DNA of 37,519 nucleotides from NCBI GenBank assembly GCA_001802945.1, contig MHAK01000077.1, forward strand, positions 1-37,519, given 5' to 3'. The position numbers and the translations under genes were made by a program. Of this stretch, positions 1-37,519 are shown piece by piece. The DNA is from Ignavibacteria bacterium RIFCSPLOWO2_12_FULL_56_21 (lineage in GTDB: Bacteria; Bacteroidota; Ignavibacteria; UBA10030). How positions within the stretch are numbered: the stretch's first letter is position 1; each line of letters begins with the position of its first letter. Below the pieces are notes generated by a model. That model did no database searches, was not told the origin of the DNA, and worked only from the letters and a program-made list of their open reading frames with translations.

Positions 1-224
1 AAATGGGAACTCATGAGATAAAGGAGTTTTGCAGAATAGGGGAGGAAGGGGCGGAACTGTTGAAGTTGGCGATGAGCAAACTCGGACTTTCGGCCCGGGC
101 GTATGACAGGATATTGAAAGTGGCCCGAACGATTGCAGATTTGGCTCGTTCAGCGGAGATCAAACCGGAGCATCTGAGTGAAGCGATACAGTACAGGAGC
201 CTGGACAGAACATTACGAACATGA
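1..224 (+). CDS. ComM/YifB family Mg-chelatase-like AAA+ ATPase, C-terminal end (partial)
   Basis: The reading frame is already open at the left edge (first full codon at base 3) and stops with TGA at 222-224, so only about 73 C-terminal residues are visible. They match the C-terminal helical 'Mg_chelatase_C' part of the YifB/ComM family: the stretch [20 protein letters not shown], followed by [12 protein letters not shown], is the family's usual ending. ComM proteins are hexameric AAA+ helicases that promote branch migration during natural transformation; YifB homologues occur widely in non-competent bacteria too. The AAA+ core with Walker motifs lies left of the window and cannot be checked. 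The ATG at base 3 is internal, not a start. Identification rests on this one conserved C-terminal pattern. Confidence 0.85.
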
Positions 225-625
225 TCTTTTGATTTTCGGTATGATGTGACTTATCTGCCCAATGAACAAGGGGGTTTAGAGATTCGCTTTGGCCGGTTTT
301 CACCGATAAAAGATGAAACCTAAGGCACTGGTCTCCGTATGTGCCACGACGAAGAAGCTCACCCTATTCTCGAGTGAGATAATGTTCCTCATGTGTTCTT
401 TCGTCGCTCAGGAGGAGCATCTGTTCGGAGTTGCCACATTGATGAGGGGTACATCCAGTAGATTATGAGATGATGGAACGGATTGCCTAACCGTCGTTGT
501 GCGTCAAGACGAGGATGGCCGATGTCCTTTATTTGCGTACCATGCTAACGGGGGCACTTGCCTTTGGCGCTGCATCGGCTCGCCCAATGCAATTTCATCG
601 ATATACCTTACAGAATCACACTCAT
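225..625. other. Noncoding interval upstream of the rhodanese gene
   Basis: About 400 bases with no convincing gene. The frame of the downstream rhodanese gene is open back to a TTG at 497, but the 497-640 part has no plausible ribosome binding site or recognisable protein. A short inverted repeat, CTCAC at 359-363 with GTGAG at 374-378, could form a weak hairpin. I could not identify a promoter with confidence. The interval probably holds the 3' end of the comM transcript and the promoter and leader of the rhodanese gene. Confidence 0.5.
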
Positions 626-640
626 AAGGAGGGAACGAAT
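626..640 (+). promoter_or_regulatory. Strong Shine-Dalgarno site deciding the rhodanese start
   Basis: AAGGAGGG at 626-633 lies seven bases before ATG 641 and is one of the best anti-SD matches in the window. It favours 641 over the in-frame ATG at 722, which has a weaker AGGAAAG at 711-717 but would give a more canonical short signal peptide. An imperfect hairpin (AGGCG 657-661 with CGCCT 681-685; ACGG 664-667 with CCGT 677-680) lies between the two candidate starts. Confidence 0.6.
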
Positions 641-2365
641 ATGGGCACAGCCGTTAAGGCGGTACGGGTTGCACAACCGTCGCCTCACTTCACAGCCAGA
701 ACCCCCCAACAGGAAAGCTACATGTCAAAGGGTTCGCTCTTCCTTTTTGCCGTTGCAGGCTGCTTGCTCCTAGCGCAGCCATTGATGGCTCAAGAAGGAA
801 TCAACGGCAATCTTGTCACTGTCGATTGGCTTCAGAACAATCTCAACAATGCCAATGTCCTGATACTCGACGCGTCGCCCGGTCCGATGCATGCGGCACA
901 GCATATTCCCGGCGCGGTAAACGTTGACCTGCTGACCTATGGGGTTCACGAAATTCCGATCTCCGATACGGAGAAACGCTTCCAGTCATGGGGAATTAGC
1001 CCAGGCAAAAAGATCGTCTTGTACGATCAGGGCGCATCAATAATGGCCACTCGGCTATTTTTTGACCTCGTATATCATGGCTTTCCAGCAAGCGGTCTAT
1101 ACGTACTGGATGGAGGACTCTCCAAGTGGCAGGCAGATGGCGGCTCGGTTACAAAAGAATCCACACCATCACCGAAGAAAGGAACTTTTCACATTACAAA
1201 GTTTAGGGAAGATGTGAGAGTCAAACTTCCGGAATTTCTTAACGCATCCGGTGATCCCGGGAACAATGTCTTACTGGAAGCGCTTGGGGCCAACTGGCAT
1301 TTTGGTGAAGTCCATCCCTTTGACCGGGCCGGACATATTCCGAACGGCATCCTATTGCCCAGTGAAGACTTTTACAATGAGGACAAGACCTTCAAATCCG
1401 TTGAAGAGATCAAGAAAATGCTGGCCTATGTTGGGGCCAAACCTGAACAGCAGATCCACACATATTGCGGCGGCGGTGTAGCTGCCAGTGTGCCGTGGTT
1501 CGCCGCGAGGTTCATACTGAATTACCCGAAGGTCAAACTCTATGAAGAGTCTGAAATGGGATGGTTGCTGGATGAAAGAGATCTTCCCTACTGGACATAC
1601 GATGCCCCAAATCTCATGAGAGAAACAGACTGGCTGAAGTCATGGGGATGCAACAGGATGATGAGGATGTACGGCGTCTCACAAGTCAGCATCGTGGATG
1701 TGCGTCCGGCAGAAGAATTCAATCAGGGACATGTACCGTTTGCATTGAACATTCCCGCCGAAGTGTTCAAAGCCAATCTCAACAATCCCGAAAAACTGGC
1801 TGAGATTTTGGGACCGGCCGGCGTCAACGCCTCTCACGAAGCAATTATCGTATCCGGCGCAGGATTGACCAAAGTGTCCGCCCTGGCGTTCGTTGCGTTG
1901 GAGATACTTGGACAAAAGAAAGTATCTATCTTCGTGGACCCTTTCGATAAATGGACGCAACCCGGTACTGCCCTGACTAGGGATACGACCGTAGTCGGCC
2001 CCAAAAAAGCCTTTGGGGAGGTGTCCATACCTCCAATGACGTATCCTGTGAATATCCGCAAGGATGTGATCATAACGGATCCGAAAAGCACCCACGGTCT
2101 TTATCCCAAAGTCTTCATTGCCTCCGGCATGAATGTGCCCGTGAAGGCCCAGGAAGGCAAAATTGTGCATGTTCCGTACACGGATCTCCTGAATGCCGAT
2201 GGCACGCCCAAAGATGCGAAGGATATCTGGAACATCCTGGTCAAGGCCGGGATCACGAGATATGCGGAGCTCGTTTGCTTCTCCGATGACCCCGGTGAAG
2301 CGGCAGTCAACTATTTTATCCTCAAGCTCATGGGTTATCCTGATGTCAAGGTGTTGTTGATGTGA
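641..2365 (+). CDS. Secreted protein with four tandem rhodanese-like domains
   Basis: A 574-residue protein. After a long N-terminal region, a hydrophobic core (around residues 32-50, ending LAQPLMAQ) looks like a Sec signal peptide, so it is probably periplasmic. I read four rhodanese folds: about 57-167, 187-317, 346-442 and 475-574. Domain 1 has DQGAS where the active-site loop should be (no Cys). Domain 2 carries a classical loop, CGGGVAAS, with Cys276. Domain 3 shows a clear DVRPAEEFNQGHVPFALNIP signature but SGAGLT in the loop (no Cys). Domain 4 is degenerate but has Cys546 in CFSDDPGEA. Rhodaneses move sulfane sulfur; two-domain forms are 3-mercaptopyruvate/thiosulfate sulfurtransferases. 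A four-domain exported form is less common. If the true start is ATG 722 the protein is 547 residues with a short signal peptide. It appears monocistronic. Confidence 0.85.
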   Translation: MGTAVKAVRVAQPSPHFTARTPQQESYMSKGSLFLFAVAGCLLLAQPLMAQEGINGNLVTVDWLQNNLNNANVLILDASPGPMHAAQHIPGAVNVDLLTYGVHEIPISDTEKRFQSWGISPGKKIVLYDQGASIMATRLFFDLVYHGFPASGLYVLDGGLSKWQADGGSVTKESTPSPKKGTFHITKFREDVRVKLPEFLNASGDPGNNVLLEALGANWHFGEVHPFDRAGHIPNGILLPSEDFYNEDKTFKSVEEIKKMLAYVGAKPEQQIHTYCGGGVAASVPWFAARFILNYPKVKLYEESEMGWLLDERDLPYWTYDAPNLMRETDWLKSWGCNRMMRMYGVSQVSIVDVRPAEEFNQGHVPFALNIPAEVFKANLNNPEKLAEILGPAGVNASHEAIIVSGAGLTKVSALAFVALEILGQKKVSIFVDPFDKWTQPGTALTRDTTVVGPKKAFGEVSIPPMTYPVNIRKDVIITDPKSTHGLYPKVFIASGMNVPVKAQEGKIVHVPYTDLLNADGTPKDAKDIWNILVKAGITRYAELVCFSDDPGEAAVNYFILKLMGYPDVKVLLM

Positions 2366-2615
2366 CGCTCATGAACACTCGTTTTCTTATTAGCTGGACG
2401 AGCGGCGCGGATGAACGACCATGGAATTCCGGCTCGTTTGCAGGGAGAGTGAAGCGTGTTGTCGATCGCGGACCCAACGCCACGCAAAGAGGGAGATTTC
2501 TGTTCGCGTTCGTTGTCCAAGAAAAAGGGGGCCGCAAGTTGATTGTCCTCCTCCCGGGGCCGTTCAACTAAAATAGGAGAGCCCCCGTCCGTTCGTCGGT
2601 TGGGTGCAAGCGAAC

Positions 2616-2861
2616 ATGGAGCGCTTGGTGAGAATTCTGGCAACAACCGCGGCGTATTTCGCATCGCTGGTCGCCATCGCTGTCACAACTTTCTTTGTCG
2701 TAATCTTTCTGGCAGGACCTCACGCCGGCCTTCTGCCATCATGGCTTGAGGCAGCAGTCTTAGGCATTGGTTGGTTGGTGGTTGTGGTCTTGCCTCTAAT
2801 GTTGGCAACCAAAGTGTGGCGCCGTCTCGGCAAGTCCATCCCCGGAAAACTTGAGACATGA
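2616..2861 (+). CDS. Small two-helix membrane protein, unknown function
   Basis: An 81-residue protein starting MERLVRIL. It has two hydrophobic spans (about 8-34 and 43-65) joined by a short loop with Gly/Pro, then a basic cytoplasmic-type tail (KVWRRLGK). I do not recognise a family. There is no good ribosome binding site before ATG 2616; an in-frame GTG at 2604 is an alternative start. The roughly 250 bases between the rhodanese stop and this gene contain no gene I can support. It runs convergently into the DUF4386 remnant. Hydrophobicity pattern and codon texture argue it is real, but it could be spurious. Confidence 0.5.
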   Translation: MERLVRILATTAAYFASLVAIAVTTFFVVIFLAGPHAGLLPSWLEAAVLGIGWLVVVVLPLMLATKVWRRLGKSIPGKLET

Positions 2862-2893
2862 AGGCGGACTGAAACGACTAACGGGCTTTGGGC

Positions 2894-3466
2894 TCATAAG
2901 TTCTGCGGTATTGCAGCTCCCTTGATGAGCAACCATAACGCAAGCGCCATTTCGAACGCAAGCATAGGTAACCAGGAGAAGTAGGTAACCGGGCCCTCGA
3001 TGAATCCGGCAAGCCGCAGGGGAAGGACCTCAAGGATTAGGAGCGAAGTGAGTACGCCCAGCCATGCCAACGAGACCGGAATGATTCGCCCACGCAGAAA
3101 GAGATATGGGAAAAGGGTGCTGCCAAGAGCAAAGCAGGTTGCAGCGATGACCCCTGTCCAGTCTCCCATTTTCATCAGCAGGGCACCAAGAGTGTTCACT
3201 GCGACAGCGTCCGCGTCCGCGGCCGCTGCTGTGCTCTCCATCGCAACTGACAGAAGGGACAGCGTCATGAGAGCGGCAATGCCGGCGATCACGATGCCCT
3301 CGCTGACGCGACAGCACATGGCCATCACGGCAAGGTCGCAGTCCACTTCGCGTGTGAGCGCGCAAAGAGTTGCGGCCGGGATCAGGGCGAATGCAGCCGA
3401 GAGCAACGTGAGCAGAATATCGACCCTGACGAGAGTCGCGCCATAAGAATCGATCCGACTGCAGCT
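2894..3466 (-). pseudogene. DUF4386-like membrane protein, 5'-truncated
   Basis: The minus-strand frame encodes a hydrophobic protein with about five membrane spans that resembles DUF4386, an uncharacterised integral membrane family usually of some 210-240 residues. The best available start is a TTG at 3406 (170 residues). The family-like sequence runs on upstream of it (ATLVRVDILLTLLS, where the TTG encodes the second of the three Leu codons) until an in-frame TGA at 3467-3469, and nothing resembling the usual first transmembrane segment appears before that in any frame. This looks like loss of the 5' end, hence a decaying gene, although a short functional version starting at TTG 3406 cannot be excluded. 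Function of the family is unknown. Confidence 0.5.
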
Positions 3467-3737
3467 TCATATGAATTCAACTCGCGGTATGGCCTAAATG
3501 CATTATTATGCTTGGTCCCATGTATCATTGAAAAAACAAGCTAATCGATTTGAGTGAATCGATACAGTGTGTCCAGGTCTGAGGGTAAAATGGAAACCTG
3601 AGCAATCGCTCGAATTCCTGAAATTGCACATTTCCTCTGAAGGTGCCGGCTTTTTGAGGCGCTGCTATATCGCTGAAATGAATTCGGCGGCATGATTCTG
3701 GTTCTCCACCAAAATGGTCATTCGAAAGGGAGAACAG
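3467..3737. other. Noncoding interval between divergent genes
   Basis: About 270 bases between the DUF4386 remnant (-) and a lipoprotein gene (+), somewhat AT-rich. It holds two ATCGAT-containing boxes seven bases apart (AATCGATT at 3543-3550 and AATCGAT at 3557-3563), each palindromic, which could be an operator. A weak hairpin (CAGGT ... ACCTG) follows around 3575-3600. No gene is supportable here; short frames have no ribosome binding site or familiar sequence. Confidence 0.4.
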
Positions 3738-4073
3738 ATGAAAACCGTGATCGCCATTCTTTCGACCGCAATACTCATCGCTTTGCCCGGATGCTATACG
3801 CAACTGCTCACTGAAGAACCAGAATATGCTTACAGGTCCCATGCGCCTGAGTTGGTCGGAGCCCCTGGAGATTACGACCCTCGTCCATGTGCCGAACCCA
3901 TGCCCGAACCTTGCTGTCCACCGTTGCCTGTCATCATCATAGTTGCCCAGCCTGGACCACCTCCGTCCCCGCAAAGGACTTCCGGAACTCAACGTTCCGG
4001 CGGTGACCGAGGATCCTCCGGCCAATCGGACAACGAGCGAAGAGTAAGTAGTGAGAAGGGGAGAACGCGCTGA
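3738..4073 (+). CDS. Small proline-rich lipoprotein
   Basis: A 111-residue protein starting MKTVIAILSTAILIALPGC: a lipoprotein signal peptide with lipobox LPGC, so Cys19 would be lipidated and the protein anchored in a membrane facing the periplasm. The start is supported by GAAAGGGA at 3724-3731, six bases before ATG 3738. The mature part is low-complexity and rich in Pro, Glu, Ser and Arg, with PEPCCPP near the middle and a charged tail; there is no recognisable domain. A hairpin consistent with a terminator follows 41 bases after the stop, so it is probably a single-gene transcript. Function unknown; such tails are often extended and disordered. Confidence 0.65.
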   Translation: MKTVIAILSTAILIALPGCYTQLLTEEPEYAYRSHAPELVGAPGDYDPRPCAEPMPEPCCPPLPVIIIVAQPGPPPSPQRTSGTQRSGGDRGSSGQSDNERRVSSEKGRTR

Positions 4074-4114
4074 TGCCGGACTGATTCGATCGAATGCACA
4101 TTCGCAGTTTGCAC

Positions 4115-4150
4115 AAGGGGCTGTCCCAAACACTTTGAGGACAGCCCCTT
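4115..4150 (+). terminator. Perfect 12-bp hairpin, probable terminator
   Basis: AAGGGGCTGTCC at 4115-4126 pairs perfectly with GGACAGCCCCTT at 4139-4150 around a 12-base loop, followed by a T-rich run (TCTTGTCTT). It lies between the lipoprotein stop and the isocitrate dehydrogenase gene and is best read as an intrinsic terminator; the U-tract is imperfect. Confidence 0.6.
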
Positions 4151-4261
4151 TCTTGTCTTAGAATCAATAAAAGAGCATATTAGTCAAATTTATGAGTTGA
4201 ACGGCAGAAGTTGTTATTCTGTCCGCAGTTGCGTGTTATTATAGAGGGCAATCCGACGAGC

Positions 4262-5290
4262 ATGACAAGTCAGACCTACGATATCACGTTACTGCCGGGG
4301 GACGGGATAGGCCCCAGCATTACGTCTGCCACCACGCGGGTGCTGGAGGCAACGGGTATTCGATTCTATTGGGACACTCAGATCGCAGGTCTGGAAGCGA
4401 TTGAGAAATACAAAGACCCCCTGCCTCAGCCGGTGCTCGATTCTTTGACGCGCACCAAGGTTGCCCTGAAGGGGCCCTTGACGACACCGGTGGGCAAGGG
4501 TTTTCGGAGTGTCAACGTTGCGTTGAGGAAGGAATTCGACCTTTTCATCAATCTGCGGCCCGCTAAGTCGATGGAAGGTGTCAAGACGAGGTTTGACAAT
4601 GTGGACCTCATTGTTTTCCGTGAGAATACAGAGGAGTTCTACGCTGGGATAGAGCACTACATCGACGCGCAAAAGTCGGCGGCAGAGACGATCGGCGTCG
4701 TGACGAAATCCGGGTCTGAACGCATTCTGCGGGCCGCCTATGAATATGCTCAGAAACACGGTCGCAAGAAGGTCACGATCGTGCACAAGGCGAACATCAT
4801 GAAGTATACTGGCGGACTCTTCCTCGACATCGGGCGAGAAATGGCTAAGAGTTACCCGGACATTGAAACGAACGATCGGATCATTGATAACATGGCCATG
4901 CAGCTCGTCATGAATCCGTGGCAATTCGACGTCATCGTCACAACCAACCTGTTCGGCGACATTCTTTCCGACCTGTGCTCGGGGCTCGTTGGCGGATTGG
5001 GTTTGGCACCTGGCGCCAACATAGGCACCAACGCCGCTCTCTTTGAAGCAGTGCACGGGAGTGCTCCCGATATCGCTGGAAAGAACATTGCCAACCCTTC
5101 CGCCATGATCCTGGCCGGGGCTATGATGCTGGATCACCTTGGCGAAACCACGGCCGCCGAAAGGGTGAGAAAGGCTGTTGGGAACGTTGTAAGAGATGGA
5201 AAGAAGGTGACCAAAGATCTGAATGCGCAAGCCGGCGTCACGACGGACGAGATGGCCCAAGCGATTCTTGGGGAGGTCCTCATTGGCTAA
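4262..5290 (+). CDS. NAD-dependent isocitrate dehydrogenase
   Basis: A 342-residue member of the isocitrate/isopropylmalate dehydrogenase family, starting MTSQTYDITLLPGDGIGPS. GFRSVNVALRK (Ser83) carries the Ser-x-Asn substrate motif typical of isocitrate dehydrogenases rather than isopropylmalate dehydrogenases, and FRENTEEFYAGIEH plus the metal-binding NLFGDILSD are present. The cofactor region reads HGSAPDIAGKNIANPS: Asp270-Ile271 occupy positions where NADP enzymes have Lys-Tyr, so NAD+ is the likely cofactor. It oxidatively decarboxylates isocitrate to 2-oxoglutarate in the TCA cycle. ATG 4262 was chosen because similarity begins there; a TTG at 4211 would add 17 unrelated residues. A GAGG lies 14 bases upstream, further than ideal. 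The gene follows a terminator hairpin, so it probably has its own promoter. Confidence 0.92.
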   Translation: MTSQTYDITLLPGDGIGPSITSATTRVLEATGIRFYWDTQIAGLEAIEKYKDPLPQPVLDSLTRTKVALKGPLTTPVGKGFRSVNVALRKEFDLFINLRPAKSMEGVKTRFDNVDLIVFRENTEEFYAGIEHYIDAQKSAAETIGVVTKSGSERILRAAYEYAQKHGRKKVTIVHKANIMKYTGGLFLDIGREMAKSYPDIETNDRIIDNMAMQLVMNPWQFDVIVTTNLFGDILSDLCSGLVGGLGLAPGANIGTNAALFEAVHGSAPDIAGKNIANPSAMILAGAMMLDHLGETTAAERVRKAVGNVVRDGKKVTKDLNAQAGVTTDEMAQAILGEVLIG

Positions 5291-5337
5291 ATTGTGGAAT
5301 AGCGATTGGTGAATGGTTAATTATCGAAGTAAAGCGT

Positions 5338-5567
5338 GGTTGGTTAATTGGTTGTTGGTTAATTGTTGAATGCAGAAGCAGGAGGGGGCGATGGGGGGAT
5401 ACAGCTTTGAAGACCTTGAGGTCTACAAGCCCGCCGGGGCTTATAGAAAGAAAACATATTCGCTGGCGAGGCAATTGCCAGTCATATACAAACGGTATTG
5501 CAGAAGGTCACGGCAGATTTCATTCTCTGGACAACATCAGATTTGTGCGAATATCCAATTACCAACC
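5338..5567. repeat. Imperfect inverted repeat flanking the IVP remnant
   Basis: GGTTGGTTAATTGG at 5338-5351 is matched by CCAATTACCAACC at 5555-5567, inverted and differing by one base (a bulged T). Farther out, ATGGTTAATTATCG near 5312-5325 resembles the inverse of CGAATTAATCAT near 5578-5589. The left side also has tandem GGTTAATT units (5314, 5343, 5358). The repeats bracket the four-helix-bundle remnant, so the whole 5300-5590 segment may be one inserted unit or its footprint. Confidence 0.5.
5391..5558 (+). pseudogene. S23/IVP-type four-helix-bundle protein, internally deleted remnant
   Basis: From ATG 5391, preceded by GGAGGGGG, one frame reads MGGYSFEDLEVYKPAGAYRK and on to LARQLPVIY at about 5489: the N-terminal helix of the 'four helix bundle protein' family (23S rRNA intervening-sequence protein, S23). 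From 5491 the next frame reads NGIAEGHGRFHSLDNIRF, the family's characteristic mid-region. The roughly 25-30 residues that normally separate these blocks are missing and the two parts lie in different frames; the C-terminal helices are absent. This is therefore a deleted, frameshifted remnant. Intact members are about 115-130 residues, form pentamers and have no settled function; they occur as scattered, apparently mobile genes. The flanking inverted repeats support an origin by insertion. Confidence 0.75.
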
Positions 5568-5609
5568 GACCTATTTACGAATTAATCATCCCGATCTACA
5601 CCGCAATCC

Positions 5610-6602
5610 ATGTTTTCCATCGGCCCTCATAGCTTTACACGGCCCATCCTTTTGGCCCCAATGGAAGACGTCACGGACATGCCCTTCCGGCTCGTCTGCC
5701 GGCGCTTGGGTGCAGATATTGTCTATACGGAGTTCGTGAACGCAGAAGGGCTTATCCGGGAATCCGTCAAGGCGAAGAAGAAGATGGTCTTCGTCGAAGA
5801 AGAACGTCCGTTCGGCATTCAAATCTATGGCGGCGTTGAAGACTCGATGGTACAGGCGGCGAAGCTTTCGGAGTCGGTCGCACCGGATCTCGTCGACATC
5901 AATTGCGGTTGCTGGGTGAAAGACATCGCCATGCGTGGAGCCGGTGCCGGTCTGTTGCGTGATATTCCAAAGATGGAACGGCTTGTGTCGTCGGTGGTGA
6001 AGGCGGTAAAGGTCCCGGTCACTGTGAAGACGCGACTGGGTTGGGATGCCGACGACATTCGCATCATCGACGTTGCGAAAATGTTGGAACAGGTTGGTGT
6101 CCAGGCTTTGACGGTGCATTGCCGCACACGTGTACAGGGACATAAAGGTGACCCGGATTATACGTGGATCCCCAAAGTGAAGGCGGCAGTGCGGTTGCCC
6201 ATTATCGTGAACGGCGGCATCAATACACCGCACGATGCGGATCGGGCTTTTCGTGAAACGGGATGCGATGGCATCATGGTGGCGCGCGGAGCGATAACGA
6301 ATCCGTGGATCTTCCGTGAGATCAAACACTACCTCGCGACGGGAAAGGAACTCCCACCCCCGACTCTCGAAGAAAGGTTTGCATTGATGCTACACCATCT
6401 GAAGGAGTCGGTAGAGTTCAAGGGGGAACGAAAAGCAATCCTCGAAAATCGCAAACACTACTCCGGTTTCTTGAAAGCGCTCCCGCATGTCTCTCAGGTT
6501 CGTCAGGAGCTCATGGTTCCCGAGACGTTCGTAGAAGTAGAGGCGATTCTCTTGAGATACAGGGATTCGCTCCTCACGCCAGATCCAATTACTGCCCATT
6601 AG
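5610..6602 (+). CDS. dusB: tRNA-dihydrouridine synthase, DusB type
   Basis: A 330-residue FMN-dependent TIM-barrel enzyme that reduces uridine to dihydrouridine in the tRNA D-loop with NADPH. It opens RPILLAPMEDVTDMPFR, the usual N-terminal FMN-binding motif; VTVKTRLGWD, TVHCRTRVQGHKG, NGGI and the GIMVARGAITNPWIF phosphate-binding end follow in order. The catalytic loop reads DINCGCWVKDIAMRGAGAGL: Cys101 fits the proton-donating Cys, but the residue after it is Trp where most DusB proteins have Pro, and a second Cys (Cys99) sits two residues earlier. The C-terminal helical RNA-binding region is present (HHLKESVEFKGERKAI onward). ATG 5610 lies just downstream of the IVP remnant and lacks a strong ribosome binding site. 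Confidence 0.93.
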   Translation: MFSIGPHSFTRPILLAPMEDVTDMPFRLVCRRLGADIVYTEFVNAEGLIRESVKAKKKMVFVEEERPFGIQIYGGVEDSMVQAAKLSESVAPDLVDINCGCWVKDIAMRGAGAGLLRDIPKMERLVSSVVKAVKVPVTVKTRLGWDADDIRIIDVAKMLEQVGVQALTVHCRTRVQGHKGDPDYTWIPKVKAAVRLPIIVNGGINTPHDADRAFRETGCDGIMVARGAITNPWIFREIKHYLATGKELPPPTLEERFALMLHHLKESVEFKGERKAILENRKHYSGFLKALPHVSQVRQELMVPETFVEVEAILLRYRDSLLTPDPITAH

Positions 6603-6739
6603 AGAAATCGCAAACAGTTTTGGGAAACGAATGAGCCGCAAGAAGGCGCAAGACACACATAGCTTGGTAGTTGAACGTTGTGTGTTCCTTCGTGGTGCTT
6701 CGTGGACTTTCTGTAACTGAGCTCTAACATTGTTCTACC
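6603..6739. repeat. Intergenic hairpin/dispersed-repeat-like segment
   Basis: The gap between dusB and polX contains GAGCCGCAAGAAGGCGCAAG (6634-6653), then ACACACA (6653-6659) paired with TGTGTGT (6679-6685), then a tandem CCTTCGTGG/GCTTCGTGG (6688-6705). This combination resembles intergenic repeats that I associate with many environmental genomes, but a genome-wide copy count is needed. It does not look like a good terminator (no T-tract). No promoter for polX is obvious. Confidence 0.35.
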
Positions 6740-8494
6740 ATGGACAAGAAACAAGTCGCCGCTATCCTCGACGAGATTGGAACTCTGCTCGAATTGCAGG
6801 GAGCCAATCCGTTCAAAAGCCGGGCTTTTCACAACGGCGCCCGCACCATCGAGGCATTGACCGACGACCTGGCGACATTGGTAGAAAGCGAAAAGCTCAC
6901 CGACGTGAAAGGAATAGGGGAGGGGCTTGCGAAAGTTGTCCTCGATCTGGTGAAAAAGGGGAAATCGAAAGACTACGACGACCTGAAACGAAAGATTCCG
7001 GACGGCGTGCTCGCCATGACGAGGCTGCAGGGACTGGGTCCAAAGCGGGTGAAGATCTTGTTCGAGGAATTGAAGATTGATTCTCTCGAAAAGCTTGAAA
7101 AAGCCTGCCAGAAACACACGATTGCGGCGCTGGAGGGGTTTGGCACCAAGACGGAGGAGAACATCCTTCGATCGATCGAAGCGGCAAAGAAGACCAGCGA
7201 CAAGCATTTGTTTCCGGAAGCTCGGGCGGCGGCAGATGACCTGCTGAAATCGCTGAAAGACCTCCAGGGAGTTGCATTGTGCGAAGTTGCAGGGAGTCTT
7301 CGTCGCAGGAAAGAGATCATCGGTGACATAGACCTTCTTGTAGCCGCCTCCGGGAAGTCGAAGAACTTCGTCTTTGATGCATTTACAAAGCATTCTTCCG
7401 TTGAGCGTATCGTCGCCAAAGGCGACACGAAGTCCAGTGTCGTACTTCATGGAGGCATTGCCTGCGATCTCCGTGTCGTTGAGAAGAAAGAATTCCCGTT
7501 CGCGCTGAACTACTTCACGGGCAGCAAAGAACACAATGTTGAGATGCGTTCGATCGCCCGGAAGAAGGGGTTGAGCCTCAACGAATACGGTTTTACGAAG
7601 ATCGAAAACGCGCCTTCGGGTACACGCGTGCCTTCATGTTCGACGGAGGAGGATATCTATAAGGCGCTTGGCCTTGCATATGTTCCGCCGGAATTGCGAG
7701 AGAATGGCGGCGAATGTGCTGCGGCCAAAACGGGAAAGATGCCAACGTTGATCGATGTTGAGGACCTCCGCGGCACCTTTCATTGCCACACCACCTACAG
7801 CGACGGGCACAATACACTGCAGCAGATGGCAGAGGCGGCAAAAGCACGCGGTTGGTCGTATTGGGGTGTCGCCGACCATAGCCGTGTGGCTGCGTATGCC
7901 GGGGGATTGACGCCGGAACGCGTTCGGAAACAACATGCGGAAGTCGACGCGCTGAACGAGGCAATGAAGGGATTTCGCATCTTCAAGGGAACAGAATGCG
8001 ACATCCTCGCCGACGGCAGCCTCGATTTTCCCGACAAAGTACTTGCCACGTTCGATTATGTTGTCGTTTCGATCCACAGCAAGTTCAACATGACGGCTGT
8101 GGAAGCGACGAAACGGGTCATCAAAGCGCTTCAGAACAAGTATGCGACATTCCTGGGTCATCCCACCGGTCGACTTCTGCTGTCGCGCGACGGATACCCT
8201 GTCGATGTGAAAGCCGTGATCGACGTTGCCGCCGACTTTGGTAAATCGATCGAGATCAACGCTCATCCGGTGAGATTGGACCTCGATTGGAGATGGGTTC
8301 GCTATGCGCGTGACAAGGGTGTGCCGATCGCGATCAATCCGGATGCTCACAACGTAGACGGCTTGGACGATGTGCGGTATGGCGTCGGGATCGCCCGCAA
8401 AGGATGGCTGGAAAAGAAGCATGTCGTGAATGCCTGGTCGGTGGAAGAAGTGGAGCGTTTCTTTGCGTCGGTCCGTACCTCAAAGAAAGGATGA
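6740..8494 (+). CDS. polX: DNA polymerase/3'-5' exonuclease PolX (family X with PHP domain)
   Basis: A 584-residue protein with the bacterial PolX layout. The N-terminal 8-kDa-like domain and helix-hairpin-helix segments ([31 protein letters not shown]) are followed by palm and thumb; catalytic Asp196 and Asp198 lie in GDIDLLVA after [13 protein letters not shown]-terminal PHP domain starts at [10 protein letters not shown] (His348, His350), with [33 protein letters not shown] and INPDAHN supplying metal ligands for 3'-5' exonuclease and AP-type activities. Such enzymes fill short gaps in base-excision repair. Length is normal. The gene begins a three-gene cluster with an unknown protein (four-base gap) and endonuclease III, which fits a repair role. 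Confidence 0.95.
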
Positions 8495-8498
8495 GAAC

Positions 8499-9443
8499 AT
8501 GAGCATTTATCGTGTCCTCAATATGGATGCTCCGGTGGTCGAGTATCAAGTAATGCATCAACCGAAGCGATCGGTACCGACGAAAGAGTATGTGGAGACA
8601 TTGATCGGACTTCATCGGAGGATTCACGAGGAATCTTTGAATGTCAGCACCGCCTGGGACATGTTCAGTAGGGAGGCGACCGATCGATCGGTTCAGGCGA
8701 TCCGGGGAGTGCTAATGCAGTTCCTAACCACGCCGCTTCAGTCCGATCAGGGCGAGATCAGAAGATTGGTGGGGGACCAGGTGCGGCAGCTGGGCACTAC
8801 ACTCCAGCCGTGGGGGCATGTTGGCGTCATGAGGTCCACGGAGGCCCAGTTCGTGACGGAATTGGTCCGCAATGGTCCGCTCAAAAACGTGTCGACGTCG
8901 GGACGGAAATATCTCAAATCGCTCGGCTTCACTCTGGGCAAAGGGTCGCCTCCAGTATTTGAATCAACGTTCGAGGTGGATGGCGGATTGAACCTGGATG
9001 TGATGGAAGCAATCGTGCGCGACAAGGTTGGCATCTATGCGCAGACGCATGGAAAACACATCCAACAATTCAGCGGGTACGTCTTTGCCGCGTTCAATCG
9101 AATCATCGCCGCCGAACCGAAAGAGGAGAGCGGGGAGACGGCCGAAGCTGTGCTCTTCTTTGCGAAAGGAGAGTCAAAATATGCTCTATTTCGGAAAGCA
9201 ATGTCGGACAGATTACTGAAGGTGCTTGAACGGCATAAGAAAGTCCGGGTCTCTGTTTGGCAAAGAAAACTGGGGCTCGGGAATGGAGAAGAATTTCATT
9301 GCAGGATCGGGGCGGCGTCAAAGGAAATAGCCGGTGCGTTTGTGAAAGACCTGCTCTCCGAACCCGAATCGGGGGGTGTTGGTGCCTCCCTGAAAAAGGG
9401 GCATTTGTTGCTCAAGATGAGAATCGCACTAGCGAAGCCATGA
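8499..9443 (+). CDS. Unknown protein between polX and nth
   Basis: A 314-residue soluble protein starting MSIYRVLNMDAPVVEYQV; ATG 8499 is four bases after the polX stop with AAAGG at 8486-8490. No signal peptide or membrane span. The sequence mixes acidic and basic segments, with helical stretches (DMFSREATDRSVQAIRGVLM) and a Lys/Arg-rich part near 250-270 (LKVLERHKKVRVSVWQRKLG). I recognise no family or catalytic motif. Its stop overlaps the nth start (ATGA at 9440-9443), so the three genes are very likely cotranscribed and translationally coupled. By context it may be involved in DNA repair, for instance as a DNA-binding or end-processing partner, but this is inference from position only. 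Confidence 0.8.
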   Translation: MSIYRVLNMDAPVVEYQVMHQPKRSVPTKEYVETLIGLHRRIHEESLNVSTAWDMFSREATDRSVQAIRGVLMQFLTTPLQSDQGEIRRLVGDQVRQLGTTLQPWGHVGVMRSTEAQFVTELVRNGPLKNVSTSGRKYLKSLGFTLGKGSPPVFESTFEVDGGLNLDVMEAIVRDKVGIYAQTHGKHIQQFSGYVFAAFNRIIAAEPKEESGETAEAVLFFAKGESKYALFRKAMSDRLLKVLERHKKVRVSVWQRKLGLGNGEEFHCRIGAASKEIAGAFVKDLLSEPESGGVGASLKKGHLLLKMRIALAKP

Positions 9444-10132
9444 AACAGAAGACCGAATCACCTACTGATGTTAAGAAACGTGCCTCTGGTATCGTGCGCC
9501 GGCTGCGGAAAGCATATGCAGCGCCGAAAACCGCCTTGGTATTTGAAGAACCGTTCCAACTGCTGATTGCGACAATCCTCTCGGCTCAATGCACGGATGT
9601 GCGGGTGAACAAGGTTACGCCGGGCCTTTTTGCCAAGTATCCTTCACCGGGACACTTTGCTACGGCCCGTGCGGAAGAGCTGGAGCAAGACATACGATCC
9701 ACCGGCTTTTTTCGGAACAAAACGAAAAACATCATCGGGTGCAGTAAGGCTATCATGGAGCGTCATGGTGGGAAGGTGCCGGAGAGATTTGACGATCTCG
9801 TGGAACTTCCGGGAGTCGGCCGAAAGACGGCGAATTGCGTCATGGGCGGTGCATTCGGGGTCAACAGCGGAGTGGTGGTCGATACGCATGTGCAGCGATT
9901 AGCCGGACGTCTCGGATTGTCAAAAGAGGAAAATGCAGAGAAGATTGAGCAGGACTTGATGAAAATCGTACCTCAAAAAGACTGGTACGATTTCAGCAAT
10001 CTCTTGATACTTCACGGAAGGGAAGTGTGCGATGCCCGGAAACCGCTGTGCGGAGAGTGCACACTTCTTGAAGTATGCCCTTCAGGTCCGGGATTCATGA
10101 AGGGAATGAAACCGGCAAAGAAGAAAAGGTAA
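9440..10132 (+). CDS. nth: Endonuclease III (DNA glycosylase/AP lyase)
   Basis: A 230-residue helix-hairpin-helix glycosylase that removes oxidised pyrimidines and cleaves the AP site. The HhH motif LPGVGRKTAN includes the catalytic Lys129 and VVDTHVQRLAGRLG includes the catalytic Asp148. The C-terminal [4Fe-4S] cluster motif is complete: Cys197-x6-Cys204-x2-Cys207-x5-Cys213 (CDARKPLCGECTLLEVC). LLIATILSAQCTDVRVNKVT is the usual N-terminal helix. The start was set at ATG 9440, where similarity begins and where it overlaps the preceding stop; the frame is open farther upstream but that part belongs to the preceding gene's region. A short Lys-rich tail ends the protein. Together with PolX it forms a plausible base-excision-repair operon. 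Confidence 0.95.
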   Translation: MKQKTESPTDVKKRASGIVRRLRKAYAAPKTALVFEEPFQLLIATILSAQCTDVRVNKVTPGLFAKYPSPGHFATARAEELEQDIRSTGFFRNKTKNIIGCSKAIMERHGGKVPERFDDLVELPGVGRKTANCVMGGAFGVNSGVVVDTHVQRLAGRLGLSKEENAEKIEQDLMKIVPQKDWYDFSNLLILHGREVCDARKPLCGECTLLEVCPSGPGFMKGMKPAKKKR

Positions 10133-10167
10133 GGCCTATCCGAGCTGGGAGTGAATCGACAGGAGGG

Positions 10168-10446
10168 TTACGTTTCCGGCGAGCCTTTGAGCTCCTGAGA
10201 TGCGGCGGCCATTCGCCCTGCGTCGTTTTGGAGCCCTTTGATGCACGATGGGCAGAAGTAGAAGACCCGGCTGTCGCCAACCACCCGTTCAACAAGGCTT
10301 GATCGGGAATATTTCTTTCGGCACAGGGAGCACGTTTCGGAATTCAGCTCGGACTGCGATGGGGCGCGCCTCATGATGATGCCGAACCCGTAGAAGATCG
10401 CTGCGATGAGTATCAGCACGAACACAATGGCGAGGTAAGTCAGCAT
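10168..10446 (-). CDS. Small membrane protein with a C-terminal CxxC...CxxC zinc-ribbon-like domain
   Basis: A 92-residue protein. Residues 2-25 (LTYLAIVFVLILIAAIFYGFG) form one transmembrane helix, followed by a basic MRR, so the rest is probably cytoplasmic. CSLCRKKYSRSSLVERV and, about 20 residues later, YFCPSCIKGL give two CxxC pairs, a typical zinc-ribbon or rubredoxin-like knuckle. The tail is polar. It converges with nth (35-base gap) and diverges from the HD-domain gene. I do not recognise a named family; a membrane-anchored zinc-ribbon could mediate protein contacts. The start is ATG 10446; the ribosome binding site is weak. Confidence 0.7.
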   Translation of the reverse strand: MLTYLAIVFVLILIAAIFYGFGIIMRRAPSQSELNSETCSLCRKKYSRSSLVERVVGDSRVFYFCPSCIKGLQNDAGRMAAASQELKGSPET

Positions 10447-10475
10447 TGCTCAGGTGTCGATTGGTGGCGAGTTGC

Positions 10476-10507
10476 CACTTTGCAAGTGCAAGTAAATGCT
10501 CTAATGT
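10476..10507 (+). promoter_or_regulatory. Possible promoter with overlapping palindrome
   Basis: In the AT-rich divergent gap, TTGCAA (10480-10485) and TAATGT (10502-10507) are 16 bases apart and could be -35 and -10 elements for the HD-domain gene. The -35 overlaps a near-perfect palindrome, TTGCA-AG-TGCAA (10480-10491), which would suit a dimeric regulator. Weak evidence: sequence only. Confidence 0.3.
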
Positions 10508-10589
10508 AGATTCAATAATGAACCACTAGTGCTTATGTTAATAAAAGTTATCTAATGTTTACTGAGGATAATCATCAATAGAATCGGCC

Positions 10590-11150
10590 ATGCCTTCACC
10601 GACATACCAGGATGCCTTGAGTCTCATGCACGAATACACGCAGTCAGATGCGCTTCGGAAACATATGTACGCCGTCGAAACTGTAATGCGAGCGTATGCC
10701 CGAAAACACAATGAGAATGAAGAGGAATGGGCTATTACGGGATTACTGCATGATTTCGATTATGAGAAGTATCCAAATGCGCCCGATCATCCCCTGAAAG
10801 GCTCTGAGGTCTTAAAGGAAAAGGGCTTTCCGGAGCACGTGCGGATCGCAATACTAGGGCACGCCGGCTATACAGGGGTTTTAAGGGACTCGTTGCTTGC
10901 CAAAGTCCTTTTTGCCTGTGATGAGTTATGCGGGTTCATCGGTGCCGTCGCCGTCATTCGACCAAACAAGATCACCGACCTTGAGGCTTCATCCGTGAAG
11001 AAGAAATTGAAGGACAAGGGTTTCGCTAGGAATGTGAACCGAGATGACATCACACATGGAGCCATGGAACTCGGTGTCCCGCTTGATGATCATATCAAGT
11101 TCGTGATAGATGCCATGAAGCAGGATGCGGCCCGGCTTGGGCTTTCCTGA
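10590..11150 (+). CDS. HD-domain phosphohydrolase family protein
   Basis: A 186-residue protein with an HD superfamily metal site: His25 (LRKHMYAVE), His54-Asp55 (GLLHDFDYEKYP) and Asp111 (CDELCGF). The layout H...HD...D and the loop APDHPLKGSEVL match a widespread stand-alone family of about 180-190 residues annotated only as 'HD domain-containing protein'. HD enzymes are metal-dependent phosphohydrolases acting on nucleotides or related phosphoesters; the substrate here is unknown. No signal peptide, so cytosolic. It is transcribed alone, diverging from the zinc-ribbon gene and converging on the Cys-rich lipoprotein. Confidence 0.85.
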   Translation: MPSPTYQDALSLMHEYTQSDALRKHMYAVETVMRAYARKHNENEEEWAITGLLHDFDYEKYPNAPDHPLKGSEVLKEKGFPEHVRIAILGHAGYTGVLRDSLLAKVLFACDELCGFIGAVAVIRPNKITDLEASSVKKKLKDKGFARNVNRDDITHGAMELGVPLDDHIKFVIDAMKQDAARLGLS

Positions 11151-11156
11151 GAGCCC
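11139..11156. terminator. Short hairpin across the HD-gene stop codon
   Basis: GGGCT (11139-11143) pairs with AGCCC (11152-11156), with room for extension by TTC/GAG, between the convergent HD and lipoprotein genes. It might act as a bidirectional terminator but lacks a clear T-tract on either strand. Confidence 0.25.
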
Positions 11157-11165
11157 GATCGATCA

Positions 11166-11603
11166 TCACTTGCGCCTTATGTCGGATACTACGATTCCGG
11201 CTACGTTTCCGTTTCCTTTCCGCCAACCTTTGTAACATTCCCCGCAGACTGGATCGTCGGCCTGAACACTCTCTCTGCAGGAGCATGACTCTTTTTCGTC
11301 AAAAAGGCACATCGTGCAAGATGGATTGATGCAGCAATCGAAGTACCCTGCCTTCTTGAGTTGGGCTATGTAGGCAGCCCGCTCAGCCTTTATCATTTCG
11401 TCGACGGGTTTTCCCGGCAGCGGGCGTGGATTTCCATTCCGTCCGACGTCGCTTTCGACCGTATCTTTTCCCGCGACGCTTGACCGAGCCTCAGGATTCT
11501 CGCGTTCTGCGCACGAAAGACTCAGCATCATGGCGATCAGTATCAGGGCGTGCACATGGAATCTCTTGGAGGGGCCGAACGTACCGACGTGCGATGTGTA
11601 CAT
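11166..11603 (-). CDS. Cysteine-rich lipoprotein
   Basis: A 145-residue protein. The N-terminal KRFHVHALILIAMMLSLSC looks like a lipoprotein signal peptide with lipobox LSLSC, so it should be membrane-anchored and periplasmic. A polar linker leads to a compact C-terminal domain rich in Cys: DCCINPSCTMC, then CSCRE, then PVCGECYKGW, with a Gly-rich end. The spacing (CC-x4-C-x2-C ... C-x-C ... C-x2-C) resembles a family of small 'CC.xPxCxMC...CxECxGGW' proteins found in Bacteroidota, Acidobacteriota and others; I cannot name its function. The Cys arrangement could hold a metal or form disulfides. ATG 11603 is the listed start; an in-frame GTG at the VHAL position would give a shorter signal peptide. 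Divergent from glcD. Confidence 0.75.
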   Translation of the reverse strand: MYTSHVGTFGPSKRFHVHALILIAMMLSLSCAERENPEARSSVAGKDTVESDVGRNGNPRPLPGKPVDEMIKAERAAYIAQLKKAGYFDCCINPSCTMCLFDEKESCSCRESVQADDPVCGECYKGWRKGNGNVAGIVVSDIRRK

Positions 11604-11783
11604 GATGCAACGTACTCCGATCGAAAGAATGGTCCAACTTACAAGTTTTATTGAGAATTTCTACTGTCACGAAGTGTACACCCAATTTTGGCATCGAGCC
11701 GTGATAGTGGCCACTCCAAAGTGAGACTGAGAGCATCGGGATTGCCTTGAATCTCCGTCCGATTAGGGCTATCTTGGCGTAAG

Positions 11784-13241
11784 ATGTTCACTCCTTCCGC
11801 ACTCAAGAAACTCCAGACAATTCTCGGTCCCGCCGACGTTCTGACCTCTCAAGAGGACAGGATCTCGTATTCATATGACGGGACGCCAATGCTGAGCCGA
11901 CTTCCGGAAGCCGTACTTCGTCCAAGGACGGCCGACCAAATCGCAGCCATTGTGCAGCTGGCAAATGAAGAGGAATTTGCCATTGTACCGCGAGGATCAG
12001 GCTCGGGACTCAGCGGCGGCTCAGTACCGGTCGAGAATTGTGTTGTCATGCTCACCAATCACTGGACCCGTATACTCGAGATCGACGAGCGAAATCTCAC
12101 GGCATGGGTGGAACCGGGTGTCATAACGGCGCAATTCCACTCAGCGGTCGAGGGACGAGGGCTTTTCTATCCGCCCGATCCCGGCAGCGCCGCAGTGTGC
12201 ACTTTGGGGGGAAATGTGGCTGAGAATGCCGGCGGCCTGCGAGGTCTGAAGTATGGAGTTACGAAGAACTACGTGCTTGGGCTCGAGGTGGTGTTGCCGA
12301 CGGGCGAGATCATGACGGTCGGTGGAAAATCAGTGAAAGACGTCGCAGGTTACAACCTGCGCGACGTTCTGGTGGGGTCCGAAGGGACACTCGGCATTTT
12401 CACGAAGATCCTTCTTCGACTCATTCCGAAGCCGGAGTCGTCGTCGACGATGCTCGTGATGTACGACCGGTTGACCGATGCGGCGGAGACGGTCTCCTCC
12501 ATCATCGCCGCCCGGATCTCTCCGGCGGCCCTCGAATTCCTTGACAATACCACGATTCGTTGTGTCGAAGAATTTGCGCACCTCGGACTTCCGACGAACA
12601 TAGAGGCCCTGCTGTTGATCGAGGTCGACGGGAGAGGTTCCGTTGTGGAAGAAGACGCGTCGATGATCGAGAAGATCTGCCGGGATCACGGGGCCCGCGA
12701 AGTTCGGAGAGCACGCGACGATGGAGAGGCGGCCAGGCTGCGGAGCGCGCGCAAAATCGCATTTTCGGCGCTGGCAAGGGTGAAGCCGACGACGATCCTG
12801 GAGGATGTCACCGTTCCGCGAAGTGAAGTTGCGCTCATGCTTGACCGCATCCAGGAAATATCCCGCAAATACGGTTTGATGTGGGGAAACTTCGGACACG
12901 CGGGAGACGGCAATCTACACCCGACATGTCTGACCGACGAGCGCGATCATGCGGAGGTCCACAAGGCTGAGAAAGCCTTCGATGAAGTGTTCTCCGCAGC
13001 GGTGAAACTGGGCGGAACCATCACGGGTGAACACGGGACTGGCCTCGCCAAGAGAGCATTCCTGGATCGATTGACCGATCCGCCTGCACTGCAAATGATG
13101 AGGTCGCTCAAGGACGTAATGGACCCGCGCAGAGTGCTGAATCCGGGCAAGATCTTTGAACTCAAGCCGCGCTGTGAAGGGCCGATGCCGCGCCGGCGTG
13201 AGCAGATAGAGAAGTTCCTTGCACAGGGAGCTTTTACGTAA
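11784..13241 (+). CDS. glcD: Glycolate oxidase subunit GlcD-like FAD-linked oxidase
   Basis: A 485-residue FAD-binding protein of the GlcD/D-lactate dehydrogenase family (FAD_binding_4 N-terminal, FAD-oxidase C-terminal). PRGSGSGLSGGSVP near residues 73-86 is the FAD pyrophosphate-binding motif; GGNVAENAGGLRGLKYGVTK and GSEGTLGIFTKILLRL follow. The C-terminal domain contains GNFGHAGDGNLHP, a conserved metal/substrate region, and GGTITGEHGTGLAKR. Such proteins oxidise glycolate, D-lactate or related 2-hydroxy acids, passing electrons through the Fe-S subunit GlcF (encoded two genes on) to quinone. No GlcE is seen, as in many bacteria with two-subunit systems. It opens the long plus-strand gene series; ATG 11784 is supported by the start of similarity. 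Confidence 0.9.
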   Translation: MFTPSALKKLQTILGPADVLTSQEDRISYSYDGTPMLSRLPEAVLRPRTADQIAAIVQLANEEEFAIVPRGSGSGLSGGSVPVENCVVMLTNHWTRILEIDERNLTAWVEPGVITAQFHSAVEGRGLFYPPDPGSAAVCTLGGNVAENAGGLRGLKYGVTKNYVLGLEVVLPTGEIMTVGGKSVKDVAGYNLRDVLVGSEGTLGIFTKILLRLIPKPESSSTMLVMYDRLTDAAETVSSIIAARISPAALEFLDNTTIRCVEEFAHLGLPTNIEALLLIEVDGRGSVVEEDASMIEKICRDHGAREVRRARDDGEAARLRSARKIAFSALARVKPTTILEDVTVPRSEVALMLDRIQEISRKYGLMWGNFGHAGDGNLHPTCLTDERDHAEVHKAEKAFDEVFSAAVKLGGTITGEHGTGLAKRAFLDRLTDPPALQMMRSLKDVMDPRRVLNPGKIFELKPRCEGPMPRRREQIEKFLAQGAFT

Positions 13242-13336
13242 GAAAGGTCATAACTGAGGGATGGAGGAACAGTCGTGATTTCTGCAGTTGTCTTCGGAAT
13301 GCTGTCGCTTGCTAAGACTATGTACGCCGACCCGAG

Positions 13337-14008
13337 ATGATTCCGCTGAAAGACCGGAATCCGACGCGACATTTTCCTTATGTCAACATCGCACTGATCG
13401 GATTGAACATCCTCGCATTCCTGTGGGAACTGTCCGCCGCTCAAAACCTCCCCTCGCTGTTTGAGCAATATGCGGTGATCCCCGCTCGGATTACTTTCTC
13501 CTGGGAATCGGGAATCGGCGTAATGCCCGCGCTGGCCACCTTCTTTTCGGCCATGTTCCTCCACGGCGGATGGCTTCATCTCCTCGGAAATATGCTGTAT
13601 CTCTGGGTCTTCGGTGATAACGTCGAAGACAAGCTGGGTCACGTGCGCTACGTCGTATTTTATTTTGTATGTGGAATTGCCGCAACTCTTGTGCATGTCG
13701 TCATCGAACCGGGATCCGGCGTGCCTACTGTCGGTGCGAGCGGGGCGATCTCGGGCGTTCTGGCGGCATATCTCCTTCTCTTTCCCCGCGCGCGTGTGGT
13801 TACGCTGATTCCCGTCTTCATCTTTCTGCAGGTCGCTGAGCTTCCAGCTCTCATTGTTCTTGGCTTCTGGTTTGTTCTGCAATTCTTCAACGGGCTTCTC
13901 TCCTTGGGTATGAACACGGCCGGTATGGGCGGCGTTGCCTGGTGGGCGCACATCGGAGGATTCGCTGCCGGCTTCCTTCTCGTCATTCCACTGAGAAAAT
14001 ACCGGTGA
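13337..14008 (+). CDS. Rhomboid family intramembrane serine protease
   Basis: A 223-residue polytopic protein with about six membrane spans. The rhomboid core is complete: HGGWLHLLGNMLYLWVFG in the second span (His and Asn of the oxyanion site), catalytic Ser135 in GASGAISG and catalytic His205 in AHIGGFAAG. The N-terminal MIPLKDRNPTRHFPYVNIAL is typical of a widespread bacterial rhomboid subfamily. It would cleave transmembrane substrates within the cytoplasmic membrane. It lies between glcD (95-base gap) and glcF, and its stop overlaps the glcF GTG start by four bases (GTGA), so glcF translation probably depends on it. Whether that position is functional or accidental is unknown. Confidence 0.93.
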   Translation: MIPLKDRNPTRHFPYVNIALIGLNILAFLWELSAAQNLPSLFEQYAVIPARITFSWESGIGVMPALATFFSAMFLHGGWLHLLGNMLYLWVFGDNVEDKLGHVRYVVFYFVCGIAATLVHVVIEPGSGVPTVGASGAISGVLAAYLLLFPRARVVTLIPVFIFLQVAELPALIVLGFWFVLQFFNGLLSLGMNTAGMGGVAWWAHIGGFAAGFLLVIPLRKYR

Positions 14009-15321
14009 CCACGACGTCTGTAAAAGGATTTGCCGGTGTTGATGTTCCGAACGACGACGTCATCACCAACTGTATGCATTGCGGGTTGTGTCTTCCGACG
14101 TGTCCCACATATGTGCTCACGGGTCTGGAACGATCTTCTCCTCGAGGCAGGATCCGGCTGATTAAATCGGTCGCATCCGGCGATTTGCCGATGTCCGAGC
14201 TTTTCGTGGAGGAGATGAATTTTTGCCTCGATTGTCAAGCATGCGAAACGGCATGTCCGGCCGGTGTCCGGTATGGTTCTCTTGTCGAGGCCGCTCGCGC
14301 GCAGGCGTTCGCCCAGGAACGGGAATCACGCGCGACCCGCTTGTTAAAGCGATTCTTCCTGGGAACTGTGTTCAGCTCTCACCGCAGACTTAAGGGGCTT
14401 GCGACACTGCTGAAGGTATATCAGCGATCGGGCATGGCGTGGTTTCTCAGGCGGACCGGCATTCTTGCTGCAATCAGCCCGAAGCTTGCCCGATTGGATC
14501 CGCTGACGCCGCAGATCAGCGACTCGTTTTCGTCGGATGTCCTGCCGGAAGTTCTTTCCCCGTATGGTGAACGCCGTTATCGCGTAGGGTTCCTCACAGG
14601 CTGTATCATGGATGTCGCATTCGGCAACGTGAACATGGATACAATCGAAGTTCTTCGGCGTCATGGGTGCGAGGTGATCGTTCCCCAAAGCCAGTCATGC
14701 TGCGGTTCGCTCGCCGCTCATTACGGGGATATGACGTCGGCGAGAAGGATGGCGGCTGGAGCCGTCGATTTGTTCAAACGTGATGGTTTGGACTGGATCG
14801 TCATGAACTCGGCCGGATGCGGAGCATTCTTCAAGGAGTACGGTCACCTTTTTGCAGACGACCCTGAACGGGCATCAGCCGCCGAGCTCGTCGCAGCTCG
14901 CACTAAGGATCTGACGGAATTTCTTGCGTCAACCGGGTTTCGACCGCGACATGCCCGGCCCTCGGGGAACAAGCGTCCGCCTCGAGTGACATATCACGAC
15001 GCATGTCATCTCGCTCATACGCAGAAGGTCGTTCAGGAGCCGCGTCGCCTTGTGCAAAGCGTCCCCGGATATGAATACGTAGAACTTCCTGAAGCTTCAT
15101 GGTGTTGTGGAAGCGCTGGCATCTATAATATTGTGGAACATGAAGCTGCCATGCAGATTCTCGAGCGAAAAGTAGACAATATTGCTTCGATTGCCCCGGA
15201 TGTGCTTGTGACCGGAAACCCGGGATGCATGGTTCAGATTCGGCACGGATTGGAACGACGAGGATTAAACGTACGACTGCTCCACACCGCAACGTTTCTC
15301 CGGGAGGCATGTGATCCATAG
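14005..15321 (+). CDS. glcF: Glycolate oxidase iron-sulfur subunit GlcF-like
   Basis: A 438-residue protein with two N-terminal [4Fe-4S] motifs, CMHCGLCLPTCPTY and CLDCQACETACPAG, followed by two CCG (DUF224/heterodisulfide-reductase-like) domains: GFLTGCIMDVAF...SCCGSLAAHYG and YHDACHLAHTQ...WCCGSAGIYN. This is the normal GlcF architecture; it accepts electrons from the GlcD flavin and delivers them to the quinone pool. The start is GTG 14005, overlapping the rhomboid stop. The frame stays open upstream, but that part is antisense-free noise inside the rhomboid gene. The stop overlaps the next gene's GTG start by 11 bases. The upstream flavoprotein gene plus this subunit make a functional pair. 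Confidence 0.92.
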   Translation: MTTTSVKGFAGVDVPNDDVITNCMHCGLCLPTCPTYVLTGLERSSPRGRIRLIKSVASGDLPMSELFVEEMNFCLDCQACETACPAGVRYGSLVEAARAQAFAQERESRATRLLKRFFLGTVFSSHRRLKGLATLLKVYQRSGMAWFLRRTGILAAISPKLARLDPLTPQISDSFSSDVLPEVLSPYGERRYRVGFLTGCIMDVAFGNVNMDTIEVLRRHGCEVIVPQSQSCCGSLAAHYGDMTSARRMAAGAVDLFKRDGLDWIVMNSAGCGAFFKEYGHLFADDPERASAAELVAARTKDLTEFLASTGFRPRHARPSGNKRPPRVTYHDACHLAHTQKVVQEPRRLVQSVPGYEYVELPEASWCCGSAGIYNIVEHEAAMQILERKVDNIASIAPDVLVTGNPGCMVQIRHGLERRGLNVRLLHTATFLREACDP

Positions 15322-15817
15322 GCGGCAGGTTGTCTATCTCTCCGGCGGCATGCAGTATGCTCCCGGCGGCGGAGCGTCATGGAGGTCGACATTCCGCGCG
15401 TGGGCCGAAGAAGCTCTGGGTCACCGCGTCATTGACCCGGTGAAAGAGTCCAACAAGCTTATGGTTCGATGGAGGAAGAAGGGAAGGGTTTTGCGCGGCT
15501 CGGATCGCGTTGGCGGCGACTGGCCCAAGTTTTTTCGAACAATTGTTGACCGAGATGTCGACTTGGTCATCAATCGATCCGATTATGTTGTGTGCCTTTG
15601 GAACTCGGGTGCGAGGCGAGGTGCTGGCACGCAGGGAGAGCTTACGGTCGCGCGCATGTCGAGAAAACCCGTGTATGTGGTCAGCAGAACGAATCGTACG
15701 AATCTGCCGGGATGGGTACAGGGGTGTCTGACTGAACATTTTTCAAACTTTGCAGATCTTCAAGACTTTCTAGTGAATCAATACAACCATTCCTCCAAAC
15801 TGGGAGCACGATCATGA
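15311..15817 (+). CDS. Nucleoside 2-deoxyribosyltransferase-like protein
   Basis: A 168-residue protein beginning at GTG 15311 with GGGAGG just upstream. It starts VVYLSGGMQYAPGGGASWRS, typical of the nucleoside 2-deoxyribosyltransferase-like fold (Rossmann-type 'YLSGPM' start), and has DVDLVINRSDYVVCLWN, the Asp-rich second motif, then GAGTQGELTVAR, where Glu110 fits the catalytic glutamate. Members remove or exchange bases on deoxynucleosides or act on other N-glycosides; several subfamilies are uncharacterised, so the substrate is unclear. It overlaps both neighbours (11 bases with glcF, four with the asparaginase gene), which indicates cotranslation. Confidence 0.75.
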   Translation: MIHRRQVVYLSGGMQYAPGGGASWRSTFRAWAEEALGHRVIDPVKESNKLMVRWRKKGRVLRGSDRVGGDWPKFFRTIVDRDVDLVINRSDYVVCLWNSGARRGAGTQGELTVARMSRKPVYVVSRTNRTNLPGWVQGCLTEHFSNFADLQDFLVNQYNHSSKLGARS

Positions 15818-16893
15818 ACGATGGAATGAACCGCAGAGATTTTCTCAAGGCAGCATCGTTGGCGGGTGTGGCGACGGGAATAGGTGCGCAATCGATCGTA
15901 GCGGAGGGTCTCCTAGTGGGTACAAAGACCGCCGCAGTCAAGCCGGTTGTTATTTCGAGCGCCAATGGCCTTGCCGCCACTGCAAAGGCCATGGAAATGA
16001 TCAAGAATGGGGCCGATGCCTTGGACGCTGTTGTGGCCGGTGTGAACATCGTTGAGGATGACCCGAACGACAATTCGGTCGGATACGGAGGGCTTCCGAA
16101 TGAGGAAGGCGTCGTTGAGCTTGATTCTTCGGTCATGCACGGTCCATCGGGCCGGGGAGGCGCGGTTGCGGCGATCCGGAATATCAAGAATCCGTCGAAA
16201 GTGGCAAAGTTGGTCATGGAACGGTCGGACCATGTCCTCATCGTGGGGGAGGGTGCGCTGAGGTTCGCAAAGTCACATGGTTTCAAGGAAGAAGATCTCT
16301 TGACCGATGAATCGCGCAAGCTTTGGCTTGAATGGAAGGAAAAGCTCAGCACAGAGGACGACTGGCTTCCACCGCATGACATCGAATCGAAGGATATCGG
16401 CGAGAATCTCAAGAAATGGCTTCGCGTTACCGGTACGATCAACTGTAATGGGTTGGACTTGAAAGGAAATGTCTCCGGCGTTACGACGACAAGCGGACTG
16501 GCCTGGAAAATTCCTGGCCGCGTCGGTGATTCACCGATCCTTGGTGCGGGTTTGTACGTGGATAATTCTGTCGGCGCCGCCGGCTCTACCGGACGAGGAG
16601 AAGCGAATCTCCTTTCCTGCAGCAGCGTGATGATCGTCGAGTATATGAGACAAGGGAAGGGCCCGGAAGAAGCGTGTCTAATGGCCTGCAAGCGGATCTC
16701 CGAGCAGACAAAAATGAAACGTCTCCTGGACGACAATAACAGGCCAAATTTCAACGTGAATTTCTATGCGATCAATGTCAAAGGAGAATTTGGCGGGGCC
16801 TCGATCTGGAGCGGAAGCAGGTACGCCGTGAACACAGGCGAGGCCCAAAGCAGAATCATGGAGTGTGCGTATCTCTACAAGCGTTCTCGGTAG
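15814..16893 (+). CDS. Tat-exported N4-(beta-N-acetylglucosaminyl)-L-asparaginase (glycosylasparaginase)
   Basis: A 359-residue Ntn-hydrolase. The N-terminus MNDGMNRRDFLKAASLAG is a twin-arginine signal (Arg7-Arg8). NGADALDAVVAGVNIVEDDP and VGYGGLPNEEGVVELDSSVM are family signatures. The predicted autocleavage site is before Thr208 in TGTINCNG, followed by SGVTTTSGLAWKIPGRVGDS and GAGLYVDNSVGAAGSTGRGE, the substrate-binding loops. Cleavage gives alpha and beta chains; the mature enzyme hydrolyses the GlcNAc-Asn bond of N-linked glycans or related beta-aspartyl amides. The classical 'HDTIG' motif is TGTIN here: the Asp before the nucleophile is Gly, as I recall for a bacterial clade. The start overlaps the preceding stop (ATGA). 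Probably periplasmic. Confidence 0.9.
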   Translation: MNDGMNRRDFLKAASLAGVATGIGAQSIVAEGLLVGTKTAAVKPVVISSANGLAATAKAMEMIKNGADALDAVVAGVNIVEDDPNDNSVGYGGLPNEEGVVELDSSVMHGPSGRGGAVAAIRNIKNPSKVAKLVMERSDHVLIVGEGALRFAKSHGFKEEDLLTDESRKLWLEWKEKLSTEDDWLPPHDIESKDIGENLKKWLRVTGTINCNGLDLKGNVSGVTTTSGLAWKIPGRVGDSPILGAGLYVDNSVGAAGSTGRGEANLLSCSSVMIVEYMRQGKGPEEACLMACKRISEQTKMKRLLDDNNRPNFNVNFYAINVKGEFGGASIWSGSRYAVNTGEAQSRIMECAYLYKRSR

Positions 16894-16898
16894 TCTGC

Positions 16899-18110
16899 AT
16901 GCCGTGGATTATACGGTCGCTGTTGTTCATCGGTGTGCCGTTGGCGGCCATGAATTGGTATGTTGGGCGCCGATGCGTTCAGGCGTTTTCGAGCCGACTC
17001 GGCGTTCCCCCAAGCAGGGTCCGGGCAGTCCTATTGCCCGTTGCAGTGTTCGCAAACCTGTTGCCCATTGCCGCGATAGTGGCATTCTCAATAGGGGGGC
17101 GTGACGCCCTCCAGGCATTCTCTGGCGAAAACCATCTGGTCGATATTCTGCTCGTCTATCCCTTTTGGACCTGGCTCGTCGTCCTGGTTCAACTCTTTCT
17201 GTGCATTGCCGTATGGGACATTGGGCGATCGCTGATCGCATTGGCCTTGCGCGGTCGGCGCGAACTGTGGAAGGTCCGTACTCACACCTTCGTCGTGTAT
17301 GCCGCGGCGATCGTGGCGGTCTATTCCGTGGTTCGGCTGGTCAGCGATTCAACGACCGTGCGTGTCGTACGCGTGGACGTACGTATCCCTCGCGAATTTT
17401 CCGGTCTTGATGGGGTGAAAATCGTTCACGTGTCCGATGTTCAAGGCGATGGCCGCACGGACGAGGTGAAGATCGCGCAATTCGTCGAGCTGTGCAATTC
17501 CCTCAAGCCGGATATTGCCCTGAACTCCGGGGACCAAGTGACGTCGGGAGAGAAATACATAGCCTCAACGGCGAGGCTTCTTGGAGAACTGAAGCCTGTT
17601 CACGGACACTTTGCCGCTGTTGGAGACCATGACATTTTTTCCAGTAAGACGAAAATGTTGACAGCGATGCGCGATAATGGGATTGTCGTCGAGGATGATA
17701 CTTCAATCCTGCTCAGCGTTCGCGATGTTCCGGTGTGGTTGTCGATGGTCACGTATACGTATCCACAAAAGCCCGACAGCGTGAAGCTGGAGAGGATCTT
17801 CAATGCGCCGGACTCGACGTTTCGGATCTTGCTGATCCATCAACCTGCCGAACGAGTGATTGACATGACCGAGAAAGCGGGCTATCACCTTGCATTGGCG
17901 GGACATACCCACGGCGGAGGGATTGCGTTTGGTCTTCCAGGAATCGGTGTGCTTTCGCCGGCGTCGTTCGAGTCGAAATATGTCAGCGGCGTATATCATG
18001 CGGGGCATATGACGGTCAATGTCACGAACGGTCTTGGATTTACGTTGGCGCCCATCCGCTTTCAGGCGCCGCTCGACGTGACGTTGCTGACCCTTCGGGC
18101 AGAGCGATGA
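16899..18110 (+). CDS. Membrane-anchored calcineurin-like metallophosphoesterase
   Basis: A 403-residue protein with about four N-terminal membrane spans (residues ~3-145) and a C-terminal metallophosphoesterase domain from about 170. The motif series is present but altered: HVSDVQGDG (Asp180; Gln182 where most have His), NSGDQV (Asp212), VGDHDIF (Asp243-His244; usual Asn is Asp), LIHQP (His314) and LAGHTHGGG (His336, His338). The general layout matches the YaeI/YkuE-type membrane phosphoesterases, some of which act on UDP-2,3-diacylglucosamine or other lipid phosphates. Changes at two metal ligands may alter metal choice or activity. ATG 16899 starts five bases after the asparaginase stop; an earlier in-frame start would overlap that gene. 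Confidence 0.88.
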   Translation: MPWIIRSLLFIGVPLAAMNWYVGRRCVQAFSSRLGVPPSRVRAVLLPVAVFANLLPIAAIVAFSIGGRDALQAFSGENHLVDILLVYPFWTWLVVLVQLFLCIAVWDIGRSLIALALRGRRELWKVRTHTFVVYAAAIVAVYSVVRLVSDSTTVRVVRVDVRIPREFSGLDGVKIVHVSDVQGDGRTDEVKIAQFVELCNSLKPDIALNSGDQVTSGEKYIASTARLLGELKPVHGHFAAVGDHDIFSSKTKMLTAMRDNGIVVEDDTSILLSVRDVPVWLSMVTYTYPQKPDSVKLERIFNAPDSTFRILLIHQPAERVIDMTEKAGYHLALAGHTHGGGIAFGLPGIGVLSPASFESKYVSGVYHAGHMTVNVTNGLGFTLAPIRFQAPLDVTLLTLRAER

Positions 18111-18132
18111 TTGACCTACTGTGCGGTGGAAC

Positions 18133-19077
18133 ATGACGCCGGCTGATTCTGCGTCAAATCCCGGCGGAATGTTCTACGCTGTTCTCGATGATCCCGTGTA
18201 TTTTATGGAAGGGTCAGACGCACTGGACCTGCTCCAAAGGATCAGCACGAATGATGTCAAGCCCGTTGTGTCTGGCATCAGTGTAGCGACGATCCTGACC
18301 AACGAAAAAGGCAGGATTGTGGACGTAGTGTATGTATGCAGCCAGTCGGAAAAGGGTCGACTGATCTTGGCTGGTCAGCGTAAGTCCGCCAACGATGTTC
18401 AGCGTTGGGTGGAGCGATTCATCATCATGGAAGACGCCAAGATCAGCATCGCATCGGGCGATTGGCTGCAGGTGCGTTGCTGGTCCCAGTCGCCCGGTTC
18501 AGAATCCTGGAAATATCCGGACATCCGTATACCGAAGAGCGTGGCCGTGGTGAACGAATCGCATTGGATGAATGAGTCTGTTCGGCTACTGATGCCGAAG
18601 GACATGTTGGGCTCTTTCGAAGAGTTGATTGCGTCAGTGGGCGGGAAGGCCGTCGAAGAACTTGCGTATGAACGTTCGCGGATACTCGCCGGAATCCCTT
18701 CGGTTGGGAGAGACATATCCGAGGAAACTCATCCGATGGAAGCGCGGCTCGTTGACATGATATCGTTTACCAAAGGTTGCTATGTCGGCCAAGAAGTGGT
18801 TGCACGTCTGGACACATACCGGAAAGTTCAGCGCGTACTTGTGCGAACGTCCGGCAAAGGCCGGGCGCCCTCGACTCCTGCGGCCTCTGTTGGAGGCGAT
18901 GGCTCAGACGCCGGGATTCTGACGAGCGCGGTGGATTGTAGCGACGGAACATGGCGTGGGTTGGCGTTTATCCGTGTCCAGTTTCTTGCGCCGTCGGCCG
19001 CGCCCGTGCAGGTTGACGGAGAGACGGTGACCATACTCGATCGAGAGCCGGAACACGGGGTATATCCTCAACAATAG
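18133..19077 (+). CDS. YgfZ/GcvT-like folate-binding protein
   Basis: A 314-residue protein of the YgfZ branch of the GcvT family. The diagnostic motif is FTKGCYVGQEVVARLDTYRK with Cys216 (K-G-C-Y-x-G-Q-E), found in YgfZ and not in true aminomethyltransferases. The N-terminal region shows GSDALDLLQRISTNDV and ATILTNEKGRIVDVVYV, typical of the folate-binding fold. YgfZ proteins help assembly or repair of certain Fe-S enzymes in a tetrahydrofolate-dependent way. Fe-S proteins in the same gene series (GlcF) and nearby (Nth) are possible clients, but this is not shown. Three starts are possible (GTG 18121, ATG 18133, ATG 18169); 18133 was chosen. The gene ends three bases before the LOG-family ATG. 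Confidence 0.85.
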   Translation: MTPADSASNPGGMFYAVLDDPVYFMEGSDALDLLQRISTNDVKPVVSGISVATILTNEKGRIVDVVYVCSQSEKGRLILAGQRKSANDVQRWVERFIIMEDAKISIASGDWLQVRCWSQSPGSESWKYPDIRIPKSVAVVNESHWMNESVRLLMPKDMLGSFEELIASVGGKAVEELAYERSRILAGIPSVGRDISEETHPMEARLVDMISFTKGCYVGQEVVARLDTYRKVQRVLVRTSGKGRAPSTPAASVGGDGSDAGILTSAVDCSDGTWRGLAFIRVQFLAPSAAPVQVDGETVTILDREPEHGVYPQQ

Positions 19078-19080
19078 ATC

Positions 19081-19935
19081 ATGAAGAAACCGCGAGTCAC
19101 CAGGGGCGACAAGGCGTACAAAGACCTGTCCTTCTTGAATAGTCCTGACGCCCGTTCACTGCGAATCCTCTCCGAATTTTTGCAGCCGTTGGCAAAATTC
19201 CGGCGCGAAGGTATTCGAGACACAATCGTCTTTTTCGGGAGTGCGAGAGTATGCTCGAGGAAGGATTCGCTTGCGGCAGTGCGCGAGGCAGAGCGGAAAG
19301 TACAAAGGCGTTCAACACCGTCTGCACGGGCAGCACTTGACTCTGCGCACCGGGCGCTTGGAATGTCCAAGTATTACGAGGATGCGGTCTCCCTGTCGAA
19401 AATGCTGACCGAGTGGTCGAGGAATCTGGCCAAGCCCAACAGGTTCGTCATGTGTTCCGGAGGAGGCCCCGGGATCATGGAAGCGGCAAATCGCGGGGCC
19501 TTGTTGGCGAAAGGGAAGTCCGTCGGGTTGAACATCAGTCTGCCCTTTGAACAGCTTCCGAATCAGTTCATTTCCCCGGAACTCAATTTTGAATTCCACT
19601 ATTTCTTCATGCGCAAATTCTGGTTCGTGTATTTGGCGAAGGCGTTCGTAATGTTCCCCGGAGGGTTTGGGACATTCGACGAACTGATGGAAGTCCTAAC
19701 GCTTTTGCAGACGTCAAAAGTGAAGAAGCCTGTCGTTGTTGTTCTGTATGGCAAAGAATACTGGGATCACGTCATCCGATTCGACGAGATGGTCCGCCGC
19801 GGTTTGATCGACAGTGAGGACCTAAAGCTGTTCTCATACGCTGACACACCTGAAGAAGCCTTTCGAGCAGTGACCGGGGCCCTGCGGAAACTGTATCCTG
19901 AAGAATCACGCCTCCTGGGCGGAAGAAGGAACTGA
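19081..19935 (+). CDS. LOG-family (TIGR00730-like) nucleoside 5'-monophosphate phosphoribohydrolase
   Basis: A 284-residue protein with the lysine-decarboxylase-like Rossmann fold. SGGGPGIMEAANRGA (from Ser126) and PGGFGTFDE (193-201) are the PGGxGTxxE family signature. TIVFFGSARV marks the first strand. LOG proteins hydrolyse cytokinin-type or ordinary nucleoside monophosphates to base and ribose 5-phosphate; 'lysine decarboxylase' annotations for this family are misleading. The protein is longer than the ~190-residue plant-like type and belongs to the longer bacterial form with an N-terminal extension and a charged insert (EAERKVQRRSTPSARAALDS). It ends the plus-strand series and precedes the tmRNA promoter. 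Confidence 0.85.
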   Translation: MKKPRVTRGDKAYKDLSFLNSPDARSLRILSEFLQPLAKFRREGIRDTIVFFGSARVCSRKDSLAAVREAERKVQRRSTPSARAALDSAHRALGMSKYYEDAVSLSKMLTEWSRNLAKPNRFVMCSGGGPGIMEAANRGALLAKGKSVGLNISLPFEQLPNQFISPELNFEFHYFFMRKFWFVYLAKAFVMFPGGFGTFDELMEVLTLLQTSKVKKPVVVVLYGKEYWDHVIRFDEMVRRGLIDSEDLKLFSYADTPEEAFRAVTGALRKLYPEESRLLGGRRN

Positions 19936-19941
19936 TCCGAT

Positions 19942-19970
19942 TTGATTCTGCGGCACGGTATGGGTACATT
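19942..19970 (+). promoter_or_regulatory. Probable sigma70-type promoter of ssrA
   Basis: TTGATT at 19942-19947 and TACATT at 19965-19970 are separated by 17 bases. The mature tmRNA would start at 19988, leaving room for a short 5' leader removed by RNase P. It lies in the 52-base gap after the LOG-family stop. Confidence 0.5.
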
Positions 19971-19987
19971 GGTTCCATGAAACCTCT

Positions 19988-20347
19988 GGGGGTGACCTGG
20001 ATTCGACGGGGAACGAGAGGTTCTGAACTGCATACCGTGGAGCCGTACCACGTTAATCCTCGGCAGCACTGCATAAGTGCCAACAACTACGCACTGGCTG
20101 CTTAATTCGTAAGTAGCCCGTCCTCCGTGGGCCCGCCTGTCGGCGCGCGGAAGGACGCCGCAAGGACAGGCTAGCAACGCATCGTGCTCCGGGATGCGGG
20201 GCGAATCCCGAAAGGGAACCACCGAAGCTGGCGCCAAGGGCATCCCGCTTGTCGGAGTTCCTCGGCGTGAGATCTAACGACAAGCTACGTATGGAGACGT
20301 TCAGAACGGCTTTTCTTCGGACCGGGGTTCGACTCCCCGCACCTCCA
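19988..20347 (+). ncRNA. ssrA: Transfer-messenger RNA (tmRNA)
   Basis: The 5' end GGGGGTG (19988-19994) followed by ACCTGGATTCGACGGGGA is the canonical tmRNA start. It pairs with CACCTCC (20340-20346) to form the 7-bp acceptor stem with one G-U pair. The T arm reads GGGGTTCGACTCCCC (20323-20337). The 3' CCA is not encoded (the sequence continues ACGA). The tag frame resumes at GCC 20079 and reads A-N-N-Y-A-L-A-A before TAA at 20103-20105: an eight-residue tag ending in the usual YALAA degron. tmRNA rescues stalled ribosomes with SmpB and marks the nascent chain for ClpXP. The mid-part should fold into pseudoknots. An intrinsic terminator follows. Confidence 0.97.
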
Positions 20348-20352
20348 CGAAC

Positions 20353-20383
20353 AAGCCTTGGCCTTTTCGCAAGGCTTTTTTTT
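20353..20383 (+). terminator. Intrinsic terminator of ssrA
   Basis: AAGCCTTG (20353-20360) pairs with CAAGGCTT (20370-20377), loop GCCTTTTCG, followed by a run of T through 20383. A strong Rho-independent terminator just after tmRNA; the response-regulator start is only 11 bases beyond the T-tract. Confidence 0.9.
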
Positions 20384-20393
20384 CTCCACGTGC

Positions 20394-21086
20394 ATGATGT
20401 CCACCATCCTGGTCGTTGACGACGAAAAGGACATCCGTGACCTCCTGAAGTACAATCTTGAAAAGGAGGGATATACCGTTCTGACAGCCTCGAACGGTAG
20501 GGCAGCACTGTCCGCGGCTGCCCGTCACCCTGACCTCTGCATCCTCGACGTCATGATGCCCGAAATGGACGGTTGGGAAGTCTGTAAAGCCTTGCGGAAG
20601 GATCCTGCTTCTGCTTCACTTCCGGTCATCTTCCTGACTGCCCGGGATGGAGAAGTGGACGAAGTTCTGGGACTCGAATTGGGGGCCGACGACTACCTCA
20701 CGAAACCCGTGCGCATACGAACGTTGGTCGCACGCGTGAAGAAGACTCTGGCGCAAGGACGGGAGAAAGGTACTACTTCGGATGTGGGCGAGAAACTGAC
20801 CATCGGCGAACTCAAGATCCATGTCGCCAACTATGTGGTCGAGGTCGGGAATAAAGAGTTGGCGTTTCCGAAAAAGGAATTCGAAGTGCTGTTGTACCTC
20901 GTCCGACATCCCGATCGGGTCATTTCACGTGAGACCCTCTTGAACGAAGTGTGGGGGAGGGATGTCTACGTTGTCGACCGAACCGTGGACGTTCATATCC
21001 GCAAAATCAGAGAAAAGCTCGATTCGCTGTCGTCGTGTATCGAGACCGTGAAAGGGGTGGGATACCGATTCAAGAAAGACCGTTGA
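20394..21086 (+). CDS. PhoB/OmpR-family response regulator
   Basis: A 230-residue two-domain regulator. The receiver has acidic VVDDEKD, phospho-acceptor Asp52 in LDVMMPEMDGWE, Thr82 in FLTARDG and Lys104 in YLTKPVR. A linker leads to a winged-helix DNA-binding domain (FPKKEFEVLLYLVRHPDRVI, then VDVHIRKIREKL, VKGVGYRF), typical of OmpR/PhoB. Two ATGs stand side by side (20394, 20397); neither has a ribosome binding site, and the ssrA terminator ends 11 bases upstream, so translation is probably from a very short leader, a leaderless mRNA, or readthrough. The A of the stop codon is the first base of the kinase ATG. Target genes are unknown; phosphate regulation is one possibility. Confidence 0.93.
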   Translation: MMSTILVVDDEKDIRDLLKYNLEKEGYTVLTASNGRAALSAAARHPDLCILDVMMPEMDGWEVCKALRKDPASASLPVIFLTARDGEVDEVLGLELGADDYLTKPVRIRTLVARVKKTLAQGREKGTTSDVGEKLTIGELKIHVANYVVEVGNKELAFPKKEFEVLLYLVRHPDRVISRETLLNEVWGRDVYVVDRTVDVHIRKIREKLDSLSSCIETVKGVGYRFKKDR

Positions 21087-22453
21087 TGCACTCCCTTCGT
21101 GCACGACTCATGTTGTTTGCCGCACTCTTCTCTTCCGCCTTTGGCGTTTCCGTTTCCCTGATTGCACTGTCCGCTCTGCACCGCGATCTAGCGGCCTCTC
21201 TTGACGCAGCTCTCCGGTCCGAATGGATATTCCTGGAGCCTATCCTTCCTGAACTCTTGGCCCGGGAATCTTCCGCTGAGGTAACAATGGAGGGCAGCAT
21301 ATCAACGATGATTGTTTTTGACGCATCCGGCTCTGTCATCCGAAGACCGTCCTCAGGTTCGTTGAGCGAAATCTCCGGTCCGAGCGGAATACCTCCACCT
21401 GAGGAATTCCTGACAAACGACCTCGTTGGACTGACATTCATCCTTTCGAAAACGGAGAGTCGGTCAGACCCTGCGGCGGTGGCCCTTCTTTGCTCCGGAA
21501 GGCTGTATGCAGACGCGTATGCAAAAGTACGTTTCCGTCTGCTGCTCCTGACATTCGGCGGCGTGGCAAGCTCAATTTTGATCGCATCACTGATGGGGGG
21601 ACGGTATTCGTCGCGATTACATCAAATACAGGAAGGGGCGCGAAGGCTGGCACATCCGGACGCTGGCCCGAGCGCCATTGAAGAAGGTCAAGATGAATTT
21701 GATGTGCTTGCTAATATTCTTGAAGACGGGCGCCGTAAGATCGCACATGACAAACTCGAAATCGAACGACTTCAACGGGTTCGGAGTCAATTCCTTGCGA
21801 ATGTATCCCACGAAGTCCGCACTCCGTTGTTCGCGCTCAAAGGATTTCTGGAGACTCTCCAAGACGGTGGGATCGACGATCCCAAGGTAAATCGCACATT
21901 TGTGGAAAGCGCATACAAGCAGGCACAACGTTTGGACGCCTTGCTAAGAGATCTGATAGAAATCTCGCGAATTGAGTCGGGTGAGATGCGTCTGTCGTTT
22001 CGTTTTTTTCAGCTCCTTCCATTCCTGCGGCAACTGGCTGAAGATTACGCGGAGGTGGCCTCGCAGCGCAAGCAGACGCTCCGTCTTCATGCTCCGGAGG
22101 GCGACGTGGAAGTACTAGGCGACAAAGAACGATTGCGACAGGCGTTGGACAATCTTGTCGACAATGCCCTCAAGTACACACCGGAGGGATCGGAGATCGT
22201 CATCGGGGCTGTAGTGAAGCAGGATCAGGTAGTGATACGAATATCCGACAACGGGCCGGGAATTGCTGCAGAACATCTCCCAAGGATCTTCGAGCGTTTC
22301 TACAGGGTGGATGTGGGAAGATCGAGGGAAGTAGGGGGTACCGGCCTAGGTTTGGCAATCGTTAAACATTTGGTCGAGGCCCATGGATCTAAGATGCAGG
22401 TAGAAAGTGTCATTGGTCGCGGAACCTCATTTTCTTTCGAGCTGCCAACATAA
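21086..22453 (+). CDS. PhoR-like sensor histidine kinase
   Basis: A 455-residue membrane kinase. First membrane span about 5-31 (RLMLFAALFSSAFGVSVSLI); a roughly 120-residue extracytoplasmic sensor without a familiar fold; second span about 155-176 (LLLLTFGGVASSILIASLMG). A HAMP-like linker and coiled coil follow. The dimerisation domain has His242 in FLANVSHEVRTPLFALKGFL, and the ATP-binding domain shows N box DNLVDNALKYTPEG, G1 ISDNGPGIA, F box IFERFYR and G2 GGTGLGLAIVKH. It is the partner of the preceding regulator: start and stop share a base (TGATG). The sensory domain differs from PhoR PAS-containing forms, so the stimulus is unknown. Confidence 0.93.
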   Translation: MHSLRARLMLFAALFSSAFGVSVSLIALSALHRDLAASLDAALRSEWIFLEPILPELLARESSAEVTMEGSISTMIVFDASGSVIRRPSSGSLSEISGPSGIPPPEEFLTNDLVGLTFILSKTESRSDPAAVALLCSGRLYADAYAKVRFRLLLLTFGGVASSILIASLMGGRYSSRLHQIQEGARRLAHPDAGPSAIEEGQDEFDVLANILEDGRRKIAHDKLEIERLQRVRSQFLANVSHEVRTPLFALKGFLETLQDGGIDDPKVNRTFVESAYKQAQRLDALLRDLIEISRIESGEMRLSFRFFQLLPFLRQLAEDYAEVASQRKQTLRLHAPEGDVEVLGDKERLRQALDNLVDNALKYTPEGSEIVIGAVVKQDQVVIRISDNGPGIAAEHLPRIFERFYRVDVGRSREVGGTGLGLAIVKHLVEAHGSKMQVESVIGRGTSFSFELPT

Positions 22454-22454
22454 C

Positions 22455-23267
22455 ATGAAGATCAAGTTCACAAAAATGTCGGGAGCCGGAAACGACTTCG
22501 TCGTCATCGACAACAGGAACGGCAGGATTCGACAAAGGAGCCGGCTTGCGCGGGAAGTGTGCGACCGATTTGAGGGAATCGGTGCGGACGGACTGCTACT
22601 ACTGGAGCATTCGGAAAGAGCTGATTTTCACATGCGCTATTATAATGCGGACGGCAGCTACGGTGGGATGTGTGGAAACGGCGGCCGTTGCATTTCCTGG
22701 TATGCAATGAGGAAGAAGATCGCGGGGAGGGTGCTTTTCTTTGAGGCACTTGACCACGTGTACACCGCCAGGAAGGTTGGCGGCGAAATGATCGCCTTGC
22801 ACATGAAGAATCCTCGAGATGCGCGGCACGAGCTAAGGATCGAAGCAAAAGGCAGGCGGTACATTGCTGAATACATCGATACAGGCGCCCCGCATGCGGT
22901 TATTCCCGTAAGAAGACGGACACTGGACGTCATGGATGTGCGAACGCCGGGGCGGGATTTGAGGTATAATAAGGCCTTCGGCGAGGCCGGAGCGAACATC
23001 AATTTCATTGAGCGCACGGGTATTAAGTCTCTTAAAATGAGGACATACGAGCGTGGCGTTGAAGATGAAACTCTGTCGTGCGGGACAGGTTCGGTGGCGA
23101 GCTCAATTGTTGCTTCAATGCTTTGGGGTATGGCTCCGCCCGTTCGTGTTCAGACACGCAGCCAAAATACGCTTACGGTAGAGTTTGATCGCGACGGAGA
23201 GGTATTTGAGAACGTTGTGCTGACGGGGCCGGCGAAGATCACATTTGAAGGTGTGATCAATGTTTAA
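22455..23267 (+). CDS. dapF: Diaminopimelate epimerase
   Basis: A 270-residue enzyme that interconverts LL- and meso-diaminopimelate for lysine and peptidoglycan synthesis. MKIKFTKMSGAGNDFVVID is the standard N-terminus. Both catalytic thiols are present: Cys73 in GMCGNGGRC and Cys209 in TLSCGTGS. Other conserved loops include YYNADGSYGGMCGNGG and NINFIE. The start ATG 22455 is one base after the kinase stop; the stop overlaps the next gene's ATG by eight bases. Length is normal for the family. Confidence 0.96.
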   Translation: MKIKFTKMSGAGNDFVVIDNRNGRIRQRSRLAREVCDRFEGIGADGLLLLEHSERADFHMRYYNADGSYGGMCGNGGRCISWYAMRKKIAGRVLFFEALDHVYTARKVGGEMIALHMKNPRDARHELRIEAKGRRYIAEYIDTGAPHAVIPVRRRTLDVMDVRTPGRDLRYNKAFGEAGANINFIERTGIKSLKMRTYERGVEDETLSCGTGSVASSIVASMLWGMAPPVRVQTRSQNTLTVEFDRDGEVFENVVLTGPAKITFEGVINV

Positions 23268-24189
23268 GCCGACATCGATCGGGTTTGTGTTAAATCCAAA
23301 GGCGGGCCGCCGAAAGATAGATTTCTGGGAGCGAGAGCTGCGAAGCGGACTCGCGAGCGCAAACGTGAAGTGTGAATTCGTCCGCACTCGGCAGCCGCGA
23401 GAGGCCGAGGAGATCTCGGCGAATCTCGCCCGGGAGCATGAGCTCGTTGTTGCGGTTGGAGGCGACGGGACGGTACACGAGGTAGCCCAGGGTGTAATCG
23501 GTACGCAGGCTGTCTTGGGGCTTGTTCCAAACGGGTCTGGTAATGATTTTAACCGTTTTCTTGGGATGCCGCGTAACATTGGCGAGGCAGTGAGATTGCT
23601 TGTTTCGGGGTGCGAAAAAGTATCAGTCGACGTCGCTCAACTTACTACGGTTGAAGAAGATGAGACAGTGGGTCGCAACCGATGGGTGATCAATTCCGCG
23701 GGATTTGGTTTCGATGCAGCGACGGCTGCGGGTCGAGACCGGATAGCGGTCCTGAAAGGACTGCCATTATATCTCACGAGCGCACTTTGGACCCTGTCGG
23801 TCTACAAAGACCATGGGTTTCGAGTGTCACTTGACGATGGCGTGTCGGAGTATCTCCCTGGACTCATGGTGTGCGGAGGACTCGGCCAATTTGAAGGCGG
23901 CGGGTTCAGAGTGTTCCCCGGAGCACTGCATGATGACGGATTGATTGATGTCTGCATGGTGGGCTCAGTCCCAAAACTTACAGCCCTTAGTTTGCTTGGC
24001 AAGGCGGTCTACGGAGGCCATGCAACCGACAGGAATGTTCGGATGAATCGTGCACGGAGACTTCGGGTCGTGTCGGATGATCCGTTCTGCGTCCATGCTG
24101 ACGGGGAGATTGCAGGCACGAGTGCTGTAAGAGTGGACCTCGAAATCAAGCCGAAGTGCCTGCAGGTTGCCAAACCCTTTGTGCTATAA
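23260..24189 (+). CDS. Diacylglycerol kinase-like (DagK/YegS family) lipid kinase
   Basis: A 309-residue member of the diacylglycerol kinase catalytic superfamily. IGFVLNPKAGRRK is the N-terminal nucleotide-binding strand; VVAVGGDGTVHEVAQG contains the ATP-binding GGDGT (67-71); VPNGSGNDFNRFLGMP follows. The C-terminal domain has LINSAGFGFDA-like VINSAGFGFDAATA, GLGQFEGGGFRVFPGALHDDGLID and HADGE. Such enzymes phosphorylate diacylglycerol or related lipids for phospholipid recycling; some are phosphatidylglycerol or sphingoid kinases, so the substrate is not fixed. It overlaps dapF by eight bases and is the last gene of the series, converging with purL. Confidence 0.9.
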   Translation: MFKPTSIGFVLNPKAGRRKIDFWERELRSGLASANVKCEFVRTRQPREAEEISANLAREHELVVAVGGDGTVHEVAQGVIGTQAVLGLVPNGSGNDFNRFLGMPRNIGEAVRLLVSGCEKVSVDVAQLTTVEEDETVGRNRWVINSAGFGFDAATAAGRDRIAVLKGLPLYLTSALWTLSVYKDHGFRVSLDDGVSEYLPGLMVCGGLGQFEGGGFRVFPGALHDDGLIDVCMVGSVPKLTALSLLGKAVYGGHATDRNVRMNRARRLRVVSDDPFCVHADGEIAGTSAVRVDLEIKPKCLQVAKPFVL

Positions 24190-24229
24190 TCCATATTATG
24201 TTGCTTTTGGAATTCAAGGCAATTCACCG

Positions 24230-26482
24230 TTACTCTCCCTTCATCAATTCGGAAATCGCATTCATATAGGCAGCCTCCAAGTCCTCTTTCCTCTCATCCA
24301 GAACCTCGGTAATTCTCAGCCGGTTGTCCGACGTCACTGTGCCGATTTCGACTGCTTCTATGCCGTTTCGACCAGCGATATCCTGGGCGTGTTTGAAATC
24401 TTCTTCGGCCAGGCTTATGATTATCCTTGACTGGCCTTCACCGAAAAGTGCACCGTCTAGCCTTGTATATGCATGCATCGGCAAGTCAACATGTACGCCT
24501 AAATCAGGTGCGCCAAATACACACTCAGCGACAGCAACCGACAGTCCGCCCTCCGAGACGTCATGGGCGCTGTGAACGAGCCTGGCCCCGATGAGGTCTA
24601 TAATCGTTCGCTGCACAGCTTTTTCGTAGACAAGGTCAAGTGACGGAGCGTCACCCGAATCGAGGCCGACCCGACGGTAGAGATATTCCGACCCCTGGAC
24701 CTCGTCTTTTATTCGCCCAACGTGAACAATAAGGTCGCCTGCCTGTTTGAACCCTGACCCTACAGCCTTAGATGCATCGTCCAGGAGTCCAAGCATGCCG
24801 ATGACTGGCGTCGGAAACACCGGACCGTCCGGACTTTCATTGTAGAAGCTCACATTGCCCCCGGTCACCGGCGTGTTCAGTGCCCTGCACGCCTCGCCTA
24901 TGCCTTTCACAGCCTCCTTGAACTGCCAGTAGATCTCTGGGTCGTAAGGATTCCCAAAGTTCAAGCAATTCGTGATCGCCACAGGCGTAGCTCCCACACA
25001 GGCAACGTTTCTAGCCGATTCAGCTACAGCGATTTGTGCCCCTCGTCTAGGGTTCAAGTACACATACCGACCGTTGCCATCCGTTTTCACTGCCAACGCC
25101 TTGGAGGTTCCTTTGATGCGTACGATTGCTGCATCACCCTCGCTTGTGATCACACTGTTCGTACGTACCATGGAGTCGTACTGCTCGGTCACCCAACGCT
25201 TGCTTGCTATTGTGGGAGCACGCAAGAGATCGCGGAAAACGCGGACGTAATCGTCCGGTTGCCCAAGTTTCGATTGCTCAAAGCTGCCGACTTTATTCAG
25301 GTAGTTCGGCGCTTTTGAATCTCTGGTATAGACCGGTGCGTCTCCGCCAAGGACGAGAGTCGAAGGCTTGACATCAGCCAGTTCCACACCGTTTGCAAAT
25401 ACCCTCAATCTTTGTTCATCCTCGACACTTCCTATGATCTCTGCATGTAAGTCCCATTTTTTAAATATCTTATTGACATCTTCCTCGTAACCCTTTGTAA
25501 CTATGAAAAGCATCCGTTCCTGCGACTCTGAAAGCATAATCTCATAACCAGTCATGCCGTCCTCTCTGAGCGGTACCTTGCCGAGGTCCACAACCATCCC
25601 TGATTCCCCTTTCGCACTCATTTCGCTCGTGGAGCATGTGATCCCGGCCGCACCCATGTCCTGGATGCCCACCACCCACCCTGTCTGGACTGCCTCTAGC
25701 GTCGCCTCCAACAGCAGCTTTTCTGTGAACGGATCACCCACCTGGACTGCGGGACGCTTGGCCTCAGACTTTTCTGAGATCTCCTCTGAAGCAAATGTCG
25801 CCCCATGAATGCCGTCCCGGCCGGTCGAAGAGCCAACGATCATTACGCTGTTCCCCTTCCCTTTCGCCACTGCTTTTGCGACCTTCTCGTGCTCAACGAT
25901 CCCGACCGCCATGGCGTTGACGAGTGGGTTCCTCGCATAACAGGCATCAAAATATACTTCACCTGCGACAGTTGGAACCCCGAAGCTGTTTCCGTAATCG
26001 CCTATTCCCTTCACAATTCGCTTGAAGAGATATCTGACCTGAGGGTCTGTCAATTCCCCGAACCGCAGCGAGTTCAGGACAGCGATTGGCCTAGCACCCA
26101 TGGAGAAGATATCCCTCAGTATGCCGCCCACGCCGGTGGCTGCGCCTTGATACGGTTCGACCGCCGAGGGATGGTTATGGCTTTCGATCTTGAAGGCGAC
26201 AGCGAGTCCGTCGCCGATATCAACCAAACCTGCATTCTCCTCCCCGGCGGCCACGAGAAGACGGCCCCCAGACCGAGGTAGGGTTTTCAACATCGAAATG
26301 GAATTCTTGTAGCTACAATGCTCGCTCCACATCACGGAGTACACACCGAGTTCGGTGTAACTCGGGATACGGCCCAACATCTTGCACATTCGTTGAAACT
26401 CTTCCTCCGTTAGACCATGCTCTTTGGCAAGGTCCAGTGTGACCGAAGGCTCATTCTTTACAACTGGGACGAAGATGGACAT
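24230..26482 (-). CDS. purL: Phosphoribosylformylglycinamidine synthase subunit PurL
   Basis: A 750-residue 'small' PurL, the synthetase subunit that works with PurQ and PurS in purine biosynthesis (FGAR to FGAM). The catalytic region [11 protein letters not shown] (His54) and [20 protein letters not shown] are intact; [30 protein letters not shown] and [16 protein letters not shown] mark the two AIRS-like halves and nucleotide loops. No PurQ or PurS is encoded in the window. Converges with the lipid kinase gene over a 40-base gap that contains only a weak GAATT/AATTC hairpin. Upstream is a 57-base AT-rich gap before the SGNH-hydrolase gene; it may share that transcript or have its own promoter. 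Confidence 0.96.
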
Positions 26483-26539
26483 GTAACTCTTAACGAGTGA
26501 AAAAGTTAAAGTGCAAAGGATAAAGGTGTTTGTTTGGAT

Positions 26540-27979
26540 TCAGTTTTCATGTCCAATGGCGTACATGCCGTTACGAATGATGCCAATGGGGAATTCAGAT
26601 AGGGGCAAGAGCCCCTGCCGTTTGCTCAACGGCACAACGATGCCTGGGAGCGATAGCACGTCCACATACGGAATGGATGCTCCCCACTTTCGGTTCATTT
26701 CACGGATAAAGAGATTCGCGATATAACCCGATGCCTGGGCTGTTGGATGGATTCCGTCGAGGCTGAAAATACCGCCGGAAATGAAATCTTTCGTGAATTC
26801 TTGCCCCGCAATCACGAGTCCGCCGGAGGCGATCTTTTCGAACTCGGCGTTGACATCGACTACTGCCACCCTTGGGTGCGCACCGTAGGATCGAATGACC
26901 TCGTTATACGATTCTGTTGCCGCAGCGGCATTCGCCACTTCGATTGAATCAAGGATCACGGCGCCAGGAAGCGGTTCGCCTGCATGCGGATAGGCGGCAA
27001 AAAGAGGCCCTCCAGGCAACCCGTATCCTTCGGTGAGATAGGTTGAAGCGGGCAGCAGCACAAGATCTCGAGGACCCAAATTTACGGTATCGCCGTTGGC
27101 CTTGGTGCCCAACAATGGAATGTAGAGCCCCAGAAGCGGCTTTGACGGGTTAGCAGGGTCCGGAACGAACCACTTAATCGTCGATGTGTAGGCAATCGAA
27201 AGGACGTTCGGAATGGTTGCGATGACGACCTTTGCCCCGGTGCCGAGGAGGCTGTCCATCAAAGCAGTGTACTGGGACTGAAAAGTAGATGCCGACGTCA
27301 GCGGTACAGTACCTCCATAGACTGCGTAGAGCAAAACGTCATTATTCCCCATCCAGGACGTGATCACCGTCGGCAGATGCCCCTTCGCCTGCTGAAAGAC
27401 GCTTCCGGGATTCCCAGCCTGTGCTCCAGCGGGATTCCTGCGTACGACATGATGGAACCCGTTGCCATCGCCGCCAGCACCGCTTTTCGTATAGCTGTTC
27501 GTCGTATCGAGGACATCGCTGGTGCCGGTGACCGGATTGTACACGCGAGCTTGGGGTATACCCAGGTTCCGGTACCCAACGATCGGTAATGCTGGGTCCA
27601 CATACACGGACGGATCGCGCCAGTCGTAGCTGGGAACAGTCGAAGTATCGATCGACACGTTTGGAAACGAACTCAAACGGTAATACGGCAGAATGCCGGG
27701 TTCCTTCAAAATCGGCTGGGTGAAGGATGTCGTTGCTCCGGCCTTTTGAGCCTGTTGGGCGATCAAATTCGGAAACGAGTACCGTTGGCCCCTCTCCCAT
27801 AGCGATCCGTCGGTGAAGCCGGCTGTGAGACTGTTTCCAATAGCGACATATGACGAGAAATCCAGGCTGCCGAGCGATCCAGATGACACCGGAACGGGGT
27901 CGCCTTCGCAACCAACCATCGACACACTTCCGATAAGTCCTACCGTCGCCCATTGCAGGAGGTTTTTTCGAGTCGTCAT
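26540..27979 (-). CDS. SGNH/GDSL-type hydrolase lipoprotein
   Basis: A 479-residue protein beginning MTTRKNLLQWATVGLIGSVSMVGC: a lipoprotein signal with Cys24. A GDSL/SGNH hydrolase fold follows: block I AIGNSLTAG (Ser50), block III GNND (211-214) and block V DGIHPT (Asp408, His411). The order and residues give a Ser-His-Asp esterase/lipase. It is an outer-membrane or periplasmic lipid/ester hydrolase. It is preceded by a good ribosome binding site (GGGGAGG) inside the porin gene end: the porin stop and this ATG are one base apart, so the two are cotranslated. Pairing with an OmpP1/FadL porin suggests hydrolysis and uptake of a hydrophobic substrate. Confidence 0.9.
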   Translation of the reverse strand: MTTRKNLLQWATVGLIGSVSMVGCEGDPVPVSSGSLGSLDFSSYVAIGNSLTAGFTDGSLWERGQRYSFPNLIAQQAQKAGATTSFTQPILKEPGILPYYRLSSFPNVSIDTSTVPSYDWRDPSVYVDPALPIVGYRNLGIPQARVYNPVTGTSDVLDTTNSYTKSGAGGDGNGFHHVVRRNPAGAQAGNPGSVFQQAKGHLPTVITSWMGNNDVLLYAVYGGTVPLTSASTFQSQYTALMDSLLGTGAKVVIATIPNVLSIAYTSTIKWFVPDPANPSKPLLGLYIPLLGTKANGDTVNLGPRDLVLLPASTYLTEGYGLPGGPLFAAYPHAGEPLPGAVILDSIEVANAAAATESYNEVIRSYGAHPRVAVVDVNAEFEKIASGGLVIAGQEFTKDFISGGIFSLDGIHPTAQASGYIANLFIREMNRKWGASIPYVDVLSLPGIVVPLSKRQGLLPLSEFPIGIIRNGMYAIGHEN

Positions 27980-27980
27980 C

Positions 27981-29249
27981 TTAGAAGACCTCCCCGAGGG
28001 ATACTTCAGCGCTGATGGAAAAGAGATGAGCGCGGTTCTCGTACGTACCGTTGAATGAAAATTCCGGGATGCTCTCGGATTCGGTTCGTCGTTCAAACAG
28101 TACGAGCATGTAAGCAGCATCAACCCGAAGCGTAGGGGTCGCCTGCCAGCCTATTCCACATGTGAGGTCATGCCTGTTTGCGTCGGGCAAGGACGGTTCT
28201 ACATAGCCGTCGGGAACGGGATTCCTGTCGAAAATATATCCCGCGCGAATGGTCACCGATTCGTCGTACACATACTCCGCACCGAGCCTGATCATGAAGG
28301 CATCTTGATATATGCGGGGAGAAGCGATTTCACTGATCCCATTGATGGGTTTTTCGAGTGAAACCTTAAGCGAGTCGAAGGTCGACCAGCCCGTCCACTG
28401 ATAATCCAATTCAAGCGTGAGCAATTCCGTGACCCGATACGCTCCGCCGATCTGAAACGTGGCGGGTCCGGTGAAGGAACTCTTCCCTCCCCCGTTCGTG
28501 AACAGAGTCGAAAATGACTGCGGAACGTCTGAGAACGACGCCTTGCCGTCGAAGGTCAGTTTGGTCGACGATCGGTAGGCGAGACCGATAGAGAAACTTT
28601 CCGACGGCATCAGCAGGATGCCTGCATTCCATCCGAATCCGCTTCCGGTTCCTTCCAGAGTTATTTTCGGCTCCACGGGCTGCCCCTGAGGATCGGTGAA
28701 TCCCGTCTTGATACGGCGGGAGATGAGGACCACGCTTGGGACGTAAGACACGCCTGCTCCGATGGAGATCCATTCGGCGGGTTTATACGCGACGGTAGGA
28801 TTGATGAAGAACGTCTTCAGATCCACAGTTCCGCTCAGAACCCTTCCAGCCCATTTATCAGGCCACTCTGTACCCAAGCCGAACATGGTGAAAACCCCGA
28901 TCCCGAATCCCCACGTTCCGTTTCCGTACGCGGCATACACATGAGGGGGGAAGAATGCGTTTTTCTCCATATTTGTGTGGGGTACAGGATTTTCCGGATA
29001 TCGGCCGACAAAGGAGGAGGTCGGCAGAATCAACACACCGCCGCCGTACAAACGGACATCTTTGATGAGAGGCAGTCCTCCGGGATTGATGAACACCGCA
29101 GAAGGGTCGAAGGGTCTGGCGACAAATGCTCCGGCCATGCCCACCCCGCGAGAACTGTGTTCGTTGAGTTGAAAACCGCCACTGAAGGCGGCGGCCGACA
29201 CGGCACTAACAACCAATGTCGTCGAGAAGAGCGTGTGTTTGAGTTTCAT
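27981..29249 (-). CDS. OmpP1/FadL/TodX-family outer-membrane transport protein
   Basis: A 422-residue beta-barrel protein with a signal peptide (MKLKHTLFSTTLVVSAVSAA). The mature N-terminus FSGGFQLNEHSSRGVGMAGAFVA and SAVFINPGGLPLI match the FadL hatch region (NPG in place of the NPA turn). Alternating hydrophobic strands fill the rest, for example WISIGAGVSYVPS, FSIGLAYRSSTKLTFDG, LTLELDYQWTGWS and VTIRAGYIFDRNPVPDGY, and it ends in an aromatic residue (EVF), as outer-membrane barrels do. FadL proteins carry long-chain fatty acids or aromatic hydrocarbons across the outer membrane. It is cotranslated with the SGNH hydrolase. An upstream in-frame ATG at 29285 would add 12 residues before the signal peptide. 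Confidence 0.92.
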   Translation of the reverse strand: MKLKHTLFSTTLVVSAVSAAAFSGGFQLNEHSSRGVGMAGAFVARPFDPSAVFINPGGLPLIKDVRLYGGGVLILPTSSFVGRYPENPVPHTNMEKNAFFPPHVYAAYGNGTWGFGIGVFTMFGLGTEWPDKWAGRVLSGTVDLKTFFINPTVAYKPAEWISIGAGVSYVPSVVLISRRIKTGFTDPQGQPVEPKITLEGTGSGFGWNAGILLMPSESFSIGLAYRSSTKLTFDGKASFSDVPQSFSTLFTNGGGKSSFTGPATFQIGGAYRVTELLTLELDYQWTGWSTFDSLKVSLEKPINGISEIASPRIYQDAFMIRLGAEYVYDESVTIRAGYIFDRNPVPDGYVEPSLPDANRHDLTCGIGWQATPTLRVDAAYMLVLFERRTESESIPEFSFNGTYENRAHLFSISAEVSLGEVF

Positions 29250-29288
29250 GGCTCCGATGATAGCCAATAAAGGAGGGAGAATCAATCT

Positions 29289-29840
29289 TCAAGCCCTTCG
29301 GATCGTCAAAAGACGTTGTCCTTTTTCGACAGCTGTCTTCTCACGAACAATAATGTCCGAAGCGATTCCATCCCGCTCAGCGCGGAGTTCATTCTCCATT
29401 TTCATTGCTTCGAGGACAATAAGCCCCTGACCTTTGGCCACTCGCTCGCCGTCCTGGACTTCTACTTTGACGACCAGTCCCGGCATGGGCGCACACACCG
29501 CGAGGTCAGCCGCAGTTCCGTCCCCTGAAGTCAAGACGGAACGGAGAAGCTCGGAACGTGCATCGTCGACGAGAATGTCCATAAGCACGCCGTTCACTTC
29601 AACAGAAGTCGGGGTCCCGGGAATCGGCGGTGGACCGACCGGCGTCACCCGGAATACACGTCCTTCCATTTGGAGCACCCCGCCCCCCACTTCATCGGGT
29701 TCCCAAGCATAGGAAACTCTTCTGTCGCCGAGAACGGCATGCTCGTTCGACAAGACTGTTACGATAGTTGTTGAAGATGGAGCAGATACACGGTATTGGC
29801 CCCGCCTCAGCGGAGGTTGTCCGTTCGAAGGTTCAGCCAT
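29289..29840 (-). CDS. Biotin carboxyl carrier protein (BT-BCCP part of acyl-CoA carboxylase)
   Basis: A 183-residue protein ending in a biotinyl domain: VCAPMPGLVVKVEVQDGERV and VLEAMKMENEL with biotin-accepting Lys147. The N-terminal ~100 residues form a beta-rich part (YAWEPDEVGGGVLQMEGRVF) reminiscent of the BT domain of propionyl/methylcrotonyl-CoA carboxylase alpha subunits. It overlaps the biotin carboxylase gene by 34 bases in a different frame, so the pair looks like a split alpha subunit (BC plus BT-BCCP). No carboxyltransferase is encoded in the window. The 39 bases to the porin gene have no clear terminator. Confidence 0.88.
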   Translation of the reverse strand: MAEPSNGQPPLRRGQYRVSAPSSTTIVTVLSNEHAVLGDRRVSYAWEPDEVGGGVLQMEGRVFRVTPVGPPPIPGTPTSVEVNGVLMDILVDDARSELLRSVLTSGDGTAADLAVCAPMPGLVVKVEVQDGERVAKGQGLIVLEAMKMENELRAERDGIASDIIVREKTAVEKGQRLLTIRRA

Positions 29841-31324
29841 GTTCGCTCATTGTTCGATTGCTGGCGCACTCGCTTGGGTTGGGATTGTACTGTAGCTATC
29901 ATGAGCGCTGCGGTAAGCGCGGTTGCATCGGCGAGAAGCTTTGGTACAACCGGACGGCCGTATTCGGTCGAATGGTCTGTGACAAACCTCGTGTCGAAAT
30001 CGCCAGACAAAAAGGACGGATGATCGAGCACCCATAGACAGAATGCAACATTCGTTCGAATGCCTACACATCGGAATTCCTGGAGCGCCTGTCTGAGTCG
30101 AGCAACGGCTTGCTCGCGTGTCGGTGCCCAAGCAATGATCTTGGCCAGCAGAGAGTCGTAGTAGACGGAAATCTCATCGCCGACCTGGAATCCGCTGTCG
30201 ACGCGAATAAACGGTCCTGACGGGAGCCGAAATGAATCCAACCTTCCGGTCGATGGAATGAAGTTCTGTGCAGGGTCCTCAGCGCACACGCGGCATTCAA
30301 CAGCATGGCCGTTTGAATAGAGAGTTTCCTGTGTCAGCGTCAATCGTTGTCCTCCCGAGATCAGAATCTGTTCTCGCACCAGGTCGAGGCCAGTGACCAT
30401 TTCCGTAACGGCATGTTCGACTTGAAGGCGAGTGTTTACCTCAAGGAATCGGAAGGTTCTCGAAGAGTCCACAATGAATTCCACTGTCGCGGCATTTTCG
30501 TATTCTGCAGCACGCACGATCCGGACGGCCGCTTCGCCCATCGTCGTTCGCAGTTCGGGGGAGACGACAGGGGACGGGGATTCTTCTATCACTTTTTGAT
30601 GCCGCCGCTGGATGGAACATTCCCTCTCACCAAGATAGACTACGTTTCCGTAGGAATCGGCCAGGACCTGGATCTCAACGTGACGTGGATGATCCAGATA
30701 CTTTTCCACATACAGCCGTCCATCGCCAAACGCGGTCACTGCCTCGGAGTGGGCCGCCCGGAAGGCCGAATTCATTTCCTCGGGGCGTTGGACGATGCGC
30801 ATGCCCTTTCCGCCGCCCCCGGCAGCGGCCTTCAGGAGAACAGGATATCCGACTTGGTGTGCTGCCTCCTGGGCAATACGCACGTCATCCACAGTTCCGG
30901 TCGATCCCGGAATCGTCGGCACTTCACACGCGATGGCCAATGCACGCGCCGATGTCTTGTCTCCCAGCTTCCGGATTGCCTTTCCGGACGGCCCAATGAA
31001 GGCTGCGCCTGCTTTCGCGACGGCATCGGCAAAGTTCGGGTTTTCTGAAAGGAATCCGTATCCAGGATGTATTGCGTCGGCGTGCGATTCTTGGGCGGCT
31101 GCAATAATCTTGTCGATCTGCAGATATGACTCGCCGGGACTCTTTCCCCCGAGGGAGATCGCCTCATCGGCCATCGACACATGCATAGCAGTCTTGTCGA
31201 CGTCGGAGTGAACCGCTACGGTCGGCAAGCCCATAATGCGGCACGAACGCATGATGCGACACGCGATCTCTCCCCTGTTCGCGACGAGCACCTTTGAGAA
31301 CGGGCGACGGCCAGTTGTAGTCAT
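29807..31324 (-). CDS. Biotin carboxylase subunit of acyl-CoA carboxylase
   Basis: A 505-residue ATP-grasp biotin carboxylase. KVLVANRGEIACRIMRSCR, HPGYGFLSENPNFA, the glycine-rich AAAGGGGKGM near 166-175, GERECSIQRRHQK and EVNTRLQVEHAVTEM are all present. It carboxylates biotin on the carrier protein using bicarbonate and ATP. Resemblance to PccA/MccA alpha subunits, which normally continue into BT and BCCP domains, suggests an acyl-CoA carboxylase rather than plain acetyl-CoA carboxylase; AccC is also possible. ATG 31324 overlaps the mutS2 stop (ATGA). The C-terminal ~30 residues, which overlap the carrier gene, are unlike the core. Confidence 0.92.
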   Translation of the reverse strand: MTTTGRRPFSKVLVANRGEIACRIMRSCRIMGLPTVAVHSDVDKTAMHVSMADEAISLGGKSPGESYLQIDKIIAAAQESHADAIHPGYGFLSENPNFADAVAKAGAAFIGPSGKAIRKLGDKTSARALAIACEVPTIPGSTGTVDDVRIAQEAAHQVGYPVLLKAAAGGGGKGMRIVQRPEEMNSAFRAAHSEAVTAFGDGRLYVEKYLDHPRHVEIQVLADSYGNVVYLGERECSIQRRHQKVIEESPSPVVSPELRTTMGEAAVRIVRAAEYENAATVEFIVDSSRTFRFLEVNTRLQVEHAVTEMVTGLDLVREQILISGGQRLTLTQETLYSNGHAVECRVCAEDPAQNFIPSTGRLDSFRLPSGPFIRVDSGFQVGDEISVYYDSLLAKIIAWAPTREQAVARLRQALQEFRCVGIRTNVAFCLWVLDHPSFLSGDFDTRFVTDHSTEYGRPVVPKLLADATALTAALMIATVQSQPKRVRQQSNNERTWLNLRTDNLR

Positions 31325-33693
31325 TCGAGTTCGACGACGGTTACACCAGTTCCACCTTCATTCCATTCGCCAAGGCGATAAGATACGACGTTTGGCGCAG
31401 TCTTCAGATATTCGGCGATACGTTTTCTCAATGCGCCGGTCCCCTTCCCATGGATAATGTCCAGTCGGTGGAGCCCTCCGACGACGGCATGTTCGATGGC
31501 ATGTTCGACGCTGGCAACCGCCTCATCGCCCAGCATGCCGCGCACGTCGATCTCCCTGCTTGCGGCTGGTAGCTCCATCATAGGGGCTGATGAGGGGGAC
31601 TGTCGAGGGGCGTCGGTCGCTTTGACAAGATCTTTGAGGCGCACTTTCATTCGCATCGTCCCTGCGACAATGGTCGCCGTTTCGCCGGTGATCTCTGTCA
31701 ATTCTGCCGCCTGGCCGCCACTTTTTAGCTTTACGCGGTCGCCGGGCATCAGGCGGACCTCCGCATCTTCAGACGGAGGGCCCATATCCTGGACGGCTTT
31801 GTCCACGAATGAAGTAAAGGAGTTCACTGTGGTCCGGGCCTCACGGATGCGGCCCTTGTCGCCTGCGCTTTCACGAACCTCTCGCACAGCATGTTCTAGC
31901 GTTCGCCTTCCTTCGTCGAGGAGCCTCCGCGCTTCCGCGAGAGCTTGTGCCCTGATGTCCTTCGCATTACGCTCGAGTTCGCGCATCCGTTGCTCGTATT
32001 CACGCATCAGAGATTGCGACCGTACCAAGTCACGTTCAAGGTGTGCGCGGTCTGTTCGGGCCTCCTGTCTCAGTTGCTCCAATTCAACGAGCAATGATTC
32101 GAGGCGCGTTTTCTCGGAGCCCATGGACTCACGAGCCTTGGCCAACACTTCTTTATCCAGTCCTATCCGTTCGGCGAGTGCGAGTGCAAAGCTGCTTCCG
32201 GGAACGCCGGCGCGGAAACAAAACGTTGGCTTTAGCGTGCGCTGGTCGAATTCCATCGACCCATTCTGAACCCCCGGGGCGCTGTGCGCGAAAACCTTCA
32301 GTGTGCCATGATGGGTTGTTGCAATTGTCAGGGCGTGTCGTTTTGTCAACTCATTCAGAACGGCCGCTGCGAGCGCTCCACCCTCCTCGGGGTCTGTGCC
32401 TGATCCGATTTCATCTACCAGCACGAGCGACGCCGCATCCGCATTCTGCAGTATCTCTCTGAGATGGACGAGATGCGAACTGAATGTGCTCAAGTCGTTT
32501 TCAAGGTCCTGGTCGTCGCCGATATCGACAAACATCGACGGGAAAGGAAATACCTCGGTCTCCGAACCGGCAGGGATGTGCAATCCAGCCATTGCGCACA
32601 GCGTGAGAAGTCCGACCGTTTTCAACGCAACTGTTTTTCCGCCGGCGTTCGGGCCCGTGATCACGAGCGTCCAGTGATCGCTCCCCAAGTCGAGGTCGAG
32701 TGGAACGACCTCGGATCGCGGGTGTCGGATCAGCAATACCGGGTGTCGTCCTTCCCGAATGCGAATTGTCGGAGTCCGTGCAATCGTTGGCGCCGTGCCG
32801 ATGATTTCAATGGAGAACCGCGCCTTTGCAAAGATCACATCAAGGGCCACCAACGACTGAAAGGCGACTTCCAGCGGAGAACGGATCTCGGCCACCTGGC
32901 GCGTCAATTCGGTCAGGATCCGTTGTATCTCGCGCTGTTCCTGGATTTGCAGCTCACGAAACCCATTATTCAGCTCGAGGGTTTCTGTGGGCTCAACATA
33001 CACGGTTGCTCCGCTAGCCGACGAAGAATGGATGAATCCCGCTACCCGTCCCTTGAACTCGGTCTTGACCGGTATGACTAGCCTACCGTCGCGAGTGGTT
33101 ATAATATCGTCTTGCGCAAATTCCTGCTCAGAAACTTTTCGAAGGATTGCGGCGAGCCTGCGCTGAAGAGCCTCGCGTGAAGCGACCATGTCATTCCGGA
33201 TCTGTCGAAGGTCACGGCTCGCAGAATCTTTGATCCCCCCTTCTTCATCGATGGCCTGAGCGATGTTGTATTCAACGACCTTGTCTGCGAACAGGCCGCT
33301 CACATACTGAGCGAGGACCGGATATCGTTCCGTCCGGCGGCGAAGAAAAACATTCATGTCCCGGGACGTGCGCAGTACGAGCCCGACATCCAGGAGTTCC
33401 TTTGGCGTGAGGGACTGATTGACGACCAGGGTCTTCTTTAGCGGGACGAGGATCGAACGGAAGGAAGACAACGGAATCGCATGCTCTTCGATGAGGATCT
33501 CTTTTGCAGCTGTGACCTCGTCGAGCGAGCGGGCAATGTCGGCGGCATGACTTGTCGGAAGGACTGAATTCACCGCCTCGCGGCCGGGCTCTGAGACCGC
33601 CGATTTCGCGACACGGTCCAGCACTTTTCCGAATTCGAGCTTTCGGATGGCCGCCGAGAAGTGGTGGTCCCTTGGATGGTGCTGTTCCGTCAA
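31321..33693 (-). CDS. mutS2: MutS2 (recombination-inhibiting MutS homologue / ribosome-rescue nuclease)
   Basis: A 790-residue protein. It lacks the mismatch-recognition domain of MutS and has the core lever/clamp, the ATPase (Walker A GPNAGGKT at 347-354; Walker B VLVDEIGSGTDPEEG), a KOW-like and coiled-coil region (about 520-640) and a C-terminal Smr endonuclease domain (IDVRGMLGDEAV ... IIHGKGTGALRK). MutS2 suppresses homologous recombination and, in Bacillus, acts on collided ribosomes. The start is a TTG at 33693 that overlaps the cvpA stop (TTGA). The link to cvpA is conserved in Bacillus (cvpA-polX-mutS2); here polX is elsewhere in the window. Downstream is the biotin carboxylase. Confidence 0.95.
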   Translation of the reverse strand: MTEQHHPRDHHFSAAIRKLEFGKVLDRVAKSAVSEPGREAVNSVLPTSHAADIARSLDEVTAAKEILIEEHAIPLSSFRSILVPLKKTLVVNQSLTPKELLDVGLVLRTSRDMNVFLRRRTERYPVLAQYVSGLFADKVVEYNIAQAIDEEGGIKDSASRDLRQIRNDMVASREALQRRLAAILRKVSEQEFAQDDIITTRDGRLVIPVKTEFKGRVAGFIHSSSASGATVYVEPTETLELNNGFRELQIQEQREIQRILTELTRQVAEIRSPLEVAFQSLVALDVIFAKARFSIEIIGTAPTIARTPTIRIREGRHPVLLIRHPRSEVVPLDLDLGSDHWTLVITGPNAGGKTVALKTVGLLTLCAMAGLHIPAGSETEVFPFPSMFVDIGDDQDLENDLSTFSSHLVHLREILQNADAASLVLVDEIGSGTDPEEGGALAAAVLNELTKRHALTIATTHHGTLKVFAHSAPGVQNGSMEFDQRTLKPTFCFRAGVPGSSFALALAERIGLDKEVLAKARESMGSEKTRLESLLVELEQLRQEARTDRAHLERDLVRSQSLMREYEQRMRELERNAKDIRAQALAEARRLLDEGRRTLEHAVREVRESAGDKGRIREARTTVNSFTSFVDKAVQDMGPPSEDAEVRLMPGDRVKLKSGGQAAELTEITGETATIVAGTMRMKVRLKDLVKATDAPRQSPSSAPMMELPAASREIDVRGMLGDEAVASVEHAIEHAVVGGLHRLDIIHGKGTGALRKRIAEYLKTAPNVVSYRLGEWNEGGTGVTVVELE

Positions 33694-34304
33694 CGTCGTT
33701 GCTGTGAGCGAAGAGAGTCGAGCATGCGAGATTGGCGATCGGAGCCGGGTGCCGGACGGCGGATCGCAGGTCGGCCAGTTCGCGGGTCGATCGCTGGTGC
33801 GTCAGGCGAGCTCATGTCCTTGAGCTGCTGGTAGGATTCCGGGCCGACATTCATGACGAGATCAAGAATCTGGGGAGCCACGTTGACAATTCCCTTGTAG
33901 ATGCGGGAATCCTTTTTGAAAGTTCTCGAAGGCCATCCGGACATGGCCATGATGAAGAGAAAACAGCTGAGAAAGACGATGCCGTGCAGCACGCCTAGTG
34001 CGGCTCCCGCAACGCGGTCAGTGAGCCCGCCGATCTTGTAGGCATCAGTTGCGAATCGATAGACCAACGCCTGCATCATGACGATCAAGAAGAAGACGGA
34101 CAGGAAACCCTGAAGCGGCGCGTCGGTCGGATCAACACCGGCGGATTCTATGAGCAGGTCGCCTGCCTCGCGCATCAAAACCTGCCCGAGCACAAGCGCC
34201 ACGATGGTCATGACGATAGAAACGGCCTTGCGCACAATGCCATCGCGGAACCCAATCACGCATGCTCCGATGAGCCAGAAGGCTAAAAGAATGTCAAGGA
34301 TCAC
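33690..34304 (-). CDS. cvpA: CvpA family membrane protein
   Basis: A 204-residue protein starting MILDILLAFWLIGACVIGFRDG, with four predicted membrane spans and the family's short polar loops (GFRDGIVRKAVSI, GGLTDRVAGAALGVLHG). CvpA proteins are involved in envelope functions and, in E. coli, colicin V production. The C-terminal 50 residues are Arg/Pro-rich and soluble. GTG 34304 overlaps the yqeY stop (GTGA), and its own stop overlaps the mutS2 TTG start. Confidence 0.85.
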   Translation of the reverse strand: MILDILLAFWLIGACVIGFRDGIVRKAVSIVMTIVALVLGQVLMREAGDLLIESAGVDPTDAPLQGFLSVFFLIVMMQALVYRFATDAYKIGGLTDRVAGAALGVLHGIVFLSCFLFIMAMSGWPSRTFKKDSRIYKGIVNVAPQILDLVMNVGPESYQQLKDMSSPDAPAIDPRTGRPAIRRPAPGSDRQSRMLDSLRSQQRR

Positions 34305-34753
34305 GAACGGCCTCCAAGTTTCCCCTTGACGATTTCCTGGACCACTCCCCCCTCGATCTTCCCTTTCAATTCTTTCATGGCTGCCGACATGACTTTCCCG
34401 AGATCCTTCATCGTAGTGGCGCTTGTCAGTTCGATGACGCCTATGACCACTTTTTCTGCATCGTCGCGCGACAACTGTTTCGGAAGATACGTCTGAATAA
34501 TGCTCAGTTCGGCACGTTCAGTCGATGCGAGATCTTCGCGCCCTGCCTTCTCGTACATCTCAATAGCTTCTTTCCGTTTCTTTGCGGCTGTGAGCAGAGC
34601 GGTTGTCTCGTCCTCCGGGGTAATCGCTCCAGAACCGCGTTTCGAAAGTTCTATCAGTGCGGCCCGGATGGAGCGCACAGTCATCAGCCGGACCTGATCG
34701 CCCGTCTTCATGGCAGCCTTCAGGTCTTCATTGATCTTGTCAGTGAGATTCAT
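34301..34753 (-). CDS. yqeY: GatB/YqeY domain protein
   Basis: A 150-residue YqeY-family protein (MNLTDKINEDLKAAMKTGDQ, RSIRAALIELSK, IQTYLPKQLS, DLGKVMSAAMKELKGKIEGG). The fold is the tail domain of the amidotransferase subunit GatB and is thought to bind tRNA; the cellular role is unclear. First gene of the yqeY-cvpA-mutS2-carboxylase chain. The 84-base upstream gap to the SDR gene contains two copies of TACGAATAA (34763-34771, 34809-34817) on the plus strand, a possible regulatory repeat. Confidence 0.9.
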   Translation of the reverse strand: MNLTDKINEDLKAAMKTGDQVRLMTVRSIRAALIELSKRGSGAITPEDETTALLTAAKKRKEAIEMYEKAGREDLASTERAELSIIQTYLPKQLSRDDAEKVVIGVIELTSATTMKDLGKVMSAAMKELKGKIEGGVVQEIVKGKLGGRS

Positions 34754-34837
34754 TGCAGAGTGTACGAATAAGTCGGGCGGTGGGATGTGACGAAAACCAA
34801 CATTAAAATACGAATAAACTGCCCCACTTTCACCGAA

Positions 34838-35527
34838 TCAGGTTAGAGGCACTTGAAGTATCGTTCCAGAAACGCCGCTACTCTCCGGACTGCAAAGGCG
34901 AACAATCATGTCAGCCAATGCTTCCGGGGTGGTCCATTTGGTAAAGTCCTCGCCGGGCATGTCTCGCCGGTTTGCTGGTGTATCAATAATACCCGGAGCA
35001 ATGGCGTTGATTGTGACGCCTGTCGTACGCTGCTCCCGCGCAGCAATCTCCGTGAGCATGATCACTCCCGACTTTGAGATGGCGTACGCCGCGCGTCCCG
35101 GCGGACGCTGCAAAGCGGTCATCGCGCTGATGTGAATGATCCTGCCGTATGACTTTCCAGCCATTTCCTGAAGCGCCCGACGGGTCAGAAGAAAGGCCGT
35201 CCTTAGGTTCAGCGTCATCATCGCGTCCCAATCGATCGTACTCAGAGATGCAATCGGACCGCCGGCGATGAAGCCCCCTATTGTGTTCACAAATATATCC
35301 ACCCCCCCGACACGTTCGTGAACTTGAGTAAACGTTTGGTCTACCGAACGTTCATCGGCCGCATCACATGGCACCCACTCTATTCCCGCCGGATTCGAAC
35401 TGGGAAGGTGTGACGGGACATGAGTGGCAAACACGTTCGCCCCTTCGGAAAGCAGGCGATTCGCGACGACCGATCCCAAGGCTCCGGCTCCTCCTGCGAC
35501 CAATGCAGTCTTTTGCGTCAATGTCAT
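34838..35527 (-). CDS. Short-chain dehydrogenase/reductase
   Basis: A 229-residue classical SDR. Nucleotide-binding GGAGALG (12-18), NTIGG (81-85; the usual NAG is NTIG), Asn108, catalytic Ser134 (HISAM), Tyr148 and Lys152 (YAISK) are present. PGIIDTPANRRDMPG follows the active site as in many SDRs. NAD(P)-dependent oxidoreductase; substrate unknown. ATG 35527 overlaps the stop of the ABC permease gene (ATGA), so the two are cotranslated. An upstream in-frame start would add 22 residues and overlap the permease gene without a signal of its own. Confidence 0.88.
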   Translation of the reverse strand: MTLTQKTALVAGGAGALGSVVANRLLSEGANVFATHVPSHLPSSNPAGIEWVPCDAADERSVDQTFTQVHERVGGVDIFVNTIGGFIAGGPIASLSTIDWDAMMTLNLRTAFLLTRRALQEMAGKSYGRIIHISAMTALQRPPGRAAYAISKSGVIMLTEIAAREQRTTGVTINAIAPGIIDTPANRRDMPGEDFTKWTTPEALADMIVRLCSPESSGVSGTILQVPLT

Positions 35528-37020
35528 GGCGAAAGTGTGAACATGAGTTGACTTTGGTTCCAACGCAACCGATCCGCATGAGACACAAGCCACTCTGCCA
35601 ACCGCGGTCGATCGCCAACAGGGAGGCGCGCCTGAATATGTGTGCGAATAACGGCCTCAGCGTCCTCTGAGAATACGGTCCCCTCTTTGATAATGTCCGC
35701 CAGCATCTTCAACCCTTCCACATTTCCCAGATGGACAGCAGTCTTGAGAAGCGATACCTTCATTTCCGGGTCTTCCTCGGTGGACGCTGCCGCAACGAGC
35801 TTGTCCGCATCTTCGGAACTCCCAAAACGAATGAAAGCGGAGATCACACTACGTTGAACGACATCTGATCGGTCTTTCAAAAGCGCGTCGATGCTCGAAA
35901 GACATTCCCGGTCCTCCAAACGTACGAGAATGTCGACGGCGGTCTTGCGAACCTCGGCATCCTGGTCGGCAAGGGCGGCGATCACCGCTGGTCGCCATTC
36001 GTCCCGTCGGTTCACAAGCTGACTCAGGTCGGACAACGCTCCGATGCGATTTGTGCTTACTGGACTTTCCAACATATGCAGCGCATGAACGAGAGGATCC
36101 TCCATCGGCTTCCGAAACAGCCATATGCCCCCGAAGAATACCGCCGCCACGAGAACGTAGAGGCCAAGGTTCCTCAGAGCGATGAGAGGCCCTTGCTGTG
36201 ACCGCAGGGAGCGGATGATGGCGCTTACGATGAGGAAACCGGCAAGGAGCACGACAACGAGAGGGCTCGTCGGCAAGCCCGTATCATACGACATCTTGAC
36301 GCCAAGAACGCTGACAAGTGCTCCTCCGACCCAGCCGATGACCAGTCGCGTTCCCAGTTTCTCCGACAACAGCATTGCGCCCACCGCCGGTATCACCAAG
36401 TAGCTGAATACAAGAAAAACACCGGCGATTGCCACTGAGCTTGTAATGACAAAGCCAAACGACATATAGAATAGAAAATCCCACACCCGCACATTCATGT
36501 CGTTCCCTTCTTCGATCGTGCCGAACGACAAAGGGAGGAATTTTTTCCGGAACAGAAAGTGAAAGAGACCTACGAGACCATAGATCGCGGCGGTTTTCAG
36601 GACGGTTGGACCCTGGACCCAAAGTAGTTCACCCTTGATGATGTGGTCGAGTTCCTGAGGTCCGAGTGCACTGCTCGACAGGACGAGAATCGTTGCGGCG
36701 AACGTCACCGCATAGACGATGCCGATGATCGCCTCATGCGGAACCCGTTCCCCCTTCATTTTTGTGATTGAGAAGACGAAGGCGCCGAATATCGTGAATG
36801 TCAAAGAATACAGATAGAGCGCGGTAGTATCCTTCCCTACTTCATAGCCCATGAGCACGCCAATGACGGTCCCCAATGCGGCAATCTGAGCAAGCGCCAA
36901 ATCGACGAAGATGACTTTTCGGGCGATCACATGTACGCCGAGATAGACGTGGATGCCCGTCAAGACTAAGCAGGCCGCAAGGGGCCACCACATTGTCGAT
37001 GGGAAAGAGAGAATGTCCAT
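35524..37020 (-). CDS. Metal ABC transporter permease (ABC-3 family) with C-terminal HEAT-like domain
   Basis: A 498-residue protein, far longer than the ~265-290 residues of ZnuB/MntB. Residues 1-~275 match the ABC-3 permease (LGVHVIARKVIFVDLALAQ, HEAIIGIVYAVTFAATIL, SFGFVITSSVAIAGVFLVFS, YLVIPAVGAMLLS) with about eight spans. One more span (about 285-302) leads to a soluble part, about 325-498, of HEAT-like helical repeats (VIAALADQDAEVRKTAVDIL, IDALLKDRSDVVQRSVISAF, VAAASTEEDPEMKVSLLKTA). The upstream gene encodes the binding protein; no ATPase lies within the window, so it may be beyond the right edge. Zinc, manganese or iron are likely substrates. The C-terminal fusion is unusual. Confidence 0.9.
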   Translation of the reverse strand: MDILSFPSTMWWPLAACLVLTGIHVYLGVHVIARKVIFVDLALAQIAALGTVIGVLMGYEVGKDTTALYLYSLTFTIFGAFVFSITKMKGERVPHEAIIGIVYAVTFAATILVLSSSALGPQELDHIIKGELLWVQGPTVLKTAAIYGLVGLFHFLFRKKFLPLSFGTIEEGNDMNVRVWDFLFYMSFGFVITSSVAIAGVFLVFSYLVIPAVGAMLLSEKLGTRLVIGWVGGALVSVLGVKMSYDTGLPTSPLVVVLLAGFLIVSAIIRSLRSQQGPLIALRNLGLYVLVAAVFFGGIWLFRKPMEDPLVHALHMLESPVSTNRIGALSDLSQLVNRRDEWRPAVIAALADQDAEVRKTAVDILVRLEDRECLSSIDALLKDRSDVVQRSVISAFIRFGSSEDADKLVAAASTEEDPEMKVSLLKTAVHLGNVEGLKMLADIIKEGTVFSEDAEAVIRTHIQARLPVGDRPRLAEWLVSHADRLRWNQSQLMFTLSP

Positions 37021-37519
37021 TTATCGGCCGGCCTGGAGTATGTTTTCGACGAGATAGGTGATGAGATGTTCGTATGTGTCGACTTCAGGCGAGGCGCCGA
37101 CATCGATATACGTCAACAGAACTCTTGCGTCCGATTTCGAAGCAACGTAATCTGCGGCTTCGCGGGAATAGAAATTGTCGTTGAGAATGACGCGGACCCC
37201 TGAGGACCTGGCGGCTTCCACAACCGCGTCCCGTCGTTGCGGGGGAGGTGGAATTCCGGGCTTGTCCTCCAGCTCTGCGATTACATTCAGCCCAAATCTT
37301 TCGCTGAAATACACATACGTCTTGTGGTACGTTATCACGGGCATTCCCTGCAATCGTTCGGCCTTGGCCAGCCAACCGCCCAACCTTCCGGTCAAATGCC
37401 GTGCCTGCAGCCAGGGAATGAGCTCATCGTTTCTGGTCTTGCGCGTCAGGATGTCTCCCGCCTTCGGTCCAACCGACTTGAGGAGGTCTTCCCCGAACAT
37501 CGCAGCATCAAGACGGTCG
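37021..37519 (-). CDS. Metal ABC transporter substrate-binding protein, C-terminal part (partial)
   Basis: The frame runs off the right edge (DRLDAA precedes the Met at 37500, which is internal). About 166 residues are visible. They match the C-terminal half of ZnuA/MntA-like solute-binding proteins: WLAKAERLQGMPVITYHKTY (His of the metal site), YFSERFGLNVIAELEDKPGI and the final VDTYEHLITYLVENI. These proteins bind Zn2+ or Mn2+ in the periplasm and deliver it to the permease. The stop (TAA) directly abuts the permease ATG with no spacer. Signal peptide and first half lie outside the window. Confidence 0.9.
   Translation of the reverse strand, partial: DRLDAAMFGEDLLKSVGPKAGDILTRKTRNDELIPWLQARHLTGRLGGWLAKAERLQGMPVITYHKTYVYFSERFGLNVIAELEDKPGIPPPPQRRDAVVEAARSSGVRVILNDNFYSREAADYVASKSDARVLLTYIDVGASPEVDTYEHLITYLVENILQAGR

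Follow-up and report, generated by a model that had tools for sequence, protein, structure and literature searches.

To our knowledge, bacterial endonuclease III (Nth), a 4Fe-4S enzyme, is usually regarded as acting alone. The protein described here is encoded directly upstream of nth, and its closest described counterparts by fold are alpha+beta barrel proteins, several of which are metal or heme enzymes: sulfur oxygenase reductase holds a mononuclear iron on two histidines and one glutamate and has a catalytic cysteine, and the Cld, DyP, HemQ and IsdG heme barrels carry a conserved proximal heme histidine. According to PMC4835899, the tandem, fused type of this superfamily is defined by two beta-alpha-beta-beta-alpha-beta repeats packed in one barrel, and the heme histidine of IsdG and OxdA is located in a helix.

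The gene, called gene X hereafter, is found in a 37,519-nucleotide stretch of DNA (the window, meaning the whole stretch analysed) from Ignavibacteria bacterium RIFCSPLOWO2_12_FULL_56_21, whose genome has a single copy of it. An earlier note, made from the letters alone, had described a 314-residue gene starting 4 nt after polX and overlapping nth by 4 nt. These coordinates were confirmed: the polX stop (TGA 8492-8494) is separated by 4 nt from the ATG of X at 8499, and the X stop (9441-9443 in the open reading frame) overlaps by 4 nt with the ATG of nth at 9440 (ATGA). The identities given to the two flanking genes were also correct, both scoring above the cut-offs of their curated families (Table 1). 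An alternative in-frame start at 8430 would give a protein of 337 aa and would run into polX; the majority of relatives start at or near the position equivalent to 8499 and not 8430, and an AGGA-type ribosome site can be read immediately 5' of 8499. Judging from this spacing, polX, X and nth would form one co-transcribed and translationally coupled operon; shuffled versions of the region contained promoter-like and terminator-like sites at least as often as the region itself. In one related genome (G009), X and nth share a reading frame and are separated by a single stop. The dN/dS ratios of three close pairs of X relatives were 0.067, 0.037 and 0.154, showing that X is under purifying selection and is a real protein.

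Table 1. Positions of gene X, its predicted elements and its neighbours in the window
Feature	Position	Strand	Description
dusB-like gene (Dus)	5610..6602	+	first gene of the conserved string; precedes polX
polX, DNA polymerase X with PHP domain	6740..8494	+	NCBIfam PolX, 566 bits (cut-off 426)
gene X	8499..9443	+	314-aa protein; predicted two ferredoxin-like repeats (alpha+beta barrel) and helical hairpin in N-domain
helical hairpin of first repeat	8580..8798	+	helix 28-77 and helix 84-100; DSSP of window model, pLDDT 67-93
family motif LxxxLxTP[LI]xxD	8712..8747	+	residues 72-83; turn between the two hairpin helices; in 34/37 full-length members
nth, endonuclease III	9440..10132	+	TIGR01083, 256 bits (cut-off 212)

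The earlier note knew of no family for this protein, and this held at the level of sequence: X matched no family of Pfam or NCBIfam, and neither X alone nor its 23-row and 37-row profiles gave a coherent or significant match in Pfam, NCBIfam, PADLOC, PHROGs or PDB sequences. When 23 members were compared with curated families, weak and scattered matches were found in 1-3 members each. Weak matches to PDB sequences (14-3-3 proteins, MHC heavy chains) extended over about 20-46 residues and were dismissed as chance. No description of the family came up in literature searches on CT0912, on PolX/endonuclease III operons in Ignavibacteria, on the barrel superfamily and on nth neighbourhoods. As far as these searches show, X is thus an undescribed family with a known superfamily fold and an insertion of its own.

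Searching with the single sequence detected X in 25/61 genomes, its own included, and searching with the 23-row profile detected it in 41 of the 98 genomes of the window's order, distributed over the families f1 (14/32), f2 (4/5), f5 (15/22) and f6 (8/21), with none in f3 (0/15) and f4 (0/3). In a phylum-wide sample, 8/296 genomes matched X. These 8 all belong to the order, which has 15 genomes in the sample, so that none of the 281 genomes outside the order matched. A class sample (E<=0.05) gave matches in 37/294 genomes, of which 34 were order members with X; a match in G010 (E 0.0087) was by eye a membrane phosphatase-like ORF, and matches in G097 and G544 covered 28-34 residues and were at chance level. 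The ORFs around nth in 20 genomes of the phylum did not include X (best E 0.5), and the viral contigs searched gave no match. The named relatives, at 17 loci, come from MAGs labelled Ignavibacteriales, Ignavibacteriae, Bacteroidetes and similar. Across 22 members, identity to the window protein goes from 43% down to 14%; the matches that Nth and PolX have in the order, at the thresholds chosen, are mostly 50-65% identical, indicating that X evolves fast. A tree was built from the 37 full-length proteins left once the four genomes with a split or fragmentary X (G019, G024, G353 and G374) had been taken out of the 41 and N-terminal extensions had been trimmed in 10 ORFs. On this tree the family label has to change 3 times, the minimum for four groups, so that the tree tracks the taxonomic families; four of its rows sit on long branches, and many of its forks are weak. 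In the samples searched, these results speak for X being an order-restricted, fast-evolving and vertically inherited family of Bacteroidota.

Structures were predicted with AlphaFold for the window protein (23-row alignment; mean pLDDT 84.5, pTM 0.81) and for the G035 member, which is 19% identical to it (37-row alignment; mean pLDDT 88.9, pTM 0.83). Both models show the same succession of elements, beta-(long helix, helix)-beta-helix-beta-helix-beta followed by beta-helix-beta-beta-helix-beta, which corresponds to two ferredoxin-like repeats; the hairpin is arranged in the same way in the distant member. X is accordingly predicted, from both models, to be a tandem, fused ferredoxin-like alpha+beta barrel belonging to the superfamily, with two fused repeats as in the Cld, HemQ and DyP heme proteins. 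Profile searches and structure prediction had been named as a check in the earlier note: sequence profiles brought no coherent match, and the predicted fold turned out to be a known one.

In structure comparisons with Foldseek and VIA-align, where rows within one Z unit were counted as tied, the top-ranked matches of both models were alpha+beta barrel proteins. The uncharacterised marine metagenome protein 2pgc matched the window model with Z 17.1 (rmsd 2.9, 203 aligned of 206 residues) and the G035 model with Z 17.4 (rmsd 2.7, 191 aligned), but it shares 9-10% identity with X and has 206 residues instead of 314, leaving much of X, including the hairpin, unaligned. Sulfur oxygenase reductase (2cb2; also 6qmv and others) reached Z 17.0 with the window model (rmsd 3.2, 222 aligned of 307) and Z 14.0-14.9 with the G035 model; its length is similar to that of X, yet identity is 10% and there is no sequence-profile match. 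The third protein, 3gn6 (CT0912, a Chlorobium tepidum ORFan with a ferredoxin-like repeat), gave Z 15.4 with the window model (rmsd 3.5, 213 aligned of 301) and Z 13.7 with the G035 model. It resembles X in fold, in length and in coming from the wider Bacteroidota/Chlorobiota group, without a sequence-profile match to X. In a viral structure library, the one match at E<=0.001 was a giant-virus "antibiotic biosynthesis monooxygenase", consistent with the fold of X. A fold shared with barrel proteins shows no function.

The only near-invariant part of the family is the motif LxxxLxTP[LI]xxD, which is missing in G002, G008 and G359 among the 37 full-length members and around which the pLDDT of the window model is only 67-78. 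Elsewhere, the best conserved columns reach 20/37 for histidine, 5/37 for cysteine and 22/37 for tryptophan; an HGxH near residue 187 is found in 12/37 members, confined to parts of f1 and f6, and a basic, glycine-rich loop (QRKLGLGxG, residues about 255-263) is common and not universal. With histidine and cysteine no better conserved than this, no heme or iron ligand is shared by the whole family, and no catalytic set is evident. As judged by column conservation, the ligand set of sulfur oxygenase reductase is not found in X, nor is the proximal histidine of the heme barrels: the best histidine column corresponds to residue 20 in strand 1 and not to an alpha2-type helix.

We then compared the neighbourhoods of X. 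In 40 of the 41 X-bearing genomes, nth comes next after X in the same orientation, with a gap of at most 260 nt, and of at most 100 nt in 37. By comparison, polX lies less than 160 nt upstream of X in 14/41 genomes and 160-1600 nt upstream in 15/41; in the other 12, of which some could be accounted for by contig breaks, polX lies on a different contig or at a great distance (10 genomes) or was not found (G050 and G359). One of these 12 (G060) has the end of polX upstream of X on the same contig; polX is about 44 kb from X and on the other strand in G371; the 4 kb upstream of X in G035 contain no polX; and dusB-X-nth remains in G359. G050 likewise has a dusB-like gene at its X locus, and in G001 one stands 5' of polX. 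The X-nth linkage persists whether LiaF, Fer2, Suc_Fer or nothing lies between polX and X. Since X-nth is kept in 40/41 genomes and polX is close in just 14, the link is to Nth and not to the PolX-Nth pair. The association with two base-excision-repair enzymes put forward in the earlier note therefore stands for nth and falls for polX, and the polX-X-nth trio that it described is conserved in related genomes for its X-nth part and is not generally kept as a whole.

The sole exception to the linkage is G050, where X is intact (profile E 8e-93) and nth is on another contig: a 52% identical nth has moved and the string dusB-LiaF-Fer2-SucFer-X has stayed (L086:4420-5406, L167:1332-2021). Homologues apart from repair genes, which the earlier note had said would count against its proposal, were thus found in this one genome. 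Among high-quality genomes, nth was present in 37/37 with X and in 32/38 without X (Fisher p 0.025, with no correction for phylogeny). X is absent from 40 of the 81 nth-bearing genomes of the order, showing that Nth works without X. X can therefore be lost, in genomes that keep nth, and can survive the relocation of nth.

Because the X-nth adjacency is so general and survives changes of everything upstream, we tentatively favour X being a lineage-specific, non-catalytic partner of Nth, an optional accessory subunit with the hairpin turn as its docking surface. The barrel would then be a scaffold and not a metal or heme enzyme, the hairpin turn would contact Nth or the Nth-DNA complex, and the overlapping genes would let X be made in step with Nth. 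The motif may also do no more than cap a helix and so shape the fold, and such a partnership is weakened by G050, which keeps X though nth sits elsewhere. In a bolder form that we hold to be unlikely, X would be a dedicated endonuclease III subunit, evolved from a catalytically silent barrel, whose LxxxLxTP[LI]xxD hairpin clamps Nth or its DNA and which tunes the damage search, the redox state of the cluster or the hand-over to the next repair step. That X is a new repair factor is possible, on the basis of its gene linkage to nth, and the "candidate repair factor" of the earlier note is better worded as a candidate partner of endonuclease III. If true, a co-translated Nth partner limited to one order would offer a testable case of a glycosylase accessory subunit and would give an unnamed barrel family a role.

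Comparing loci, with Pfam matches on eight ORFs and similarity within loci as a basis, revealed a recurrent string, dusB-polX-(LiaF-like)-(Fer2 ferredoxin)-(Suc_Fer/thioredoxin-like 2Fe-2S protein)-(X)-nth, in which the genes in parentheses are present or not. Among genomes without X, some have polX and nth as direct neighbours (for example G010, G011, G012, G022, G044 and G348) and others have the remaining optional genes between the two. Fer2 and/or the Suc_Fer/thioredoxin-like protein occupy the interval at L073-L077, L081-L084, L010, L086, L156 and L159, and it is possible that they are a redox partner set for Nth. A LiaF-like membrane protein, with no evident tie to repair, is present in the polX-nth interval in several families (L015, L018, L071, L072, L078-L082, L151-L153, L156-L158), and an EcsC-family gene replaces LiaF/Fer2 in G361 (L083:1153-2034). 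With these non-repair genes (LiaF-like, Fer2, Suc_Fer-like, EcsC) in the interval, guilt by association is weakened. Since G097, of the same class and outside the order, has polX-Fer2-SucFer-nth and no X, X looks like an order-specific gene added to an older string, immediately upstream of nth.

The chief rival explanation, which we consider possible and almost as likely as the partnership with Nth, is that X is a passenger with an unrelated task, kept by selection on operon expression in this old and slowly rearranging string. Its weight comes from the unrelated genes that share the interval, such as the cell-envelope type LiaF-like protein and the EcsC protein of a single genome, neither with a known repair role, and from X outliving its neighbour nth at the G050 locus; the string without X in G097 agrees with it. 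It fits less well with X being the last gene before nth in all 40 linked genomes and staying there where polX has left the locus. If X is only such a passenger, the useful caution is that unrelated genes, too, are found in the neighbourhood of polX and nth.

It is rather improbable that X, together with the two ferredoxin-type proteins, belongs to a redox or iron-sulfur module that builds, protects or reduces the [4Fe-4S] cluster of Nth. Such a module would explain why Fer2 and the Suc_Fer-like protein share the interval in many relatives and stand directly before X in G060, G354, G362, G050, G369, G371 and G372, and the superfamily includes many heme and iron proteins (our structure matches; PMC4835899); however, X itself has no conserved cysteine or histidine, HGxH being restricted to 12/37 members, and in the window genome no ferredoxin gene lies between polX and nth. 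A monooxygenase or sulfur-oxygenase type of enzyme is very unlikely, for although the best solved structures include sulfur oxygenase reductase (Z 17.0) and putative monooxygenases, identity in those alignments is about 5-11% and no catalytic-type residue set is family-wide.

The repair-gene repertoire was compared, at E<=1e-10, in 75 high-quality genomes of the order, 37 with X and 38 without, leaving one Xth match under the cut-off (G367) out of the counts. X as a replacement for an AP endonuclease was unsupported: Nfo was found in 26/37 genomes with X versus 30/38 without (p 0.44), and Xth in 4/37 versus 3/38 (p 0.71). A Fpg-like gene was found in 10/37 versus 20/38 (p 0.034), a difference that was discounted as evidence for X replacing Fpg because Fpg presence follows families (none matched in f5 and f2). 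In genus g9 of f1, endonuclease IV and exonuclease III were unmatched in 5 of the 6 sampled genomes (G009, G021, G024, G026 and G028); the sixth (G030) has Nfo, with X, nth and polX unmatched. Elsewhere in the window, positions 497-2362 encode a protein of 622 aa in which the rhodanese domain is matched three times.
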